Shown here: positions 1 through 56,197 of the stretch, piece by piece | How positions within the stretch are numbered: position 1 is the stretch's first letter | Layout of the letters: the number at the start of each line of letters is the position of its first letter | NCBI GenBank assembly: GCA_026988095.1 | Contig: JALSLX010000076.1 | Location: 1 to 56,197, forward strand | Direction: 5' to 3' | DNA length: 56,197 nt | Source of the DNA: Thiotrichaceae bacterium | GTDB taxonomy: Bacteria > Pseudomonadota > Gammaproteobacteria > Thiotrichales > Thiotrichaceae | Made by a program: the position numbers and the translations under genes | The notes under the pieces: generated by a model | The model's input: the letters and a program-made list of their open reading frames with translations, nothing else | Database searches by the model: none | What the model was told of the DNA's origin: nothing

Positions 1-1
1 A

Positions 2-121
2 CATGCGCTGGGTATGGAATTTAAAGACGCCAAAGATTTGTTGTACTTTGCAGGTGGTATCGCCTTCTTAGGCTTGGCACTTTATTTATCGCATGCGGCT
101 GAAGGCAAAGGTGATCATTAA
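2..121 (+). CDS. C-terminal fragment of an unknown membrane protein
   Basis: The window opens inside a reading frame that runs 39 codons to a TAA at 119-121. The visible tail has one hydrophobic stretch (FAGGIAFLGLALYLS) followed by a short polar end (HAAEGKGDH), so it looks like the last membrane helix of an inner-membrane protein. The N-terminus lies outside the window and I do not recognise the family. The next gene starts inside its last codons, which suggests translational coupling. Confidence 0.5.
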   Translation, partial: HALGMEFKDAKDLLYFAGGIAFLGLALYLSHAAEGKGDH

Positions 122-755
122 ACTTAGCTACAGCTTTATCGCGTTGTTCTCTGCATTAGTGATTTTTTCTCATTCACTTTATGCAAAGGAGGCTGTTACT
201 ATCATAAAAAAATCGCAATTTACTGAGCCTCAATTTGGTAAGACCATTAACAAAGCATTTACGATTATTCCTAATTACTTGCCGAACAAAGATTGTATCT
301 ACATCAAAAACGATGACACGGTATTTTATATTTCCAAACCGTTACTTGAAAATCTACAACTCTCGCAACCTAAAAACCTCGCAAGAAAGAACGCAAGTAA
401 TAACGCAAGCGTCAACAATACAAATACCATAAAAGGCCCGATGCGCCCAGAAAAAGCGGCTGAAATTAAATATGCGGGTTTTGCAAAAGTCATTTTAGAC
501 AATCAACTCAACAGTAAAGATAAATTTGGCTGTACTAAAATAAAAGCCACACTCTCTGCAAAAACGCTTTACCTAATAAAGCGACTGTTGAATGCTGGGC
601 AGGTTGCCGTTTTAGATAGATCGAAGAATAAATTCACCAAGAAAATTACCGTTAAATACACCGCGAAACAAAATACCTTGGGTCGTATCGCTTATATGAC
701 AGCCACCATTCCGAGTAAGTCTGTGCTGTTATTACGCTGGGAAGATTACCTTTAA
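111..755 (+). CDS. secreted protein of unknown function
   Basis: About 215 residues. The N-terminus (basic IIK, then a hydrophobic run ending SHSLYA-KEA) is a convincing Sec signal peptide, so the product is probably periplasmic. The rest is Lys/Asn-rich with two Cys, in KDCIY and FGCTK, that could form a disulfide. I do not recognise a domain. The frame is open from an ATG at 93, but that ATG has no ribosome-binding site; the GTG at 111 follows GAAGG at 101-105 with good spacing and leaves a normal signal peptide, so I prefer it. It overlaps the end of the preceding gene and was probably co-transcribed with it. Function unknown. Confidence 0.6.
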   Translation: MIIKLSYSFIALFSALVIFSHSLYAKEAVTIIKKSQFTEPQFGKTINKAFTIIPNYLPNKDCIYIKNDDTVFYISKPLLENLQLSQPKNLARKNASNNASVNNTNTIKGPMRPEKAAEIKYAGFAKVILDNQLNSKDKFGCTKIKATLSAKTLYLIKRLLNAGQVAVLDRSKNKFTKKITVKYTAKQNTLGRIAYMTATIPSKSVLLLRWEDYL

Positions 756-762
756 TAGTACT

Positions 763-790
763 CACCCCCCCTGTTTTTGCCGTTTTGTAA
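763..790 (+). repeat. half copy (C-rich left arm) of the dispersed palindromic repeat
   Basis: The sequence from 763 carries a run of C followed by CTGTTTTTGCCGTTTTGTAA. It matches the left arm of the full hairpin copies near 30379, 44132 and 48398, with one extra change (TTGCC for TTCGC). No G-rich partner arm follows before the next gene, so this copy is solitary. It lies between the secreted protein and the DUF1186 gene. Confidence 0.7.
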
Positions 791-828
791 GTTTAGAATC
801 ACTTTAATAACCTTTTTTGAGATTAAAA

Positions 829-1779
829 ATGCCTGCCAAATCATTATTTGAACAAATTAAATCCATCAGCCAGCCACCGTCTGAAGATATTTTTGAGGCT
901 ATCCAAGCTGAAAAAGAAAACATCACACCGTTGCTACTTAAAGAGGTAGAAGCGTTTGCGAATGATCCGCATTCGGTTAAGAACCGTGGCGATGATTATA
1001 TCCGCCATGTGGTTTCTTTGTTCTTGCTGGCAAATTTTCGTGAGACGAAAGCGTATCCTCACATCATCAAACTGATTTCGCGCTCAGGCGATACCGTGGT
1101 GTCTTTAACCGGCGAGGTGTTTACCGAAGCTTTAGGGCGCATCCTTGCCTCGGTTTATGATGGTGATTTAAGCCAGATTAAAAGTGTCATTGAAAACCCC
1201 AATGTAAATATCTGGGTGCGCTCTTCTGCTTTAGAAAGCTTGGTGGTGCTATGGAAAGAAGATGTGATCAAGCGCACTGAAGTTATCGATTATTTAAAAG
1301 AGTTGATGGAAGAAAAACTCGAACGCACACCCAGTTATGTTTGGGATAATGTCGGACTAATCGCTTATGATATTCATCCCAACGGCATGGAGAATTTATT
1401 ACGAGTAGCAATTAACGATAAACTCATCGCGCCCTTGGTGATGGATTTAAAGTTGCTGGATGATTGCATCAAAACTGACATCACCAGCGTGCTTGCGCAA
1501 AAAGATAAAGTCATAAAAGGCTATATAGATTCACCCAAAGAAGAGCTCACATGGTGGCTCTACCCCAATGAGAATAAACAAACACTCGACAAAGGCATCG
1601 ACTACGCCAACCTTGATGTGCCGATTGTTGATAAGGAAATCACCCCCGGCGAGCGATCAGCCCCGATGGGTTGGCGAGCCAATACCTTTACTCGCGCCGT
1701 TCCTAAGAATGGTCGTAATGATCCGTGTTATTGCGGGAGCATGAAGAAGTTTAAGAAGTGCTGTGGAAAATCGAGCTAG
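829..1779 (+). CDS. DUF1186 / SEC-C motif protein
   Basis: About 316 residues. The first 230 form an alpha-helical, HEAT-like DUF1186 region. The C-terminus has a SEC-C zinc-binding motif (GRNDPCYCGS followed by KKFKKCCG), the C-x-C-x8-CC pattern also found at the end of SecA. SEC-C tails bind Zn and often contact ribosomes or the translocon; the role of DUF1186 proteins is unknown. I start at the ATG at 829; an in-frame TTG at 817 adds four residues with no better ribosome-binding site. Its stop overlaps the cydC stop on the opposite strand by a few bases, so the genes converge with no spacer. Confidence 0.8.
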   Translation: MPAKSLFEQIKSISQPPSEDIFEAIQAEKENITPLLLKEVEAFANDPHSVKNRGDDYIRHVVSLFLLANFRETKAYPHIIKLISRSGDTVVSLTGEVFTEALGRILASVYDGDLSQIKSVIENPNVNIWVRSSALESLVVLWKEDVIKRTEVIDYLKELMEEKLERTPSYVWDNVGLIAYDIHPNGMENLLRVAINDKLIAPLVMDLKLLDDCIKTDITSVLAQKDKVIKGYIDSPKEELTWWLYPNENKQTLDKGIDYANLDVPIVDKEITPGERSAPMGWRANTFTRAVPKNGRNDPCYCGSMKKFKKCCGKSS

Positions 1780-3512
1780 TCTAAGGTTAGGATTTCATCC
1801 ATCGCATCTAATCCCGTTTGACGATGCGTAATCAACAAAATACTGGTCTCTTTTTTATAATCAAATAGCGCGTTTAAGAGATTCGTTTCTGTTTGACTAT
1901 CCAAGCCTTCGCCCGGCTCATCCAAAATTAGTACTGGCGAATTTTTCAGTAATGCTCGCGCGATTGTTAAGCGCTTTAATTGTCCGCCAGAAAGTTTTAG
2001 CCCTGCTTCGCCGACCCATGTGTCGTAGCTCTCTGGAAGAGATACTATAAAATCGTGAATTTGCGCCACACGACAAACCTGCTCGACCTCGGCATCGGAT
2101 GCGTCTCGTTTTGCTAAGAGTAAATTACTTTTTATGGTGCTGTTAAAAAAGTGACTTTGCTGGGTTACTACAGAAAAATATTGGCGAATATCTTCACCTT
2201 TGTATTGTGATAGCTCATGTCCGCCGTAGGTGATTGACCCTGATGTTGGCTCCCAGAATCGCAGTAGCAAATTTACGATACTACTTTTCCCGATGCCACT
2301 GCTGCCGACGATGCCTAGACGTTTTCCTTGCGGGAGTGAAAAACTCAAATCATTAAATACATCGTCTGTGCTGTTATTCTCGTTTTGGTCATAGCTGAAA
2401 CTTACGCTGTTAAAAACTATATCGTTATTGTTAGGGGTTGGAGAATCCGTTTTGGGTTCTTCGACTTGTGGTTTTGCATCGACAAGTGTGAATATGCGGC
2501 GCGCTGCCGCTAGCGTTTCTGGCAAGGTTTGAAAAGCTAACGGTAGTGCTCCCACTGCTTCAAAACTTGCCAGTGTAAATAAGGTTAACATTACTAAATT
2601 TGGTGACGATAACAGCTCTTGCGTCCCTGCATTTATTAGCCCCGATTTTGTTAGCAACGGTATTGCGATCACCACAACGCCTAACATGGCAATATTAGTG
2701 CATAAGCTCAAAATGGATTGCGATAGTGCAAAGTGACTTGCCAATTTACTTTGCTGAGTTAATAGCTGTTTACTGAGTTTATCGACTTTTTCTATTTGCT
2801 GAGGCGCCGCACCATAAATTAATAATTCGCCCATGCCTTGTACGCTGTCAATCACTTGGGTGCGAAGCTCACTGGATAGCTCAACTTTCTTTTTAGCAGG
2901 TTTTGCGCTAAATTTATTAACCCATAACGGTGTGATAACGCCAGCGATAATAAACATCAACAATACAAAAATCGCCAGCAGATTATCATAACGTGATAAG
3001 AACCAAATAAATAAACCACAGGCAATAATGGCAACCGTGACAGGAACAATAATGCGGATATAAACATTTTCTAGCGTGTCAATATCAGCGCGGATTCTGC
3101 TTAATAAATCACCACTGTGATAGCGTTGCAATACAGCGGGTGCCAACGGTTCTAAATGCAGATAAAACCAATGACGTAGCTCTGCGATCACCCGAAATGT
3201 GGCTTCGTGTGTGATGACTCGTTCAGCGTAACGGCTTGCTGTACGCGCAATGGCTAAGCCACGAATGCCTGCCGCTGGGCTAAAATAATCAATCGATGCA
3301 GCTGTAAGTCCCGCTATTGCCATAGAGGTAATAAACCAGCCTGACAATGCCATTAAGGTGACGTTGGATAAAACGGTTATGAGTGCCAGTAGAATACCCA
3401 GTGACATCCAGCCCCAATAAGGTTTGAATAACCGCCAAAGTCGTAAGAAAACAGCGGTGTCACTTTGTTGATTTTTTGTGGTTTCTGTATTTGTTCCTAT
3501 AGATTCACTCAT
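1776..3512 (-). CDS. cydC: CydC, ABC exporter subunit for cytochrome bd assembly
   Basis: 578 residues, type IV ABC half-transporter. The transmembrane domain covers roughly residues 20-310 and the nucleotide-binding domain 360-578, with Walker A GSSGIGKSS at 403, signature LSGGQ at 507, Walker B VLILDEP near 530 and H-loop His at 563. CydC pairs with CydD in the inner membrane. The complex is needed for cytochrome bd assembly and has been linked to cysteine/glutathione export and, more recently, haem transport. It overlaps cydD by four bases (ATGA), as expected for a two-gene operon. An 82-bp relic of the same 3' end lies at 22678-22759. Confidence 0.95.
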   Translation of the reverse strand: MSESIGTNTETTKNQQSDTAVFLRLWRLFKPYWGWMSLGILLALITVLSNVTLMALSGWFITSMAIAGLTAASIDYFSPAAGIRGLAIARTASRYAERVITHEATFRVIAELRHWFYLHLEPLAPAVLQRYHSGDLLSRIRADIDTLENVYIRIIVPVTVAIIACGLFIWFLSRYDNLLAIFVLLMFIIAGVITPLWVNKFSAKPAKKKVELSSELRTQVIDSVQGMGELLIYGAAPQQIEKVDKLSKQLLTQQSKLASHFALSQSILSLCTNIAMLGVVVIAIPLLTKSGLINAGTQELLSSPNLVMLTLFTLASFEAVGALPLAFQTLPETLAAARRIFTLVDAKPQVEEPKTDSPTPNNNDIVFNSVSFSYDQNENNSTDDVFNDLSFSLPQGKRLGIVGSSGIGKSSIVNLLLRFWEPTSGSITYGGHELSQYKGEDIRQYFSVVTQQSHFFNSTIKSNLLLAKRDASDAEVEQVCRVAQIHDFIVSLPESYDTWVGEAGLKLSGGQLKRLTIARALLKNSPVLILDEPGEGLDSQTETNLLNALFDYKKETSILLITHRQTGLDAMDEILTLD

Positions 3513-5371
3513 GCGGGACTTTCCATGCCTTCAAAAATAGCTAGCATTTTTTTATAATTTGTACCGTTCTCTTGAGGTGAGTTTTTAGATGATAGTAATT
3601 GTTGATGCGTGCCCACTTCAACCACCCTACCTTTGTCCATAACAACAATTTTATCCGCATCTTTAATGGTGTTAAGTCGATGCGCGATGGTAATAACAGT
3701 CTTACCTTTTGATAAGCGTTTGATGCTTTGTTGGATTAGTTCTTCACTGGTTTTATCAAGGTTTGCCGTTGCCTCATCTAAAATTAATAATGGCGCATCT
3801 TTCAGAAAAGCGCGCGCTAAGGCAATGCGTTGAATTTGCCCGCCAGATAAACCTTCACCTTTTTCGCCTATCATCGTGTCATAACCATCAGTAAATGATT
3901 CGATAAATTCTGCCGCGTTTGCCAGTTCTGCGGCTTGTTTTATGTCAGTATCCACAGCACTCGTTGCGCCTAAACGGATATTGTCGGCAATTGTTCCGTG
4001 AAATAAATAGGGTCGCTGTGGAACCCATGCGATGTACTTGCGCCAGTTTTCTATGCCGAGTGAATTTAAATTCACCCCATCTACCTGTATTTCACCCTTG
4101 TTTGCGCCTGTATTGTTAACACTAGAATTTTTATCATCATTAAGCTGAATAAAACCCAACAATAAATTTGCCACGGTACTTTTTCCTGCTCCGCTTTCAC
4201 CAATCAGTGCTATTCGTTTCCCTGCTTTTATTTCTAAGGAGAAACCATCAAGCGCTTGCCTTCCTTCTTCATACGAAAAGAACACATGATTAAAAGAAAT
4301 AGCTGGCACTTGGCTTTCCCGTACAAAATGACCAAAAAAGGGGGGGGTGGGCTTTGTATCTGTTGTTATTTGTGTTTGCGACTTGGATTCCTCCAAAGAA
4401 GATACCGCAGGCGTTTCCAAGATTTCTACCATCTGTTCTGCCGCACCAATCGCCTCCATGCGAGCATGATAATGTGTACCCATGTTGCGCAGTGGCAAAT
4501 AGAATTCGGGGGCAAGTAGCAGTACGAAGAACCCTAATAAAAAATCCATCTCACCGTAGTACAAACGAAAACCAATTAACACGGCGACCATGGCAATGCT
4601 CACGGTGGCTAAGAACTCCAGCACCAACGAAGACAAAAAGGCGACACGTAAAACAGACATGGTGCTACGACGGTAATCATCTGATATTCGTGCAATCAGA
4701 TCTGCTTCTCGTTTTGAGGTATTGAATATTTTCAAGGTGGTTAAGCCTTGAATCATATCCAGAAAATGTGCGCTCATTCGCGCTAGCTTGCGCCATTGTT
4801 TTTTATTAAGGCTTTCGGTGCCTTTGCCAATTAATATCATAAAGAAAGGAATTAATGGCGCAGTCACCAGCATCACAGTTGCTGAAATCCAATCAATAGG
4901 AAATACAAAAACCAAAATGGATAACGGCACTAAAACGATTAAAGACATCGCGGGAATATAACGAGCGTAATAGTTTTCGAGTGCTTCGATGCCATCAACT
5001 AGCGTGTTGACTCTTTCGCCACTTCCTTCATTACCCAGTGTAATTGGACCAGCATTTAATAAGTGCCGATGTAATTTATCGCGTAATTGTTGTTTGATTT
5101 TTGCAGAAGCATGAAACGCCGCTTTTTCAGATGCCCAAGCTAAAAAGGCACGTACAAAGAAAACTGCCAGTAACATCCATAACCAGCTTTGTACTTCATG
5201 GAGTGTTTGTTTTTCGAAGATTACACCATTTATGGCACTGGCTAAAAACCAAGCTTGAGCGATTAATAAAAAGCCTGAAAATAAACCAAGCCCGACAGAA
5301 ACTTGTAACCAGCCTGAGGTAAAGGATTTTTGAGCATTTAAAAAACGTTTAGTGAGTGCATCAGTGGGCAT
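3509..5371 (-). CDS. cydD: CydD, ABC exporter subunit for cytochrome bd assembly
   Basis: 620 residues, longer than most CydD proteins (E. coli 588). A six-helix transmembrane domain occupies the first 310 residues. The nucleotide-binding domain has Walker A GESGAGKST at 391, LSGGQ at 508 and Walker B LLILDEA near 530. The extra length sits in the linker between the domains (about 325-355) and in a loop after Walker A. Part of the linker is encoded by a half copy of the dispersed repeat (4322-4351). It is first in the cydDC operon and is separated from cydABX by a strong hairpin terminator, so the pair may have its own promoter or depend on readthrough. Confidence 0.95.
   Translation of the reverse strand: MPTDALTKRFLNAQKSFTSGWLQVSVGLGLFSGFLLIAQAWFLASAINGVIFEKQTLHEVQSWLWMLLAVFFVRAFLAWASEKAAFHASAKIKQQLRDKLHRHLLNAGPITLGNEGSGERVNTLVDGIEALENYYARYIPAMSLIVLVPLSILVFVFPIDWISATVMLVTAPLIPFFMILIGKGTESLNKKQWRKLARMSAHFLDMIQGLTTLKIFNTSKREADLIARISDDYRRSTMSVLRVAFLSSLVLEFLATVSIAMVAVLIGFRLYYGEMDFLLGFFVLLLAPEFYLPLRNMGTHYHARMEAIGAAEQMVEILETPAVSSLEESKSQTQITTDTKPTPPFFGHFVRESQVPAISFNHVFFSYEEGRQALDGFSLEIKAGKRIALIGESGAGKSTVANLLLGFIQLNDDKNSSVNNTGANKGEIQVDGVNLNSLGIENWRKYIAWVPQRPYLFHGTIADNIRLGATSAVDTDIKQAAELANAAEFIESFTDGYDTMIGEKGEGLSGGQIQRIALARAFLKDAPLLILDEATANLDKTSEELIQQSIKRLSKGKTVITIAHRLNTIKDADKIVVMDKGRVVEVGTHQQLLSSKNSPQENGTNYKKMLAIFEGMESPA
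4322..4351 (-). repeat. half copy of the dispersed repeat inside the cydD coding sequence
   Basis: The plus-strand text TACAAAATGACCAAAAAAG followed by eight G and TGG matches the G-rich right arm of the family (TACAAAACAGCGAAAAACAG then seven G and TGG). It is read through in frame by cydD and encodes part of the interdomain linker (PTPPFFGHFV, about residues 341-350). The match is imperfect, but the G run and flanking order are the same. Confidence 0.5.
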
Positions 5372-5384
5372 ATAAAACCATCAT

Positions 5385-5423
5385 AAAAAAAGCGTAGAAC
5401 GGTTGCCGTTTTACGCTTTTTTA
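5385..5423 (-). terminator. bidirectional hairpin terminator between cydX and cydD
   Basis: A run of A, then AGCGTAgAACGG-TTG-CCGTTtTACGCT, then a run of T. The long stem has a three-base loop and U tracts on either strand. In the direction of the cyd genes it lies just after cydX and before cydD, so it should end or attenuate cydABX transcription ahead of cydDC. Confidence 0.8.
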
Positions 5424-5448
5424 TTCAACAATAAACTATGAAAAACAG

Positions 5449-5562
5449 TTAATCATCTTCTTTTTCATCGTCATCTAAACCATTAAGTTCTAACCACATC
5501 GCGTTGATGATCGCCATGGAGCAAGCCAACAATACGCCTAATAACCAAGCAAAATACCACAT
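5449..5562 (-). CDS. cydX: CydX, small subunit of cytochrome bd oxidase
   Basis: 37 residues, beginning MWYFAWLLGVLLACSMA and ending in an acidic tail. It has the family hallmarks: N-terminal MWYF.W, one transmembrane helix, a conserved Glu in MWLELNG, and a position directly after cydB. CydX binds the CydAB dimer and stabilises the haem b595/d site; it is required for full bd-I activity in E. coli. A clear AGGAG site stands 5-6 bases before the ATG. It is easily missed in automated annotation because of its length. Confidence 0.95.
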   Translation of the reverse strand: MWYFAWLLGVLLACSMAIINAMWLELNGLDDDEKEDD

Positions 5563-5588
5563 AAACTACTCCTAATTCTAATTCTGAC

Positions 5589-6734
5589 CTAATAAAGGTT
5601 ATGACTGTTTTCTTCAATCGACTCAACTGTATGAGGCCCCCACATTTTCTTATAACACCAGCTTGTGTAAATAATAATAATGGGAACAAAAACAATAGCT
5701 GCAAAAAATGACACCGTTAAGGTTAACTCCGAGCCGACCGCATCCCAAGCGGTAAAACTATGATTTGGGTTTAATGATGACGGCATAATGAATGGGAATA
5801 AAGAAAACCCTGCCGTTAAAATAATTCCAATAATACTCAAGGATGAACCCCAAAATGCGGTAGCTGCTCTGCCTGCTTTAGATAAAATTAAAGCTGCTGC
5901 TGCCCCTACAAAACCAAGAATGGGCGCTATTAACATGAGTGGATATTTTGAGTAATTATCAGTCCAACCACCGGCAACGACTTCTACGGTTTTTAATGTT
6001 GGGTTGGCAACGCCACCCGCTTCTCCGCCTGTCACTATGCGCATTCCCTCAATCCCAAAGGTTATCCAGATTCCTAATCCTGCAAATAGCATTAACACAA
6101 CGGTAGCTGAGCCATCTACAACCCTTTGTGAACGCTTATATACTTCAGCATCAGAACGCACCATCAAATAGGTAGCACCTTGCATTAGAAACATTGCAAT
6201 GGCTAATAAGCCAGAGAGAATAGCAAAGGGATGCAGTAAATCTAGAAAGCCACCATCCCAAGTAGAGCGCATATATTCATCAAACTTAAATGGTAACCCT
6301 AAAAATAGATTACCCATAGCAACACCAAATATTAACGGCGGTACAAAACCTGTAGTTACTAATACCCAGTCCCAAGCGTTACGCCATTTCGAGCCTTCTA
6401 GTTTTGAGCGGTAATCAAATGCAGGCGGACGACCAATCAAGGCGAATAACAAAATCATCATCGCCAAATACATGCCAGAAAAAGCCGTGGCATAAACATT
6501 TGGCCATGCGGCAAACAATGCACCAGCGGCAAGCACTAACCACACTTGATTACCATCCCAGTGTGGTGCTACCGCATTGATTGCAACGCGGCGTTCCGCA
6601 TCGGTTCGACCCACAAAGCGCAACATCATTGCGATACCTAAATCAAAACCTACTGTGACCGCAAAGCCAATCCAAAGAATACCGATGATTGCCCACCAGA
6701 GAAACTTTAATGACGCATAATCTAAAAATTCCAT
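5589..6734 (-). CDS. cydB: cytochrome bd ubiquinol oxidase subunit II (CydB)
   Basis: 381 residues with about eight to nine transmembrane helices and the typical start MEFLDYASLKFLWWAIIG. CydB is the structural partner of CydA in the inner membrane; the complex oxidises ubiquinol and reduces O2 to water without pumping protons, with very high O2 affinity. Conserved family signatures are visible (WDGNQVWLV near residue 57 and GRPPAFDYR near 100). It lies 12 bases after cydA and 26 before cydX, clearly one operon. Confidence 0.96.
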   Translation of the reverse strand: MEFLDYASLKFLWWAIIGILWIGFAVTVGFDLGIAMMLRFVGRTDAERRVAINAVAPHWDGNQVWLVLAAGALFAAWPNVYATAFSGMYLAMMILLFALIGRPPAFDYRSKLEGSKWRNAWDWVLVTTGFVPPLIFGVAMGNLFLGLPFKFDEYMRSTWDGGFLDLLHPFAILSGLLAIAMFLMQGATYLMVRSDAEVYKRSQRVVDGSATVVLMLFAGLGIWITFGIEGMRIVTGGEAGGVANPTLKTVEVVAGGWTDNYSKYPLMLIAPILGFVGAAAALILSKAGRAATAFWGSSLSIIGIILTAGFSLFPFIMPSSLNPNHSFTAWDAVGSELTLTVSFFAAIVFVPIIIIYTSWCYKKMWGPHTVESIEENSHNLY

Positions 6735-6746
6735 GTGCTCAGCTCC

Positions 6747-8366
6747 TTATATCAATTCTTGGTGATTAGTATCGGGTTTTGACTTAGCTTGTCCTGCTCT
6801 ATGTGCATTTTGTTCGCCTTTCTCAAAGTGGTAACGTCCTGTATGTAACGAGCTAGGACCAATACGGACAAACTTTTGCATCAGGTAAACTTCTATAATT
6901 AGTAATACAGTATAGAGAGCAATAAAAGCAATTAAGCTATATAAGACATCATTATATTCGAGATTGGAGGATGCCATCGCTGTCGGTAATACGCCTCCTA
7001 CCGCCCACGGTTGTCGACCAAATTCTGCAACAAACCAGCCCGCTTCAATGGCAATCCACGGTAGCGGTAAACTGAGAAAGCAAATCCACAAGAACCAGCG
7101 CTTTTTAAAGACTGTGCGCCTTGATGTAAAGAGAAAAGCAAGAACAAAGACACCTAACATCGCTACCCCAGCGGCAACCATAATACGGAATGAGAAAAAC
7201 AGCGGTGCAACTCTAGGAATACTGTTCTTAGCGGCGAGTTTAATTTGTTCTTCGGTTGCATCGACAACATTAGGTGTGTAGCGCTTTAGTAACAAGCCAT
7301 AACCAAAGTCATCTCGCATTGAATCGAAGCTTTCTATATCAACATCGGATGCCGTTTTCTTGCGTATTTTTTCAAATAAAGCATAAGCGAGCATTCCATT
7401 ACGAATACGTTTTTCGTTATCATCAATGATATCTTTAAGCCCTTTAACTTCTTCGGTTAAAGAACGTGTTGCAATGATGCCTAGAGCATAGGGAATTTTT
7501 ACTGCGTAATCATTTTTTTGTGCTTCTTGGTCAGGAATTGCAAAAACGGTGAATGCAGCAGGTGCTTCTTCGGTATGCCATTCAGCCTCAATCGCTGCTA
7601 ATTTGTATTTTTGAACATCGCCTGCCTCATAACCACTTTCATCACCTAGTAAAATAACCGAGAAAATACCCGCTGTTCCAAAGGCAGCAGCGATAGCAAA
7701 AGAACGTTTAGCAAAGCCTGTATCTCGCCCTTTTAATAAATACCATGCACTAATACTAAGCACGAACATTGACCCAGCCACATAACCTGCCGCGACCGTA
7801 TGAATGAATTTAACTTGCGCTACAGGGTTAAACAGAATCTCACTGAAGCTGGTTAGTTCCATCCGCATGGTTTCGATATTTAATTTGGCTCCTACGGGGT
7901 TTTGCATCCAACCGTTGGCGATTAAAATCCAAAGTGCTGACAAGTTGGTGCCGATTGCCATAAGCCAAGTGACGGATAAATGTTCAATTTTTGACATTCT
8001 ATCCCAGCCAAATACAAACATACCCACAAACGTCGCTTCTAAGAAAAACGCCATCAAGCCTTCAATTGCCAACGGTGCACCAAAAATATCGCCCACGTAA
8101 TGTGAGTAATAAGACCAGTTAGTGCCGAAGGAGAATTCCATCGTTAAGCCTGTAGCAACACCGATAGCAAAGTTAATGAGGAAAAGCTTTCCCCAAAACT
8201 TAGTCATATCTTTATAGACTTTCTTACCTGTCATCACATAGACAGATTCCATGATTGCGATGAGAAAAGTCATACCGATAGTTAACGGCACGAATAAAAA
8301 GTGGTACAGCGCAACCGTTGCAAACTGCAAACGGGATATATCAACAACTTCTTCTGTAGGGATCAT
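6747..8366 (-). CDS. cydA: cytochrome bd ubiquinol oxidase subunit I (CydA)
   Basis: 539 residues, close in sequence to E. coli CydA along its length. The haem ligands can be placed: the N-terminal His in ALYHFLFVPL (b595), the His in KFIHTVAAGY and the Met in FRIMVAAG (b558). The long periplasmic Q loop is present (about 250-380, including GDESGYE and LLKRYTPNV), which marks the L-subfamily that uses CydX and ubiquinol. It lies 36 bases after psiE on the same strand. It ends with a polar tail slightly longer than the E. coli protein. Confidence 0.97.
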   Translation of the reverse strand: MIPTEEVVDISRLQFATVALYHFLFVPLTIGMTFLIAIMESVYVMTGKKVYKDMTKFWGKLFLINFAIGVATGLTMEFSFGTNWSYYSHYVGDIFGAPLAIEGLMAFFLEATFVGMFVFGWDRMSKIEHLSVTWLMAIGTNLSALWILIANGWMQNPVGAKLNIETMRMELTSFSEILFNPVAQVKFIHTVAAGYVAGSMFVLSISAWYLLKGRDTGFAKRSFAIAAAFGTAGIFSVILLGDESGYEAGDVQKYKLAAIEAEWHTEEAPAAFTVFAIPDQEAQKNDYAVKIPYALGIIATRSLTEEVKGLKDIIDDNEKRIRNGMLAYALFEKIRKKTASDVDIESFDSMRDDFGYGLLLKRYTPNVVDATEEQIKLAAKNSIPRVAPLFFSFRIMVAAGVAMLGVFVLAFLFTSRRTVFKKRWFLWICFLSLPLPWIAIEAGWFVAEFGRQPWAVGGVLPTAMASSNLEYNDVLYSLIAFIALYTVLLIIEVYLMQKFVRIGPSSLHTGRYHFEKGEQNAHRAGQAKSKPDTNHQELI

Positions 8367-8402
8367 GGATTCACCTTGTTTATGATTTTCGTAAATATCA
8401 TT

Positions 8403-8831
8403 TTATTTATCACTCTCTTCTTTCTTCCTTTTTGCATCATCACAATCAATTTCTGGGTAGGGATAACGAACATGACCGTAACGTACCACTAATACTGCAA
8501 GCGTGAGAATGATAATTGTCAAACTGGTTTCCAGTAATCTCCACTGTTCAAACGATTTTGAATCTAAAATAATATATCGAGCCAAGGCAACAATAGCGAT
8601 GTATATTGGAAAACGTATAGGTAACTTATGCTGTTCATAATAGATTTGAATCATTGCTAACACTTCGAGATAGATAAACAATAACAATAAGTCTTTGAGT
8701 TCGACTTTTCCTTGCTCAAACATTACGATGATTTCTTGCCCGACAGCGATCAGTGTTGCAATCAGGATAATGACTAAGCCAGCTTGCTCTATATAGTGAA
8801 GCAAGCGAAATACGGTTTTCTTTTGACTCAT
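8403..8831 (-). CDS. psiE: PsiE family membrane protein
   Basis: 142 residues with four predicted transmembrane helices and the PsiE-family core (KDLLLLFIYLEVLAMI.IYY and LPIRFPIYIAIVALARYII). The E. coli homologue is phosphate-starvation-inducible; its biochemical role is unknown. Here it precedes cydA by 36 bases on the same strand, so it may be the first gene of the cyd transcript. The C-terminus is short and very charged. Confidence 0.85.
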   Translation of the reverse strand: MSQKKTVFRLLHYIEQAGLVIILIATLIAVGQEIIVMFEQGKVELKDLLLLFIYLEVLAMIQIYYEQHKLPIRFPIYIAIVALARYIILDSKSFEQWRLLETSLTIIILTLAVLVVRYGHVRYPYPEIDCDDAKRKKEESDK

Positions 8832-8893
8832 AACAATCTCTACTTTGAAAGTTTTAATTCTTTGGTTGAAGAATTAAGGGTTAAAGAATTAGA

Positions 8894-9508
8894 TCATTCA
8901 CCATAACGCTCTTGATAATCTTCCATTGACGCTTTGACTACTTTTAATGCATGTTCACGATTATACGGCTCACCTATTTGTACAGAACATTCTTTACCCG
9001 GCACCATTTTATAAGTATTAAAATAATGATCTAAACGCTCAATAAGCACATGAGGTATATCATCAAGCTCACGCGCTTCTCCCCAAATATTGTCTGTCGC
9101 TAAAACAGCAATAATTTTATCGTCTGCCTCCCCGTCATCAATCATCGGCAAACCACCAAGAACTCTGGCGTGTAATAATATATCGGCACGGGTAATTGGG
9201 CGTTCTGAAAATACACAAATATCGAGAGGATCTTTATCCCCTTTTAGCCCTTCTTGATCCATTAGGCTTGCAGTGCGTTTCCCACAATAGGTACGAGGAA
9301 TAAAACCGTAAAGAGAAGGTTGTAAAGAAGATGCACGTTGAGGTCTATCCACCATTAAGTAGCCTGTTTTCTTATCCGTTTCATATTTTACAGGGTCGTA
9401 AGGCGTAATCTCAATATAAGCATTAACAATATCGGGGGCATCTTCTCCTGCATCAAGTCCATGCCAAGGGTGTGGTCGCCAACGGTAAAACGCATCTGGA
9501 AAGGGCAT
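8894..9508 (-). CDS. ppa: inorganic pyrophosphatase (family I)
   Basis: 204 residues. Family I soluble pyrophosphatases hydrolyse PPi to two phosphates and use Mg2+ bound by a conserved DxDPxD motif; here the match is DKDPLD in [14 protein letters not shown] (about residue 108). The Tyr/Lys-containing stretches typical of the active site ([10 protein letters not shown]) are present. It is longer at the N-terminus than the E. coli enzyme (176 residues), starting [17 protein letters not shown], and looks like a divergent branch. It sits 62 bases upstream of psiE and diverges from hypF. Confidence 0.88.
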
Positions 9509-9597
9509 TCTGACTCCTCAAAAATTAATAAACTGATAAAATAATCCTGCTAATATACATAAAATCGAAAACAATTATTACACTTTTATTTAAAAAC

Positions 9598-9612
9598 GTA
9601 ATACTATATTAC
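9598..9612. promoter_or_regulatory. GTAAT-N5-ATTAC palindrome in the ppa/hypF divergent region
   Basis: GTAATACTATATTAC is a perfect inverted repeat of GTAAT with a five-base centre. It lies 25 bases before the hypF start and about 90 from ppa. The 128-base divergent spacer must hold the promoter of the hydrogenase locus, so an operator is plausible. No regulator is assigned. Confidence 0.35.
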
Positions 9613-9636
9613 ATTATTGACTTATCTGAGCTGATA

Positions 9637-12168
9637 TTGAAAGCGAATCCACTTCCAAAAGCCCCTAAACAACATGCTGAATGTATCCGTATTCGTGGCA
9701 TTGTGCAAGGTGTGGGTTTTCGCCCAGCAGTGTGGAAAATTGCTACACAGTTCCAACTTTCTGGTTCAGTCAGTAATGATGGCGATGGTGTATTGATAGC
9801 AGTAGAAGGAAAATCACTTTCCATCAATGCATTTATTGATGCGCTCAATAATGACAAGCCTGCTCTGTCTCGCATTGATAGCATCGAGCGTGAACGCACT
9901 GACTTCCCTGATGACCCAGCGTTAAACTTTGAAATCATCGAATCGACCCACTCTACTGCCAACACTGGGATAACCGCAGATGCAGCAACTTGTGATGAGT
10001 GCCTTGCAGAAATTTTGGATGATACTTTAAATAAGAACAGCAACAGTCAGAACCGTCGCCAAGGTTACCCTTTTACCAACTGTACCCACTGCGGACCGAG
10101 ATTAAGTATTATCAAAGGTATTCCTTATGATCGCGCTCAAACCAGTATGGACGAGTTTGAGATGTGTCCTGCTTGTTTAAGCGAATACAATTCACCTTAT
10201 GATCGCCGTTTTCATGCGCAACCTAATGCTTGCCCTAATTGTGGCCCTGAAGTATGGCTGGAAGACAGGGGTGGAAAGTTAGTTTCCAGTGTTAATAAGA
10301 ACCAACGTTACAAAGATCCCATTAATGATATGCCTATTATTCAGGCAGCCCTCTGTATTCGTGAGAAAAACATTGTTGCCATTAAAGGCATTGGAGGCAT
10401 TCATTTAGCCGTTTGTGCTTGTGATGATGGCTTTAACAACAATGGCTCCGCAAATGGAGAAAGTGGAATAAGCGCAGTCCAAAAGCTACGCTTAAAAAAG
10501 CAGCGCCCCAACAAACCCTTTGCCATCATGGCAAAGAACGTGACAATGATTGAGCAGTATTGTTATGTAAATGATGAAGAGCGCGCTCTACTTACCAGTC
10601 CCGCCGCACCGATTGTTTTATTAAAAAAACGAGAGGTAAGCGGTACGGAACGAAAAACATCACAGTTATCTAATGATGTAGCACCTGGGCAAAAAACATT
10701 AGGCATGATGCTTCCCTATAGTCCGTTACATCATTTATTACTGAATGTATTGAACAAGCCTATTGTCTTGACATCAGCCAATGCCAGTAACGAACCCCAA
10801 TGCATTGATAACGATCATGCTCGTGAGATCTTAAGCCATATTGCAGATTACTTTTTACTGCATAATCGTGACATTGAAAATCGTGTGGATGATTCTGTGG
10901 TACGCATGATGGCTGGAAAGCCACAATTTTACCGTCGCGCTCGTGGTTATGCGCCTGAATCTTTGCCCTTGCCTGAAGGGTTTGAAAGCACGCCACAAAT
11001 ACTCGCAATGGGCGGCGAATTAAAAAATACATTTTGTCTCATCAAAAATGGTCAGGCAGTTTTATCACAACACATGGGCGACCTAGAAAATTATAAAACC
11101 TATGAAGACTACCGTCACAATCTAGCTCTGTACGAAAATCTATTCCAGCATCAAGCTGAACATATCGCAATTGATATGCACCCTGAATATATCTCTAACA
11201 AAGCAGGTCACGAACTAGCTAACGAAAGAGGAATTAAATTACACAAAATTCAACACCATCATGCACATATCGCCGCTTGCCTTGCGGATAATCAATACCC
11301 ATTGAATGGTGAACCCGTATTAGGAATTGCATTGGATGGTCTAGGGTATGGATCTGACGGCTCCTTATCTGCTGATGGCTCCTTATTTGCTGACGGCTCT
11401 TTATGGGGTGGCGAGTTTTTGCTAGCTGATTATCAGCAAAGCAAGCGTCTCGCACACTTTAAACCTGTCGCTTTGTTGGGTGGTGCGGTTGCTATGAAGC
11501 AACCTTGGCGTAACACCTATGCACATTTACAGACCTGTTTAAGCCCTATCAACAGCAATGAGAATGGTTGGGATTGGATAGTTCAAAACCATGCAGAATT
11601 GGAATTGGTTAAAACCTTATCGAAAAAACCTCTAGCTACTTTTGATGCTATGTTAGAAAAAGGAATGAGCTGTCCCAAAGCCTCATCAGCAGGTCGATTA
11701 TTTGATGCGGTGGCAGCTGCGATAGGGCTCTGCCCTGAAGAAATCCGATATGAAGGACAGGCAGCAATTGAATTAGAAAATTGCATTGATGAGCAAGCTT
11801 GGAAAAAGGCAAATAACTCGGCTTATGAATTTGATTTAAGCGCCAAGCAATTAGACCCTACTCCGATGTGGAAGGCTTTATTGCAAGACTTGTCAGATTC
11901 AATTCCTTCATCTTTGATTTCAGCACGATTTCATAAAGGTTTATCGAATGCCATACAAACTTTAGGCATACAACTAGCAAAAGAAAATATCATTAATACC
12001 ATCGCTCTATCAGGTGGTGTTTTTCAAAACAAAACCTTATTTGAAGATGTAAAACAAGGCCTAGAACTGCAAGACTTTACTGTCTTAGTGCACCGCAATG
12101 TGCCCGCCAATGATGGTGGTTTAGCTTTAGGGCAAGCAGTTATAACAGCCGCGAGAATCATAGATTGA
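9637..12168 (+). CDS. hypF: HypF, carbamoyltransferase for [NiFe] hydrogenase maturation
   Basis: 843 residues with the full HypF order: N-terminal acylphosphatase domain (RIRGIVQGVGFRP near residue 17), two C4 zinc fingers (CDEC...CTHCG and CPAC...CPNCG, about 112-205), a YrdC-like domain (about 230-430) and a Kae1-like domain with HHHAHIAACLADN near 540. HypF turns carbamoyl phosphate into the thiocarbamate on HypE that becomes the cyanide ligands of the NiFe site. The start is TTG with a weak TGAG ahead of it; no ATG is available nearby. Residues 573-590 hold a three-fold repeat (see separate entry). It leads the locus, 30 bases before hoxF. Confidence 0.95.
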   Translation: MKANPLPKAPKQHAECIRIRGIVQGVGFRPAVWKIATQFQLSGSVSNDGDGVLIAVEGKSLSINAFIDALNNDKPALSRIDSIERERTDFPDDPALNFEIIESTHSTANTGITADAATCDECLAEILDDTLNKNSNSQNRRQGYPFTNCTHCGPRLSIIKGIPYDRAQTSMDEFEMCPACLSEYNSPYDRRFHAQPNACPNCGPEVWLEDRGGKLVSSVNKNQRYKDPINDMPIIQAALCIREKNIVAIKGIGGIHLAVCACDDGFNNNGSANGESGISAVQKLRLKKQRPNKPFAIMAKNVTMIEQYCYVNDEERALLTSPAAPIVLLKKREVSGTERKTSQLSNDVAPGQKTLGMMLPYSPLHHLLLNVLNKPIVLTSANASNEPQCIDNDHAREILSHIADYFLLHNRDIENRVDDSVVRMMAGKPQFYRRARGYAPESLPLPEGFESTPQILAMGGELKNTFCLIKNGQAVLSQHMGDLENYKTYEDYRHNLALYENLFQHQAEHIAIDMHPEYISNKAGHELANERGIKLHKIQHHHAHIAACLADNQYPLNGEPVLGIALDGLGYGSDGSLSADGSLFADGSLWGGEFLLADYQQSKRLAHFKPVALLGGAVAMKQPWRNTYAHLQTCLSPINSNENGWDWIVQNHAELELVKTLSKKPLATFDAMLEKGMSCPKASSAGRLFDAVAAAIGLCPEEIRYEGQAAIELENCIDEQAWKKANNSAYEFDLSAKQLDPTPMWKALLQDLSDSIPSSLISARFHKGLSNAIQTLGIQLAKENIINTIALSGGVFQNKTLFEDVKQGLELQDFTVLVHRNVPANDGGLALGQAVITAARIID
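11353..11406 (+). repeat. three tandem 18-bp units inside hypF
   Basis: Three in-frame units, each built on DGSL: S-DGSL-S, A-DGSL-F and A-DGSL-W (11353-11370, 11371-11388, 11389-11406). HypF proteins normally have one copy here (GYG.DG.LWGGEF). The DNA units differ at only a few positions, which suggests fairly recent slippage duplication. Confidence 0.85.
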
Positions 12169-12198
12169 TCACAGCTTGCGACATTTAAAGGAGAAAAC

Positions 12199-14007
12199 AT
12201 GAACGATGAAATCCAAACTATATTAAGCAACTACCATTCCGATCGAACACGCTTAATGGATATGCTATGGGATGTGCAGTTGCAACAAGGTTATATTTCC
12301 GATGAAGCAGTCTCTTCGTTGGCAAAAGATCTAAAAATTTCAAATGATGATGTGCGCGAAACCCTAACATTTTACCACTTTTTTCACGACAAGCCTTTTG
12401 GAAAGCATAAGGTTTACCTATGCGATACAACCATCGCCAAAATGAGCGGTTACGACGAGGTACGCGATGCGCTTAGCAATGAGATCGGCACAGCGTTTAA
12501 CAGTGTCGATGAAACAAGTACTTTTGGTTTGGGGGATGCAAACTGCATTGGATTAAGTGATCAAGAACCAGCCATGATGGTAGACAATGTTGTTTTCACA
12601 AAATTAACACCAAACAAGGTAAAAGATATTATTAGTGACTTAAAGTCAGGTAAAACAGCAGAAAATATCGCCAACCCTAAAAATATCAACAGTAAAGAAC
12701 TCGCTTATGTCGAAAATATGGTTGATGCCAATATAAAAACTGAAAGCCAAGTTTTGTTTAAAGCCAATCGTGACTATAAATCAATTTTGCAAACATGTTT
12801 AGACAAGCATATCCCTGAAGAAGTTATTGAGGAAATCACTCTAGCTAACCTTCGTGGGCGTGGTGGTGCAGGCTTCCCAACAGGAATGAAATGGAAGTTC
12901 GGCCGAGAAGCCGAAGGGGCTGAAAAATATATCATCTGTAATGCCGATGAGGGAGAACCTGGCACTTTTAAAGATCGCGTTCTACTTTCTCACTCACCTA
13001 AAGATGTATTACTTGGGATGATTGCAGCCGCCTACGCCGTTGGTTCTCGTCATGGAATAATCTATTTACGTGCAGAATACTGGTATCTCAAAGACTTTTT
13101 GCAGCAACAAATCCAAGATTTTCGTGATGAAGGCCTACTTGGGAAGAACATTCTCGGTTCAAAACTAGAGTTTGATATACGCATTCAAATGGGCGCGGGT
13201 GCTTATGTCTGTGGTGATGAAACAGCATTGATTGAATCCTGTGAAGGCAAACGAGGTACTCCCAGAGTTAAACCTCCTTATCCGATCAATCAGGGTTATC
13301 TAGGAATGCCCACCAGTGTAAATAATGTTGAGACGCTTGCAGCTGCCAGTTATATCATCGAAAAAGGCGGTGATTGGTATGAAGAAATGGGAACCGATGA
13401 CTCCACAGGAACACGCTTATTAAGTGTTTCAGGTGACTGTGAAAACCCTGGAATTTATGAAATAGAATGGGGCACAACACTCAATGAAGTTTTAGAAATG
13501 ATAGGTGCAAAAGATGCCAAAGCAGTACAAATAAGTGGTCCTGCTGGTGATACTCTATCCGTTAAACTTGATGGTGAACGCGAATTTTGTTACAGCGATT
13601 TGTCCTGTAACGGTTCATTAATGGTGTTTAATCAATCACGCGACCTACTCAATGTAGTCAGAGACTTTGAAAAATTCTTTGTAGAGGAGTCCTGTGGGAT
13701 TTGCGTACCTTGTCGTGCTGGTGGCGTTGACTTATTACATAAGATGGAACGCTTTATTGATGGTCGTGGCTGTCAGCAAGATATAGAAGAAATCACCACG
13801 TGGAGTAAATTACTCAAAGGCACAAGTCGCTGTGGCTTAGGTACTGCAGCACCAAACCCGATTTTAGCAACACTTGAAAAATTCCCAGAAATTTACCAAG
13901 AAAAGCTAGTTGAACAAAAAGGCCCATTATTACCTTCTTTTGATATGGATGACGCATTAAGTGCGCATGAACTAGCCTATAAAAAACTCACACAGGAGGA
14001 AGCATAA
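12199..14007 (+). CDS. hoxF: HoxF, diaphorase subunit of NAD-reducing hydrogenase
   Basis: 602 residues. Residues 1-165 are a NuoE-like domain; 170-600 are a NuoF-like domain with the FMN/NADH site (GRGGAGFPTGMKW and NADEGEPGTFKDR near 222-255, GAGAYVCGDETALIES near 333) and a C-terminal 4Fe-4S motif (ESCGICVPCRAG plus a later SRCGLG Cys). HoxF oxidises or reduces NAD(H) using electrons from the HoxYH hydrogenase half, via HoxU. Only two of the four NuoE cysteines are present, which from memory is also true of Ralstonia HoxF. It has a strong AAAGGAG site and touches hoxU (stop/start TAATG). Confidence 0.97.
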   Translation: MNDEIQTILSNYHSDRTRLMDMLWDVQLQQGYISDEAVSSLAKDLKISNDDVRETLTFYHFFHDKPFGKHKVYLCDTTIAKMSGYDEVRDALSNEIGTAFNSVDETSTFGLGDANCIGLSDQEPAMMVDNVVFTKLTPNKVKDIISDLKSGKTAENIANPKNINSKELAYVENMVDANIKTESQVLFKANRDYKSILQTCLDKHIPEEVIEEITLANLRGRGGAGFPTGMKWKFGREAEGAEKYIICNADEGEPGTFKDRVLLSHSPKDVLLGMIAAAYAVGSRHGIIYLRAEYWYLKDFLQQQIQDFRDEGLLGKNILGSKLEFDIRIQMGAGAYVCGDETALIESCEGKRGTPRVKPPYPINQGYLGMPTSVNNVETLAAASYIIEKGGDWYEEMGTDDSTGTRLLSVSGDCENPGIYEIEWGTTLNEVLEMIGAKDAKAVQISGPAGDTLSVKLDGEREFCYSDLSCNGSLMVFNQSRDLLNVVRDFEKFFVEESCGICVPCRAGGVDLLHKMERFIDGRGCQQDIEEITTWSKLLKGTSRCGLGTAAPNPILATLEKFPEIYQEKLVEQKGPLLPSFDMDDALSAHELAYKKLTQEEA

Positions 14008-14711
14008 TGAGCATTAAAGTAACCATTGATGGAAAAGAAGTGAGTGCAAGAGATGGTGATAATATCATTGATGTTGCTGCTGAAAATGGCGTTTATATTC
14101 CCTCCCTTTGTTACGTTAAAGGTAAACCTTGCTTAGGCACCTGTCGTACTTGCTCAGTTAAAGTGAATGGCAATGTCATGGCCGCCTGCACCATCCCCGT
14201 AGCAGAAGGCATGGAAATTGAGGTTAATGAACCCGAAGTAACCGACATGCGAAAAGCATTGGTAGAACTGCTCTTCTCAGAAGGCAATCATAACTGTCCA
14301 AGTTGTGAGAAAAGTGGTCGCTGTGAGTTACAAGCAACAGGCTATGAAGTCGATATGATGGTTTCTCGCTTCCCCTATCGATTTACGCCTCGTGTGGTAG
14401 ATCACAGTTCTAAAACCATTTTCTTACAAAGAGATCGATGTATCTTCTGCCAACGTTGCGTTGATATGATTCGCGATGAAAAGACTGGTGAAAAAATATT
14501 CAGTATTAAAGGTCGAGGCACGCATGCACGTATAGAGATAGATACCGATCTCGCCAATGAAATGTCACCTCAGCAAGTACGAGAAGCATCTGACCTTTGC
14601 CCCGTCGGTTGTATCATAGACTCAACCCAAGGTTATGATGACCCCATAGGTAAACGTAAATTTGAAGTTAAAACTATTAGAGATCGCGCTTTAGAGAGGA
14701 CACACCGATGA
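14007..14711 (+). CDS. hoxU: HoxU, electron-transfer subunit of NAD-reducing hydrogenase
   Basis: 234 residues, like the N-terminal part of NuoG. An N-terminal 2Fe-2S ferredoxin domain carries the Cys set CYVKGKPCLGTCRTC plus a later Cys (AAC). Next comes the His/three-Cys cluster motif (HNCPSCEKSGRCEL), and then a 4Fe-4S motif (DRCIFCQRC with a distal Cys in LCPVGC). It relays electrons between HoxY and HoxF in the cytoplasmic complex. It overlaps hoxF by one base and hoxY by four (ATGA), so translation is coupled. Confidence 0.96.
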   Translation: MSIKVTIDGKEVSARDGDNIIDVAAENGVYIPSLCYVKGKPCLGTCRTCSVKVNGNVMAACTIPVAEGMEIEVNEPEVTDMRKALVELLFSEGNHNCPSCEKSGRCELQATGYEVDMMVSRFPYRFTPRVVDHSSKTIFLQRDRCIFCQRCVDMIRDEKTGEKIFSIKGRGTHARIEIDTDLANEMSPQQVREASDLCPVGCIIDSTQGYDDPIGKRKFEVKTIRDRALERTHR

Positions 14712-15340
14712 GCCACGCACACAAGAAGGATGAAATATTATCTCATGACTTACCTGCAACACCGCTAGACCCAAAAACACAGGCAATACGTGACGCTAAA
14801 ATACAAGTGGCTATGATTGGTTTTTGTGGTTGCTGGGGTTGCACCTTATCTTTTTTAGATATGGATGAAGGTCTGTTAGAGTTATTAGAAAAGGTCAATA
14901 TTACCCGATCCTCAATGACAGATACTAAGCGAATACCAGGTCGAATGGCTTTAGGTTTTATCGAAGGTGGAATTGCTAATAGCGAAAATATCGAAGTTTT
15001 AGAAGAATATCGTGAAAATTGTGATGTTTTAATCTCTGTTGGAGCATGTGCTGTATGGGGCGGAGTTCCTGCTATGCGTAATGTAGTGCCCTTGGAAGAG
15101 TGTTTTCGAGAAGCCTATATTGATTCACCAACCGCCGTACCAAGCGCTAAGAAAGTTATTCCTTTTCACGAAGACCTTCCTATTATCACAACCACGGTAA
15201 AACCTCTGCATGAAGTCGTCAAAATTGATTACTTTATCCCTGGTTGCCCACCTGATGGTGGCGCTATTCTTAAAGTACTTGATGATCTCGTCAATGGACG
15301 AGGATTCGACCTACCATCATCAATGAACCGTTATGATTAA
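14708..15340 (+). CDS. hoxY: HoxY, small subunit of NAD-reducing [NiFe] hydrogenase
   Basis: 210 residues. The proximal 4Fe-4S cluster is signalled by GFCGCWGCTLSFLD near residue 36 and later Cys residues (SVGACAVWGG and PGCPPDGG). There is no Tat signal, as expected for a soluble bidirectional-type small subunit. It passes electrons from the NiFe site in HoxH to HoxU/HoxF. It is preceded by an AGAGGAC site within hoxU and followed 14 bases later by hoxH. Confidence 0.96.
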   Translation: MSHAHKKDEILSHDLPATPLDPKTQAIRDAKIQVAMIGFCGCWGCTLSFLDMDEGLLELLEKVNITRSSMTDTKRIPGRMALGFIEGGIANSENIEVLEEYRENCDVLISVGACAVWGGVPAMRNVVPLEECFREAYIDSPTAVPSAKKVIPFHEDLPIITTTVKPLHEVVKIDYFIPGCPPDGGAILKVLDDLVNGRGFDLPSSMNRYD

Positions 15341-15354
15341 CGGAGGAGTTTAAA

Positions 15355-16827
15355 ATGAGTAAGAAATTAGTAATTGATCCCGTCACGCGGATTGAAGGTC
15401 ACGGTAAAGTGACTATACAACTTGATGATAACAATCAAGTTGTTGATGCCAAGCTCCACGTTGTTGAATTTCGTGGTTTTGAAAAATTTATCCAAGGGCA
15501 TCCCTACTGGGAAGCACCTATGTTACTACAAAGAATATGCGGCATCTGCTTTGTGAGCCATCATTTATGTGGCGCTAAAGCACTGGATGATATGGTTGGC
15601 GTCGGCTACAGCACAGGCACGAAAATGTTGCCTACACCTGAAAAAATGCGTCGTCTTGGTCATTATGCCCAACAGTTACAATCACATGTCACTGCCTACT
15701 TTTATCTAATTGTTCCTGAAATGCTGTTTGGTATGGATGCTCCCCCTGAGCAACGGAATGTATTAGGTTTAGTTGAAGCTGATCCAGACTTAGTTAAACG
15801 TGTTGTCGCCCTAAGAAAATGGGGGCAGGAAACCATCAAAGCCGTTCTCGGTAAACGTATGCATGGCATCAGCTCTGTACCTGGCGGGGTTAACCAAAAC
15901 CTTAGCATTGAAGCCAGAGATCGCTTATTAAACGGTGAAGATGGGTTGATATCCATTGATGAAGTCATCGAGTTCGCACAAGATGGTTTAAATCTATTTT
16001 ACGACTTTCATGAGAAAAACCGTGAGCAGGTCGATACCTTTGCAGATGTTCCCGCACTTAATATGTGTTTAGTCGATGATGATGGCAATGTTGATTATTA
16101 CCACGGAAAAATGCGTATCGTTGATAAAAACAAAGAAATTGTAACTGAACTGAATTACCACGATTATTTAGACCACTTTTCAGAAGCAACAGAAGAATGG
16201 AGCTATATGAAGTTTCCTTTCCTCAAAGACCTAGGGCGTGAAAAAGGTTCTGTACGTGTTGGCCCACTAGCTCGTGTCAATGTTACAAAAACCTATGCGG
16301 ATGATACGCCACTTGCAAAAGCGGCGTTAGAACGCTTTCACGATTACACCAAAGGCAAGGCCAATGACATGACCTTGCACACCAACTGGGCACGAGCAAT
16401 AGAAATATTACACTCGGCTGAGCAAATTAAAGTCTTACTGAGTGACCCTGACTTACAAAAAGACCAACTTGTCATCACTCCACCGGAAGGAGCATGGACA
16501 GGTGAAGGCGTTGGTGTCGTTGAGGCGCCGCGTGGTACATTGTTACACCACTACCGAGCCAATGAAGAAGGCAACATCACTTTTGCCAACCTAGTTGTTG
16601 CAACTACGCAAAACAATACCGTAATGAACCGTTCAGTACGCTCTGTTGCAGAAGACTACCTAGGTGGTAATGCAGAAATCACCGAAGGCATGATGAACGC
16701 GATTGAAGTCAGCATACGCGCCTATGACCCGTGCTTAAGCTGTGCAACTCATGCCGCAGGTCAAATGCCTTTGATTGTTTCTGTTTTAGATTCTAAAGGC
16801 GAGCTAGTCAATGAATTTGTCCGCTGA
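15355..16827 (+). CDS. hoxH: HoxH, large catalytic subunit of NAD-reducing [NiFe] hydrogenase
   Basis: 490 residues. Both pairs of NiFe-ligating cysteines are visible: the N-terminal RICGICFVSHH (about residue 61) and the C-terminal DPCLSCATH (about 461). About two dozen residues follow the second motif, the extension that the endopeptidase removes after metal insertion. The enzyme splits H2 and, with HoxFUY, reduces NAD+. A GGAGG site stands before the ATG. The end overlaps the start of hoxW by 17 bases. By sequence this is a group 3d (NAD-linked) hydrogenase. Confidence 0.97.
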   Translation: MSKKLVIDPVTRIEGHGKVTIQLDDNNQVVDAKLHVVEFRGFEKFIQGHPYWEAPMLLQRICGICFVSHHLCGAKALDDMVGVGYSTGTKMLPTPEKMRRLGHYAQQLQSHVTAYFYLIVPEMLFGMDAPPEQRNVLGLVEADPDLVKRVVALRKWGQETIKAVLGKRMHGISSVPGGVNQNLSIEARDRLLNGEDGLISIDEVIEFAQDGLNLFYDFHEKNREQVDTFADVPALNMCLVDDDGNVDYYHGKMRIVDKNKEIVTELNYHDYLDHFSEATEEWSYMKFPFLKDLGREKGSVRVGPLARVNVTKTYADDTPLAKAALERFHDYTKGKANDMTLHTNWARAIEILHSAEQIKVLLSDPDLQKDQLVITPPEGAWTGEGVGVVEAPRGTLLHHYRANEEGNITFANLVVATTQNNTVMNRSVRSVAEDYLGGNAEITEGMMNAIEVSIRAYDPCLSCATHAAGQMPLIVSVLDSKGELVNEFVR

Positions 16828-17335
16828 TAAAGCTTTCAGTCATATTACTGCCATACTTGCCGACTACAATAATGCTGATAGCTTAATTTATGGTATTGGC
16901 AATATTGGCAGACAAGACGATGGTTTAGGCTGGGCATTTATAGATTGGCTAGAACAGGAGTCCATCTGCCCTAAGGCAGAACTCATGCGGCATTATCAAT
17001 TACATCTTGAAGATGCCGATATGATTAGCTACAAGAAAAAAGTACTCTTTGTTGATGCCAGCAAGGTGCCAACTTTAGACACGTTTCAGCTTGAAAATGT
17101 AAAGCCGAAAATGGACTTTAGTTTTACCTCACATGCTATTTCGGTCGAGGCCATATTGGCAACTTGTCAAACTTGTTTTGATAACACCCCAGATGTTCAA
17201 TTTTTAACCATAAAAGGTTATGAATGGGAGCTTCAGCAAGGTTTAACAAACAAGGCTAAACTAAACCTGAATCAAGCAACCGCATATTTTAAAACGAATA
17301 TAAACTATAAATTATCAGGAGTTAATCATGAATAA
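16811..17335 (+). CDS. hoxW: HoxW, hydrogenase maturation endopeptidase
   Basis: 174 residues with the peptidase start YGIGNIGRQDDGLGWAF (G.GN..R.DDG.G), whose Asp binds the Ni of the immature large subunit. It cuts the C-terminal extension from HoxH. It overlaps hoxH by 17 bases and hoxI by 8, consistent with the hoxFUYHWI operon seen in Ralstonia-type soluble hydrogenases. The C-terminal half is more divergent than the N-terminal half. Confidence 0.93.
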   Translation: MNLSADKAFSHITAILADYNNADSLIYGIGNIGRQDDGLGWAFIDWLEQESICPKAELMRHYQLHLEDADMISYKKKVLFVDASKVPTLDTFQLENVKPKMDFSFTSHAISVEAILATCQTCFDNTPDVQFLTIKGYEWELQQGLTNKAKLNLNQATAYFKTNINYKLSGVNHE

Positions 17336-17837
17336 ACCCGATATAGACAAAATACACGAGCTCATCTTAGAGGCTCCAATAGGAAAATATATAGGTGACA
17401 GAGGCGCAAGAATTTTTGCAGAACATGCCTGCTGTGTTAATGAATTAAAAGATGGTGACTTCCTTTTCAAAAAAGGTGAAACAACAACCAGCTTTTATAT
17501 TGTTGCAGAAGGGCGTTTGGCGCTAGTTAAAAACAAAAAGAAGAAAAAAGAAGAAAAGCCACGTATTCTACATCTTTTAGATGAAGGCGACCTTGTAGGA
17601 GAACTCAGTTTTATTGATGATACCAAGCATGCATCAACCGTTATTGCTATTGGTGACGCAAGAGTCTTACAATTTAAAGCCGAAGATATCAGACCCTTAA
17701 TTTTAAAAGAACCACAAGTCATGTTTGATTTTATGAGAGCTGTTGTGAAACGCGTTCATCATACGGTGACATCAATTAGCCAGCAACAACTTGCTTTGTC
17801 TGATTATATTGCTACCGCTGGCAAAGGAAGGTTGTAA
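17328..17837 (+). CDS. hoxI: HoxI, cyclic-nucleotide-binding-domain protein of the soluble hydrogenase
   Basis: 169 residues forming one cNMP-binding fold (GDFLFKKGETTTSFYIVAEG, then GDLVGELSFIDDTKHASTVIA) with no DNA-binding domain. In Ralstonia, HoxI is an accessory subunit attached to the NAD-reducing hydrogenase and linked to NADPH-dependent activation. Position directly after hoxW supports the same assignment. The ribosome-binding site is a clear AGGAG at the end of hoxW. The stop codon lies inside a perfect 17-bp stem. Confidence 0.88.
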   Translation: MNKPDIDKIHELILEAPIGKYIGDRGARIFAEHACCVNELKDGDFLFKKGETTTSFYIVAEGRLALVKNKKKKKEEKPRILHLLDEGDLVGELSFIDDTKHASTVIAIGDARVLQFKAEDIRPLILKEPQVMFDFMRAVVKRVHHTVTSISQQQLALSDYIATAGKGRL

Positions 17838-17864
17838 TTGATTTAAGCAATTACAACCTTCCTT
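17824..17864 (+). terminator. perfect 17-bp hairpin across the hoxI stop codon
   Basis: AAGGAAGGTTGTAATTG, a seven-base loop (ATTTAAG), then the exact complement. The hoxI stop TAA (17835-17837) is inside the left arm. There is no U tract after the stem, so it may serve as an mRNA-processing or 3'-end-protecting structure, or attenuate transcription into hypC, rather than act as a classical terminator. Confidence 0.6.
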
Positions 17865-17889
17865 TCCTTAAATAACAGAGAAAAGCATC

Positions 17890-18078
17890 ATGATTAAAAA
17901 ATATACTTTACTATTCAGTGTACTATTAAGCACACAAGTAAGTGCCCACACTGGACAACATTCAGAATTGGCTTTTGAAAATATCCTACAACACGCCCTA
18001 TCAAGCCCTTTCCACACAGGCATCGGATTAGCAGTTGTTGCTGGAGTTTCATTCTTGCTTATCAAAAAATACGGATAA
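17890..18078 (+). CDS. HupE/UreJ-like mini membrane protein
   Basis: 62 residues: a signal peptide (IKKYTLLFSVLLSTQVSA), then HTGQHSELAFENILQHALSSPFHTGIGL and a second hydrophobic stretch ending in KKYG. The His-rich start right after the signal peptide and the H-x..-SPFHTGIGL pattern resemble the N-terminus of HupE/UreJ nickel permeases, but this protein is only about a third of their length. Lying between hoxI and hypC, it may bind or deliver Ni at the membrane; that is inference from context. Confidence 0.65.
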   Translation: MIKKYTLLFSVLLSTQVSAHTGQHSELAFENILQHALSSPFHTGIGLAVVAGVSFLLIKKYG

Positions 18079-18085
18079 TTACAAA

Positions 18086-18361
18086 ATGTGTCTAGGAATA
18101 CCCGGTCAAATTATAGAGATTACCAATGCCGACAAGCTCACTGCCAAGGTTGATGTATCTGGCATTAAACGTGAAATCAATATCGCCTGCATTATTGATG
18201 ATGAGCACCCTCCTGAAAGATGTGTTGGTGACTGGGTACTGGTGCATGTTGGTTTTGCGATGAGCCGTATTGATGAAGATGAAGCCGAACGCACACTGAA
18301 AATATTGGAGGAGCTTGGCGAGGTTCAGGAAGAACTTAGTGCCATGCAGAACAGTGCGTAA
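18086..18361 (+). CDS. hypC: HypC, hydrogenase maturation chaperone
   Basis: 91 residues beginning MCLGIPGQI, with the essential N-terminal Cys that binds the Fe(CN)2CO unit. HypC works with HypD in building the iron centre and then escorts it to the HoxH precursor. The compact beta-barrel core (GDWVLVHVGFAMSRID) is intact. I start at the ATG at 18086 since the family always begins Met-Cys; upstream in-frame codons belong to the overlapping small gene. It lies eight bases after the mini membrane protein. Confidence 0.95.
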   Translation: MCLGIPGQIIEITNADKLTAKVDVSGIKREINIACIIDDEHPPERCVGDWVLVHVGFAMSRIDEDEAERTLKILEELGEVQEELSAMQNSA

Positions 18362-18374
18362 TATGTATTATCCG

Positions 18375-18404
18375 CACAAATCATCGAAAAACAGGGGGGG
18401 TGTG
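18375..18404 (+). repeat. half copy (G-rich right arm) of the dispersed repeat between hypC and the SIS gene
   Basis: ACAAATCATCGAAAAACAG, a run of G, then TGTG. It matches the right arm of the full copies in the ATCATCG subtype. No C-rich partner arm is seen upstream. It lies in the 71-base gap before the SIS-domain gene. Confidence 0.75.
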
Positions 18405-18432
18405 CTTTTATTAGCCCTATTAGGCACTTTCA

Positions 18433-19122
18433 ATGTCTGATAATAACAATAAACAGCACCTTACGGATCTTTATCCCTTCCTGCACAATAAGGAAAAAGA
18501 CCCAGAGCAAGATGAAGCAGGCTTATTGGAATCTATCAAACAAAAATCCAATGAAAGCATTGATGCTAAACGTGAATTCTTTGATAATAATGCCAAAGCG
18601 CTCTTAGAAGCCGCGCGCGCTATCGCCACAGTTTATCAAAACGGTGGGCGCATGTATGCGGTTGGCAACGGCGGTTCTAGCTGTGATGCGGCGCACTTCT
18701 GTGTTGAGTTTCAACATCCTGTGACAGCAGGTCGCCCTGCATTGCCTGCGATGAATTTATTAGCTGATACTGCTATGAATTCTGCGGTCGCTAATGATGT
18801 GGGTTTTAAACATATTTTTGTACGCCAGTTAGATGCACATGCACGTGAAGGCGATGGCTTTATTGGCTTCTCAACCAGTGGTTGTTCAGAGAATTTAATG
18901 TCCGCCTATCAAAAAGCAAAAGAAATGAATCTTGTTACATTAGGTATGGCAGGTGCTGATGGGGGCGACATGAAAAGCAGCGGTCTGGTTGATCATTGCT
19001 TGGTCGTAAAAACAGATTCAATCCACCGCACACAGGAAGTTCATGTCGCTTGTTATCACATTATTTGGGATTTAGTGCATACCTTGTTGGCTGATAGCCG
19101 TGGAAAAATAGGAGAGAAATAA
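18433..19122 (+). CDS. SIS-domain phosphoheptose isomerase-like protein
   Basis: 229 residues. After a 40-residue acidic leader it is a GmhA/DiaA-type SIS domain: AVGNGGSSCDAAHFCVEF (phosphosugar loop), FSTSGCSENLMSAY, and a C-terminal helix with QEVHVACYHIIWDLVH. GmhA makes D-glycero-D-manno-heptose 7-phosphate from sedoheptulose 7-phosphate for LPS; DiaA-type relatives bind proteins. Here it is embedded between hypC and hypD, two bases before hypD, so a role tied to hydrogenase maturation or its regulation is possible. Substrate unknown. Confidence 0.8.
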   Translation: MSDNNNKQHLTDLYPFLHNKEKDPEQDEAGLLESIKQKSNESIDAKREFFDNNAKALLEAARAIATVYQNGGRMYAVGNGGSSCDAAHFCVEFQHPVTAGRPALPAMNLLADTAMNSAVANDVGFKHIFVRQLDAHAREGDGFIGFSTSGCSENLMSAYQKAKEMNLVTLGMAGADGGDMKSSGLVDHCLVVKTDSIHRTQEVHVACYHIIWDLVHTLLADSRGKIGEK

Positions 19123-19124
19123 TC

Positions 19125-20255
19125 ATGAAATTTGTCGATGAATTCCGCGATACGGTAAAAGCAAAAACGCTGACTAAAGAAATCCAAAAAATAGCTCAGC
19201 GTTTAGATGCGAATAAAATAACCCAAGCTCGCCCGCTACAAATCATGGAATTTTGTGGTGGTCACACCCATACTATTTTTCGTTACGGCATAGAACAAAT
19301 GCTTCCTGATAATATTGAAATGGTGCACGGACCGGGTTGCCCTGTTTGTGTTCTCCCGATGGGGCGCGTTGATGATTGTGTTGCATTAGCTGAACGCCCT
19401 GAAGTCATCTTCACCACGTTTGGTGATGCCATGCGCGTACCAGGCTCTAAAAAAAGTTTACTGCAAGCTAAGGCAGATGGTGCAGATATTCGCATGACTT
19501 ATTCACCGATGGATGCGCTAAATCTAGCACGTAAAAATTCTGATAGAGAGGTCATCTTCTTTGGCTTAGGCTTTGAAACCACTATGCCCAGCACCGCACT
19601 CACAGTGCTACACGCTGAGCGTGAAGGCATTACTAACTTCTCACTTTTTTGTAATCACATTACAACTGTGCCGACGATTAAAGCCGTTTTGGATTCACCC
19701 GATATGCAGCTCGATGGATTTTTAGCACCGGGTCATGTTGCGATGGTAATTGGTGAGCGACCTTTTGATTTCATCACCAAGGATTATCACAAACCTTTGG
19801 TCATCACGGGCTTTGAACCATTGGATATTTTGCATTCAATGTGGATGCTCCTTCAGCAAATCGAAGCAAAAGAAAGCATTGTCGAAAATCAGTATTCTCG
19901 AATTGTACCGCCCGAAGGAAATGCTCCTGCATTAGAAGCACTTACGCAAGTCTTTGAAGTACGTGAATTCTTCGAATGGCGCGGACTAGGTTCGATTGAT
20001 CACTCAGGCGTTCGCATGAAAAAAGAATACGCCGCTTACGATGCCGAAGAAAAATTCCCTGTACCCAATTTAAAAATTGCCGATCCTAAATCCTGCCAAT
20101 GTGGCGAGGTTATTAAAGGCGTTATCAAACCATGGGATTGCAAAATCTTTGGCACAAAATGTAATCCTGAAAATCCTATGGGTGCATTAATGGTGTCATC
20201 TGAAGGCGCTTGTGCGGCTTATTATAATAATGGTTATGAGAAAAAGAGCGCATGA
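19125..20255 (+). CDS. hypD: HypD, Fe-S scaffold protein for the NiFe cofactor
   Basis: 376 residues. Conserved HypD motifs are present: FCGGHTH (about residue 44), GPGCPVC near 69, GFETT near 148, and the C-terminal cysteines (CQCGEVIKG, WDCKIFGTKC, SEGACAAYY) that hold the 4Fe-4S cluster. HypD with HypC carries the Fe that receives the CN and CO ligands, using electrons from its cluster. It is preceded by GGAG and overlaps hypE by four bases (ATGA). Confidence 0.97.
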   Translation: MKFVDEFRDTVKAKTLTKEIQKIAQRLDANKITQARPLQIMEFCGGHTHTIFRYGIEQMLPDNIEMVHGPGCPVCVLPMGRVDDCVALAERPEVIFTTFGDAMRVPGSKKSLLQAKADGADIRMTYSPMDALNLARKNSDREVIFFGLGFETTMPSTALTVLHAEREGITNFSLFCNHITTVPTIKAVLDSPDMQLDGFLAPGHVAMVIGERPFDFITKDYHKPLVITGFEPLDILHSMWMLLQQIEAKESIVENQYSRIVPPEGNAPALEALTQVFEVREFFEWRGLGSIDHSGVRMKKEYAAYDAEEKFPVPNLKIADPKSCQCGEVIKGVIKPWDCKIFGTKCNPENPMGALMVSSEGACAAYYNNGYEKKSA

Positions 20256-21334
20256 GTATTAATTTAGAAGATCTACCAAAAACAAAATTTCGCGGTAAAA
20301 ATATCACCCTAGCTCACGGCGCTGGCGGAAAAGCCATGCGCGATTTAATCGACAAAATTTTTGTTGCAGGGTTTGATAGCCCAGAGCTAACTTTACTAGA
20401 AGATCAAGCCCGTTTTGATCTTAGCGATTTAAACAAACTCGGCAATCGTTTAGCCATGACCACCGATTGCTATGTAGTAGACCCACTATTTTTCCCTGGT
20501 GGAGACATTGGCAAACTCGCGGTGACAGGCACTGTAAACGATCTAGCCGTAGGCGGAGCGACACCGTTATACCTTACCTGTGGCATGATTATCGAAGAAG
20601 GCTTCTCCATTGATGACCTGCAACGCATCGTAGCATCCATGAAAGCTACCGCTGATTCTTGTGGAGTACGCATTGTCACAGGCGATACCAAAGTCGTGCC
20701 ACGCGGCGCAGCAGACAAACTTTTTATCAACACCGCAGGGATAGGCGTAATACCCGAAAACAGCAATATCTTAGCAAACCGCGCACAAGCAGGTGACGTC
20801 GTTATTATCAATGGCTATGTGGGCGACCACGGGGCAGCCATCGTAGATGCACGAGGTGAACTTGCCCTAGAAATCAGCACCGTAACCGATTGCCAACCGC
20901 TCAACGGATTAATTAGCGAAATGCTAAAAGTATGCCCAGATATTCACTGCATGAGAGATGCTACACGCGGTGGATTAGCCACTGTACTCAATGAATTCGC
21001 CAGCAGTAGTGAAGTCGCGATACAACTGGATAACACCAAAATTCCCGTGCGAGAAGAAGTACGTGGAGTCTGCGAGATTTTAGGACTAGACCCGCTTTAC
21101 CTAGCCAATGAAGGAAAGCTCATCGCCATTGTTGCAAAAGATGATTCAGAAGCACTCTTGAAAGTCATGCAACAACACCCTGCTGGGGAAAACAGTTGTA
21201 TCATTGGTTACATTGAAGCTCCTTCACAAGGAGCTAAAGGCTCTCTAAAAGGAAAAGTCATACTAGAAACAGGCTTCGGTGGAAATCGTATGATTGATAT
21301 GTTGATTGGGGAACAGTTGCCTCGGATTTGTTAA
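20252..21334 (+). CDS. hypE: HypE, thiocyanate-forming dehydratase for the NiFe cofactor
   Basis: 360 residues of the PurM/AIRS-like fold, with AHGAGGKAMRDLI near residue 22 and GDTKVV near 147, and a C-terminus ending PRIC. The terminal Cys is the residue carbamoylated by HypF; HypE then dehydrates it with ATP to a thiocyanate that donates CN to HypCD. The gene overlaps hypD and closes the operon. The following DNA has no conserved hydrogenase gene, and hypA and hypB are not seen anywhere in the window. Confidence 0.97.
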   Translation: MSINLEDLPKTKFRGKNITLAHGAGGKAMRDLIDKIFVAGFDSPELTLLEDQARFDLSDLNKLGNRLAMTTDCYVVDPLFFPGGDIGKLAVTGTVNDLAVGGATPLYLTCGMIIEEGFSIDDLQRIVASMKATADSCGVRIVTGDTKVVPRGAADKLFINTAGIGVIPENSNILANRAQAGDVVIINGYVGDHGAAIVDARGELALEISTVTDCQPLNGLISEMLKVCPDIHCMRDATRGGLATVLNEFASSSEVAIQLDNTKIPVREEVRGVCEILGLDPLYLANEGKLIAIVAKDDSEALLKVMQQHPAGENSCIIGYIEAPSQGAKGSLKGKVILETGFGGNRMIDMLIGEQLPRIC

Positions 21335-21336
21335 TT

Positions 21337-21624
21337 CTATTCTGGGGTTATAACAACCATAACCATATAAAGAGCAAATCTGATATTCTCATTAGGCTTA
21401 TATTTATTTTTCCCTTCATTAGGATATTTTGTACCTTTTTTAGAAATCCATATCCTTGCTTTCCCATTTTTATTTTGTGTGCTTTGACCTGCTGTGCGCT
21501 CTGTTATATGAAAATTTTCAGTTGGAAGGTTGTAGAGCTTCTTCCAGTATTTGAGTTGTTTATCACTGTCCTTATTCAGGCCTGACTCAAAATGAACCCG
21601 TTTTCTATATTTGGCTATTTCCAT
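21337..21624 (-). CDS. possible small orphan protein
   Basis: 95 residues, basic and charged (MEIAKYRKRVHFESG...; KARIWISKKGTKYP). The amino-acid mix looks protein-like, unlike the frame on the opposite strand, and the start is an ATG, but the ribosome-binding site is weak. A pattern such as LKYWKKLYNLPTENFHI faintly recalls the DNA-contact region of LAGLIDADG-like proteins; I do not consider that assignable. It is convergent with hypE in a gene-poor, disturbed stretch and may be a remnant. Confidence 0.3.
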   Translation of the reverse strand: MEIAKYRKRVHFESGLNKDSDKQLKYWKKLYNLPTENFHITERTAGQSTQNKNGKARIWISKKGTKYPNEGKNKYKPNENIRFALYMVMVVITPE

Positions 21625-21642
21625 TTTATTTAATAATTTATC

Positions 21643-22018
21643 CTAGATGCCACCGGTCTTGTCACATTTAGGATCGCAGGGGCGCTGGTTGCTTTAATGC
21701 TAGGAGCACCGCTGTTAGTCGTAAGTTTCATGGGAGTAGGGAACGCAATGAACCTCCACTTATCTTCTCTAGTCCTTTGTATACAACGGTCTCTTGGCTT
21801 GGATCATTGTTTTTTATTATGTTGTTGCCTCTAAATATTGATACTACTTTAGCTAAAATAATTTCTAGCTTGGTAATTTTTGTTACACGCTTATTAGCAC
21901 TAAAGTACAATATTAACCTTCCAAGACTTCGCTTTAAAAAGTAATGCTCATATAATGAGCTAATTACTGAAATCTTAAAAATGTTGTGGAATAATGGAGT
22001 AAAAAATATCAACGTCTA
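21643..22018. other. gene-poor stretch with a possible membrane-protein fragment
   Basis: From about 21643 to 21740 the plus strand is noticeably richer in GC and reads as a hydrophobic peptide (TGLVTFRIAGALVALMLGAP, then LLVVSF) with stops just upstream. It looks like a piece of a decayed membrane-protein gene. The frame decays to unlikely sequence by 21833. The rest to 22018 is AT-rich; a 94-residue minus-strand frame there is not convincing. I see no RNA gene. Confidence 0.3.
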
Positions 22019-22036
22019 TTGAAAGGAGCTCCCTTA

Positions 22037-22666
22037 ATGCAACTGATTGGTCACTACCAGAATGCCGGCTTTGAGTCCGTCGCTGATGGAGTCATGGACT
22101 TCTTTGAAAGACGACAGGACCTACAACGACCAGGCATTGCCTTCGGCCCTGGTGGCAACAATACAGAACCCGCCAAGGTATCAACGGACATCAGCCTCGT
22201 GGCGTACAGCGGTTCTGACCCTGAAGCATTCGCGCTTGCAGAGATTATCGTGCGAGGTGTGATGGCAGGCTTGGATCAATACATACAGGAGCGCCCTCTG
22301 TTCCGTCAGGTCTGCCCAGACCAAGAATTATTTGTGATGCCAATATTCAATTTACAACGTTATGCACCCGGTGAGGGTTTTCGGCAGTGGCACTGCGACT
22401 GGACAATTAGCGCCGAAGCCACCGAGCCGATGAACCGCGTGCTGGCTTGGATTCTTTATTGCGATTCTGTCGATGAAGCTGGCACTGAGTTCCACTGGCA
22501 AGAACATCATGAAATAGCGGAGCGAGGAAAGCTAGTGATCTTTCCAGCCTCTCCTTCTCACATCCATCGCGGTCGTGTAAATAACAAGCACAGCAAAACG
22601 ATCGCCACTGGCTGGATTAATGCGGGGTCACGTGATGATTTCATAAAGCGTTTGGCTCGTTCTTAA
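22037..22666 (+). CDS. 2OG-Fe(II) oxygenase
   Basis: About 209 residues. The jelly-roll iron site can be placed: HCD in FRQWHCDWTIS (H-x-D pair), the distal His in SPSHIHRG, and a basic residue for 2-oxoglutarate in SKTIATGWINAG. It resembles prolyl-4-hydroxylase/PiuC-type dioxygenases; the substrate is unknown. I start at the ATG at 22037, with AAAGGAG 8 bases upstream; an in-frame TTG at 22019 lies before that site. GC content and codon choice (gcg, ctg, cgc-rich) stand out against AT-rich surroundings, and a cydC relic follows 12 bases later, both suggesting transfer. Confidence 0.8.
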   Translation: MQLIGHYQNAGFESVADGVMDFFERRQDLQRPGIAFGPGGNNTEPAKVSTDISLVAYSGSDPEAFALAEIIVRGVMAGLDQYIQERPLFRQVCPDQELFVMPIFNLQRYAPGEGFRQWHCDWTISAEATEPMNRVLAWILYCDSVDEAGTEFHWQEHHEIAERGKLVIFPASPSHIHRGRVNNKHSKTIATGWINAGSRDDFIKRLARS

Positions 22667-22677
22667 TTAGTCTTTCC

Positions 22678-22759
22678 TTAAGATAAAACTAATACTTCAT
22701 CCATCGCATCTAACCCAGTTTGGCGCTGCGTGATCAACAAAATACTGGTCTCTTTTTTT
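22678..22759 (-). pseudogene. cydC: relic of a cydC 3' end
   Basis: The minus strand encodes KKETSILLITQRQTGLDAMD followed by EVLVLS and a stop, against the real CydC end KKETSILLITHRQTGLDAMD-EILTLD. Across 63 aligned bases (22696-22758 versus 1794-1856) there are five differences, four silent and one His to Gln at the H-loop. Homology stops abruptly upstream of the Lys-Lys codons. No other part of cydC is nearby. Confidence 0.88.
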
Positions 22760-23004
22760 ACGCAGTAAATGCCAATACAGATGTATATTTTCTTATAGAT
22801 AATCGTGTAAAGCATTATTCCAATAACACTTTCTAGCATCTTTATTTACACATATACTTCCTTGCCAAAGTGCGATGATAAGTATCAAATAAAAGCTGAA
22901 ATAGAAATACTAGTAATAATTTAGCATCGTAAAATCCGAACTAATAGCCGTAAATATCTACTTTTATATTCATGTGAATTATATAGACTAAACTTATAAT
23001 ATTC
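22760..23004. other. AT-rich intergenic DNA without visible genes
   Basis: No plausible reading frame, tRNA or strong terminator is visible between the cydC relic and the inverted-repeat element. Short oligo-A/T runs are common. It is the most AT-rich part of the window. Confidence 0.5.
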
Positions 23005-23121
23005 GTTTAGCACCCCGATACTTCCTTTCTATAAGATAATATACAAGAAAGGTGAATGTCTCCTAAACTCTCTTGTTTCACTTTATTTGTAAAATTGAGA
23101 GGAAGTTTCAGGGCGCTAAAC
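23005..23121. repeat. 117-bp inverted-repeat (MITE-like) element
   Basis: GTTTAGCACCCCGATACTTC at 23005 is mirrored by an arm ending GCGCTAAAC at 23121; over about 23 bases the ends match as inverted repeats at about 19 positions. The 70-base interior carries no gene. The layout is that of a miniature inverted-repeat element; I cannot see a clear target duplication, and the alternative is a structured RNA or operator. Confidence 0.5.
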
Positions 23122-23140
23122 AATAGATTAATTTCAAAAG

Positions 23141-23506
23141 TTACAATAAAATAAATGTAACTATATATGCTAAACCACTAATAATAATAAATTTTATGAA
23201 TAAACCACCGAATGCATATCTATAATTTGTCTTGTAGGAGCTTTTAAAGAAAAGTATTAGACCAATATTAGCTCCCAAAATCATCATAATTACGCCACTT
23301 ACTATACTTTTGTTATTTAAAGTAGCGGTTAAATACCAGTCATAACCTACTAAAATAAGGCCGAACGAGATGGTGACTGTAATGAATGACTTTTGAGTAA
23401 AGAAAGAATAATTATGTTTCTCTATGCAATGTTTATTAAAAGCGTAGAGCATCCATATCCCAACAGCTATAATAAAAATAGCATCAATAACTTTAAAAAC
23501 CTCCAC
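23141..23506 (-). CDS. small membrane protein of unknown function
   Basis: 121 residues with four hydrophobic segments (about 5-22, 42-60, 68-90, 100-120) separated by short charged loops. I do not recognise the family. It starts with GTG, preceded by AAGAGGA at a suitable distance. It stands alone in AT-rich DNA on the minus strand between the MITE-like element and the nhaA group. Strong AT bias and Lys/Ile/Phe-rich composition fit the local DNA. Confidence 0.6.
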   Translation of the reverse strand: MEVFKVIDAIFIIAVGIWMLYAFNKHCIEKHNYSFFTQKSFITVTISFGLILVGYDWYLTATLNNKSIVSGVIMMILGANIGLILFFKSSYKTNYRYAFGGLFIKFIIISGLAYIVTFILL

Positions 23507-23746
23507 ACATTCCTCTTACTCGAATTAATAAAAATTTCTTCTTGTAACAAATTATGGAGGATGCCACAAAAAGTCTCTACCTAGTTTTGTGATAATAACA
23601 ATAACGGAGATAGCTTAATATTTGAGGCATAGAGCAGTGCAATCTACAATCAAAAAATTATAGTCACGCTCTCTATTCCTTTAAACAATTCTATTTTTCC
23701 TTAATGATTATTGGCATATATATCCACCGAAATAACTCTTGTATTT

Positions 23747-24484
23747 CTAACCTTTAATCCGCAGTATTTCATTCATTTTAAGACCTGTCATATTATTGAT
23801 TGATCTCCATAAAAAATAAAAAATAAGCATCATCATAATCATAGATGGAACAGCAATCATAGGGTAGCTGTATAAGGTTAGCTGTCCCAACTCTTCATTA
23901 AAAGCGCTACTCCCCGATGGACTAGTAACGATCCATTTAGCAAGAATGTAGTTCATGACAGCTGAGAAGAAAAATGTTCCGCCAAGCATATAAGTAGCTA
24001 TTAACAGCCGACTTTCAAATGCTTTAGTATTTTTACGCTCAATAAGCATTTGTTTTATTACGTCGATGTCCATAACTTTTGGATTATAGATTAACATTTT
24101 GATCAAAGGAGACTGAGTTAGTGTTGATATTAAGACAGCAATACCTATAAAAGCCGGAATTGCGGCCTCTTTAATAGCAAGCCATTGAGTATCTAACTTC
24201 AATAATCCTATTCCTCCAGTGAGGAGCACACTAACTAAACCAAGGAGGGCAATAAAGTTAAATTTCTTATATTTGATCAATTCAAACAAACCCCACGATA
24301 AGGGCAATGATAAAGCTACAACTAAAGCCAATGTAGCACCTAAGGCTTCTTCTCCGCTCAGCTTCATTAACACAACAGATGGAAGAATGATGCTAACCAA
24401 TAAGTCGACCAACGGATGCGATTGCTGAGTAGTGCTGTAATTGGTATCTGTAGCAGGTTTAGTCATAAGTTTATCTTGTTCCAC
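23747..24484 (-). CDS. VC0807-family multispanning membrane protein
   Basis: 245 residues with six or so transmembrane segments. The start (HPLVDLLVSIILPSVVLMKLS), the TGGIGLLKLDTQWLAIKEA segment and ESRLLIATYMLGG resemble the VC0807 family of uncharacterised inner-membrane proteins. Function unknown; a transport role has only been guessed for the family. The start is GTG at 24484, with an ATG six codons in as an alternative; neither has a good ribosome-binding site, so it may be translated by coupling to the preceding gene nine bases upstream. Confidence 0.75.
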   Translation of the reverse strand: MEQDKLMTKPATDTNYSTTQQSHPLVDLLVSIILPSVVLMKLSGEEALGATLALVVALSLPLSWGLFELIKYKKFNFIALLGLVSVLLTGGIGLLKLDTQWLAIKEAAIPAFIGIAVLISTLTQSPLIKMLIYNPKVMDIDVIKQMLIERKNTKAFESRLLIATYMLGGTFFFSAVMNYILAKWIVTSPSGSSAFNEELGQLTLYSYPMIAVPSMIMMMLIFYFLWRSINNMTGLKMNEILRIKG

Positions 24485-24493
24485 ATGAATGAA

Positions 24494-24949
24494 TTATTTG
24501 CTTTTTTTACAAGGGTAGTACTTACGGAGTATTTTAAAAACGGCATCACGAGCCAGTACCTCCTTAGCCTTTTTATTTTCTAAGTTGTTAACAATATTAC
24601 TAACAACCTCTCTTAATGATACTTCCCCAAGGCAAAAATCTGCATAATAGGTTGACCCATAACGCTTTAGATTGCCCAAACGCGTTCTTGTAGCTCGCTC
24701 TGAAAACGTTTCTTCTCGAGCCCTTTCTCCTGAAAGATTCGAAACAACACGCTCGTCAGTAGCGACAGCTCCATCTATAAAACCTTGTATATAGCGCACG
24801 CAAAAAATAGCATCTTTACTTCCTGGAGTTTTTTTGTAATGGGAACAGTGTGTAGATAGTTCAACGGTAGACAGAGACTCTACAGCGTTAGCCTGACTTA
24901 AGCCTAATAAAAAAAACACCCCTATAATACTCACAGTTAGTGACTTCAT
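24494..24949 (-). CDS. Rap1a/Tai-type immunity protein (orphan)
   Basis: 151 residues: signal peptide ending SQANA, then the Rap1a/Tai pattern of cysteines and core: CSHYKK, FCVRYIQGFIDGA (C-x2-YI-x-GF-DG), YADFCLGEVSLREVVSNIV, and a C-terminal KYYPCK. Members of this family neutralise type VI secretion amidase effectors in the periplasm. No T6SS or effector gene is visible here. It sits between nhaA and the VC0807-type gene with gaps of 22 and 9 bases, so it is probably co-transcribed with nhaA. Confidence 0.72.
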   Translation of the reverse strand: MKSLTVSIIGVFFLLGLSQANAVESLSTVELSTHCSHYKKTPGSKDAIFCVRYIQGFIDGAVATDERVVSNLSGERAREETFSERATRTRLGNLKRYGSTYYADFCLGEVSLREVVSNIVNNLENKKAKEVLARDAVFKILRKYYPCKKSK

Positions 24950-24971
24950 GATCTACTCTCCTTTTATTCAG

Positions 24972-26345
24972 TTAAGTACTTATATTATCATTTTCTGCTC
25001 TATTTGATGCTCCATTGAAATAAAGCCATAAGTATCCTGTAATACCAGCGATAAGTGATGCCATTAATATGCCTGTTTTTGCCATAAGCAAATCTTCAGG
25101 GCTTTGAGCAAATCCGAGTTCTGCTATAAATATAGACATGGTAAAGCCAATTCCTCCCAGTAAACTTACCCCAATAATATGCTTCATATTCATACTTGTT
25201 GGAAGAGTACTGATACCAAGTTTAACGGCTATCCATACAAAGCCTGCAATACCGATAAGTTTTCCCAAAACCAACCCTCCTATAACCCCCATACTTACTG
25301 GATGAAAAAGGGTATTTCCAAGCTCTTTTATATCTATGGGCACACCTGCATTTGCCAATGCAAATATAGGAATAACCAAATAGGCTATAGGTAGATGCAT
25401 ATGATGCTCTAGAATTTGAGCAGGAGCCTGGACATTTCTAATCCCATTTTCCAGGGAGCGAATATTGGCACGCATCTTATAATTTTTAATTATATTGGGT
25501 TCTGATTTGTATATACTTTCAATATTCTTCAATAATTCTGTTGCTCCCTGAAGAAAACGCTTAGGATCATATTTAGGCCGGATAGGAATAATAAAGGCAA
25601 GAAAAATACCTGCCAAGGTTGCATGAACTCCACTTTTTAATAGAAAGAGCCAAAGAACTACGCCTAATACCATATAAGGAAGTGGCTTACGAATACCTCC
25701 TAAATTAATACCTGCTAAAATAACCAACAAAGCGATAGCACCCATCAACGCTGTGAAGTCGAGTTGCTCAGTATAGAAAATAGCAATAACCAAAACCGCG
25801 CCCAAATCATCCACAATGGCTAAAGCAACAAGAAAACCAAGAAGGGCCTTAGGCACTCTATTTCCAAGTAAGGCAAGGACCCCTAAAGCAAAAGCAATAT
25901 CGGTTGCCATTGGTATACCCCAACCATCAGCTGCTGGTCCTGATTGATTAAGACTAAAATATATCAACGCAGGAACTACCATTCCACCTATAGCAGCAAT
26001 TATGGGTAAAAGTGCCGCTTTAAAATTTGATAATTCACCCACCAGCAACTCTCGCTTAAGCTCTAAACCAACGAGAAAGAAAAATAATGCCATTAAACCA
26101 TCATTTATCCAATGATGAATGCTCATGGAAAGCACCCACTCCCCTAGGCTCAAACTAAGTTTAGTTTCTAAAACATGATGATAAGTCTCAAACCATGAAC
26201 TATTAGCAATAATTATCGCAATTACCGCACATAGCATTAACAAAATACCACTGGTAGTTTGACGATGGATAAACTCCTCAATCGGGGTTAAAACACGCTT
26301 AAATGCTTTTTCCCACGGAGCTATATATTCTTCTTTATCGAGCAT
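24972..26345 (-). CDS. nhaA: NhaA, Na+/H+ antiporter
   Basis: 457 residues, longer than E. coli NhaA (388) because of an N-terminal extension and a cytoplasmic loop near residues 250-300. The ion site is conserved: paired Asp in VALAIVDDLGAVLVIAIFY, and GIPMATDIAFALGVL before it. NhaA exchanges one Na+ inward-facing site load for two protons, giving salt and alkaline-pH tolerance. It is transcribed divergently from an nhaR-like regulator, as in enterics, and probably heads a three-gene transcript. Confidence 0.95.
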   Translation of the reverse strand: MLDKEEYIAPWEKAFKRVLTPIEEFIHRQTTSGILLMLCAVIAIIIANSSWFETYHHVLETKLSLSLGEWVLSMSIHHWINDGLMALFFFLVGLELKRELLVGELSNFKAALLPIIAAIGGMVVPALIYFSLNQSGPAADGWGIPMATDIAFALGVLALLGNRVPKALLGFLVALAIVDDLGAVLVIAIFYTEQLDFTALMGAIALLVILAGINLGGIRKPLPYMVLGVVLWLFLLKSGVHATLAGIFLAFIIPIRPKYDPKRFLQGATELLKNIESIYKSEPNIIKNYKMRANIRSLENGIRNVQAPAQILEHHMHLPIAYLVIPIFALANAGVPIDIKELGNTLFHPVSMGVIGGLVLGKLIGIAGFVWIAVKLGISTLPTSMNMKHIIGVSLLGGIGFTMSIFIAELGFAQSPEDLLMAKTGILMASLIAGITGYLWLYFNGASNRAENDNIST

Positions 26346-26404
26346 ATTTGACTTATTTCTAGTTAAATGAGGGTCTAATATATCAGTATAATACTTTGTT
26401 TGAG

Positions 26405-26425
26405 CGTATATAATTCGTATATAAT
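26405..26425 (+). promoter_or_regulatory. two direct CGTATATAAT repeats in the nhaA/nhaR spacer
   Basis: CGTATATAAT occurs at 26405-26414 and again at 26416-26425, an 11-bp period (about one helical turn). A related GTATAATAC lies at 26387. The spacer is 111 bases between divergent genes, one encoding a LysR-type regulator, so these are good candidates for NhaR binding and/or a TATAAT -10 element. Confidence 0.5.
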
Positions 26426-26456
26426 ACTGCTATACATCGGTTTTTACGAAGGATAT

Positions 26457-27362
26457 ATTATCAACTACAAGCATTTGCGTTATTTTTGGATGGTGGCAAA
26501 AGAAGGTAGTATTGCCAAAGCTAGTAAGCTACTTTTTTTAACTCCACAAACTATTAGCGGGCAACTTACCGTACTAGAAGAAAATCTTGGGATAAGCTTA
26601 TTCGAGAAGTCTGGTCGTAGCTTGAAGCTAACGGATGCAGGGTTAATTGTACAGAGCTATGCCAATGATATTTTTTCATTGGGTAATGAACTAGAAGAAG
26701 TCTTGCATAATAAGCCACAAAAGAGATTAGTCCATCTTAAAGCAGGTATTGCTAACTCTATTCCTAAATCAATAGCCTACCATCTATTAGAACCTGTTCT
26801 TCATTTAAAAGAACCCATAAAAATCATTTGTAGAGAAGACAACTTATCTACGTTACTTGGTGAACTCGCCGAACATAAACTAGATATTGTAATATCTGAC
26901 CGAGCAATACCTGAAAGCCCTAGCATTAACGGCTTTAATCATCATTTAGGGGAGTGTGGAATAACTTTTTTTTGCACTGGTGAACTTCGTGAAAACCTAC
27001 AGGGGGAGTTTCCTGCTTGCTTAGATAATATGCCTCTACTTTTAACAGGGGATGCTTCGTCTACAAAAAACAACGTAGTGCAATGGCTTAAGCAGCAAAG
27101 TATTTTCCCTCATATTATTGCAGAGTTTGACGATGGTGCATTGATGAAGGCATTTGGCCAAAGAGGCGCAGGTATTTTTATTGCTCCTTCTATCATAGCA
27201 AAAGAAGTGGAAATAGCCTTTGGTGTTAAGTCTATCGGTGAAACAACAAAAGTGATGGAATCTTTTTATGCAATATCTATGGATCGTAAAGTCAAACATA
27301 GCGGTGTGGTTACTATTTTAAATAACGCAAGAGAGCAATTTTTTTCCATTGCTGACACTTGA
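26457..27362 (+). CDS. nhaR: NhaR-like LysR-family regulator
   Basis: About 302 residues. The N-terminus INYKHLRYFWMVAKEGSIAK is the NhaR-type winged helix (E. coli: INYNHLYYFWHVYKEGS), followed by LFLTPQTISGQL and a LysR effector domain. NhaR activates nhaA in response to Na+. No ATG, GTG or TTG lies near the homologous start. GAAGGA at 26448-26453 precedes ATT (26457) and ATC (26460); ATC has better spacing, so a rare start codon is likely. The only standard-type alternative is a TTG at 26400 with no ribosome-binding site, which would add about 19 atypical hydrophobic residues encoded by operator-like DNA. Confidence 0.85.
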   Translation: MINYKHLRYFWMVAKEGSIAKASKLLFLTPQTISGQLTVLEENLGISLFEKSGRSLKLTDAGLIVQSYANDIFSLGNELEEVLHNKPQKRLVHLKAGIANSIPKSIAYHLLEPVLHLKEPIKIICREDNLSTLLGELAEHKLDIVISDRAIPESPSINGFNHHLGECGITFFCTGELRENLQGEFPACLDNMPLLLTGDASSTKNNVVQWLKQQSIFPHIIAEFDDGALMKAFGQRGAGIFIAPSIIAKEVEIAFGVKSIGETTKVMESFYAISMDRKVKHSGVVTILNNAREQFFSIADT

Positions 27363-27387
27363 CCCATTGAATTTTTTCTTCCTTTTG

Positions 27388-27401
27388 GTGATATATATCA
27401 A
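27388..27401. promoter_or_regulatory. FNR/ANR-like box ahead of the cytochrome c5 gene
   Basis: GTGATATATATCAA matches the FNR consensus TTGAT-N4-ATCAA at nine of ten defined positions. It lies about 108 bases before the cytochrome start. Oxygen-linked control would suit a respiratory cytochrome; no FNR gene is in the window. Confidence 0.5.
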
Positions 27402-27508
27402 TTAAAAACCCTGTGTAGAAGACCCATCCAAACAAAAGAGTGGAGTATATTAGGATAATTGCATATAATCCGCGAAAAATTTATAACCTCATTTTTGTTG
27501 GAGTTACC

Positions 27509-28411
27509 ATGTCAAGTCATGCGCCTAAAGTTGACCCTATTGCTAAGATAGTGTTTCTTATCAGTTTACTAGCAATCGTTGCCGTTGTTTATATTCTTAT
27601 TTCTAGCTTAGTTAGCACATATGAAAGAAATTCCACAAAGGGTGAAATTGATACAACCCAACAGATTCTTAAGGTTGAAGAAAATCTCAAACCAATCGGG
27701 GTTTCTTCAACATCTGATGCTCCAGTAGCTAGTGCAGCAGGTCGTGGTGGAAAAGAAATCTATGATGCAGTTTGTGCGGCATGTCATGCAACAGGTGTAC
27801 TTGACTCTCCTAAATTTGGTGATAATGCCGCATGGGCAGCAAGAGCAAAAGGTGGTCTAGATATTCTACTAACCTCAGCTATGAATGGTAAAAACGCAAT
27901 GCCTGCACGAGGTGGTGATCCATCATTAACTGATGAAGAAATCAGAAGCGTAGTTCTTTTCATGACAAAAGAAGCAGGGCTTAACCTAGGAAGCGCAGAA
28001 CCTGCAAAAGCAGCCACCCCTAAAAAAGAGGCTGTAAAAACAGAGGCTAAAACTGAAGAAAAACCAGTTTCTGACGTAACTCCGACTGAAGCTAAAGCAC
28101 CTGAGGCTCCTGCAACACCTTCAGCACCAGCAGTTGCTACTGCTCCTGTTGTTACAGCAGCTGCACCTTCCATAGATGGTAAGAAAGTTTATGACACTGC
28201 TTGTTTTGCTTGTCATGCATCTGGCGTTGCAGGCTCTCCAAAGCTTGGGGATAAAGATGCTTGGGCGCCACGCATTGCAACAGGTATTGACAACTTATAT
28301 CACACTGCACTTAACGGCAAAGGTGCTATGCCACCCAAAGGCGGTAATATGGCGCTTGCAGATGACAAAGTTAAAGCGGCGGTTGATTACATGGTTGAGC
28401 AATCAAAATAA
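27509..28411 (+). CDS. di-haem cytochrome c5 family protein
   Basis: 300 residues. An N-terminal membrane anchor (about 13-31, FLISLLAIVAVVYILISSLV) is followed by two cytochrome c5-type domains, each with CxxCH (CAACH, CFACH), a GxPKxGD-like heme loop and an axial Met in NAMPARGG or GAMPPKGG. The domains are joined by an Ala/Pro/Lys-rich linker of about 60 residues. It should be a periplasmic electron carrier tethered to the inner membrane. I start at the ATG at 27509, with TTGGAG upstream; longer frames lack this. A terminator follows. Confidence 0.9.
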   Translation: MSSHAPKVDPIAKIVFLISLLAIVAVVYILISSLVSTYERNSTKGEIDTTQQILKVEENLKPIGVSSTSDAPVASAAGRGGKEIYDAVCAACHATGVLDSPKFGDNAAWAARAKGGLDILLTSAMNGKNAMPARGGDPSLTDEEIRSVVLFMTKEAGLNLGSAEPAKAATPKKEAVKTEAKTEEKPVSDVTPTEAKAPEAPATPSAPAVATAPVVTAAAPSIDGKKVYDTACFACHASGVAGSPKLGDKDAWAPRIATGIDNLYHTALNGKGAMPPKGGNMALADDKVKAAVDYMVEQSK

Positions 28412-28430
28412 AACACTCCAAGCTCAGTTA

Positions 28431-28458
28431 AAAAAGGCATCTTCGGATGCTTTTTTTA
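28431..28458 (+). terminator. intrinsic terminator after cytochrome c5
   Basis: AAAAAAG, stem GCATC, UUCG tetraloop, GATGC, then seven T. Classical rho-independent form. Confidence 0.9.
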
Positions 28459-28531
28459 TGCCTGAAATAAATAGCAAGAAGCTTGCTAACATAACAAAAG
28501 ATATGCTTTCATAGACTTAAGGAAGCTCTAA

Positions 28532-30331
28532 ATGAACGATACAATTAAAAAACAAACCTCATCTAATGCTTACACATGGCAATCCTTAAAAGGCTTTGTG
28601 TTTCAGCATAAAAAATCATTAATATTTGCCAATGTCATTGCCATTATTGCAACGTTATTTCTCGTTCCCATTCCATTATTAATGCCTGTATTGGTTGATG
28701 AAGTTTTACTTGATAACCCAGGTTCACTACTCTTCGCAGCAAATTCTTTCCTTCCCCAAAATTGGCACACGCCTACCGCATACATCGCCTTTTTTACTGT
28801 TCTTACATTATTATTACGCATCGGTGGATTATCTTTATTGGTGTTACAAGGACGGGCATTTACACTCGTTGCCAAAGATATTACCTACAATATCCGTAAA
28901 GATTTACTGGCTCGCGTCAATAATATTTCTATGTCTGAATACGAGACTTTAGGTAGTGGCACAATTAGCTCTCACTTTGTTGTTGATGTTGAAACCATTG
29001 ATAAATTTATCGCTGAAACTGTCAGTAAATTTATTGTTGCGCTACTGCTCATTATCGGGATTATTACCGTCTTGTTTTGGTTGCACTGGAAGTTAGCACT
29101 TATCATTGTCTTCCTTAATCCGCTAGTTGTCTTAGTTACCTTAAAAATGGGCAAATACATTAAAGAGCTCAAGAAAAATGAAAATAGCGCCTTTGGAATA
29201 TTTCAACAATCATTAACTGAAACTTTGGATGGCATTCAGCAAATACGTGCCAGCAACCGTGAACAGTTCTTTTTCTCGCGCTTGGCAAATCAAGCCAAAC
29301 AAGTACGTGATCATTCTGCGCAGTTTTCATGGAAAAGTGATGCCGCCAGCCGACTCTCATTTTTAGTATTTCTAACAGGCTTTGATATTTTCCGTGCTAT
29401 CGCGATGGTCACAGTCGTATTATCAGATTTAAGCATAGGTCAGATGTTTGCTGTGTTTGGTTATCTCTGGTTTTTAATGAATCCTGTGCAAGATGTATTA
29501 AATATAAATTATGCATGGTTTGGCGCAAAAGCCGCACTTGCTCGCATCAACACATTAGCTAACTTAAAAGCAGAACCAAACTACCCACATGACGTAAACC
29601 CCTTTATAGATAAGCACACCGTAAGCGTGCGAGCAGAAAACATCACCTTTGCTTATGGTGACAAACGCCCCGTTTTAAAAGATGTTAGCCTCAGCATTCC
29701 AGCGGGGCAAAAAATTGCCTTAGTTGGCGCAAGTGGTGGTGGTAAATCTACCTTTGTACAAGTTCTACTAGGGCTTTATCAACCACAAAAAGGCACACTT
29801 TATTTTAATGATGAGCCAGTAACTCGCATTGGCTTAGACGTAGTGCGCGAAAATGTAGCCACCGTATTGCAACACCCCGCACTGTTTAACGATAGTGTTC
29901 GTATGAACTTAACGCTTGGGCAAAACATAGATGATGACAAGTTATGGAACGCGCTAGAGATTGCACAACTCAAAACGACCATCGAAGATTTAGATGATGG
30001 CTTAGACACCATTGTCGGCAAACAAGGCGTTCGATTATCTGGTGGGCAACGTCAACGTTTGGCTATTGCACGCATGATTTTAAGCAATCCTAAAGTGGTA
30101 ATTTTAGATGAAGCCACCTCATCACTTGATACCGAGACTGAAAAAAATCTTCATCAAGCACTGAGCGCATTTCTAAAAGACCGCACTACCCTAATCATTG
30201 CCCACCGCTTAAGTGCTGTGCGCCAAGCCGATCATATATTTGTATTTGAAGACGGGCACATCATCGAACAAGGCAAACATGATGATCTATTACAAAAAGA
30301 TGGCTTATATCGTCGTCTTTATGGCGAATGA
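28532..30331 (+). CDS. MsbA-like ABC exporter (fused permease and ATPase)
   Basis: 599 residues. The transmembrane domain spans roughly 30-330 and the nucleotide-binding domain follows, with Walker A GASGGGKST at 399, signature LSGGQRQR at 502, Walker B VVILDEATSSLD near 525 and H-loop IIAHRLS near 557. It belongs to the type IV exporter family (lipid A, lipid, drug or peptide export); substrate unknown. It is a single gene with a ribosome-binding site (AAGGAAG). A sigma-32 promoter for hslVU starts three bases after its stop, so the two units abut. Confidence 0.88.
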   Translation: MNDTIKKQTSSNAYTWQSLKGFVFQHKKSLIFANVIAIIATLFLVPIPLLMPVLVDEVLLDNPGSLLFAANSFLPQNWHTPTAYIAFFTVLTLLLRIGGLSLLVLQGRAFTLVAKDITYNIRKDLLARVNNISMSEYETLGSGTISSHFVVDVETIDKFIAETVSKFIVALLLIIGIITVLFWLHWKLALIIVFLNPLVVLVTLKMGKYIKELKKNENSAFGIFQQSLTETLDGIQQIRASNREQFFFSRLANQAKQVRDHSAQFSWKSDAASRLSFLVFLTGFDIFRAIAMVTVVLSDLSIGQMFAVFGYLWFLMNPVQDVLNINYAWFGAKAALARINTLANLKAEPNYPHDVNPFIDKHTVSVRAENITFAYGDKRPVLKDVSLSIPAGQKIALVGASGGGKSTFVQVLLGLYQPQKGTLYFNDEPVTRIGLDVVRENVATVLQHPALFNDSVRMNLTLGQNIDDDKLWNALEIAQLKTTIEDLDDGLDTIVGKQGVRLSGGQRQRLAIARMILSNPKVVILDEATSSLDTETEKNLHQALSAFLKDRTTLIIAHRLSAVRQADHIFVFEDGHIIEQGKHDDLLQKDGLYRRLYGE

Positions 30332-30333
30332 GT

Positions 30334-30362
30334 CTTGAAAACCTGACTAATTAACCCAATTC
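30334..30362 (+). promoter_or_regulatory. sigma-32 heat-shock promoter for hslVU
   Basis: CTTGAAA (30334-30340), 14-base spacer, CCCAATTC (30355-30362). This is close to the sigma-32 consensus CTTGAAA-N11-16-CCCCATNT. Transcription from about 30370 would give a leader of nearly 300 bases ahead of hslV, holding two inverted-repeat structures. Confidence 0.72.
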
Positions 30363-30378
30363 TTCTTATTTATACATC

Positions 30379-30448
30379 CCACCCCCCCTGTTTTTCGACG
30401 TTTTGTACGTAAATTAGGATACAAAACAGCGAAAAACAGGGGGGGTGG
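30379..30448. repeat. full hairpin copy of the dispersed palindromic repeat
   Basis: Left arm CCACCCCCCCTGTTTTTCG continuing ACGTTTTGTACG; right arm TACAAAACAGCGAAAAACAG then a G run and TGG. The arms pair over about 29 bases with two mismatches around an 11-base loop. This is the best-paired copy in the window and lies in the hslVU leader. Confidence 0.9.
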
Positions 30449-30456
30449 CTTAGCTT

Positions 30457-30644
30457 TTTATGCTTTAAACCTGAATCCGTGACTTCAATGCGGATAACAG
30501 GGCGTAATATATTGGTTTAGCACGAGGTTTTAAAAAATCTTAGCTTCACCCATAGGTTAAGCGGGTATTTTTTAAACTCGTGATGAATCAATAGCTTGCG
30601 TACTGTGCCGTTGTGAAGTCACTGATTCAGGTTAAAGCCATAAG
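30457..30644 (+). repeat. long imperfect hairpin (about 187 nt) in the hslV leader
   Basis: The left arm (about 30457-30545) and right arm (about 30557-30643) are imperfect inverted repeats along their whole length. The outer part is nearly exact (CTTTAAACCTGAATCCGTGA against the complement of TCACTGATTCAGGTTAAAG), and an inner block pairs CACGAGGTTTTAAAAAAT with ATTTTTTAAACTCGTG. The hairpin ends about 20 bases before the hslV start. It could be a structured 5' UTR or a MITE. Confidence 0.75.
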
Positions 30645-30664
30645 AACCAAGGGAATAACAAAAA

Positions 30665-31198
30665 ATGAAACAATACAGAGGAACAACCATTCTTTCCGTG
30701 CGCCGCAACGGTAAAGTCGTGATTGGTGGTGACGGACAAGTCTCACTCGGCAACACGATTATGAAAGGTAATGCCCGAAAAGTGCGTCGTTTGTATGATG
30801 ATAAAGTCATCGCCGGTTTTGCGGGTGGAACAGCAGATGCGTTTACCTTGTTTGAGAAGTTTGAAGCCAAGTTACACGAATACAATGGCAACTTAACCCG
30901 CGCAGCCATTGAACTCGCCAAAGATTGGCGTACAGACCGTGGTATGCGCCAACTTGAAGCATTGCTTGCGGTAGCAGATAAAGAAACATCATTGATTATC
31001 ACGGGTAACGGCGACGTAATTGACCCTGAAGATAACTTGATTGCTATTGGCTCAGGCGGGCCTTATGCACAATCAGCCGCGCGCGCGTTGTTGGATAGCA
31101 CCGACTTATCCGCACGAGAAATTGTAGAGAAAGGCTTAGGTATTGCAGCTGATATTTGTATTTATACTAACCACAATCGCACGATTGAAGAGCTTTAG
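30665..31198 (+). CDS. hslV: HslV, peptidase subunit of the HslVU protease
   Basis: 177 residues. The sequence begins MKQYRG before [19 protein letters not shown]; the mature enzyme should start at the catalytic Thr (residue 7) after removal of a six-residue propeptide, while E. coli HslV starts directly at MTT. The N-terminal nucleophile fold motifs ([44 protein letters not shown]) are intact. HslV forms double hexamers that degrade proteins fed by HslU. A heat-shock promoter lies upstream; hslU follows after 131 bases. Confidence 0.97.
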
Positions 31199-31210
31199 TA
31201 ATTACTATTA

Positions 31211-31311
31211 ATCCCCTCTCCCTAGCAGGGGGAGGGTTAGGGAGGGGGTATACTCGAACTTTCATAACCCCCTCCCCAGCCCTCCCCCCTACTTAGTGGA
31301 GAGGGAGCTAA
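31211..31311. repeat. GGGAGAGGGG-type palindromic intergenic repeat between hslV and hslU
   Basis: A left arm beginning CCCCTCTCCCTAGCAGGGGG and continuing to GAGGGGGTAT, and a right arm starting ATAACCCCCTCCCC and ending GTGGAGAGGGA, form a long imperfect inverted repeat. The type is common as REP-like DNA in many bacteria. It would fold strongly in the hslVU mRNA and may set the hslV to hslU ratio. Confidence 0.8.
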
Positions 31312-31329
31312 ACAAAGAAGAGAAAAACC

Positions 31330-32676
31330 ATGTCAATGACACCAAGAGAAATTGTTCAAGAATTAGATAAACACGTTGTTGGGCAACAAGATGCCAAACG
31401 TGCTGTTGCCATCGCTTTGCGTAATCGCTGGCGCAGACAACAACTTGATGCAGACCTACGGCAAGAAGTAACGCCCAAAAATATCCTTATGATTGGCCCT
31501 ACAGGTGTCGGTAAAACCGAAATTGCACGTCGATTAGCAAAACTCGCTAATGCGCCATTTATCAAGGTTGAAGCAACCAAATTTACCGAGGTCGGTTATG
31601 TCGGTAAAGAAGTTGATTCCATTATTCGTGACCTTGTTGATGTTGCTGTTAAACTTACCCGAGACCAAGAAATTGAAAAGGTCAAAAACCGTGCAGAAGA
31701 TGCCGCAGAAGATCGTATTTTAGATATTCTAATCCCACAACCCAAAGCAGATAGTGAGTGGATGGGTACAGACGATAGCGAAACAAAATCAATTAACGAA
31801 GAGAACCCGACTCGCCAAAAATTCCGTAAAAAGCTACGCGAAGGTAAACTCGACGACAAAGAAATTGAAATTGAAATGTCCGCAAGCCCAATAGGTGTTG
31901 AGATCATGACACCTCCAGGCATGGAAGATATGGCAGATCAGCTACAAGGTTTATTCGCCAATGTAGGCCAAGATAAAACTAAAAAACGTAAGTTAAAAAT
32001 TAAAGATGCCCTAAAAGAACTAGCAGAAGAAGAGGCACATAAACTAGTAAACACTGAAGACCTAAAACAACAAGCTGTAGAAAATGTTGAGCAAAATGGC
32101 ATCGTATTTCTAGATGAAATCGACAAGGTTGTACAAAAAGGTGAAATGGGTGGCGCGGGTGTTTCACGCGAGGGTGTACAGAGAGATTTATTACCCTTAA
32201 TAGAAGGTTGTACGGTGACGACCAAACACGGCATCATCAATACCGATCATATTTTATTTATTGCCTCGGGTGCATTTCACTTAGCAAAACCTTCTGACTT
32301 AATCCCTGAATTACAGGGTCGCTTACCGATTCGTGTAGAACTAACCGCGCTCACCGCTGATGATTTTAAACGTATTTTGGTAGAGCCAGATGCCTCACTT
32401 ACCGAGCAGTATCAGGGCTTATTAAAGACAGAAGGTGTAAAAGTAGAATTTACGGATGACGGTATTCAGCGAATCGCCGAAACTGCTTATCAAGTAAACG
32501 AGCAAACCGAAAATATTGGCGCAAGACGTTTACACACGATTGTTGAGCGCCTGCTAGAAGAAGTTCTGTTTTGTGCGCCTGACTGTAGTGATGATGTAAC
32601 TGTTGATGCAAAAATGGTTGATGATGTGCTTGGTGACTTGATTGAGGATGAAGATTTGAGCCGTTACATTTTATAA
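31330..32676 (+). CDS. hslU: HslU, ATPase subunit of the HslVU protease
   Basis: 448 residues. AAA+ ATPase with Walker [10 protein letters not shown] at 56, Walker [11 protein letters not shown] near 260, and an intermediate (I) domain between about 110 and 240 for substrate handling. The C-terminus ends DLSRYIL, the tail that docks in HslV. It is about five residues longer than the E. coli enzyme. The start ATG follows a GAAGAGA purine stretch. It is the second gene of the hslVU unit. Confidence 0.97.
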
Positions 32677-32688
32677 TTACATAGCTCA

Positions 32689-32765
32689 CCCCTATACCTC
32701 GCCATCTCCACGTCGAAAAATCATCACTTACACATTTTTCGCCTTGACCTGACGAGGTATAAGGG
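32689..32765. repeat. nested hairpin after hslU
   Basis: Outer arms CCCCTATACCTCG (32689-32701) and CGAGGTATAAGGG (32753-32765) pair except for one bulge, and an inner pair CGAAAAA/TTTTTCG (32714-32720 and 32735-32741) lies inside. It may protect or end the hslVU transcript; there is no U tract, so it is not a standard terminator. Confidence 0.6.
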
Positions 32766-32823
32766 CAATCTAAGTAATTCTAAGCTTCAGGTATACTCCA
32801 CCAAAATGAATTAGGATAAGAAA

Positions 32824-33189
32824 ATGACACCCACAAATATAGCACTACATCAAAAATCACGCGTTTTAGAATTAACATGGCCAGACGATGTGACACACAA
32901 TTTACCCTGTGAATACCTACGTGTATTCTCACCCTCAGCAGAAGTACGCGGACACGGTCCGGGGCAAGAAACCTTACAACTCGGCAAAGAAAACGTAAAT
33001 ATCAAAGACATCGAGCCAATCGGTCACTATGCCGTAAAACTAGGCTTTGATGACAACCATGACAGTGGCCTCTACGACTGGGGCTTACTACGTGAGCTTG
33101 GCGATAATTATGACGAGTATTGGAAGGATTATTTAGCTCGCTGCGATGAAGCAGGTTACGAGCGCAAAGAGCCAGGGCAGATCATATAA
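32824..33189 (+). CDS. DUF971 (GBBH-like) protein
   Basis: 121 residues. Family signatures are LELTWPDDVTHNLPCEYLR, the AEVRGHG segment and GLYDWGLLREL. The fold is that of the N-terminal domain of gamma-butyrobetaine hydroxylase; the same domain is linked to Fe-S protein assembly factors in some lineages. Stand-alone members often lie directly downstream of hslU, as here. Biochemical role unknown. It is four bases from hisI and likely in the same operon. Confidence 0.82.
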   Translation: MTPTNIALHQKSRVLELTWPDDVTHNLPCEYLRVFSPSAEVRGHGPGQETLQLGKENVNIKDIEPIGHYAVKLGFDDNHDSGLYDWGLLRELGDNYDEYWKDYLARCDEAGYERKEPGQII

Positions 33190-33192
33190 GCC

Positions 33193-33582
33193 ATGTGGAT
33201 TGACGACCTAAAATACAACGAAGACGGCCTAATACCCGCCATCGCACAACAGCACGATACTCATGAAGTATTAATGATGGCATGGATGAACAAAGCATCT
33301 ATTGAAGAAAGCCTAGAGACTGGGCGCGTGTGTTACTGGTCACGTTCACGCCAAGCATTTTGGCGCAAGGGCGAAAGCTCTGGTCAAATTCAGTTGCTCA
33401 AAGACTTCCGGGTGGATTGTGATAGCGATACGCTATTGCTATTGGTTGACCAAACAGGCCCAGCTTGTCACACAGGTCGCCGTACTTGTTTTTATCAGGT
33501 CCTCGATAAAAGCACAGATGATAAAAAATTGATTATTGATTCAGAGCCATTAATCGACCCAAAAGAACTTTACGGCAAGTAA
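33193..33582 (+). CDS. hisI: HisI, phosphoribosyl-AMP cyclohydrolase
   Basis: 129 residues. It hydrolyses PR-AMP in the third step of histidine synthesis. The Zn/Mg site is recognised by [17 protein letters not shown] followed by [14 protein letters not shown], with the three conserved Cys. It is the stand-alone cyclohydrolase without the HisE pyrophosphohydrolase domain, so HisE must be encoded elsewhere. It follows the DUF971 gene and precedes yidD by two bases. No other his gene is on this strand; hisC is convergent. Confidence 0.94.
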
Positions 33583-33584
33583 AC

Positions 33585-33818
33585 ATGAAATGGGTTTTAC
33601 TTAAAATAATTCGTGGCTACCAACTATTTTTGAGCCCCGTGCTTGGCAGTAGTTGCCGTTTTGAACCCACCTGCTCTTGCTACACGCACACAGCAATTAA
33701 AACGCATGGAGCAATCAAAGGAACATGGCTAGGAATTCGCAGAATTGGTAAATGCCACCCTTGGCATGAAGGCGGCTATGACCCTGTACTAGATAAAGAT
33801 GGCAACAGCATTAAATGA
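33585..33818 (+). CDS. yidD: YidD, membrane protein insertion efficiency factor
   Basis: 77 residues. The family core is complete: [19 protein letters not shown] followed by [16 protein letters not shown] and [14 protein letters not shown]. YidD is an amphipathic, inner-membrane-associated protein that helps YidC insertion, and is usually in the rnpA-yidC cluster. Finding it after hisI is unusual compared with that arrangement. The start lies two bases after the hisI stop. Confidence 0.92.
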
Positions 33819-33874
33819 GCAATGATTATCATCGTTTTAGCCTATTTTTAACAAAAATCTAGTACTTTTATATA

Positions 33875-33998
33875 CCACCCCCCCTGTTTTTCGATGATTT
33901 GTAATTACAAATCGCCGAGCAGAGCGAGACAACAGTTTTTGTTGTTTAAAACTGACCCGAAGGGTGAGGCGTTAGCCGAATCAAAACAGGGTGGGTGG
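33875..33998. repeat. expanded composite copy of the dispersed repeat
   Basis: Left arm CCACCCCCCCTGTTTTTCG followed by ATGATTTGTAATTAC; right end TCAAAACAGGGTGGGTGG, with TATA on both sides. The usual short loop is replaced by about 80 bases that themselves contain ACAAATCG, an AACAGTTTTTGTTGTT palindrome and GACCCGAAGGGTGAGGCGTT. It lies between convergent yidD and hisC and could act as a bidirectional end for both. Confidence 0.8.
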
Positions 33999-34006
33999 TA
34001 TAACAA

Positions 34007-35074
34007 TTAGATCATTTTTTCTATTTTTAGTAAAAATTCATCCATTTCTTCATTTGTACCTATTGTAATCCTTAAAAAACCAGCGATACGAGGCGCACTA
34101 AAGTATCTCACTAGTAATCCTTGCTCTTTTAAATCCAAATAAAGCTTTTTTGCATCGGCTTGGTTTGGCTTGGCAAATACGAAGTTCGTTTTTGAAGGTA
34201 AAACCGTAAAGTCCATTTTCTCAAGAGCAAGGCTTACTCTTTCTCGCGTTTTTATTATTTTTTGACAAGTGTTATCAAGGTGCTTTGTGTCTTTTATTGA
34301 TGCGGTTGCACCAGCAATTGCTACGCGGTCTAATGGATAGGAGTTAAATGAGTTTTTGACACGCTCCAGGCCTTCTATCAAATCAGGGTGACCCATCGCA
34401 AAGCCAACTCGCAAGCCTGCTAATGAACGCGACTTTGAAAAAGTTTGAGTAATGAGTAAATTAGGATATTTAGCAATTAAAGGCACTGCGGTATCCGCGC
34501 CAAAATCAATATAAGCTTCATCAATTACCACGACAACTTCAGGGTTTGCTTTTAATATTATTTCAATATCATTTAATGAGAGAGCGATGCCACTCGGCGC
34601 ATTGGGGTTAGGGAAGATAATTCCGCCCTTGTCCTTACCGCCGTCTTTACAATAATCTTCTACACAAATTGTAAAATCATCGGCTAAGGGGATTTTAGTG
34701 TTTTCAATATTAAATAAGCTACAGTAGGCAGGATAAAAGCCATAACTAATATCAGGTGAAAAAAGTGGTTTATCTTGCTTGAGTAAAGCTACGAAGGTAT
34801 GTGCTAAAACTTCATCTGAGCTATTGCCGACAAAGACTTGCTCATAATCCAAGGTATAAAAGTCTGCGATAGCTTGCTTTAAATCCCTTGCCGTTGGATC
34901 AGGGTATAGACGCATCAACTCATCAGATGCTAAACGCATTGCCTCAATCGCTTTAGGTGATGGAGGGTAAGGGTTTTCATTCGTATTTAGCTTGATATAT
35001 TGTTGATCTTGCGGTTGTTCACCTGGCGTATATGGGTCAAGCTGGTGAGCACGTTTGCTCCAAAATTTACTCAT
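34007..35074 (-). CDS. hisC: HisC, histidinol-phosphate aminotransferase
   Basis: 355 residues, fold-type I PLP enzyme. Family motifs are KLNTNENPYPPSPKA, VGNSSDEVL, FPNPNAPSGIALS, IDEAYIDFG, and the PLP lysine in QTFSKSRSLAGLRVGFAMG. It converts imidazole acetol phosphate and glutamate to histidinol phosphate. It is the last gene on the minus strand of this block, 47 bases after the sensor kinase gene, and has no other his gene next to it. Confidence 0.95.
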   Translation of the reverse strand: MSKFWSKRAHQLDPYTPGEQPQDQQYIKLNTNENPYPPSPKAIEAMRLASDELMRLYPDPTARDLKQAIADFYTLDYEQVFVGNSSDEVLAHTFVALLKQDKPLFSPDISYGFYPAYCSLFNIENTKIPLADDFTICVEDYCKDGGKDKGGIIFPNPNAPSGIALSLNDIEIILKANPEVVVVIDEAYIDFGADTAVPLIAKYPNLLITQTFSKSRSLAGLRVGFAMGHPDLIEGLERVKNSFNSYPLDRVAIAGATASIKDTKHLDNTCQKIIKTRERVSLALEKMDFTVLPSKTNFVFAKPNQADAKKLYLDLKEQGLLVRYFSAPRIAGFLRITIGTNEEMDEFLLKIEKMI

Positions 35075-35121
35075 AAGCTTCTTCTTTAGTTTTACTATTC
35101 CTAGAGGTGGATTATCAGTGC

Positions 35122-36831
35122 TTAGCTCAACTTTCGCAACATACTTCCTAAAGCTGTTTTTAATTGGGGACTTTTAATTGGCTTATGCAAAACTGGTATT
35201 CCATGAGCAATGATTTCTTGCATTCTATCTGGAGCGGTATCACCTGTAATCAACACTTTAGCAACTTGATAATCGACCACGTTAGTAAAAGCACCCATCG
35301 CATCAACGCCGGTGGTGTTTTCTCGCAGACGATAATCGGCAATGATGGCATTGACCTTTCCTTTGTAGGTTTTTGCAACCTCCATTGTTTCCGTCACACT
35401 CGTTGCGGTTAATACCTTGCAACCCCAGCCTTCTAGTAGTGATCTCATTGCATCTAATACGCTTTCATTATCATCAATTACAAGAATAACTGCCTTCTTA
35501 AAATCAACCATTTGTATCTTTGGTATCACTTTAACTTTTAAGGATTGATATTCCGATACAGCATCTTCCGACATTGCGGCTATTTCTAATGCAAAAACAC
35601 TGCCATTTCCCATTAATGATTTTACACTCAGCTTTCCATCAATCAGGGTAGCTAGACGACGACAAATTGCTAAACCTAAGCCTAAGCCTTTATTTTGATC
35701 ACGTTCTGGGTTTTGTAACTGCTGAAACTCAACAAATATTAATTCTTGATGCTCTACTGCAATACCTTGTCCTGTATCCCACACTTGTATCAAAATATTG
35801 TCTTTTCGCTTACGACAAGAGACTAATACAACGCCTTCTTTGGTATAGCGAATAGCGTTTTGCAATAAGTTTCTAAGTATGTTCTCAAGCAATATAAGGT
35901 CTGATTTTACATAGTATTGTGAAGTATGCGAACGCAACTCTAGTCCATTTACTTTTGCAAGCAAGGAAAACTCGCCAACCACTTTTTTTATGAGTTGCCG
36001 CACATCAACTACTTCTATATTGGTGTCTATTATTTCAGCATCTAACTTTGATATATCCAATAAGGAATTTAGCAAATCAAGCATAACGTCATTTGCCGTT
36101 TCAATCTGTGTCAGAATTTTTTTGCCTGTAGTGCTGATTACTTCTGGAGCAATAGCGCTTGCTAAAAGTGAAAGCGAGTGAACTGGTTGCCGCAAATCAT
36201 GACTTGCGGCAGAAAGAAAACGAGATTTATCTTTATTGGCTTTTATTGCCTCATTTTTTTGCTTCTCTATATCCTTCACAAGATCATAATTTTCATACCT
36301 CATTTCAATTAGCCGTGTGATAAAACCATAAGTGAATCTACTTAATAAAATCATGACACCCAGAAATACAGTAATAGATATTGCTAATATTAAGTGCTCC
36401 GTATCGCCTCTAGCAAAGAATAAAAATATAGAAGGTAATAGTATGGGTACACAGAAAAATATATAACCCAGCCATAATGATGACAATATGATCAGCCCAC
36501 CTGAAGCCATTGCAAACAGGAATATGATCAAATAAGAGAAGTGCGCCATTGATTCTGGAGTATAAAAAAAATACCCAGCAGCACCCCAGATCAATCCAAA
36601 CGCTAAGGGTAACTGGTAATAAAAAAGCTCTCGGGGAACCGTTGATAATTCTTTAAAGAATGGCTTTAAATAAAAATAGAAGATTGTGGTAAGCGCGCAG
36701 GCTATAAGAATAATTGCCAGCCAAACTAACAAAACTCTATGCGAAACGGCATTCCACATCAATGCAACCAAAAGAGGTGCAGTTAATACATTAGCCACCA
36801 TCATTAGAGGTGTTAGCTTATATAAAATCAT
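35122..36831 (-). CDS. membrane hybrid histidine kinase with C-terminal receiver
   Basis: 569 residues. Five to six N-terminal transmembrane helices (about 1-165) form the sensor region with no large periplasmic loop. Next are a HisKA domain with the phospho-His in SAASHDLRQPVHSL, an HATPase domain (NLLQNAIRYTKEG, WDTGQGI, GLGLGLAICRRL) and a REC domain near 445-565 with the acceptor Asp in AIIADYRLRE. No output domain is fused, so the receiver probably acts as a sink or relay. The signal is unknown. The start ATG lacks a strong ribosome-binding site. Confidence 0.85.
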   Translation of the reverse strand: MILYKLTPLMMVANVLTAPLLVALMWNAVSHRVLLVWLAIILIACALTTIFYFYLKPFFKELSTVPRELFYYQLPLAFGLIWGAAGYFFYTPESMAHFSYLIIFLFAMASGGLIILSSLWLGYIFFCVPILLPSIFLFFARGDTEHLILAISITVFLGVMILLSRFTYGFITRLIEMRYENYDLVKDIEKQKNEAIKANKDKSRFLSAASHDLRQPVHSLSLLASAIAPEVISTTGKKILTQIETANDVMLDLLNSLLDISKLDAEIIDTNIEVVDVRQLIKKVVGEFSLLAKVNGLELRSHTSQYYVKSDLILLENILRNLLQNAIRYTKEGVVLVSCRKRKDNILIQVWDTGQGIAVEHQELIFVEFQQLQNPERDQNKGLGLGLAICRRLATLIDGKLSVKSLMGNGSVFALEIAAMSEDAVSEYQSLKVKVIPKIQMVDFKKAVILVIDDNESVLDAMRSLLEGWGCKVLTATSVTETMEVAKTYKGKVNAIIADYRLRENTTGVDAMGAFTNVVDYQVAKVLITGDTAPDRMQEIIAHGIPVLHKPIKSPQLKTALGSMLRKLS

Positions 36832-36925
36832 ATAACGCTCTAACTGTATTAAAGGATTTTCTGCCGAATTGTTAATACAAATACCTCTCTGGGCTCATAG
36901 TGGACTTATTCTAGTTTAGAAAAAA

Positions 36926-37819
36926 TTAAAACGATGTGCTACCTGATGTACCATTCAAATACAGCAACATTAATGATAGTACAAAGAGTGATATTGCATT
37001 ACCAACAACAACCATAGAAGCAACTTCTGTCGGCTGTTGTTGATATTTTTCAGCAAACATAAAGTTTAAAACAGCGGGTGGGAGAGCCGCAAATAATAGG
37101 AGCTGGGTTCGTTGTACTGGCTCTAACGGCAATACCAATAAAATCATAAATGCAGCAATAACACTGAATAAAGGACAAAGAACAGCACCTACTAAACCAA
37201 TTCGCCAAGCGCTTAAATCAACTTGTGTCATACGAACACCTAGCGAAACCAGCATTAAAGGTATCGCTATCTGTGCCAACATTTTCACAGGAATATGAAT
37301 AACCTCAGGCATATTCCATTTTGTTAAACTGATTGTTAGACCAATGATTGTGGCAATATTAACGGGCATTTTTAACAAATTCCACCATGAAATTTTGCCA
37401 CCGACGATATAAGTCCCTAGTGTAAAATGAAATAAATTACTCACTAAAAACACGATAACCGCGGCGCTTAGTGCCCCTTCACCAAACGCTAATACTGCTA
37501 ATGGCAACCCCATATTCCCGCAGTTATTAAACATCATGGAAGGAACAAACATTGGGATAGAAAGTTTAAATATCTTGGCAAAAATCCAAGCTAATACACC
37601 TGAAAATAGCACAACAAAAACACCTGCTAATGCTAAATCTTGGTAATCAAATAATGAAAAATTTTGTCTTGATAATGCATCTATTAGAAGTGCAGGTATG
37701 AATATTTCCATATTCATACGATTAGCAAATTCCATATTTATATCGCGAAATTTTGCGTAAAGATAGCCTACTAAGATCAAGGCGAAGATTGGAAATAATA
37801 TGGGGAATATAATAGACAT
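36926..37819 (-). CDS. AEC-family (auxin efflux carrier-like) transporter
   Basis: 297 residues with eight to ten transmembrane helices. The AEC family pattern is visible: FPILFPIFALILVGYLYAK at the start and FNNCGNMGLPLAVLAFGEGAL in the middle. Bacterial members move small organic anions or amino acids; substrate unknown. It shares its first base with the end of the acyltransferase gene, so it is the last gene of the hemH operon. Confidence 0.85.
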   Translation of the reverse strand: MSIIFPILFPIFALILVGYLYAKFRDINMEFANRMNMEIFIPALLIDALSRQNFSLFDYQDLALAGVFVVLFSGVLAWIFAKIFKLSIPMFVPSMMFNNCGNMGLPLAVLAFGEGALSAAVIVFLVSNLFHFTLGTYIVGGKISWWNLLKMPVNIATIIGLTISLTKWNMPEVIHIPVKMLAQIAIPLMLVSLGVRMTQVDLSAWRIGLVGAVLCPLFSVIAAFMILLVLPLEPVQRTQLLLFAALPPAVLNFMFAEKYQQQPTEVASMVVVGNAISLFVLSLMLLYLNGTSGSTSF

Positions 37820-38751
37820 CAGTAAAGTGTAGCTTGATTTTCTGGTCGTGTTTTAAACCATTTCATGGTCCACATATATTGCTCTGGGTGTTCTTTTATA
37901 AACTGCTCTAAAGACTGATTTAGTAATGTAGCATCCTGCAGCGCATCACCTGTTGGATAATTTTTTATGGGTGGCAATATTTGTATCTTATACTTTTGTG
38001 TTTCAATATCGTAATGTGCGTAAGCGGGTAACGCTATTGCTTTTCCCATTTTAACTAAACGAGCAGTGGTTGTTAATGTTGCTTTTTGTTCTCCAAAAAA
38101 AGAGGCGAATACGCCATTTTCAATACCTAGATCCTCATCAGGCAAAAAGATCATTAGTCTCTTGGGGATTAGTGACTTTATCAATTTACGCATACCCTCT
38201 TCGCGTGAGACTACAAAGCTAACATGACGACAACGACTACATGTAATCATCCAATCTAAAACTGCGTTTTTAGAAGTTTTGTAAGAGCCAAAACACTCGT
38301 ATTGCAAGCCTAAAGCTACTGGTGCAAATTCCAGCATAACGCTGTGTGCTAACAAAACGACAATGCTTTGATTATTCTTTACAGCATTATCAATATATTC
38401 CTTACCTTCTATCTCTAACATTGAAGATAATCGACGTTTGCTTCCAAAAAATAGCAAACTGTAATCAACCAATGCGCAACCGTGCCATTGCAAATGTTTT
38501 TTTGTCATCTCCTCACGCGCTTGTTCTCCCATATCTGGAAAGCAGGTTTGTAAGTTTTTTCTTACTATATCGCTACGTCTTTTATTATTCTTATAAATTT
38601 TCTTGCCAATCCACTTGCCTATTGAATGGCGTGATGAATTTGGTAATTGGGCGACAAAAAAAGTGAGTGATAATCCAAACCACGTCAGCCAGTATCGTGG
38701 ATGGAGTAACGATATACTAAACTTGATACCACATTCAGGCTTTCCCCTCAT
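37819..38751 (-). CDS. LpxL/LpxM-type lipid A acyltransferase
   Basis: 310 residues. The acyltransferase signature is HSVMLE (H-x4-E) in VVLLAHSVMLEFAPV, with an N-terminal membrane anchor (YWLTWFGLSLTFFVAQL) and the downstream FLPDEDLG and TTARLVKMGKAIALP blocks typical of the HtrB/LpxL family. It transfers a secondary acyl chain to Kdo2-lipid IVA (or a close relative) at the inner membrane. Which of LpxL/LpxM/LpxP it represents cannot be settled by eye. It overlaps the cinA-like gene by four bases. Confidence 0.88.
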   Translation of the reverse strand: MRGKPECGIKFSISLLHPRYWLTWFGLSLTFFVAQLPNSSRHSIGKWIGKKIYKNNKRRSDIVRKNLQTCFPDMGEQAREEMTKKHLQWHGCALVDYSLLFFGSKRRLSSMLEIEGKEYIDNAVKNNQSIVVLLAHSVMLEFAPVALGLQYECFGSYKTSKNAVLDWMITCSRCRHVSFVVSREEGMRKLIKSLIPKRLMIFLPDEDLGIENGVFASFFGEQKATLTTTARLVKMGKAIALPAYAHYDIETQKYKIQILPPIKNYPTGDALQDATLLNQSLEQFIKEHPEQYMWTMKWFKTRPENQATLY

Positions 38752-39524
38752 TTTGTACGAGACTCATATTTAATATTCATTTCATCTAGCTTTTTTTCTA
38801 ACCATGTTGCTGCTTTGCTTACATCTTTCTCCGGCCCTTTTAAACCAAAATCAATTAAATCTCCTCTGCGTTCTGTGCTGGGTAAGCTCGACAAACCTAC
38901 TTCGATAAAAGTAGCAAGTAGCTCATTCATCATATCCAGCAAGCTACTTTCTGCCACACCGAGAATATTCCAGCGCCATTCCACATTAGGCTCATCATCA
39001 AACAGATGCTGGTAATGTGTTTCTAGCACCCATTCAATCATCGGCCACGACATATTGGGAAATCCTGGCACAAAATGATGATGCCCGACTTTAAAGCCTG
39101 GAACTTTATTAATCGTATTGGGAATTAGTAGCGCGCCCTCAGGCAAGTCACTCATTAAAATACGATTAGGGTAAGCCTGCTCACCAAACTTTTCTTCAAT
39201 GATGGCTTGTGCTTCGGGGTGGCGAGTAAGCTCCAACTCAAATGCAGTTGCAGCACTTGCACGAGTAACATCATCAGGTGTTGCGCCAATGCCACCAAAG
39301 CTGAAGACTAAGTCACCCGTACGGATAGTCTGCTTTAAAGTATCAACAATTTCTTGTTTTGTATCGCCAATAATACGCACCCAATTTAGCGACATACCAC
39401 GCGCTTTTAAAAGCTCGATAGCTTTTGCCATATGCTTATCGGTGCGAGAACCATTGAGTAATTCATCACCAATTAAAATTAAACCTACTTGCTGATGTGT
39501 ATATTTTTTACCACCTATGTTCAC
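38748..39524 (-). CDS. CinA-like / MoaB-Mog-domain protein
   Basis: 258 residues with the molybdopterin-binding (MoCF) domain: GLILIGDELLNGSRTDKH, FSFGGIGATPDDVTRAS (SGGxGxTxDD-like, with Phe for the usual Gly), and FVPGFPNMSWPM. It lacks the C-terminal nicotinamide-nucleotide amidase domain of full CinA. Stand-alone proteins of this type are common in proteobacteria and are called competence/damage-inducible protein A; the true substrate is uncertain. It overlaps both neighbours by four bases (ATGA), a tightly coupled operon. Confidence 0.82.
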   Translation of the reverse strand: MNIGGKKYTHQQVGLILIGDELLNGSRTDKHMAKAIELLKARGMSLNWVRIIGDTKQEIVDTLKQTIRTGDLVFSFGGIGATPDDVTRASAATAFELELTRHPEAQAIIEEKFGEQAYPNRILMSDLPEGALLIPNTINKVPGFKVGHHHFVPGFPNMSWPMIEWVLETHYQHLFDDEPNVEWRWNILGVAESSLLDMMNELLATFIEVGLSSLPSTERRGDLIDFGLKGPEKDVSKAATWLEKKLDEMNIKYESRTK

Positions 39525-40633
39525 AATTTAGAACCCTTCTTTTTTGCACGTTGCTGAGTTAATTCATTCTGCTTTTCTGTATCAGAAACATCCCAGTTAC
39601 CGCTAGTCTCAGACCAACCCTGAGTATGTTGCTGCACAATATCCGCAAGTGCTTTTATATGCGATTGACTATCATTTAGCGCGGGAATGTAATTAAAACT
39701 TTCGCCTCCTGCTTCTATGAAATACTCGCGGTTTTCGATATTGATTTCTTCAAGTGTTTCTAAACAATCAGATGGAAAGCCTGGGCAAATAGCATCTACG
39801 CTTTTTACCCCATCAGCAGGTAATTCCTTCAAGGTTTTATCAGTATAGGGCTGCAACCACTCTGCTTTTCCAAAACGTGATTGAAAAGTCAGCCTCCATT
39901 GAGTATTTTCTAATTGGAGTTTCTCTGCCAATAAACGCCCTGTTTTTAAGCAGTGGCAATGATAAGGATCTCCTAAATCAAGATTGCGTTTAGGTAGGCC
40001 ATGAAAAGACATAAGCAAGACATCACTTTGCCCATTTTCATTCCAATATTCTTTCACACTGTTTGCCAGCGCATCAATATAAGCTGGATGATCGTGATAT
40101 TGCCCCACAAAACGTAATTCAGGAATCCAACGCCAATGGCGTAAAACTTTAGCCACCTCATCAAAACCTGTTGCTGTTGTAGTCGCAGAGTATTGAGGGT
40201 AAAGAGGCAAAACTAAAATTCGATGTGCACCTTTTTCTTGCAATGTTTTTAAACCAGACTCGATGCTTGGTTTCCCATAGCGCATTGCTGGCTCAACAAA
40301 AATAGGGCCTTTAAACCGTGACTCCATTTCTTGCTGAATAAGCTTGGCTTGTCGATTACTGTAATGAAGCAAGGGAGAGCCCTCTTCCATCCAAATTTCT
40401 TTGTATTTTTCGACAATAACAGGCGGTCGCTTAGGTAAGATGAAACCATATAAAATGGGCAGCCAAACTAATCGTGGAATTTCAATAACACGTGAATCAG
40501 ATAAGAATTGGGCTAAGTATTTACGAACAGCTGAACTTGTAGCCTCATCTGGCGTACCTAAATTGACCAGCAAAACACCGATGCTGCTCGACTTACCATG
40601 AAAAAATGTCTTATCACCTTTAACTTTTGCCAC
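39521..40633 (-). CDS. hemH: HemH, ferrochelatase
   Basis: About 370 residues from a GTG at 40633. It inserts Fe2+ into protoporphyrin IX to make haem. Motifs: GVLLVNLGTPDEAT, SFHGLPKRNLDLGDPYHCHC (catalytic His in FHG-P), QSRFGKAEWLQPYT and CPGFPSDCLETLEEI. A purine-rich GAGAGAG lies five bases before the GTG; an ATG at 40696 is also in frame and would add 21 residues of poor similarity, so I prefer the GTG. It leads the hemH-cinA-lpxL-AEC operon and diverges from rpoZ. Haem supply fits the cyd genes in the region. Confidence 0.94.
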   Translation of the reverse strand: MAKVKGDKTFFHGKSSSIGVLLVNLGTPDEATSSAVRKYLAQFLSDSRVIEIPRLVWLPILYGFILPKRPPVIVEKYKEIWMEEGSPLLHYSNRQAKLIQQEMESRFKGPIFVEPAMRYGKPSIESGLKTLQEKGAHRILVLPLYPQYSATTTATGFDEVAKVLRHWRWIPELRFVGQYHDHPAYIDALANSVKEYWNENGQSDVLLMSFHGLPKRNLDLGDPYHCHCLKTGRLLAEKLQLENTQWRLTFQSRFGKAEWLQPYTDKTLKELPADGVKSVDAICPGFPSDCLETLEEINIENREYFIEAGGESFNYIPALNDSQSHIKALADIVQQHTQGWSETSGNWDVSDTEKQNELTQQRAKKKGSKL

Positions 40634-40745
40634 TTTAACTCTCTCTAATCTCGTTTGCTCATCACAATCACAGTTTTTTTGCAGAATAACATACAAACGG
40701 CTCGATAAATCAACGCCTACCCCTATCTTTTTAAACTCTCACCGC

Positions 40746-40751
40746 TATAAT
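40746..40751 (+). promoter_or_regulatory. -10-like TATAAT before rpoZ
   Basis: A perfect TATAAT 39 bases ahead of the rpoZ start. The matching -35 is poor (CTATCT with a 17-base spacer), so the call is tentative. Confidence 0.4.
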
Positions 40752-40789
40752 TGATCTATAGCTCCCTAAAAAATTACAGGTATAGAAAC

Positions 40790-41053
40790 ATGGCACGAGT
40801 AACCGTAGAAGACTGTCTAAAACACGTTGATACAAATTATGATTTAGTTTTACAAACTGCAAAACGCGCACGCGCAATTGCTGAAGGTGCTCCAGCACTA
40901 GTTGAAGAAAACGGCGACAAACCCGTTGTTATTGCTTTACGCGAAATTGCCGAAAATGTTAAACCAGAAGATGTACTTACTGTTGATGCCCCTGAAGAAA
41001 TGACAATGGATCAAGACCAGTCTTTAGAGCCTGTTGAAATTTCTGTAAACTAA
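40790..41053 (+). CDS. rpoZ: RpoZ, RNA polymerase omega subunit
   Basis: 87 residues, starting [20 protein letters not shown], with the conserved [29 protein letters not shown] block. Omega aids RNA polymerase assembly and forms part of a ppGpp site. I start at the ATG at 40790 since it matches the family; upstream in-frame codons are not conserved. It is followed after 14 bases by spoT, the usual gammaproteobacterial order. Confidence 0.95.
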
Positions 41054-41067
41054 TTTAGGGCAAGATT

Positions 41068-43218
41068 ATGCCCAAGACCGCATCCCACCTTATCAATGCG
41101 ACTGATTTAAGTGAATTAGTCAGTCGCTACATGAATGAAGAGGATGCGAGTCGAGTTTACGATGCTTTTTTACTTGCCGCTGATGCACATGATGGCGTAG
41201 TACGAAAATCAGGCGAACACTATATCTTCCACCCTCTGGAAGTCGCCTACACCCTTGCTGATTTACATATGGATGCCGACACTATCTGTGCCGCACTACT
41301 CCATGATGTCATTGAAGATACCCAATACACCAAAGCTGACATCACCGAAAAATTTGGGGATATTGTTGCTGACTTAGTTGATGGCGTCACAAAATTAGCA
41401 GGTGGCGAATTTACCTCACGAGATGAAGCGAACGCGGCTAGTTTTCAAAAAATGATGGCGGCGATGACACAAGATTTTAGAGTCGTTTTAATAAAACTTG
41501 CAGACCGCTTACACAATGTTAAAACCTTAGGTGTTCGTAAGCCTGCTTCAAAAAGGCGCATTGCCCAAGAAACTTTAGATATTCATGTGCCACTGGCAAG
41601 ACGCATGGGCATGAATGCCATGCGCAAAGATTTACAGGTGAATGCTTTTAAACATTTATTTCCTTGGCGAGCAAAGGTACTGCAAGAAGCGATGGATAAC
41701 TTCATCAGTGAAAATACTGACACCCATCAAGAAATAATTAAAACTATTACCGAAGCCCTTTATAAAAATAACGTAAAAGGACGAGTTTTTCGTTGGCATA
41801 AAAATATATACCGTCTATATCAACGTATAAAAAACAACAAAAATAAAAACCAGCTTGATAGCCAGACAGAAGCATTAGAGCTACGCGTTTTAGTTAACAC
41901 CAGCGCTGATTGTTATGCCGCACTTGGTGTAATTCACCAGCTTTATCAGCCTAAAATCGGCAAGTTTAAAGATTTTATAGCCACTCCAAAAGGTTATGGT
42001 TTCCAAGCACTGCAAACGGCTTTATTAACTCCTCAACGCCAATTAATTCTTGTGCAAATTCAAAGTCACGAAATGTACCAGATTGCGCAATATGGTATTA
42101 CAGCCCATCGTCGTAATCCTGATTTACTCAATTCATCAGATAAATCTCAAATCTACTTAAACCGTTGGTTACGACAAGTTGAAGAAATTCAGCAAGTGAC
42201 GGGAAACGCCGCAGAATTTATGCAAGATATGAAAGCAGACCTGTTTCTTTCAGAAATTTATGTATCAACACCCAAAGGGGAAACTAAAGTCTTACCCAAG
42301 GGAGCAACTCCTATTGATTTTGCGTATTCAATTCATACCGAAATTGGAGACAAATGCGTGAGCGCTTTTATTGATGGCGAATTAAGTCGTCTAAATGCAC
42401 AAATACCCAATGGTGCGACCGTAAAAATCATCACAAAGGATGATGCAACACCGCATTCGATCTGGTTGAATTATGTCATTACAGGTAAAGCACGCTCATC
42501 AATACGCAACTGGATAAATAAACGTAAATCACATGAGTTTGTTGCTTTAGGCAGAAAAATTCTTGAAAAAAGCTTGAAAAAATTTGGACTTAATCTTGAT
42601 CAGATAGACCCAATAAATATGCTGAAAACACTAGAAGCACTCAGCTTAGATACAGAAGATATTTTATTTAGTAATATTGCAAAAGGTAATCAATCTTCCA
42701 TGTTGGTGGCAAAACGTTTGCTTGATGACGAGCTACTAATGCCCATTGAAGATGAAGATCAAATGCTGTTAATTAAAGGCACTGAAGGCCTAGCTGTTCA
42801 CTTACAGGAATGCTGTCACCCAATACCTAACGATGCAATTGTTGCCCAGCTTGATGAAATTAGAGGGCTTGAGGTGCACCGAACAAACTGTCCTGCACTT
42901 TCGCACAGCAAAGCATTACAGAAAAAAGAAACCATGAGTATCGCGTGGGTTGATGACACAAGTAATGAATCTCATTTTTTGGCTCCGCTTAATGTGCAAG
43001 TTCAAAATCGTGTTGGTGTATTGTCACACATCACAGATTTTTTAGAAAAAATGCGTGTTAACATCGAAGATATCAATATCGCAGGTGATAGCAATATCAA
43101 AGATATGTATTTTTTGCTCCAAGTAAAAGATGCAAACCATTTAAGACAAATCGCAGAATCACTCAATAATCAGTCACACGTCATTGATGTAGCACGACTA
43201 TTTGACAAAGCAAAATAA
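41068..43218 (+). CDS. spoT: SpoT-like (p)ppGpp hydrolase with a degenerate synthetase domain
   Basis: 716 residues with all RSH domains: HD hydrolase (about 25-180), synthetase (about 230-345), TGS (about 370-435) and ACT (about 645-716). The hydrolase site is intact: R46, H55 in FHPLEVA, HD 79-80 in LLHDVIEDT, and LADRLHN. The synthetase site is not: catalytic D becomes E268, catalytic Glu of EVQIRT becomes L328 (LVQIQS), Arg becomes Q332, and GYQSLHT is FQALQT. It probably degrades (p)ppGpp without making it; a separate RelA would then be needed. Operon rpoZ-spoT-ridA. Confidence 0.95.
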
Positions 43219-43228
43219 GGACTCACAG

Positions 43229-43618
43229 ATGACAAGAGAAGTAATCTCAACCGATAAAGCGCCACAGGCCATCGGCACCTACTCACAAGCAGTAAAAATT
43301 GATAACACCGTTTATATTTCGGGTCAAATTCCATTAATAGCAGAAACTATGGAGCTAGTTGAAGGTGATTTTGCAGACCATGCTCGGCAAGTGTTTAAAA
43401 ACTTATCCGCTATTACAGAAGCTGCAGGCGGTAATATTAACGATTGTGCTAAGGTGAACATATTTTTAACAGACTTAAGCAATTTTGCGACAGTCAACGA
43501 AGTTATGGCTGAGTTTTTCACACAGCCTTATCCAGCACGTGCGGCTATCGAGGTATCGGCATTACCTAAAGGCGCTGTAGTTGAAGCAGACGCAGTGATG
43601 TCACTACAAGAGCATTAA
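43229..43618 (+). CDS. ridA: RidA, enamine/imine deaminase
   Basis: 129 residues. YjgF/YER057c family with the substrate-binding Arg in [16 protein letters not shown], the [16 protein letters not shown] start and a C-terminal VEADAVM. RidA removes reactive 2-aminoacrylate made by PLP enzymes. The start at 43229 is supported by AAGGA and the conserved N-terminus [12 protein letters not shown]; a start further upstream would overlap spoT. This is the normal spoT-ridA neighbourhood of gammaproteobacteria. Confidence 0.95.
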
Positions 43619-43651
43619 AGAGCTAAATCACGCAATCTTAGAGCAAAGTGA

Positions 43652-44131
<480 letters not shown>

Positions 44132-44211
44132 CCACCCCCCCTGTTTTTCGCTGTTTTGTATTAAACGTTTCTCTCTAATTCGCACAAAACAATGAAAAAG
44201 AAAGGGGGTGG
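44132..44211. repeat. full copy of the dispersed repeat after coaD
   Basis: CCACCCCCCCTGTTTTTCG then CTGTTTTGTA, a 26-base loop, and CACAAAACAATGAAAAAGAA then GGGGGTGG. The right arm has decayed more than the left. The repeat abuts the coaD stop codon and could form its 3' end. Confidence 0.88.
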
Positions 44212-44330
44212 CTAGATAAAATAACGATAAAAACAATAAATACCCCACTTTCTTGTAAAAATCTCCATCAACCTCATATTAAAAACATAGTTTGACAATG
44301 GTTAATGTTTTTTAATTTGAGCACTGTTAA

Positions 44331-44612
<282 letters not shown>

Positions 44613-44622
44613 TAGAAACCCC

Positions 44623-45411
44623 ATGCTAATCACTTTATCACCCTCAAAAGGGCAGGATTTTGATACTCCAACACCATCGAGTATTTATAGTATTCCTGAT
44701 CAACTCGACGATTCCCAACTCTTAATCAAGGAAGCTAAAAAACTTGATATTAAAGATGTGCGTGAGTTAATGGATGTTAGTGAAAATATATCGATCTTAA
44801 ACGTAGAACGATTTAATACATGGTCAATGCCTTTTAATACTGAAAATGCCAAAGCTGCTTTGTTTGCATTCAAAGGTGATGTTTATTCTGGTATTCAAAA
44901 AGAAAAGTATAGCGATGGTGATCTTAACTACGCACAAGATCACTTACGTATTTTATCTGGGCTTTATGGCGCGTTGCGCCCAATGGATTTAATACAACCT
45001 TATCGCCTTGAAATGAAAACTAAATTAGACAATCCTCGTGGAACGAACTTGTATCAATTTTGGGATGAACGTATTACAGAGAAGCTAAATGAAACTCTAG
45101 AGAATCACCAAGAAAAAGTATTGGTGAATTTGGCCTCAAATGAATATTTTAAATCAGTAAAACCAAAAAAATTAGATGCTCGTTTATTAAATATAAACTT
45201 CAAGGAAACTAAGGGCGATAAAACCCGAGTGATCGCTATTTTTGCTAAACGTGCGCGTGGCATGATGACGGACTTCATTTTAAGAAACCGAATTGAACAC
45301 GCTGAAGATATTAAAGATTTTGGTGTCGGCGGTTACCAATTTTCAGCACAAGAATCAACAGAGAACAATTGGGTATTTAGCAGACCTCAGCCTGCGCCTG
45401 CTAAGAAGTAA
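44623..45411 (+). CDS. yaaA: YaaA, peroxide stress protein
   Basis: 262 residues. DUF328 family, typical start MLITLSPSKGQDFDTP, and conserved LRILSGLYGALRPMDLIQPYRLEM, NLASNEYFKSV and FAKRARGMM blocks. In E. coli YaaA lowers free iron during peroxide stress. It lies ten bases after the ferredoxin gene, so co-transcription is likely. Lengths and motifs match the family. Confidence 0.94.
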   Translation: MLITLSPSKGQDFDTPTPSSIYSIPDQLDDSQLLIKEAKKLDIKDVRELMDVSENISILNVERFNTWSMPFNTENAKAALFAFKGDVYSGIQKEKYSDGDLNYAQDHLRILSGLYGALRPMDLIQPYRLEMKTKLDNPRGTNLYQFWDERITEKLNETLENHQEKVLVNLASNEYFKSVKPKKLDARLLNINFKETKGDKTRVIAIFAKRARGMMTDFILRNRIEHAEDIKDFGVGGYQFSAQESTENNWVFSRPQPAPAKK

Positions 45412-45474
45412 TTACTTGTTCGCTTCTGCAAATTATCTCCACTAATAAAATCAAAAAACAAAGTGTCGAAACTG

Positions 45475-46113
45475 CTATCTAGCCCCTAGTATCGCCAATA
45501 AACGATAGTCATTTACATTCTTTGCTATATCAATCGCACTCAAACCATCTGATGTTCTTTCATCAACAGGTGAGCCACGTTTTACGAGAAAATTAGCAAT
45601 ATTGTGATGACGAAAACGCACTGCATGATGTAATGGTATCCAGTTTTTCACCGTACGAGCCGTTGGGTATGCTCCGTTATTAATCAGATAAATAACCGTT
45701 GAATAATGCCCTCTTGCGGCCGCCATATGTAAGGCAGTTTCACGCTGGGCGTTTGAAATATTAATATCCAAGCCCTGCGCTAATAGTTTACCTATTTGAG
45801 CATTATTTCCATTTACTGCGGCCATAAACAGATCATCTGCTTCAGGTGCTACTTGCTCATATTGCCCTTTTTTGTAACTAACTTCCTTTTGAGGCTGGGT
45901 TGCTTCTGAAGCTACTTGATTCTGCTGTTCTAGCCACTTCTGCTGATAATATTCACGAGTATGCTGTTGTGGTACTTGGGATTTTTGATTTTGCTCTTCT
46001 TGATAAATAGCTAGAGCTGCATCCATATCAAAAGCGGAGGATACGGATGGTGCTGCTAGTAACAACATCACCGATATAAATCTTCCAAAAGAAAGCTTTG
46101 TCAAATTACGCAT
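45475..46113 (-). CDS. exported ankyrin-repeat protein
   Basis: 212 residues. A signal peptide ends at APSVSSAFD, then a Gln-rich segment (about 30-85, likely flexible), and about three ankyrin repeats (ADDLFMAAVNGNNAQIGKLL, RETALHMAAARGHYSTVIYL, NWIPLHHAVRFRHHNIANFL) with a fourth partial one at the end. It should be periplasmic and bind another protein; the partner is unknown. Convergent with yaaA and divergent from the lipoprotein gene. Confidence 0.82.
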   Translation of the reverse strand: MRNLTKLSFGRFISVMLLLAAPSVSSAFDMDAALAIYQEEQNQKSQVPQQHTREYYQQKWLEQQNQVASEATQPQKEVSYKKGQYEQVAPEADDLFMAAVNGNNAQIGKLLAQGLDINISNAQRETALHMAAARGHYSTVIYLINNGAYPTARTVKNWIPLHHAVRFRHHNIANFLVKRGSPVDERTSDGLSAIDIAKNVNDYRLLAILGAR

Positions 46114-46304
46114 ATTTTCACCATCACGACCGCTAATTATTCAAAAATGAATTCAGAGTATAAAGATGAAAATATGATTTTTTGTGATGCTTCCAGATAA
46201 AAGCCACTAAACAAGAGATGACCAACCAAAAGGGTCATTAAGATTACTGATTAAGCACCATAAAGCCTGATAGTTCCGTTTTACCTGAGAAATGAACTAT
46301 AATC

Positions 46305-46892
46305 ATGCGAGCCTTTTACCGTCACAAATACATCCCCTTTTTTATGAAATACGTCTTTAAAATAACACTTTTTCTATTCGTTTTTGGCATTGCTGGTTGC
46401 GGCGGTGATAGCAGAACTTCAATTTTAAAAAAATGTACAACACTTGGTGATGAATCTATTACCTATGCACGTGCAAACTATGTGAAATTATTTCATTATT
46501 TCAACCCCGAAAGGTTTGCTGTTCCCTATCAAAAAATTAAAGATTACGATCATATTACTCATAGAAATGTAATCAACACCTACACCCTTGCAGTCCGTAA
46601 ATTAAAGGCAAAAGATCCCGTTACAGAGTCTCTATTATCTGCCTGTAAAAACTTAGCCACTTTTAGTAAAAATTTTGTTGATCAATCTTATCCTCGCGCT
46701 ATTGCATACAAAAGCCAATATAACCCTTTAAGCGATAAATTTTTCACCCAAATCAATCAAATTGTAAAGTTTGATGACAACATTGGTGAATTCAAAAAAG
46801 GTACTTCTAGCTTCAAAAAACAAGTATTAAAATATCAGGAGGCAACCAAGCAATACCGAGAAGTATTTAAGGCTGAACTTTCCGTAGATTAA
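46305..46892 (+). CDS. predicted lipoprotein of unknown function
   Basis: A lipobox (GIAGC) follows a hydrophobic stretch, so the mature protein should be lipid-anchored at the Cys. From the ATG at 46305 the product is 195 residues; an internal ATG at 46344 gives a more typical 19-residue signal (MKYVFKITLFLFVFGIAGC). Neither has a strong ribosome-binding site. The mature part is helical and basic, with Tyr/Phe-rich segments, and matches no family I know. It diverges from the ankyrin gene and precedes the SPFH gene by 113 bases. Confidence 0.68.
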   Translation: MRAFYRHKYIPFFMKYVFKITLFLFVFGIAGCGGDSRTSILKKCTTLGDESITYARANYVKLFHYFNPERFAVPYQKIKDYDHITHRNVINTYTLAVRKLKAKDPVTESLLSACKNLATFSKNFVDQSYPRAIAYKSQYNPLSDKFFTQINQIVKFDDNIGEFKKGTSSFKKQVLKYQEATKQYREVFKAELSVD

Positions 46893-47005
46893 CTATCAAC
46901 GACCAAATACATACGATAAACCATTGAATAATAGATAATTACCCCTATTATATAAGGTTAATAAACAATCTCTTATTAATCAATAACAATCAACGGAGTC
47001 AAAAA

Positions 47006-47932
47006 ATGGAATTAGTATCAATTGGTCTAGCCATCCTAGCCATCATTATTGTGATAATGAGTGTAAAACGTATTCCTCAGGGTATGGAATATACGGTTGA
47101 GCGCTTTGGTCGTTATACCCGAACCTTAAAGCCGGGCATTCAATTCCTAATCCCTTTTATTGATATTATTGGTGCCAAGATAAATATGATGGAGCAGGTT
47201 GCCGATGTTCCTCAGCAAGAAGTTATCACACGCGATAATGCAATGGTTAGTGCTGATGGTGTCGTCTTCTTCCAGGTCATGGATGCCGCTAAATCTGCCT
47301 ATCGTGTAAACGATATGTATCGCGCAATTCTCAATATCACCATGACTAATATTCGTAGTGTTATGGGTTCTATGGATTTAGATGAGCTTCTATCAAAACG
47401 CGATGAAATAAACTCACGCTTGCTTGCCGTTGTTGATGATGCAGCCGCAACATGGGGCGTGAAAATCACCCGAATAGAAATCAAAGATATTAACCCACCG
47501 CTTGATCTAGTTGAGGCGATGGGTCGTCAAATGAAAGCAGAGAGAGAAAAGCGTGCCTTGATACTTGAAGCAGAAGGTACAAGACAAGCACAAATACTTA
47601 ATGCTGAGGGTATTAAACAATCCCAAATACTTGCGGCAGAAGGTGAAAAAGAGGCCGCCTTTCGCGAGGCAGAGGCACGCGAACGTTTAGCAGAAGCGGA
47701 AGCAAGAGCCACTGCCGTCGTATCTCAAGCAATTGCCAAAGGGGATATCCAAGCAATCAATTATTTTGTTGCTCAAAAATACACCGAGGCATTAAAAGAT
47801 ATTGGCTCTGCAGACAGTTCAAAAATCATCATGCTACCACTAGAGGCTTCTAGCTTAATGGGTTCAATTGCAGGTATTGCAGAAATAACCAAAGAAACCT
47901 TTGGTAATAATGGCAAGAAAGGAGACCAATAA
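47006..47932 (+). CDS. qmcA: QmcA-type SPFH/stomatin protein
   Basis: 308 residues. A single N-terminal membrane helix ([17 protein letters not shown]) is followed by the SPFH domain ([24 protein letters not shown], about 25-200), then an Ala/Glu-rich coiled coil (about 180-265). Such proteins form large membrane-bound cages or microdomains and pair with NfeD. The nfeD-like gene follows directly at the next base. The ribosome-binding site is CGGAG. Confidence 0.9.
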
Positions 47933-48382
47933 ATGGCAAGTGGCATCTACGATAATTTAGTCTATTGGCATTGGTGGATTGTTGCCATCGTCCTACTCAT
48001 CTTAGAAATCTTTTCGCCCGGTGCATTCTTTATGTGGATGAGTGCCGCTGCAGGAGTCACTGGTGTTATTTTACTTACTGCACCTGAACTATCATGGCAA
48101 ACACAATTCATTATATTTTCTCTTACCAGTGTTTTCGCAATAATTGCAGGAAAAATGTGGTTTAAACGTAACCCTATCGACACAGAAAACCCCTCACTAA
48201 ACTCACGAGAGGATGAGCTAATTGGCAGGGTTTTTGAGGTTGAACAAGCTATTATAAATGGTAGTGGGCGCGTTAAAGTAGGCGAATCTACATGGAAAGC
48301 AAACGGTCCAGACAGCAAAGTAGGGGCTTCCGTTCGCGTAATAAGTGTCAGTGGCGCAGAATTGACTGTAGAAACCATATAA
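47933..48382 (+). CDS. NfeD-family membrane protein
   Basis: 149 residues. Two to three transmembrane helices (about 13-32, 38-52, 55-75) followed by a small OB-fold domain (REDELIGRVFEVEQAI onward, containing VKVGESTWKANG). This is the short NfeD class (YbbJ-like) that partners stomatin/QmcA. It starts one base after the SPFH stop and has a GGAG at the end of that gene, so translation is coupled. A full dispersed repeat follows the stop. Confidence 0.88.
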   Translation: MASGIYDNLVYWHWWIVAIVLLILEIFSPGAFFMWMSAAAGVTGVILLTAPELSWQTQFIIFSLTSVFAIIAGKMWFKRNPIDTENPSLNSREDELIGRVFEVEQAIINGSGRVKVGESTWKANGPDSKVGASVRVISVSGAELTVETI

Positions 48383-48397
48383 GCCATATATCTATAG

Positions 48398-48468
48398 CCA
48401 CCCCCCCTGTTTTTCGCTGTTTTGTACGTGATTTAACAATACAAATCATCGAAAAAAGGGGGAGGTGG
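48398..48468. repeat. full copy of the dispersed repeat after nfeD, with mismatched arm subtypes
   Basis: Left arm CCACCCCCCCTGTTTTTCG then CTGTTTTGTA; right arm ACAAATCATCGAAAAAAG then GGGGAGGTGG. The left arm is of the GCTGTTTT subtype and the right of the ATCATCG subtype, so the inner part of the stem pairs poorly. Confidence 0.87.
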
Positions 48469-48553
48469 TCAGTTTAAAACATGCAAAAGCCAATAATTTG
48501 GTTTAATAATTCTATGTTAGACTAAATTGAAATAAATCAAATGGTGAACACGT

Positions 48554-49204
48554 ATGAAAATATCAAAATCAATCCTAATAAGCCTATTCTCTTTATCAAT
48601 TGCCGTAGTATCGCCCCTTCAACTAGTCTCCGCAGAAGAAAAAGAAACCAAAGGCGTTATGATCACCCATGGAATCCAAAGTGTCGATGTAAAACACGAT
48701 GGTAAAACAGTTGCCATCACTCGCGTTCAAGATAAGAAGAATGAAATCGTTCCTTTTTATCGGAAAACTACTCGCGGAACAATTCAAGCAATGCACCCAT
48801 TTGCACCTCACACGGTAGAAACAATTGGTGAACGTGAAATAATTGAATATATCCAAAAAATGTCAGTCGGTGATAGCTCGATTATAATTATTGACTCAAG
48901 AACACCTGCTTGGGTGAAGCGTAGCGGAATGATACCGGGGGCTGTAAACATCCCATTTACACAATTCTCAGATGATGCCGTGACCTTAGAAATTATGGAA
49001 GATGAGTTTGATGTCATCCCTGGAGAAACTTTCAATTTTAGTAATGCCAAAACCTTAGTGATGTACTGTAATGGTAACTGGTGCGGTCAATCACCAACGG
49101 CGATTCGTAAACTACTGTCTATGGGCTACCCTGCCGCTAAAATCAAATACTTCCGTGGTGGAATGCAAAGCTGGACAGCATTAGGGCTTACAACGGTTAA
49201 ATAA
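48554..49204 (+). CDS. exported rhodanese-domain protein
   Basis: 216 residues. A signal peptide ends at LVSAEE. The C-terminal part (about 110-215) is a rhodanese fold: VGDSSIIIIDSRTP, GMIPGAVNIPFTQF, and the active-site loop VMYCNGNWCGQSP, where Cys of CNGNWCG would carry the persulfide. The loop is unusual in having a second Cys. The N-terminal 85 residues are not recognisable. A periplasmic sulfur-transfer role is possible, which would suit a sulfur-linked lifestyle, but substrate is unknown. Confidence 0.85.
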   Translation: MKISKSILISLFSLSIAVVSPLQLVSAEEKETKGVMITHGIQSVDVKHDGKTVAITRVQDKKNEIVPFYRKTTRGTIQAMHPFAPHTVETIGEREIIEYIQKMSVGDSSIIIIDSRTPAWVKRSGMIPGAVNIPFTQFSDDAVTLEIMEDEFDVIPGETFNFSNAKTLVMYCNGNWCGQSPTAIRKLLSMGYPAAKIKYFRGGMQSWTALGLTTVK

Positions 49205-49279
49205 CATAAACAAAATAGCGTGCTATAAGTCACCTAGCTGACATATATCATAAGAAATTGTTTTTATAATTACCAAAAT

Positions 49280-49307
49280 CTTGAAACAACTTCTGTAGAC
49301 CTCATGT
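49280..49307 (+). promoter_or_regulatory. sigma-32 heat-shock promoter for clpB
   Basis: CTTGAAA (49280-49286), 13-base spacer, CCTCATGT (49300-49307). The -35 is perfect and the -10 region differs by one base from CCCCATNT. Transcription would start about 70 bases before the clpB ATG. Confidence 0.8.
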
Positions 49308-49320
49308 TTTAAACATAGTA

Positions 49321-49363
49321 AATACAGAAGCTGTATTCGTGAGAGTATTCAATGAATACTCTC
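49321..49363 (+). other. two adjacent hairpins in the clpB leader
   Basis: AATACAG-AAG-CTGTATT (49321-49337) and GAGAGTATTCA-A-TGAATACTCTC (49341-49363), the second an 11-bp perfect inverted repeat. Both lie between the sigma-32 promoter and the ATG and end 24 bases before the start codon. They could modulate stability or translation with temperature. Confidence 0.6.
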
Positions 49364-49387
49364 AAATAAATATAAGGTAGGTAAATA

Positions 49388-51982
49388 ATGAGAACAGACA
49401 AATTAACCAGCAAGTTTCAACTTGCACTCCAAGATGCCCAATCCCTAGCGTTAGGAAAAGATCATCAGTTTATAGAACCGACACACCTAATGATCGCATT
49501 ACTTGATCAAGAAGGTGGAAGCGCGCGCGGCTTACTCACACAGGCAGGTGTGAACGTCAATTTATTGCGCTCACAATTAGGCGAAGCACTCGATAATATG
49601 CCATCAGTCTCTGGCGGTGGCAGTGAGGGTGATATTCATGTTTCAAACGACTTATCACGCCTACTCAATGTCACGGATAAGCTTGCTCAACAACGTAATG
49701 ACCAATACATATCATCCGAGCTTTTCATGCTTGCCGCATTAGAAGATAAAGGCATATTAGGCAAAACGCTAAAAAACAATGGCGCAACAAAAGATGCATT
49801 AACCCATGCGATAGATGCAATGCGGGGTGGGCAATCTGTGGATAACCCCAACGCGGAAGATCAACGTGAAGCTCTTAAAAAATATACGATTGATCTAACC
49901 GAACGTGCTGAACAGGGCAAGATCGACCCAATCATTGGCCGCGATGAAGAAATTCGCCGTATGGTGCAAATTCTACAGCGCCGAACAAAAAATAATCCCG
50001 TAATAATTGGCGAGCCTGGCGTGGGCAAAACAGCCTTAGTTGAAGGCTTAGCACAGCGTATTGTTAATGGCGAAGTGCCAGATAGTGTAAAGGGCAAGCG
50101 CCTATTATCACTCGACTTAGCGGCATTATTAGCAGGTGCAAAATTTCGTGGCGATTTTGAAGAACGCTTAAAAGCCGTGCTCAGTGATATTGCTAAATCA
50201 GACGGCAATGTGATTCTGTTTATAGATGAAATTCACACCATGGTAGGTGCTGGTGCATCAGAAGGTGCAATGGATGCAGGCAACATGCTAAAACCTGCAT
50301 TGGCACGTGGTGAGCTGCATTGTGTTGGCGCGACCACATTAGATGAATATAAAAAATACATTGAAAAAGATGCCGCACTTGAGCGTCGCTTCCAAAAAAT
50401 TATTGTCGATGAACCAACCGTTGAAGATACTGTGGCAATTTTGCGTGGATTAAAAGAGCGTTATGAAGCACATCATGGTGTAGAAATTACTGACCCTGCA
50501 ATCGTTGCTGCGGCAACACTTTCTCATCGTTATATTAGCGATCGCCAATTACCTGATAAAGCCATCGACCTTATTGATGAGGCGGCTTCGCGTATTCGCC
50601 TAGAAATTGATTCAAAACCAGAATCAATGGATAAGCTTGAACGTAAATTAATCCAATATAAAATTGAGCGTGAAGCACTTAAAAAAGAAGATGATGCCGC
50701 ATCTAAAAAACGCTTGAGTGAGCTACAAGAAAAAATTGATTTGCTCGAAAAAGAATTTTCTGATCTTGAAGAAATTTGGAAGTCAGAAAAGGCGGCAGTT
50801 CAAGGCACAGCGCACATCAAAGAAGCTTTAGACCAAGCACGTATTGAGCTAGAAACAGCACACCGTGCAGGTGACTTACAACGTTTATCTGAACTGCAAT
50901 ACGGTAAAATACCCGAGTTAGAAAAGCAACTAGAAGCGGCAAGTGAAGTGGATGAAACAGAAAATTTTCAACTACTGCGCAACAAGGTTACAGAAGATGA
51001 AATAGCCGAAATTGTAGCAATGTGGACAGGTATCCCTGTTTCTAAAATGCTCGAAGGTGAGCGCGATAAATTATTGCGAATGGAAGACGAGTTGCGTAAA
51101 CAAGTAATCGGCCAAAGCGAAGCAATAACTGCAGTTTCTAACGCAATTAGGCGTTCACGTGCAGGTTTATCTGACCCTAATCGCCCTAATGGCTCATTCT
51201 TATTCCTTGGCCCTACAGGCGTCGGTAAAACTGAGTTGAGCAAAGCGTTAGCAAACTTTTTGTTTGATACCGAAGAGGCAATGGTGCGCGTTGATATGTC
51301 CGAATTTATGGAAAAGCATTCAGTGGCACGTTTAATCGGCGCACCTCCAGGGTATGTTGGCTACGAAGAAGGCGGATATTTAACGGAGCTAGTTCGTCGC
51401 AAACCTTATTCTGTAATTTTATTAGATGAGGTTGAAAAAGCACACCCAGATGTTTTCAATATACTATTGCAAGTATTGGATGATGGTCGCCTAACCGATG
51501 GGCAAGGTCGTACCGTTGATTTTAGTAATTCCGTTGTCATCATGACATCCAATATGGGCTCTGACGTTATTCAAGCTATGGCAGGCGAGAGTGGTAGCGA
51601 GCAAGGCTATGAGGATATGAAATCAGCGGTAATGGAAATTGTTAGCACACACTTCCGCCCAGAATTTATTAACCGTATAGATGACAGTGTCGTCTTTAGG
51701 CCTTTAACGAAGGAAGATATTCGCCAAATTGCATCAATTCAGCTTAAAACTCTCAGCAAACGTTTAGCTGAAAATGATTTAAGTATTGAATTTACAGACG
51801 CTGCATTGGATATCATTGGTGAAGAAGGCTTTGACCCTGTTTATGGAGCACGTCCACTTAAACGTGTGATTCAGAGTAAAATTGAAAATCCACTTGCTCA
51901 AAAAATACTAGGCGGTGAGTTTGCGTCAGGTGATAGGATAATGGCTGATATTGAAGATGGACATATTGTTTTCAGGCATTAA
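49388..51982 (+). CDS. clpB: ClpB disaggregase
   Basis: 864 residues, full ClpB layout: N domain (about 1-150), AAA1 with Walker [11 protein letters not shown] near 207, coiled-coil middle domain (about 400-530, with DLEKE-rich helices), AAA2 with Walker [10 protein letters not shown] near 607 and sensor/arginine motifs ([11 protein letters not shown]). It works with DnaK to solubilise protein aggregates. No IGF/L ClpP-binding loop is seen, as expected for ClpB. It stands alone behind its own sigma-32 promoter and ends in a strong terminator. Confidence 0.97.
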
Positions 51983-51997
51983 ACTGCAAAATAAAAA

Positions 51998-52025
51998 AGG
52001 AGTGATGAATCATCACTCCTTTTTT
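51998..52025 (+). terminator. intrinsic terminator after clpB
   Basis: AGGAGTGATGA, one-base centre, TCATCACTCCT, then six T, with an A run on the other side. The near-perfect palindrome with U tracts on both strands can also end the convergent gene at 52034. Confidence 0.9.
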
Positions 52026-52033
52026 ATTTTAAA

Positions 52034-52627
52034 CTATCCTCCTCCATGTGCTGCAGTATGATTAAAGCTGCAACTTCCCAAAGGCGGTAACGTCTGAGGG
52101 AAAACACAAGGAGGGGGTACAAAGACAACAGATCGTTTAATCGGCCCTTTCACTAGTTCTACTACTTTAAGACTGTGATTTTTTCTTTGCACAAAAGGAT
52201 CAACAACTGAATTAACCGTAATATCATCATCACTAGTATTAGATATTATAATATTCATTGTTGGAGGCACATTAGCAGGACAACCTGTAGTGCTATTTGC
52301 ATTCGTTATTGTGCAGTTATTAGTAGTAGTAGGAGGCGCCGCTATCGCTTCATTAATTAGTCTGCCACTTACTCCTGCTGTAATAATACCTGCTAATAAT
52401 GATGTTGCAGCAAGGGTACGAATATGTCGCCCTTGCATTCTAGGCAATATAAATAAGCCTGTGAAAATTAACATTATACCCAGTATAACTGTTGAAGTTA
52501 AGCTGAGTGGAACAGCCTGATGCGTATGCATGGACATTATGTTATGAGCAAAACCTCCGCTCATTGAAAATATTAAACTTGTGCTTAATAGCCCTTTAGT
52601 TAACAATTTCTTACTTTTATTTTTCAC
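52034..52627 (-). CDS. exported protein with an internal PEP-CTERM/IPTL-like segment (midcut-by-XrtH-like)
   Basis: 197 residues. A Sec signal (ending GGFA) precedes a short linker, then VPLSLTSTVILGIMLIFTGL with a following Arg-rich FILPRMQGRH, which looks like an IPTL/PEP-CTERM sorting signal (motif, hydrophobic helix, basic cluster), but in the middle rather than at the end. After a second hydrophobic stretch come about 100 Thr/Asn/Pro-rich residues with five Cys and a His/Gly-rich end (NHTAAHGGG). This layout recalls the midcut-by-XrtH family, processed internally by exosortase H. No exosortase is in the window. Function unknown. Confidence 0.6.
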   Translation of the reverse strand: MKNKSKKLLTKGLLSTSLIFSMSGGFAHNIMSMHTHQAVPLSLTSTVILGIMLIFTGLFILPRMQGRHIRTLAATSLLAGIITAGVSGRLINEAIAAPPTTTNNCTITNANSTTGCPANVPPTMNIIISNTSDDDITVNSVVDPFVQRKNHSLKVVELVKGPIKRSVVFVPPPCVFPQTLPPLGSCSFNHTAAHGGG

Positions 52628-52900
52628 AATACATCTCCATAGTTTTAAATTGATAGAACCAAAATATATCTATTGGAGAATTGTGTTGGTATAAGCTTTA
52701 TCACGATATTAGCTAGTGTTTTTAGTTACATCACAAATATACAATGCTTAAAAGTATTCGAACCCAATAAATAGCCCTATTTTTATTAGTATAATTGTTT
52801 ATGGTTCATCTAAGCTATAGTACAAACGTACTAGTATATTTGTACTAACTAACTAATAGTATTGTAAGAAAGTCATACTCTTCTTTATATTAAAAATCAT
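52628..52900. promoter_or_regulatory. AT-rich upstream region with an operator-like TAGTACAAA palindrome
   Basis: TAGTACAAA (52818-52826) and TTTGTACTA (52839-52847) form a perfect 9-bp inverted repeat with a 12-base spacer. It is about 190 bases upstream of the midcut-like gene on the minus strand. I see no gene in this stretch; TATAAT-like hexamers are plentiful. Confidence 0.35.
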
Positions 52901-53145
52901 AAGCACGTCCTGAGGGCGTGGGTAGATCGGTAGGCTCTAGCCTGACGAATGTGTCAGCAACATATAGATGCCATCAAAAACTGTTATTCTCGCGTAGGCG
53001 GGAATCCATCTGTCAGAATGGCACTTTGTACAACCATGGATACCTGCCTTCGCAGGTATGACGTTATTTGTATGCAAAGTGACGTGAGTTATTAAGAATA
53101 AATACCCTTCTAGGGTGAGATCAAAACCATGTTCTAAGAACGTGG
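52901..53145. mobile_element. remnant resembling IS200/IS605 element ends
   Basis: Starts with a hairpin AAGCACGTCCTGAGGGCGTG plus GGTAGATCGGTAGGCTCTAG, of the kind seen at ends of IS200/IS605 elements next to tnpB. It ends with a second hairpin CCATGTTCTAAGAACGTGG (53127-53145). There is no transposase or tnpB gene between them, so this would be a non-autonomous relic. The assignment rests on hairpin shape and recalled sequence. Confidence 0.4.
52983..53064. repeat. CGCG-AGGCGGGAATCC-type palindromic repeat
   Basis: GTTATTCTCGCGTAGGCGGG followed by AATCCATC forms one arm, and ATGGATACCTGCCTTCGCAG then GTATGACG the other. This is the common proteobacterial REP-like unit (a motif like TCATTCCCGCGAAGGCGGGA). 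It lies within the IS-like remnant. Confidence 0.7.
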
Positions 53146-53229
53146 ATTTTTAATTGTGATAATTATTTTACCTACGATCTATATTTTCAGTACAATTAAA
53201 ACTATTGGTGCAAATATAGGAAAAATAAT

Positions 53230-53754
53230 ATGCAAGTATCTTTAGTTATAACCATCTTAGGGTCAGATCAACCAGGACTGGTGAAATCACTGTCTGAAAC
53301 ACTTAACCGCTTCAGTGGTAACTGGACTGAGAGTCGCATGAGTCATCTTGCAGGAAAATTTGCCGGAATCTTGCAAGTCTCTGTGCCAGAAGCTCAAGTT
53401 AATGAACTCACCACAGCGCTTAAAGCTTTGCAGTCAAATGGTTTACAAATATCCATTGAAAAAGCAGATCAAGATATATCAGCGAAAGCAACGACAGCTA
53501 CAAAGGTTTTAAGTCTTGAATTATTAGGGCAAGACCGTCCTGGGATTATCCGTGATATTACCGAACAGCTGGCGCGATTGAATGTAAATATCGAAGAGTT
53601 AGATAGCGAGGTAAAAGAGGCCAGTATGTCAGGTGGCACACTCTTTTGCGCCAAACTTCAGTTAGGCTTACCAGAAAGTGTACCAACAGAAGCGGTACAA
53701 GATTCACTTGAAAGTATGTCTGATCAATTTATGGTGGATATTAATTTTACCTGA
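53230..53754 (+). CDS. gcvR: GcvR-like ACT-domain regulator
   Basis: 174 residues with two ACT domains (about 5-80 and 93-170), with GSDQPGLVKSLSETL and GQDRPGIIRDITEQL as the conserved starts. GcvR in E. coli binds glycine and GcvA to repress the glycine-cleavage operon. There is no DNA-binding domain. Stand-alone context; no gcv gene is near. The gene starts downstream of the IS-like relic with an AGGAAA ribosome-binding site. Confidence 0.88.
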   Translation: MQVSLVITILGSDQPGLVKSLSETLNRFSGNWTESRMSHLAGKFAGILQVSVPEAQVNELTTALKALQSNGLQISIEKADQDISAKATTATKVLSLELLGQDRPGIIRDITEQLARLNVNIEELDSEVKEASMSGGTLFCAKLQLGLPESVPTEAVQDSLESMSDQFMVDINFT

Positions 53755-53850
53755 ATCAGTAGTAACTACTCTTCTTGAGAAAATATTGGATAAGTCGATC
53801 TGAATTTAGTGCTGAAAAATTGTACTCGATAGGTCTTTTCTTATTTTATC

Positions 53851-54423
53851 TTAGTGCGAACGAATCACATTAAAGGTAACGGGTTTGCTCATCATCACAA
53901 TGCGCCCACCGCGATCGACAATTTTTGCCATTACGGCATGAGTACCACCACTTAAATTTGAGAAGTTATTAATCCGAGATTTACTTCGAGTCATTTCTTT
54001 TCCATCAAGCATAAACGCTATTTGATGTCCTTTTTTGAGTGGAGGCTTGATGCTTAACATTGCGGAGACTTCGCCACCAAAACCTGATTTTATAATTTGG
54101 TTTTCTTTTGGCGCGACAAAAGCTAACTTGGTATATATCACTGGTTTTGCTTTAGCTAAAATAGGAGTAGCCACAACTGGTTTTACGACAGAAACAGCTT
54201 TAGACGTATCATCACCAAGTGGTTTCCATTGCTCTTTAAAGCCATCAATTACCATAATTTCTGGCATTTTAAACTTATCAAGCTTGGCGTTAGCTGGTGG
54301 CTCATCACCGTATTGAATATTGCCGTGACTATCTTTCCATTTAAAAACACCTTCAGCATGGATTGTGAGACCTGAAAGCACGATAAGAAAAAGTGTTAAA
54401 CTTTGTATTGTTATTGAACGCAT
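53851..54423 (-). CDS. exported DUF4124-domain protein
   Basis: 190 residues. A signal peptide (LTLFLIVLSGLTIHA) is followed by the DUF4124 core EGVFKWKDSHGNIQYGDEPP, a flexible region, and a C-terminal Ig-like part (about 105-190, with MLDGKEMTRS and GTHAVMAKIVDRGGR). It should be periplasmic. DUF4124 has no proven function; it is often joined to cell-envelope domains. No partner gene is adjacent in the same direction. Confidence 0.8.
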   Translation of the reverse strand: MRSITIQSLTLFLIVLSGLTIHAEGVFKWKDSHGNIQYGDEPPANAKLDKFKMPEIMVIDGFKEQWKPLGDDTSKAVSVVKPVVATPILAKAKPVIYTKLAFVAPKENQIIKSGFGGEVSAMLSIKPPLKKGHQIAFMLDGKEMTRSKSRINNFSNLSGGTHAVMAKIVDRGGRIVMMSKPVTFNVIRSH

Positions 54424-54540
54424 AGCACCACCTTGTAAATCAGCAATTTGCCTTAATAGTAATAGACTTAGTATAGCAAAGAAGGTTCAAGCACTTCGTC
54501 GCTTTTCAAAACCATACAAAAACACTAGAGAACAGACTAA

Positions 54541-54903
54541 ATGAATAATGAACTAATACCGAGTGATCCCAATGATAAAAAATGGGCAATGGCAATCCAT
54601 CTTTCCGCGTTGATTGGATTATTATTGCCTTTAGGATTAGTACTAGGGCCTATTATAGTTTGGATGCTTAAAAAAAATGAAGGCGACTATTTTGACAAAC
54701 AAGGCAAGAATGCAGTGAACTTTCAACTAACCATTTTGATAGCTGCCTTCATCTTCGCAGTTTTAGGGACGATAATTAAACCACTTTTTGCTTTGGCTTT
54801 TGTTGCCGGTATTACTGGGCTTCTATTTGCAATCATTGCTGGTATAAACGTGAACAGTAACGGTGACTATAAATATCCTTTTTCTTTTCGCTTTATCAAA
54901 TAA
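54541..54903 (+). CDS. DUF4870 (Tic20-like) membrane protein
   Basis: 120 residues with three to four transmembrane helices. The DUF4870 pattern is clear: MAIHLSALIGLLLPLGLVLGPIIVWMLKK, GKNAVNFQLTILIA and a final helix. The family resembles Tic20; function unknown. It has no good ribosome-binding site, and its end overlaps the phospholipase-like gene by eight bases on the opposite strand. Confidence 0.85.
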   Translation: MNNELIPSDPNDKKWAMAIHLSALIGLLLPLGLVLGPIIVWMLKKNEGDYFDKQGKNAVNFQLTILIAAFIFAVLGTIIKPLFALAFVAGITGLLFAIIAGINVNSNGDYKYPFSFRFIK

Positions 54904-55279
54904 CGCGGCCAAAACCCCAAGAAAAGTCCAACTTTAGAGCGCTTGCTCCGCCAACACGAACTGCCTGAAACATTAGCTCTGCCATTTTTGTTGATTGGCG
55001 AATACGTGCAACATCAAGCATTAACTCTGCATCTGCTGCTAGGCGCTCCACATCTTCATTTGGATAGCCTGCCCAATATTTAAGGTCATGTAAAAAACAG
55101 GCGGGGTAAATATCTTTACCTCCTGTTTTATCTGGCCACATGGTGCAACCATCGCTACTAAACTTTAATGCTGGCGGATCCTTTTCTATTTTTTTCCACA
55201 AACTTTTTAAACCGTAATACTCACAAATTTCTTTTATTTTTTCTAATGAGACTTCTTCATTGATCGCTGGTAATTTCAT
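54896..55279 (-). CDS. phospholipase A2-like small protein (phage/endolysin-neighbour type)
   Basis: About 127 residues. A C-x2-HD core (ACFLHDLKYW) after DGCTMWPD resembles the prokaryotic and phage PLA2-like family, in which His and Asp form the catalytic pair. The only other Cys nearby are in EICEYYG and DGCT, so disulfides could form. The ATG at 55279 follows TGGAGGT at the right distance; an ATG four codons upstream lacks this. No signal peptide. Function cannot be assigned with confidence. Confidence 0.62.
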   Translation of the reverse strand: MKLPAINEEVSLEKIKEICEYYGLKSLWKKIEKDPPALKFSSDGCTMWPDKTGGKDIYPACFLHDLKYWAGYPNEDVERLAADAELMLDVARIRQSTKMAELMFQAVRVGGASALKLDFSWGFGRVI

Positions 55280-55319
55280 AGAAACCTCCATTTAACATTT
55301 CTTCTAGTATACTCTCCCT

Positions 55320-55982
55320 ATGTTTATTGACCAACGACACCGCGATAAAGAAACCACCTCAAAAGGTGAGAAAATCTTTATTGTTATTATTAGTTTAGTT
55401 TTCCTATTTATGATGTCGATGGAAATCATCACTAACTACGAACCACGTAAATTGGGTGCTTTGCTTTTTGTTATTTTTTGGATTCCACTACTATTTATTC
55501 ATGAATTTGGTCATGCCATTATGGCAAAACTACTGGGGTGGCGCGTTAATCGTATAGTGATTGGTTTTGGGAAAGTCCTAGTGCACACGCGTTTACTCGG
55601 TGCGCCAATGGAAATTCGTACCATTCCACTGGAAGGCTTTGTACAAATCGCTCCTAAAACAGTAGCGCTTGCACGACTAAAACATGCACTAATTTATTTT
55701 GCAGGCCCTGGTATTGAACTGTTAGCCTTTTTTATAATTACAGCAGTACTTGGTGGCTTTGATCAAATGTTTAGTATCTCAAATGATTACTCACACATTG
55801 CTTTACAGAGTTTTGCCTTCGCGGCACTTGCTGGCGCAGTGATTAATTTGATTCCCATCGGCATTATTACCAAAGATGGTAATACTCCAAATGATGGCAT
55901 GGGAATCTTACTGTGTTTATTCTCAAGTGGTATGGATTATGAACTTTGGATCCGGGAATCAAATAAAGAAAAAGAGTTTTAA
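55320..55982 (+). CDS. M50 site-2-protease-like membrane peptidase
   Basis: 220 residues. The zinc motif is HEFGH (residues 61-65) in a membrane segment (VIFWIPLLFIHEFGHAIMAKL), and the third ligand region is the later NLIPIG...KDGNTPNDG stretch, matching the M50 NxxPxxxxDG type. About five transmembrane helices. It lacks a PDZ domain, so it is a minimal intramembrane metalloprotease. Substrate unknown. It diverges from the PLA2-like gene with a 40-base spacer. Confidence 0.85.
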   Translation: MFIDQRHRDKETTSKGEKIFIVIISLVFLFMMSMEIITNYEPRKLGALLFVIFWIPLLFIHEFGHAIMAKLLGWRVNRIVIGFGKVLVHTRLLGAPMEIRTIPLEGFVQIAPKTVALARLKHALIYFAGPGIELLAFFIITAVLGGFDQMFSISNDYSHIALQSFAFAALAGAVINLIPIGIITKDGNTPNDGMGILLCLFSSGMDYELWIRESNKEKEF

Positions 55983-55987
55983 GCCCC

Positions 55988-56014
55988 TTTCTAAGCTCAA
56001 AAAATGCTTAGAAA
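55988..56014 (+). terminator. 9-bp hairpin after the M50 peptidase
   Basis: TTTCTAAGC-TCAAAAAAT-GCTTAGAAA, a perfect 9-bp stem shortly after the stop codon. There is no U tract, so terminator function is uncertain. Confidence 0.45.
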
Positions 56015-56044
56015 ACACAAATCATCGAAAATAGGGGGGGGTGA
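56015..56044 (+). repeat. half copy (right arm) of the dispersed repeat
   Basis: ACACAAATCATCGAAAATAG followed by a run of G and TGAC, the ATCATCG subtype of the right arm. No C-rich partner lies upstream; a hairpin abuts it on the left. Confidence 0.75.
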
Positions 56045-56079
56045 CTATCAAAAATAGCTTATATTTATACCCACCTGTA

Positions 56080-56126
56080 TAAACTGGCAACATAGGTAAC
56101 AGATTAAACTGGGAACATAGGTAACA
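56080..56126 (+). mobile_element. left end of an IS element with two direct repeats
   Basis: TAAACTGGCAACATAGGTAA-CA (56080-56101) and TAAACTGGGAACATAGGTAA-CA (56105-56126) are 22-bp direct repeats with one mismatch. They stand just before the transposase start, as subterminal transposase-binding sites do. The element continues outside the window. Confidence 0.65.
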
Positions 56127-56162
56127 CAATATCATTAAAATCAGGCATAGGAGGAAACAACT

Positions 56163-56197
56163 ATGCCATGGATGGAGTTAGATATTGTGGAATTACG
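56163..56197 (+). CDS. start of an IS481-like transposase (cut by the window edge)
   Basis: Only the first 11-12 codons are visible (MPWMELDIVELR). They resemble the MPW.E.....R start of IS481-family integrase-type transposases. A strong AGGAGG (56149-56154) sits nine bases upstream. The rest of the gene lies beyond the window, so integrity and family cannot be confirmed. Confidence 0.6.
   Translation, partial: MPWMELDIVEL

Follow-up and report, generated by a model that had tools for sequence, protein, structure and literature searches.

In this study, we describe a large dispersed family of palindromic repeats in the genome of a marine Thiotrichaceae bacterium (G000), built from a nearly invariant 29-bp arm, CCACCCCCCCTGTTTTTCGATGATTTGTA, of which about 213 copies are found across 946 kb. 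Searches of Rfam and of viral, phage and plasmid sequences, together with the literature, gave no named family matching this arm, in agreement with the original prediction of a family without a known name. Our leading but tentative reading, drawn by analogy, is that the arm may be a maintained recognition signal of double-stranded DNA of the uptake type, because species-own dialects, shared junctions, even spacing and a core with two phased T-tracts coincide in it. Membership in the uptake sequences is not claimed, since we found insertion where the known Haemophilus signals are not insertions (PMC1626085).

Size and placement of the repeat family

The family was predicted from eight places in the window, by which we mean the whole stretch of 56,197 nucleotides that was analysed. 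These places are real, with nine arm matches at no more than three mismatches and none in 100 shuffles. All four hairpins described as full are present, but the right arm of the one at 33875 is split by an insert; likewise, the reported preference for spacers and gene ends holds, but one arm lies within a reading frame. The features are as follows.

30334..30361, + strand: heat-shock (sigma-32-like) promoter CTTGAAAACCTGACTAATTAACCCAATT, upstream of the first hairpin, read by eye against the known consensus
30379..30448, no strand: hairpin of outer length 70, arms 30379-30407 and 30420-30448, 93% complementary, placed in the 5' leader of hslV with an MsbA-like ABC gene on the other side
33875..33998, no strand: hairpin in the spacer of the convergent genes hisI and hisC, with its left arm at 33875-33903 and its right arm (33906-33918 and 33980-33998) split by a 61-base insert at 33919-33979
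44132..44211, no strand: hairpin of outer length 80, directly 3' of the coaD stop codon, before a ferredoxin-like gene
48398..48469, no strand: hairpin with an outer length of about 70, flanked by an NfeD-like gene and a gene with a rhodanese domain
761..790, + strand: weak single arm, with a gene of unknown family on one side and a DUF1186 gene on the other
4321..4350, - strand: single arm within a reading frame for an ABC transporter (3509-5371, minus), where it falls in the variable linker that precedes the ATPase domain
18374..18403, - strand: single arm in the spacer separating a hypC-like gene from a SIS-domain gene
56015..56044, - strand: single arm 3' of ORF 55320-55982

Several other elements accompany these copies. 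The insert at 33919-33979 is bounded by GCCGA repeats, and a similar one splits an arm at locus L177, position 4156 (near 4185). Upstream of hslV, a similar sigma-32-like promoter stands in G001 and G011, and in each the leader also carries the dialect word of that species. Between hairpin and hslV, 30479-30623 is occupied by another dispersed repeat, CCTGAATCCGTGACTTCAATGCGGATAACAGGG..., which recurs 3' of an arm in G003 (L206) and in L151, near 10731. Near-perfect 21-bp inverted repeats unrelated to the family, at 51988-52030 and 17823-17865, follow directly after genes and are likely normal terminators.

Searching the whole genome with the arm, as had been proposed, revealed a family far larger than the window shows: an 18-base core at no more than three mismatches gave 375 matches, against one for the reversed control. 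G000 is a draft metagenome-assembled genome (MAG; 2.26 Mb, 167 contigs, 92% complete), and a 30-position matrix (consensus CCACCCCCCCTGTTTTTCGATGATTTGTAT; best shuffled score below -4, real arms mostly above 40) applied to 946 kb of it (42%) resolved the 213 arms into 62 hairpins, 11 back-to-back pairs and 67 single arms. The layout on this matrix is a C-run core, CCACCCCCCCTG, followed one and two helical turns downstream by T-tracts, TTTTT centred at 14 and TTTG near 24. Units are short, carry inverted ends and hold no gene. About half of them are single arms without a visible partner, even a faint trace of which is seen for a minority only, and a single arm forms no hairpin of its own. Within G000 the arms are uniform while loops, far less alike, and flanks vary, and the two sides of one hairpin have variants in common (2.98 mismatches versus 4.18 when shuffled).

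Only 10 of 140 units lie inside genes, as judged with gene calls from our own codon model, whose starts are approximate. Hairpins are enriched in convergent spacers, 20/58 versus 73/473 (Fisher p 8e-4), which bears out the predicted bias to gene ends; in tandem spacers they stand a median of 36 nt past the stop codon, and divergent spacers are favoured by single arms more than by hairpins (Fisher p 0.016). Spacing between units is even, with a median of 6.7 kb (5-95% range 1.7-12 kb) and a CV of 0.46 versus 0.83 for length-weighted random placement of the same number of units in spacers; such evenness was reached in none of 3000 simulations.

Species dialects and arrival of the copies

Among the 63 genomes of the order, which form one family, only G000 has the G000-type word in abundance, with a close relative of the word in G003 and G006. 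The same layout in own dialects is found in at least seven sister species: ACCCATCCCCCCTGTTTTTTGCATATTTTT in G003 and G006, AAAGTACACCCCCCACCTTTTTTGCCCTTTTC in G007, AAGACACCCCCCTACTTTT..CGGTTTT in G009, CACCCCCCTACTTTgAGgcgTTTTTTT in G001, gtCACCCCCCtaCTTTtAGgcncTTTTT in G011 (15 copies within 34 kb) and a comparable word in G008, the samples being small for G001, G007, G008, G009 and G011. On recount, 1.0 Mb of G005 held no motif apart from a few G000-type copies, and no dialect word was seen in 18 kb of G002. The relatives are draft MAGs with a few near-identical contigs common to bins, and G000-type arms on G004 and G005 contigs were rejected as native: contigs L258 (G005:C6), L157 (G004:C6) and L268 (G005:C16) are 93-99% identical to G000, probably through cross-binning or very recent transfer. 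At loci L230-L240, single arms of G006 follow CCTCTGTCTTCTGTCC tracts and often recur in direct orientation at distances of 86-180 bp, differing in this from G000.

The dialects meet at the same places. G000 has an arm at 21 of 48 junctions where another species has its word, with 9.9 expected after correction for spacer length (P 5e-5; some junctions are counted once per species and so are not fully independent), and the junction upstream of hslV carries an arm in seven species.

Comparison with relatives speaks for insertion. Junctions bearing arms are longer in G000 than in G005 or G004 (11 of 12, median 78 bp), to a similar extent for single arms and hairpins; at the hairpin 44132..44211 the difference from G004 is 74 bp. 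Matched arm-free junctions show no length difference. In amgK the coding loop that holds an arm is longer by exactly 66 bases, in frame, than in G001, G002, G009 and G011, and the same loop of G007 holds its own dialect word with 39 extra bases; two further coding arms come with 12-18 and 21-45 extra bases. The lengthening of arm-bearing junctions indicates that copies arrive with inserted DNA, as judged in distant relatives from spacer lengths and one exact coding case; the arm itself is maintained by something after arrival. The proposed look for empty sites recovered shorter junctions and the amgK case; with relatives about 72% identical in protein, intergenic sites lie beyond base-by-base alignment.

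No target duplication was found in 50 hairpins (offsets 0-14, length 2-9), and no transposase or autonomous copy near arms. In the part of the genome that was read, arms stand 556 and 713 bp apart at two loci, and both contain ordinary genes; a gene cassette, suggested by the GNAT gene between the arms 556 bp apart, was dismissed as chance, since the second case is the arm inside amgK. A RAYT-type (Y1) gene near a copy, looked for as originally proposed, was not found in G000, which holds two Y1 fragments and no full RAYT (genome 92% complete). One weak arm has a Y1 fragment (C139) some 120 bp away, and in G003 a Y1 gene lies roughly 350 bp from one arm; arm density allows for both, and a RAYT link was set aside. 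The proposed filing with REP/MITE elements therefore stands in that copies behave as inserts, but not as regards target duplication, an intact RAYT-type gene, flanks (which are unrelated), the many perfect single arms, even spacing, or dialects at shared junctions. Separately, a REP-like repeat found throughout the genus, GCATCGACACTTCCTTCGGAAGGTGTAACGATA, lies in the loops of the 144- and 200-bp elements (L183 7440-7590, L152 4950-5090, L153 12430-12490). In G004 this repeat is arranged in 107-bp tandem arrays, and an intact Y1 transposase gene lies some 300 bp away from it.

Helical geometry and the flanking A/T wave

Hairpin lengths (60, 69-71, 78-81, 91, 112, 123, 133, 143-144 and 154) sit on a 10.5-bp grid (Rayleigh R 0.81, n=53, p ~7e-16; whole-genome set n=36, p ~9e-11), and the gaps of back-to-back pairs are 24-26, 35-36 and 67. 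Because both follow the helix, we read the arm at the level of DNA. Around the arms, AT content oscillates with a 10.3-bp period, phase-locked to the arm for about 250 bp on each side, with an amplitude of 0.17 at 0-40 bp, 0.107 at 40-80 bp and 0.05-0.065 up to 200 bp, above the 99% null until about 260 bp and equal in coding and non-coding DNA. Amplitude is elevated in arm flanks, at 0.171 versus 0.109 (p 6e-35), phase coherence reaches R 0.70 (185 flanks, 10-110 bp) and 0.40 at 100-200 bp, and arm-free spacers have no 10.3-bp period.

This rotational register mostly predates the arms. Orthologous coding flanks of G005, free of arms, carry the same phase at 0.018-0.025 (bootstrap P ≤0.007), where 0.028-0.030 would be expected for a wholly pre-existing wave; a post-insertion origin of the wave was rejected on this ground. 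At G005 gene ends the overall wave amplitude is not raised and the signal is weak, and arms of G003 and G006 have no clear wave. From sequence alone, the grid and the 250-bp wave suggest that the double helix is read in three dimensions at these sites.

Candidate functions and known systems

As we picture the uptake-type reading, a sequence-specific protein, for instance a DNA-uptake receptor, would recognize the 29-bp arm as double-stranded DNA and prefer own-species DNA carrying its own dialect. Inserts of about 70-80 bp would bring one or two arms into G000, and copies would be held where existing DNA curvature has the right rotational register, with the arms on the same helix face; biased uptake with recombination, or selection, would hold the arms of one species alike as each lineage drifts to a dialect of its own. 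Against uptake speak the insertions and the rarity of units within genes, given that known uptake signals lie 35-65% inside genes. Homologues of ComEC and DprA were not found in the 42% of G000 and are present in G005, which lacks the motif. Possible, though somewhat less probable, is a palindromic mobile element of MITE type, whose putative transposase would pair both ends, so that short elements work only with both ends on the same side of the helix. Its insertions would go to DNA with existing curvature, always in one rotational register, and would avoid the neighbourhood of existing copies, and single arms would be elements whose other arm decayed. This accounts well for the insert lengths, the exact amgK case, the variants common to both arms of a hairpin, the wave in arm-free G005 orthologues, and the length grid, as in Paramecium internal eliminated sequences, whose 10-bp length period is explained by the ends meeting on one helix face (PMC3408717). 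It fits poorly with the lack of target duplications, autonomous copies and transposase, the scarcity of faint partners and the divergence of loops beside uniform arms; even spacing would need transposition immunity, and shared junctions carry different dialects.

The wave and the spacing also bear on a chromosome-organising site, in which arms and phased flanks would be regularly spaced DNA wrapped for gyrase or a nucleoid protein, with gyrase binding by the BIMEs of E. coli as the model. Helical grid, even spacing and phase-locked wave agree with this, as does the preference of E. coli gyrase for a 130-bp phased G/C motif and its cutting in BIME-2 (PMC6379681). Nevertheless, the wave exceeds the gyrase footprint and is unclear at G003 and G006 arms, dialect turnover and absence from G005 would be odd for an essential housekeeping protein, and the information in the arm is far above what a binding site needs, and we consider such a site unlikely. 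We are equally doubtful of its wider form, that arms mark architecture: every ~7 kb, several hundred bp of curved DNA would be wrapped or looped in a fixed rotational register round an arm-nucleated protein, protein and word co-evolving into a new dialect per species. Least probable by far is an RNA element for transcription termination or 3'-end protection. RNA hairpins are strong (-29 to -48 kcal/mol; -47.6 kcal/mol, z -10, for the one at 30379..30448), and convergent spacers and the position past stop codons would suit it. Yet mismatches show no preference for G-U (28, versus 43 A-C), no U-tract stands beside the hairpin, single arms cannot fold, and loop length is set by the DNA helix; a primary role as 3' stabiliser, as originally suggested, is not supported.

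Should the uptake-type reading hold, this would be a third lineage, since within the literature searched such self-recognition words are established in Neisseriaceae and Pasteurellaceae only, and at least four dialects in one genus would allow the birth and switching of words to be studied. Among other known systems, internal eliminated sequences of Paramecium share the length distribution with its ~10-bp period but are eukaryotic, excised and TA-bounded. The E. coli gyrase motif and BIME-2 share a phased A/T pattern flanking a core and intergenic palindromes, with 130 bp in total and no fixed 29-bp word. REP/BIME with RAYT are likewise high-copy, palindromic and intergenic; however, our hairpin consists of two arms rather than one REP, is not a single short hairpin with a GTAG-type foot, and is distinct from the REP-like family inside some loops. 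Bacterial MITEs such as QMITE2 of Coxiella, Chunjie and Correia are short, intergenic and insert-like with 23-29 bp inverted ends, as here, whereas our family has no parent transposon or target duplication and has single arms, even spacing and unconserved loops. Compared with the uptake signals of Haemophilus influenzae (USS) and Neisseria (DUS), our arms are 29 bp long and nearly invariant, coincide with inserts and lie mostly outside genes; they also have the helical grid and long A/T wave, of which the literature searched gives no description for uptake signals, and uptake is proposed here by analogy. In common with USS and DUS, they have hundreds of copies, dialects in related species, no transposase, a relatively even spread and inverted pairs at gene ends, the last as in Neisseria. 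With the USS they share a core and two AT-rich tracts about a helical turn apart on one side, just as Haemophilus signals have a 9-nt core and two AT-rich segments downstream, up to 32 nt (PMC12616744; PMC1626085).

Follow-up and report, generated by a model that had tools for sequence, protein, structure and literature searches.

The bifunctional SpoT, designated SpoT[HS], is the form found in E. coli and most Beta- and Gammaproteobacteria, and in E. coli the replacement E319Q alone is reported to abolish its synthetase while the hydrolase stays normal (PMC6085430). A hydrolase-only counterpart, SpoT[Hs], is attributed to Moraxellaceae only, as far as the main text of the two relevant accounts goes (Atkinson 2011, PMC3153485; PMC9974481), and neither main text mentions Thiotrichaceae, Thiotrichales or Beggiatoa. 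SpoT of Acinetobacter baumannii, having lost residues of the synthetase domain (SYNTH), is described as a hydrolase-only protein (PDB 7qpr) which binds no GDP, does not allow (p)ppGpp0 E. coli to grow on minimal medium and whose pseudo-SYNTH tunes the hydrolase domain (HD) (PMC9974481). RelA is reported to be the sole synthetase of this species, relA mutants behaving as (p)ppGpp0 (PMC12742793). A search by title and start of abstract, outside subscription journals, returned no paper on SpoT of the family considered here, nor one on SpoT or RelA of Thiothrix, Thiotrichales or Beggiatoa. Here, we describe a SpoT from Thiotrichaceae which, in our judgement, is very probably a hydrolase with a regulatory pseudo-synthetase, in a cell where RelA would make the alarmone, the loss dating back to the family ancestor and being probably separate from that in Moraxellaceae. 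Hydrolase-only SpoT is thereby proposed as new for Thiotrichaceae, SpoT[Hs] of Moraxellaceae being already known; the latter had been mentioned in the initial annotation for "Moraxellaceae-like lineages", and the two accounts cited indeed name that family.

The window, i.e., the whole stretch of DNA analysed, comprises 56,197 nucleotides, and its positions 41068-43218 on the plus strand form a single open frame translated into a SpoT of 716 aa. The gene names rpoZ, ridA and coaD are putative, ridA being named by resemblance, and so is the function assigned to single SYNTH residues other than those treated in the cited papers. The features of the locus are as follows (residue counts refer to SpoTs of the family).

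40790..41053, plus strand: rpoZ (RNA polymerase omega), upstream neighbour of spoT (ORF 40751-41053, internal ATG)
41068..43218, plus strand: spoT, HD - pseudo-SYNTH - TGS - helical - ACT, 716 aa (ORF, Pfam, NCBIfam)
41164..41613, plus strand: (p)ppGpp hydrolase domain (HD) with an intact motif (Pfam and alignment)
41302..41319, plus strand: HDVIED motif (H79, D80, E83, D84), intact (alignment)
41437-41439, plus strand: A124 (E. coli E117) in the HD domain (alignment)
41794..41796, plus strand: W243, replacing the Arg of the ATP site (E. coli R236; alignment; R in 1/56)
41797..42111, plus strand: pseudo-synthetase domain (RelA_SpoT, PF04607; Pfam, weak score of 72 bits)
41869..41871, plus strand: E268 in place of the catalytic Asp (E. 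coli D259; alignment; D in 17/56)
41878..41880, plus strand: E271, new acidic residue (E. coli A262; alignment column counts)
41995..42018, plus strand: YGFQALQT (310-317), altered G-loop (E. coli NGYQSLHT, 301-308; alignment)
42049..42051, plus strand: L328 in place of the catalytic Glu (E. coli E319; alignment; E in 0/56)
42061..42063, plus strand: Q332 in place of the QIRT Arg (E. coli R323; alignment; Q in 56/56)
42256..42435, plus strand: TGS domain (Pfam)
42970..43197, plus strand: ACT domain (Pfam)
43229..43618, plus strand: ridA (YjgF family), downstream neighbour of spoT (ORF 43202-43618)

The gene order rpoZ-spoT-ridA recurs in a relative (L005) and in an Acinetobacter-like locus (L185). 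Pfam recognises HD_4 at residues 33-182, RelA_SpoT at 244-348, TGS at 397-456 and ACT_4 at 635-710, the PF04607 score being 72 bits, against 150 for the RelA encoded elsewhere in this genome. The general NCBIfam model TIGR00691 (spoT_relA) is matched above its cut-off with 592 bits, and the bifunctional SpoT equivalog PRK11092 gives 598 bits, under the cut-off of 947.

Sites named by the residue of E. coli K-12 SpoT (L073), with which SpoT of the window was aligned, follow the E. coli numbering. Its hydrolase motifs had been described as intact, and all ten residues concerned (R46, H55, H79, D80, E83, D84, K143, D146, R147, and N150) are present in columns that are invariant over an alignment of 68 sequences. 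SYNTH carries the changes R236W, D259E, N301Y, Y303F, H307Q, E319L, and R323Q. The initial annotation had listed the conversion of the catalytic Asp to E268, the catalytic Glu to L328, the QIRT Arg to Q332 and GYQSLHT to GFQALQT; the alignment places E268, L328 and Q332 opposite D259, E319 and R323, agrees with each of these readings and supplies four further changes absent from that list, namely R236 to W243, S242 to R249, K246 to R253, and N301 to Y310. The SYNTH catalytic residues D259 and E319, characteristic of bifunctional SpoT[HS], are absent. Of the features of SpoT[Hs], the protein shows an intact HD and the loss of both catalytic and substrate residues of SYNTH, and its genome also encodes a RelA whose SYNTH is intact. 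Because E319Q alone abolishes synthesis in E. coli and Acinetobacter SpoT with comparable losses is hydrolase-only, we infer that SpoT of the window would lack synthetase activity.

The genome to which the window belongs (2.26 Mb in 167 contigs, 92.5% complete) contains exactly two RSH genes as judged by both PF04607 and PF13328, the spoT under study and a relA on another contig (C49). At every tabulated SYNTH site this RelA is identical to E. coli RelA, and its HD motif is destroyed. Neither a small synthetase nor an extra hydrolase was found with the same two models, a missing gene being possible at 92.5% completeness. Thus the proposal that the cell would depend on RelA or a small synthetase is narrowed to the former: the search for relA recovered an intact synthetase domain combined with a dead hydrolase motif, with no third RSH, and since the only other RSH is this RelA, the cell would rely on it. 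Judged from sequence, synthesis and hydrolysis are split cleanly between the relA and spoT genes, and by analogy with A. baumannii RelA is predicted to be the only alarmone source here.

For the distribution of these changes, 95 relatives were searched and 63 genomes of the family were scored with the SYNTH model; SpoT could be read in 56 of them, representing 8 genera, while in the other 7 it was unmatched, fragmentary or divided between contigs, and residue tables were compiled for these 56 together with about 200 other RSHs. The link of the family (f1) to Thiotrichaceae/Cocleimonas comes from the named records L075 and L076; these two resemble genomes G001 and G011, have the same motif strings as their SpoTs (L008 and L011) and are counted outside the 56 and inside the 58-row columns. 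E319 and H307 are kept in none of the 56 family SpoTs and R323 is Gln in all of them; N301 and R236 survive in one each, Y303 in 8, whereas K238, R264 and K299 are largely kept. D259 is retained in 17/56, comprising all five SpoTs of genus g7 and 12 of the 16 of genus g2 (presumably Leucothrix and Thiothrix, respectively). Chance, sequencing error or a lone aberrant metagenome-assembled genome is ruled out, since none of the 56 SpoTs preserves the catalytic Glu, the His of the G-loop or the Arg of QIRT. The change is therefore family-wide, unlike the single-genome view of the initial annotation. Over the family SYNTH scores are bimodal, 56.6-85.2 bits corresponding to SpoT (58/63 genomes) and 124-155 bits to RelA or a RelA-like paralogue (58/63 genomes), while one match of 68 bits is a contig-edge fragment of the paralogue. 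When the substitutions were mapped on the RSH tree, as the annotation had proposed, E319, H307, R323, N301, and R236 turned out to be lost in all 26 family rows used, and D259 required three changes inside the family. The first five residues were thus lost in the family ancestor, and D259 was eroded later and not in all genera, its survival in 17/56 pointing to stepwise erosion.

Several peculiarities of RSH content were observed in passing. The RelA-like paralogue (L205-L209 and L211-L213, in genomes G003, G008, G017, G022, G028, G006, G053, and G020) is about 650 aa long, has an intact SYNTH and a dead HD, and spans less sequence than RelA from TGS to the CC/H/C part; identity to family RelAs is about 36-52% for the four paralogues compared, and the genome of the window has none. 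Most SpoTs of g2 (L045-L055, L217) measure about 580-650 aa owing to an in-frame deletion between TGS and ACT, both domains being still detected by Pfam in L048 and L053; their HD motif often reads HDVPED, and the g2 genomes G040, G049, G095, and G097 have a full-length SpoT.

Outside the family, D259, E319, H307, and R323 are kept in 85/85 SpoTs of the class sample and in 16/16 of Pseudomonadales, one of the latter (L215) belonging to family f8; among 17 relatives from other families E319 is found in 17 and D259 in 16. Of 78 named loci from outside the family, including 13 of other phyla, 77 have D259 and 76 have E319 (the exceptions being one Asp and one Lys), all comparison loci being best matches to a query rather than a random draw, so that rare losses elsewhere may have been missed. 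SpoT of Gammaproteobacteria bacterium COS2_bin_1 (L132), with E319 changed to Lys, R236 to Val and K238 to Thr and with D259 and R323 kept, is a further candidate loss.

The relation to Moraxellaceae deserves separate consideration. A search for Moraxellaceae in the class sample gave none above 39% identity, and the Moraxellaceae rows were obtained from an order search centred on G066. It yielded ten dead SpoTs in family f8, one of them 86% identical to A. baumannii SpoT, and two f8 genera with an intact SpoT of bifunctional type (L068 in G066 and L215 in G498); the published "Moraxellaceae" trait therefore covers only part of f8. An alternative, unlikely in our estimate, derives the SpoTs of both Moraxellaceae and Thiotrichaceae from one dead SpoT spread by horizontal transfer. 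It draws on free quick trees built without SYNTH columns, which join Thiotrichaceae with the dead Moraxellaceae SpoTs at SH-aLRT 96-98, and on two derived HD residues, E117A and L173M, shared by both groups. However, both groups sit on long branches near the SpoT root, and when either is dropped the other stays near the base of the tree; in the AU test on 45 rows, trees with the dead group held together with intact f8 or Pseudomonadales SpoTs beat the free tree by 3.07 and 3.70 log units, respectively (p-AU 0.566 and 0.587). Moreover, at 13 conserved columns, in SYNTH and elsewhere, both groups are altered but carry different residues, the two HD residues being the sole identical changes; of these, E117A, present in 57/58 family rows, 10/10 dead Moraxellaceae SpoTs and 28/36 SpoTs of the family f33 described below, occurs also in 15/181 synthetase-intact SpoTs. 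The location of spoT behind rpoZ, common to Thiotrichaceae and the Acinetobacter-like locus, fits vertical descent as well. We interpret the joining in terms of long-branch attraction between groups that lost the synthetase separately, which the tree by itself does not prove, and the Thiotrichaceae loss is probably independent of that in Moraxellaceae. The independent event suggested in the annotation is accordingly favoured by residue pattern, by AU tests that do not reject it and by the intact SpoTs of further Moraxellaceae genera, though the free trees, joining both long branches, speak against it. As to E117A, it had been considered as a signature of hydrolase-only SpoT and was dropped in view of the 15 intact SpoTs having it; it is perhaps a permissive change.

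That the altered domain is retained is indicated by its evolutionary rate. Median pairwise SYNTH/HD divergence, based on 1228 pairs from Thiotrichaceae, 14429 pairs of intact SpoTs and 30 pairs of dead Moraxellaceae SpoTs, amounts to 1.39, 1.00 and 1.73, respectively. For the 14 closest of 49 family pairs, the ratio of SYNTH dN to gene dS lies in the range 0-0.104 (dN/dS of the intact set was left unused because of dS saturation). Pseudo-SYNTH is relaxed yet under purifying selection. Simple decay, by which the domain would be functionless and heading for loss, accommodates the raised divergence ratio as well as the disappearance of an internal stretch between TGS and ACT from most of g2; it is disfavoured by the constraint just given, by the presence of the domain in every family SpoT read and by the invariance of Y310, G311, Q313, T317, and Q332 over 20 aligned family members, and appears quite improbable. 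A pseudogene is ruled out by the full-length frame together with strong constraint. The AlphaFold2 model of SpoT of the window (mean pLDDT 86) has a normal HD-SYNTH fold, superimposing on S. aureus Rel NTD (7oiw) with Z 38.1 and rmsd 1.8, and two helices, 358-377 and 381-392, at the place expected for the Core. Against Acinetobacter SpoT (7qpr) the full-length model gives an rmsd of 18 over 510 residues, the compact tau-state arrangement not being reproduced and the placement of the C-terminal half being unsettled in the model.

Some residual or altered synthetase activity is conceivable from the sequence, considering D259 in 17/56, the largely kept K238, R264, and K299, and the new E271; a rebuilt synthetase, in which E271 as a migrated acid together with E268 replaces the catalytic Glu and (p)ppGpp or a related nucleotide is still made, would agree with D/E at this column in 52/58 family rows (90%) vs 0% of comparison SpoTs (mainly A/G), with its distance of three residues from the D259 position, itself acidic (D or E) in 88% of aligned family rows, and with purifying selection on SYNTH, but the simultaneous loss of R236, N301, H307, and R323, the faster evolution of SYNTH than of HD, and the other strong synthetase domain in 58/63 family genomes make it very improbable.

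According to the preferred reading, that of a hydrolase with a regulatory pseudo-synthetase, HD of SpoT would hydrolyse the alarmone made in this cell by RelA, and SYNTH would be a retained folded pseudo-enzyme most likely giving structural or allosteric support to HD, as pseudo-SYNTH does in Acinetobacter SpoT. Starvation signals, which switch SpoT to synthesis in E. coli, would act here by slowing hydrolysis against RelA output. In terms of evolution, E319, H307, R323, N301, and R236 would have gone first, in the family ancestor, followed by D259 in some genera only. All alarmone in these bacteria is predicted to come from RelA (plus the paralogue where present), and a relA deletion should be (p)ppGpp-free.

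A further case was encountered in family f33 (42 genomes, 25 genera), which entered the analysis via the exceptions L064 and L078. It is probably Beggiatoaceae, 25 genera being the number given for that group in an abstract; NCBI labels of its relatives are Thiotrichaceae for L078 and Thiotrichales for L091. Among the 36 SpoTs read (L285-L314 and L329-L334), all have an intact HD and H307, 32 have lost D259 (Asn in 20), 35 keep N301, 32 keep R323, and 28 have E or D at the E319 position. The full SYNTH set is present in each of the 14 second RSH genes read from f33. Since a basal row (L307) keeps Asp at D259, the loss of this residue arose within f33. An AU test on whether Thiotrichaceae and f33 SpoTs form one clade gave p-AU 0.436 and does not separate the two clades; nevertheless f33 keeps what Thiotrichaceae lost, and the two losses are therefore independent by site pattern. 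SpoTs of f33 are possibly nucleotide-binding pseudo-synthetases, to judge from the residues retained. Tentatively, and at rather less than even chances, SpoT synthetase loss would be recurrent, Gammaproteobacteria having undergone it on at least three occasions and along three routes (all sites in Moraxellaceae; the catalytic Glu, phosphate side and G-loop in Thiotrichaceae; chiefly the catalytic Asp in f33, where the substrate loop remains). Each time the domain would have been retained to sense for the hydrolase or to brace it, and that of f33 may still bind nucleotides and report to the hydrolase without product. In one f33 genome (G736) the RelA-type second RSH (L320) aligns H-D-E-D at the HD motif, unlike other f33 RelAs read, and might retain hydrolase residues.

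With a second, and probably a third, family-wide case, differing in stage and in the residues substituted, the isolated Moraxellaceae example can be treated comparatively, allowing one to ask which SYNTH residues outlast catalysis and so how the pseudo-domain serves the hydrolase. With bifunctional SpoT[HS] the protein of the window shares the gene, domain order, place behind rpoZ and HD motif, and differs from it in the replaced catalytic and substrate residues of SYNTH and in the equivalog score (598 of 947 bits). SpoT of f33 is alike in having lost a catalytic SYNTH residue in most of the family beside an intact RelA-type synthetase, but there D259 is gone while H307, N301, R323, and mostly E319 are kept, the reverse of Thiotrichaceae. 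The closest resemblance is to SpoT[Hs] of Moraxellaceae: both are long RSHs with HD intact, a void SYNTH kept and evolving faster, and a RelA with intact SYNTH. They belong to different lineages and have other replacements at SYNTH sites; K238, R264, K299, and partly D259 are kept in Thiotrichaceae and lost in Moraxellaceae, and the new acidic residue at the A262 position distinguishes Thiotrichaceae. The alpha6-alpha7 loop consists of 23 residues in SpoT of the window as in E. coli SpoT, compared with 21 in the shortened loop of Acinetobacter-like L185, and this, together with the modelled domain arrangement, suggests that the regulatory mechanism may differ from that of Acinetobacter SpoT.
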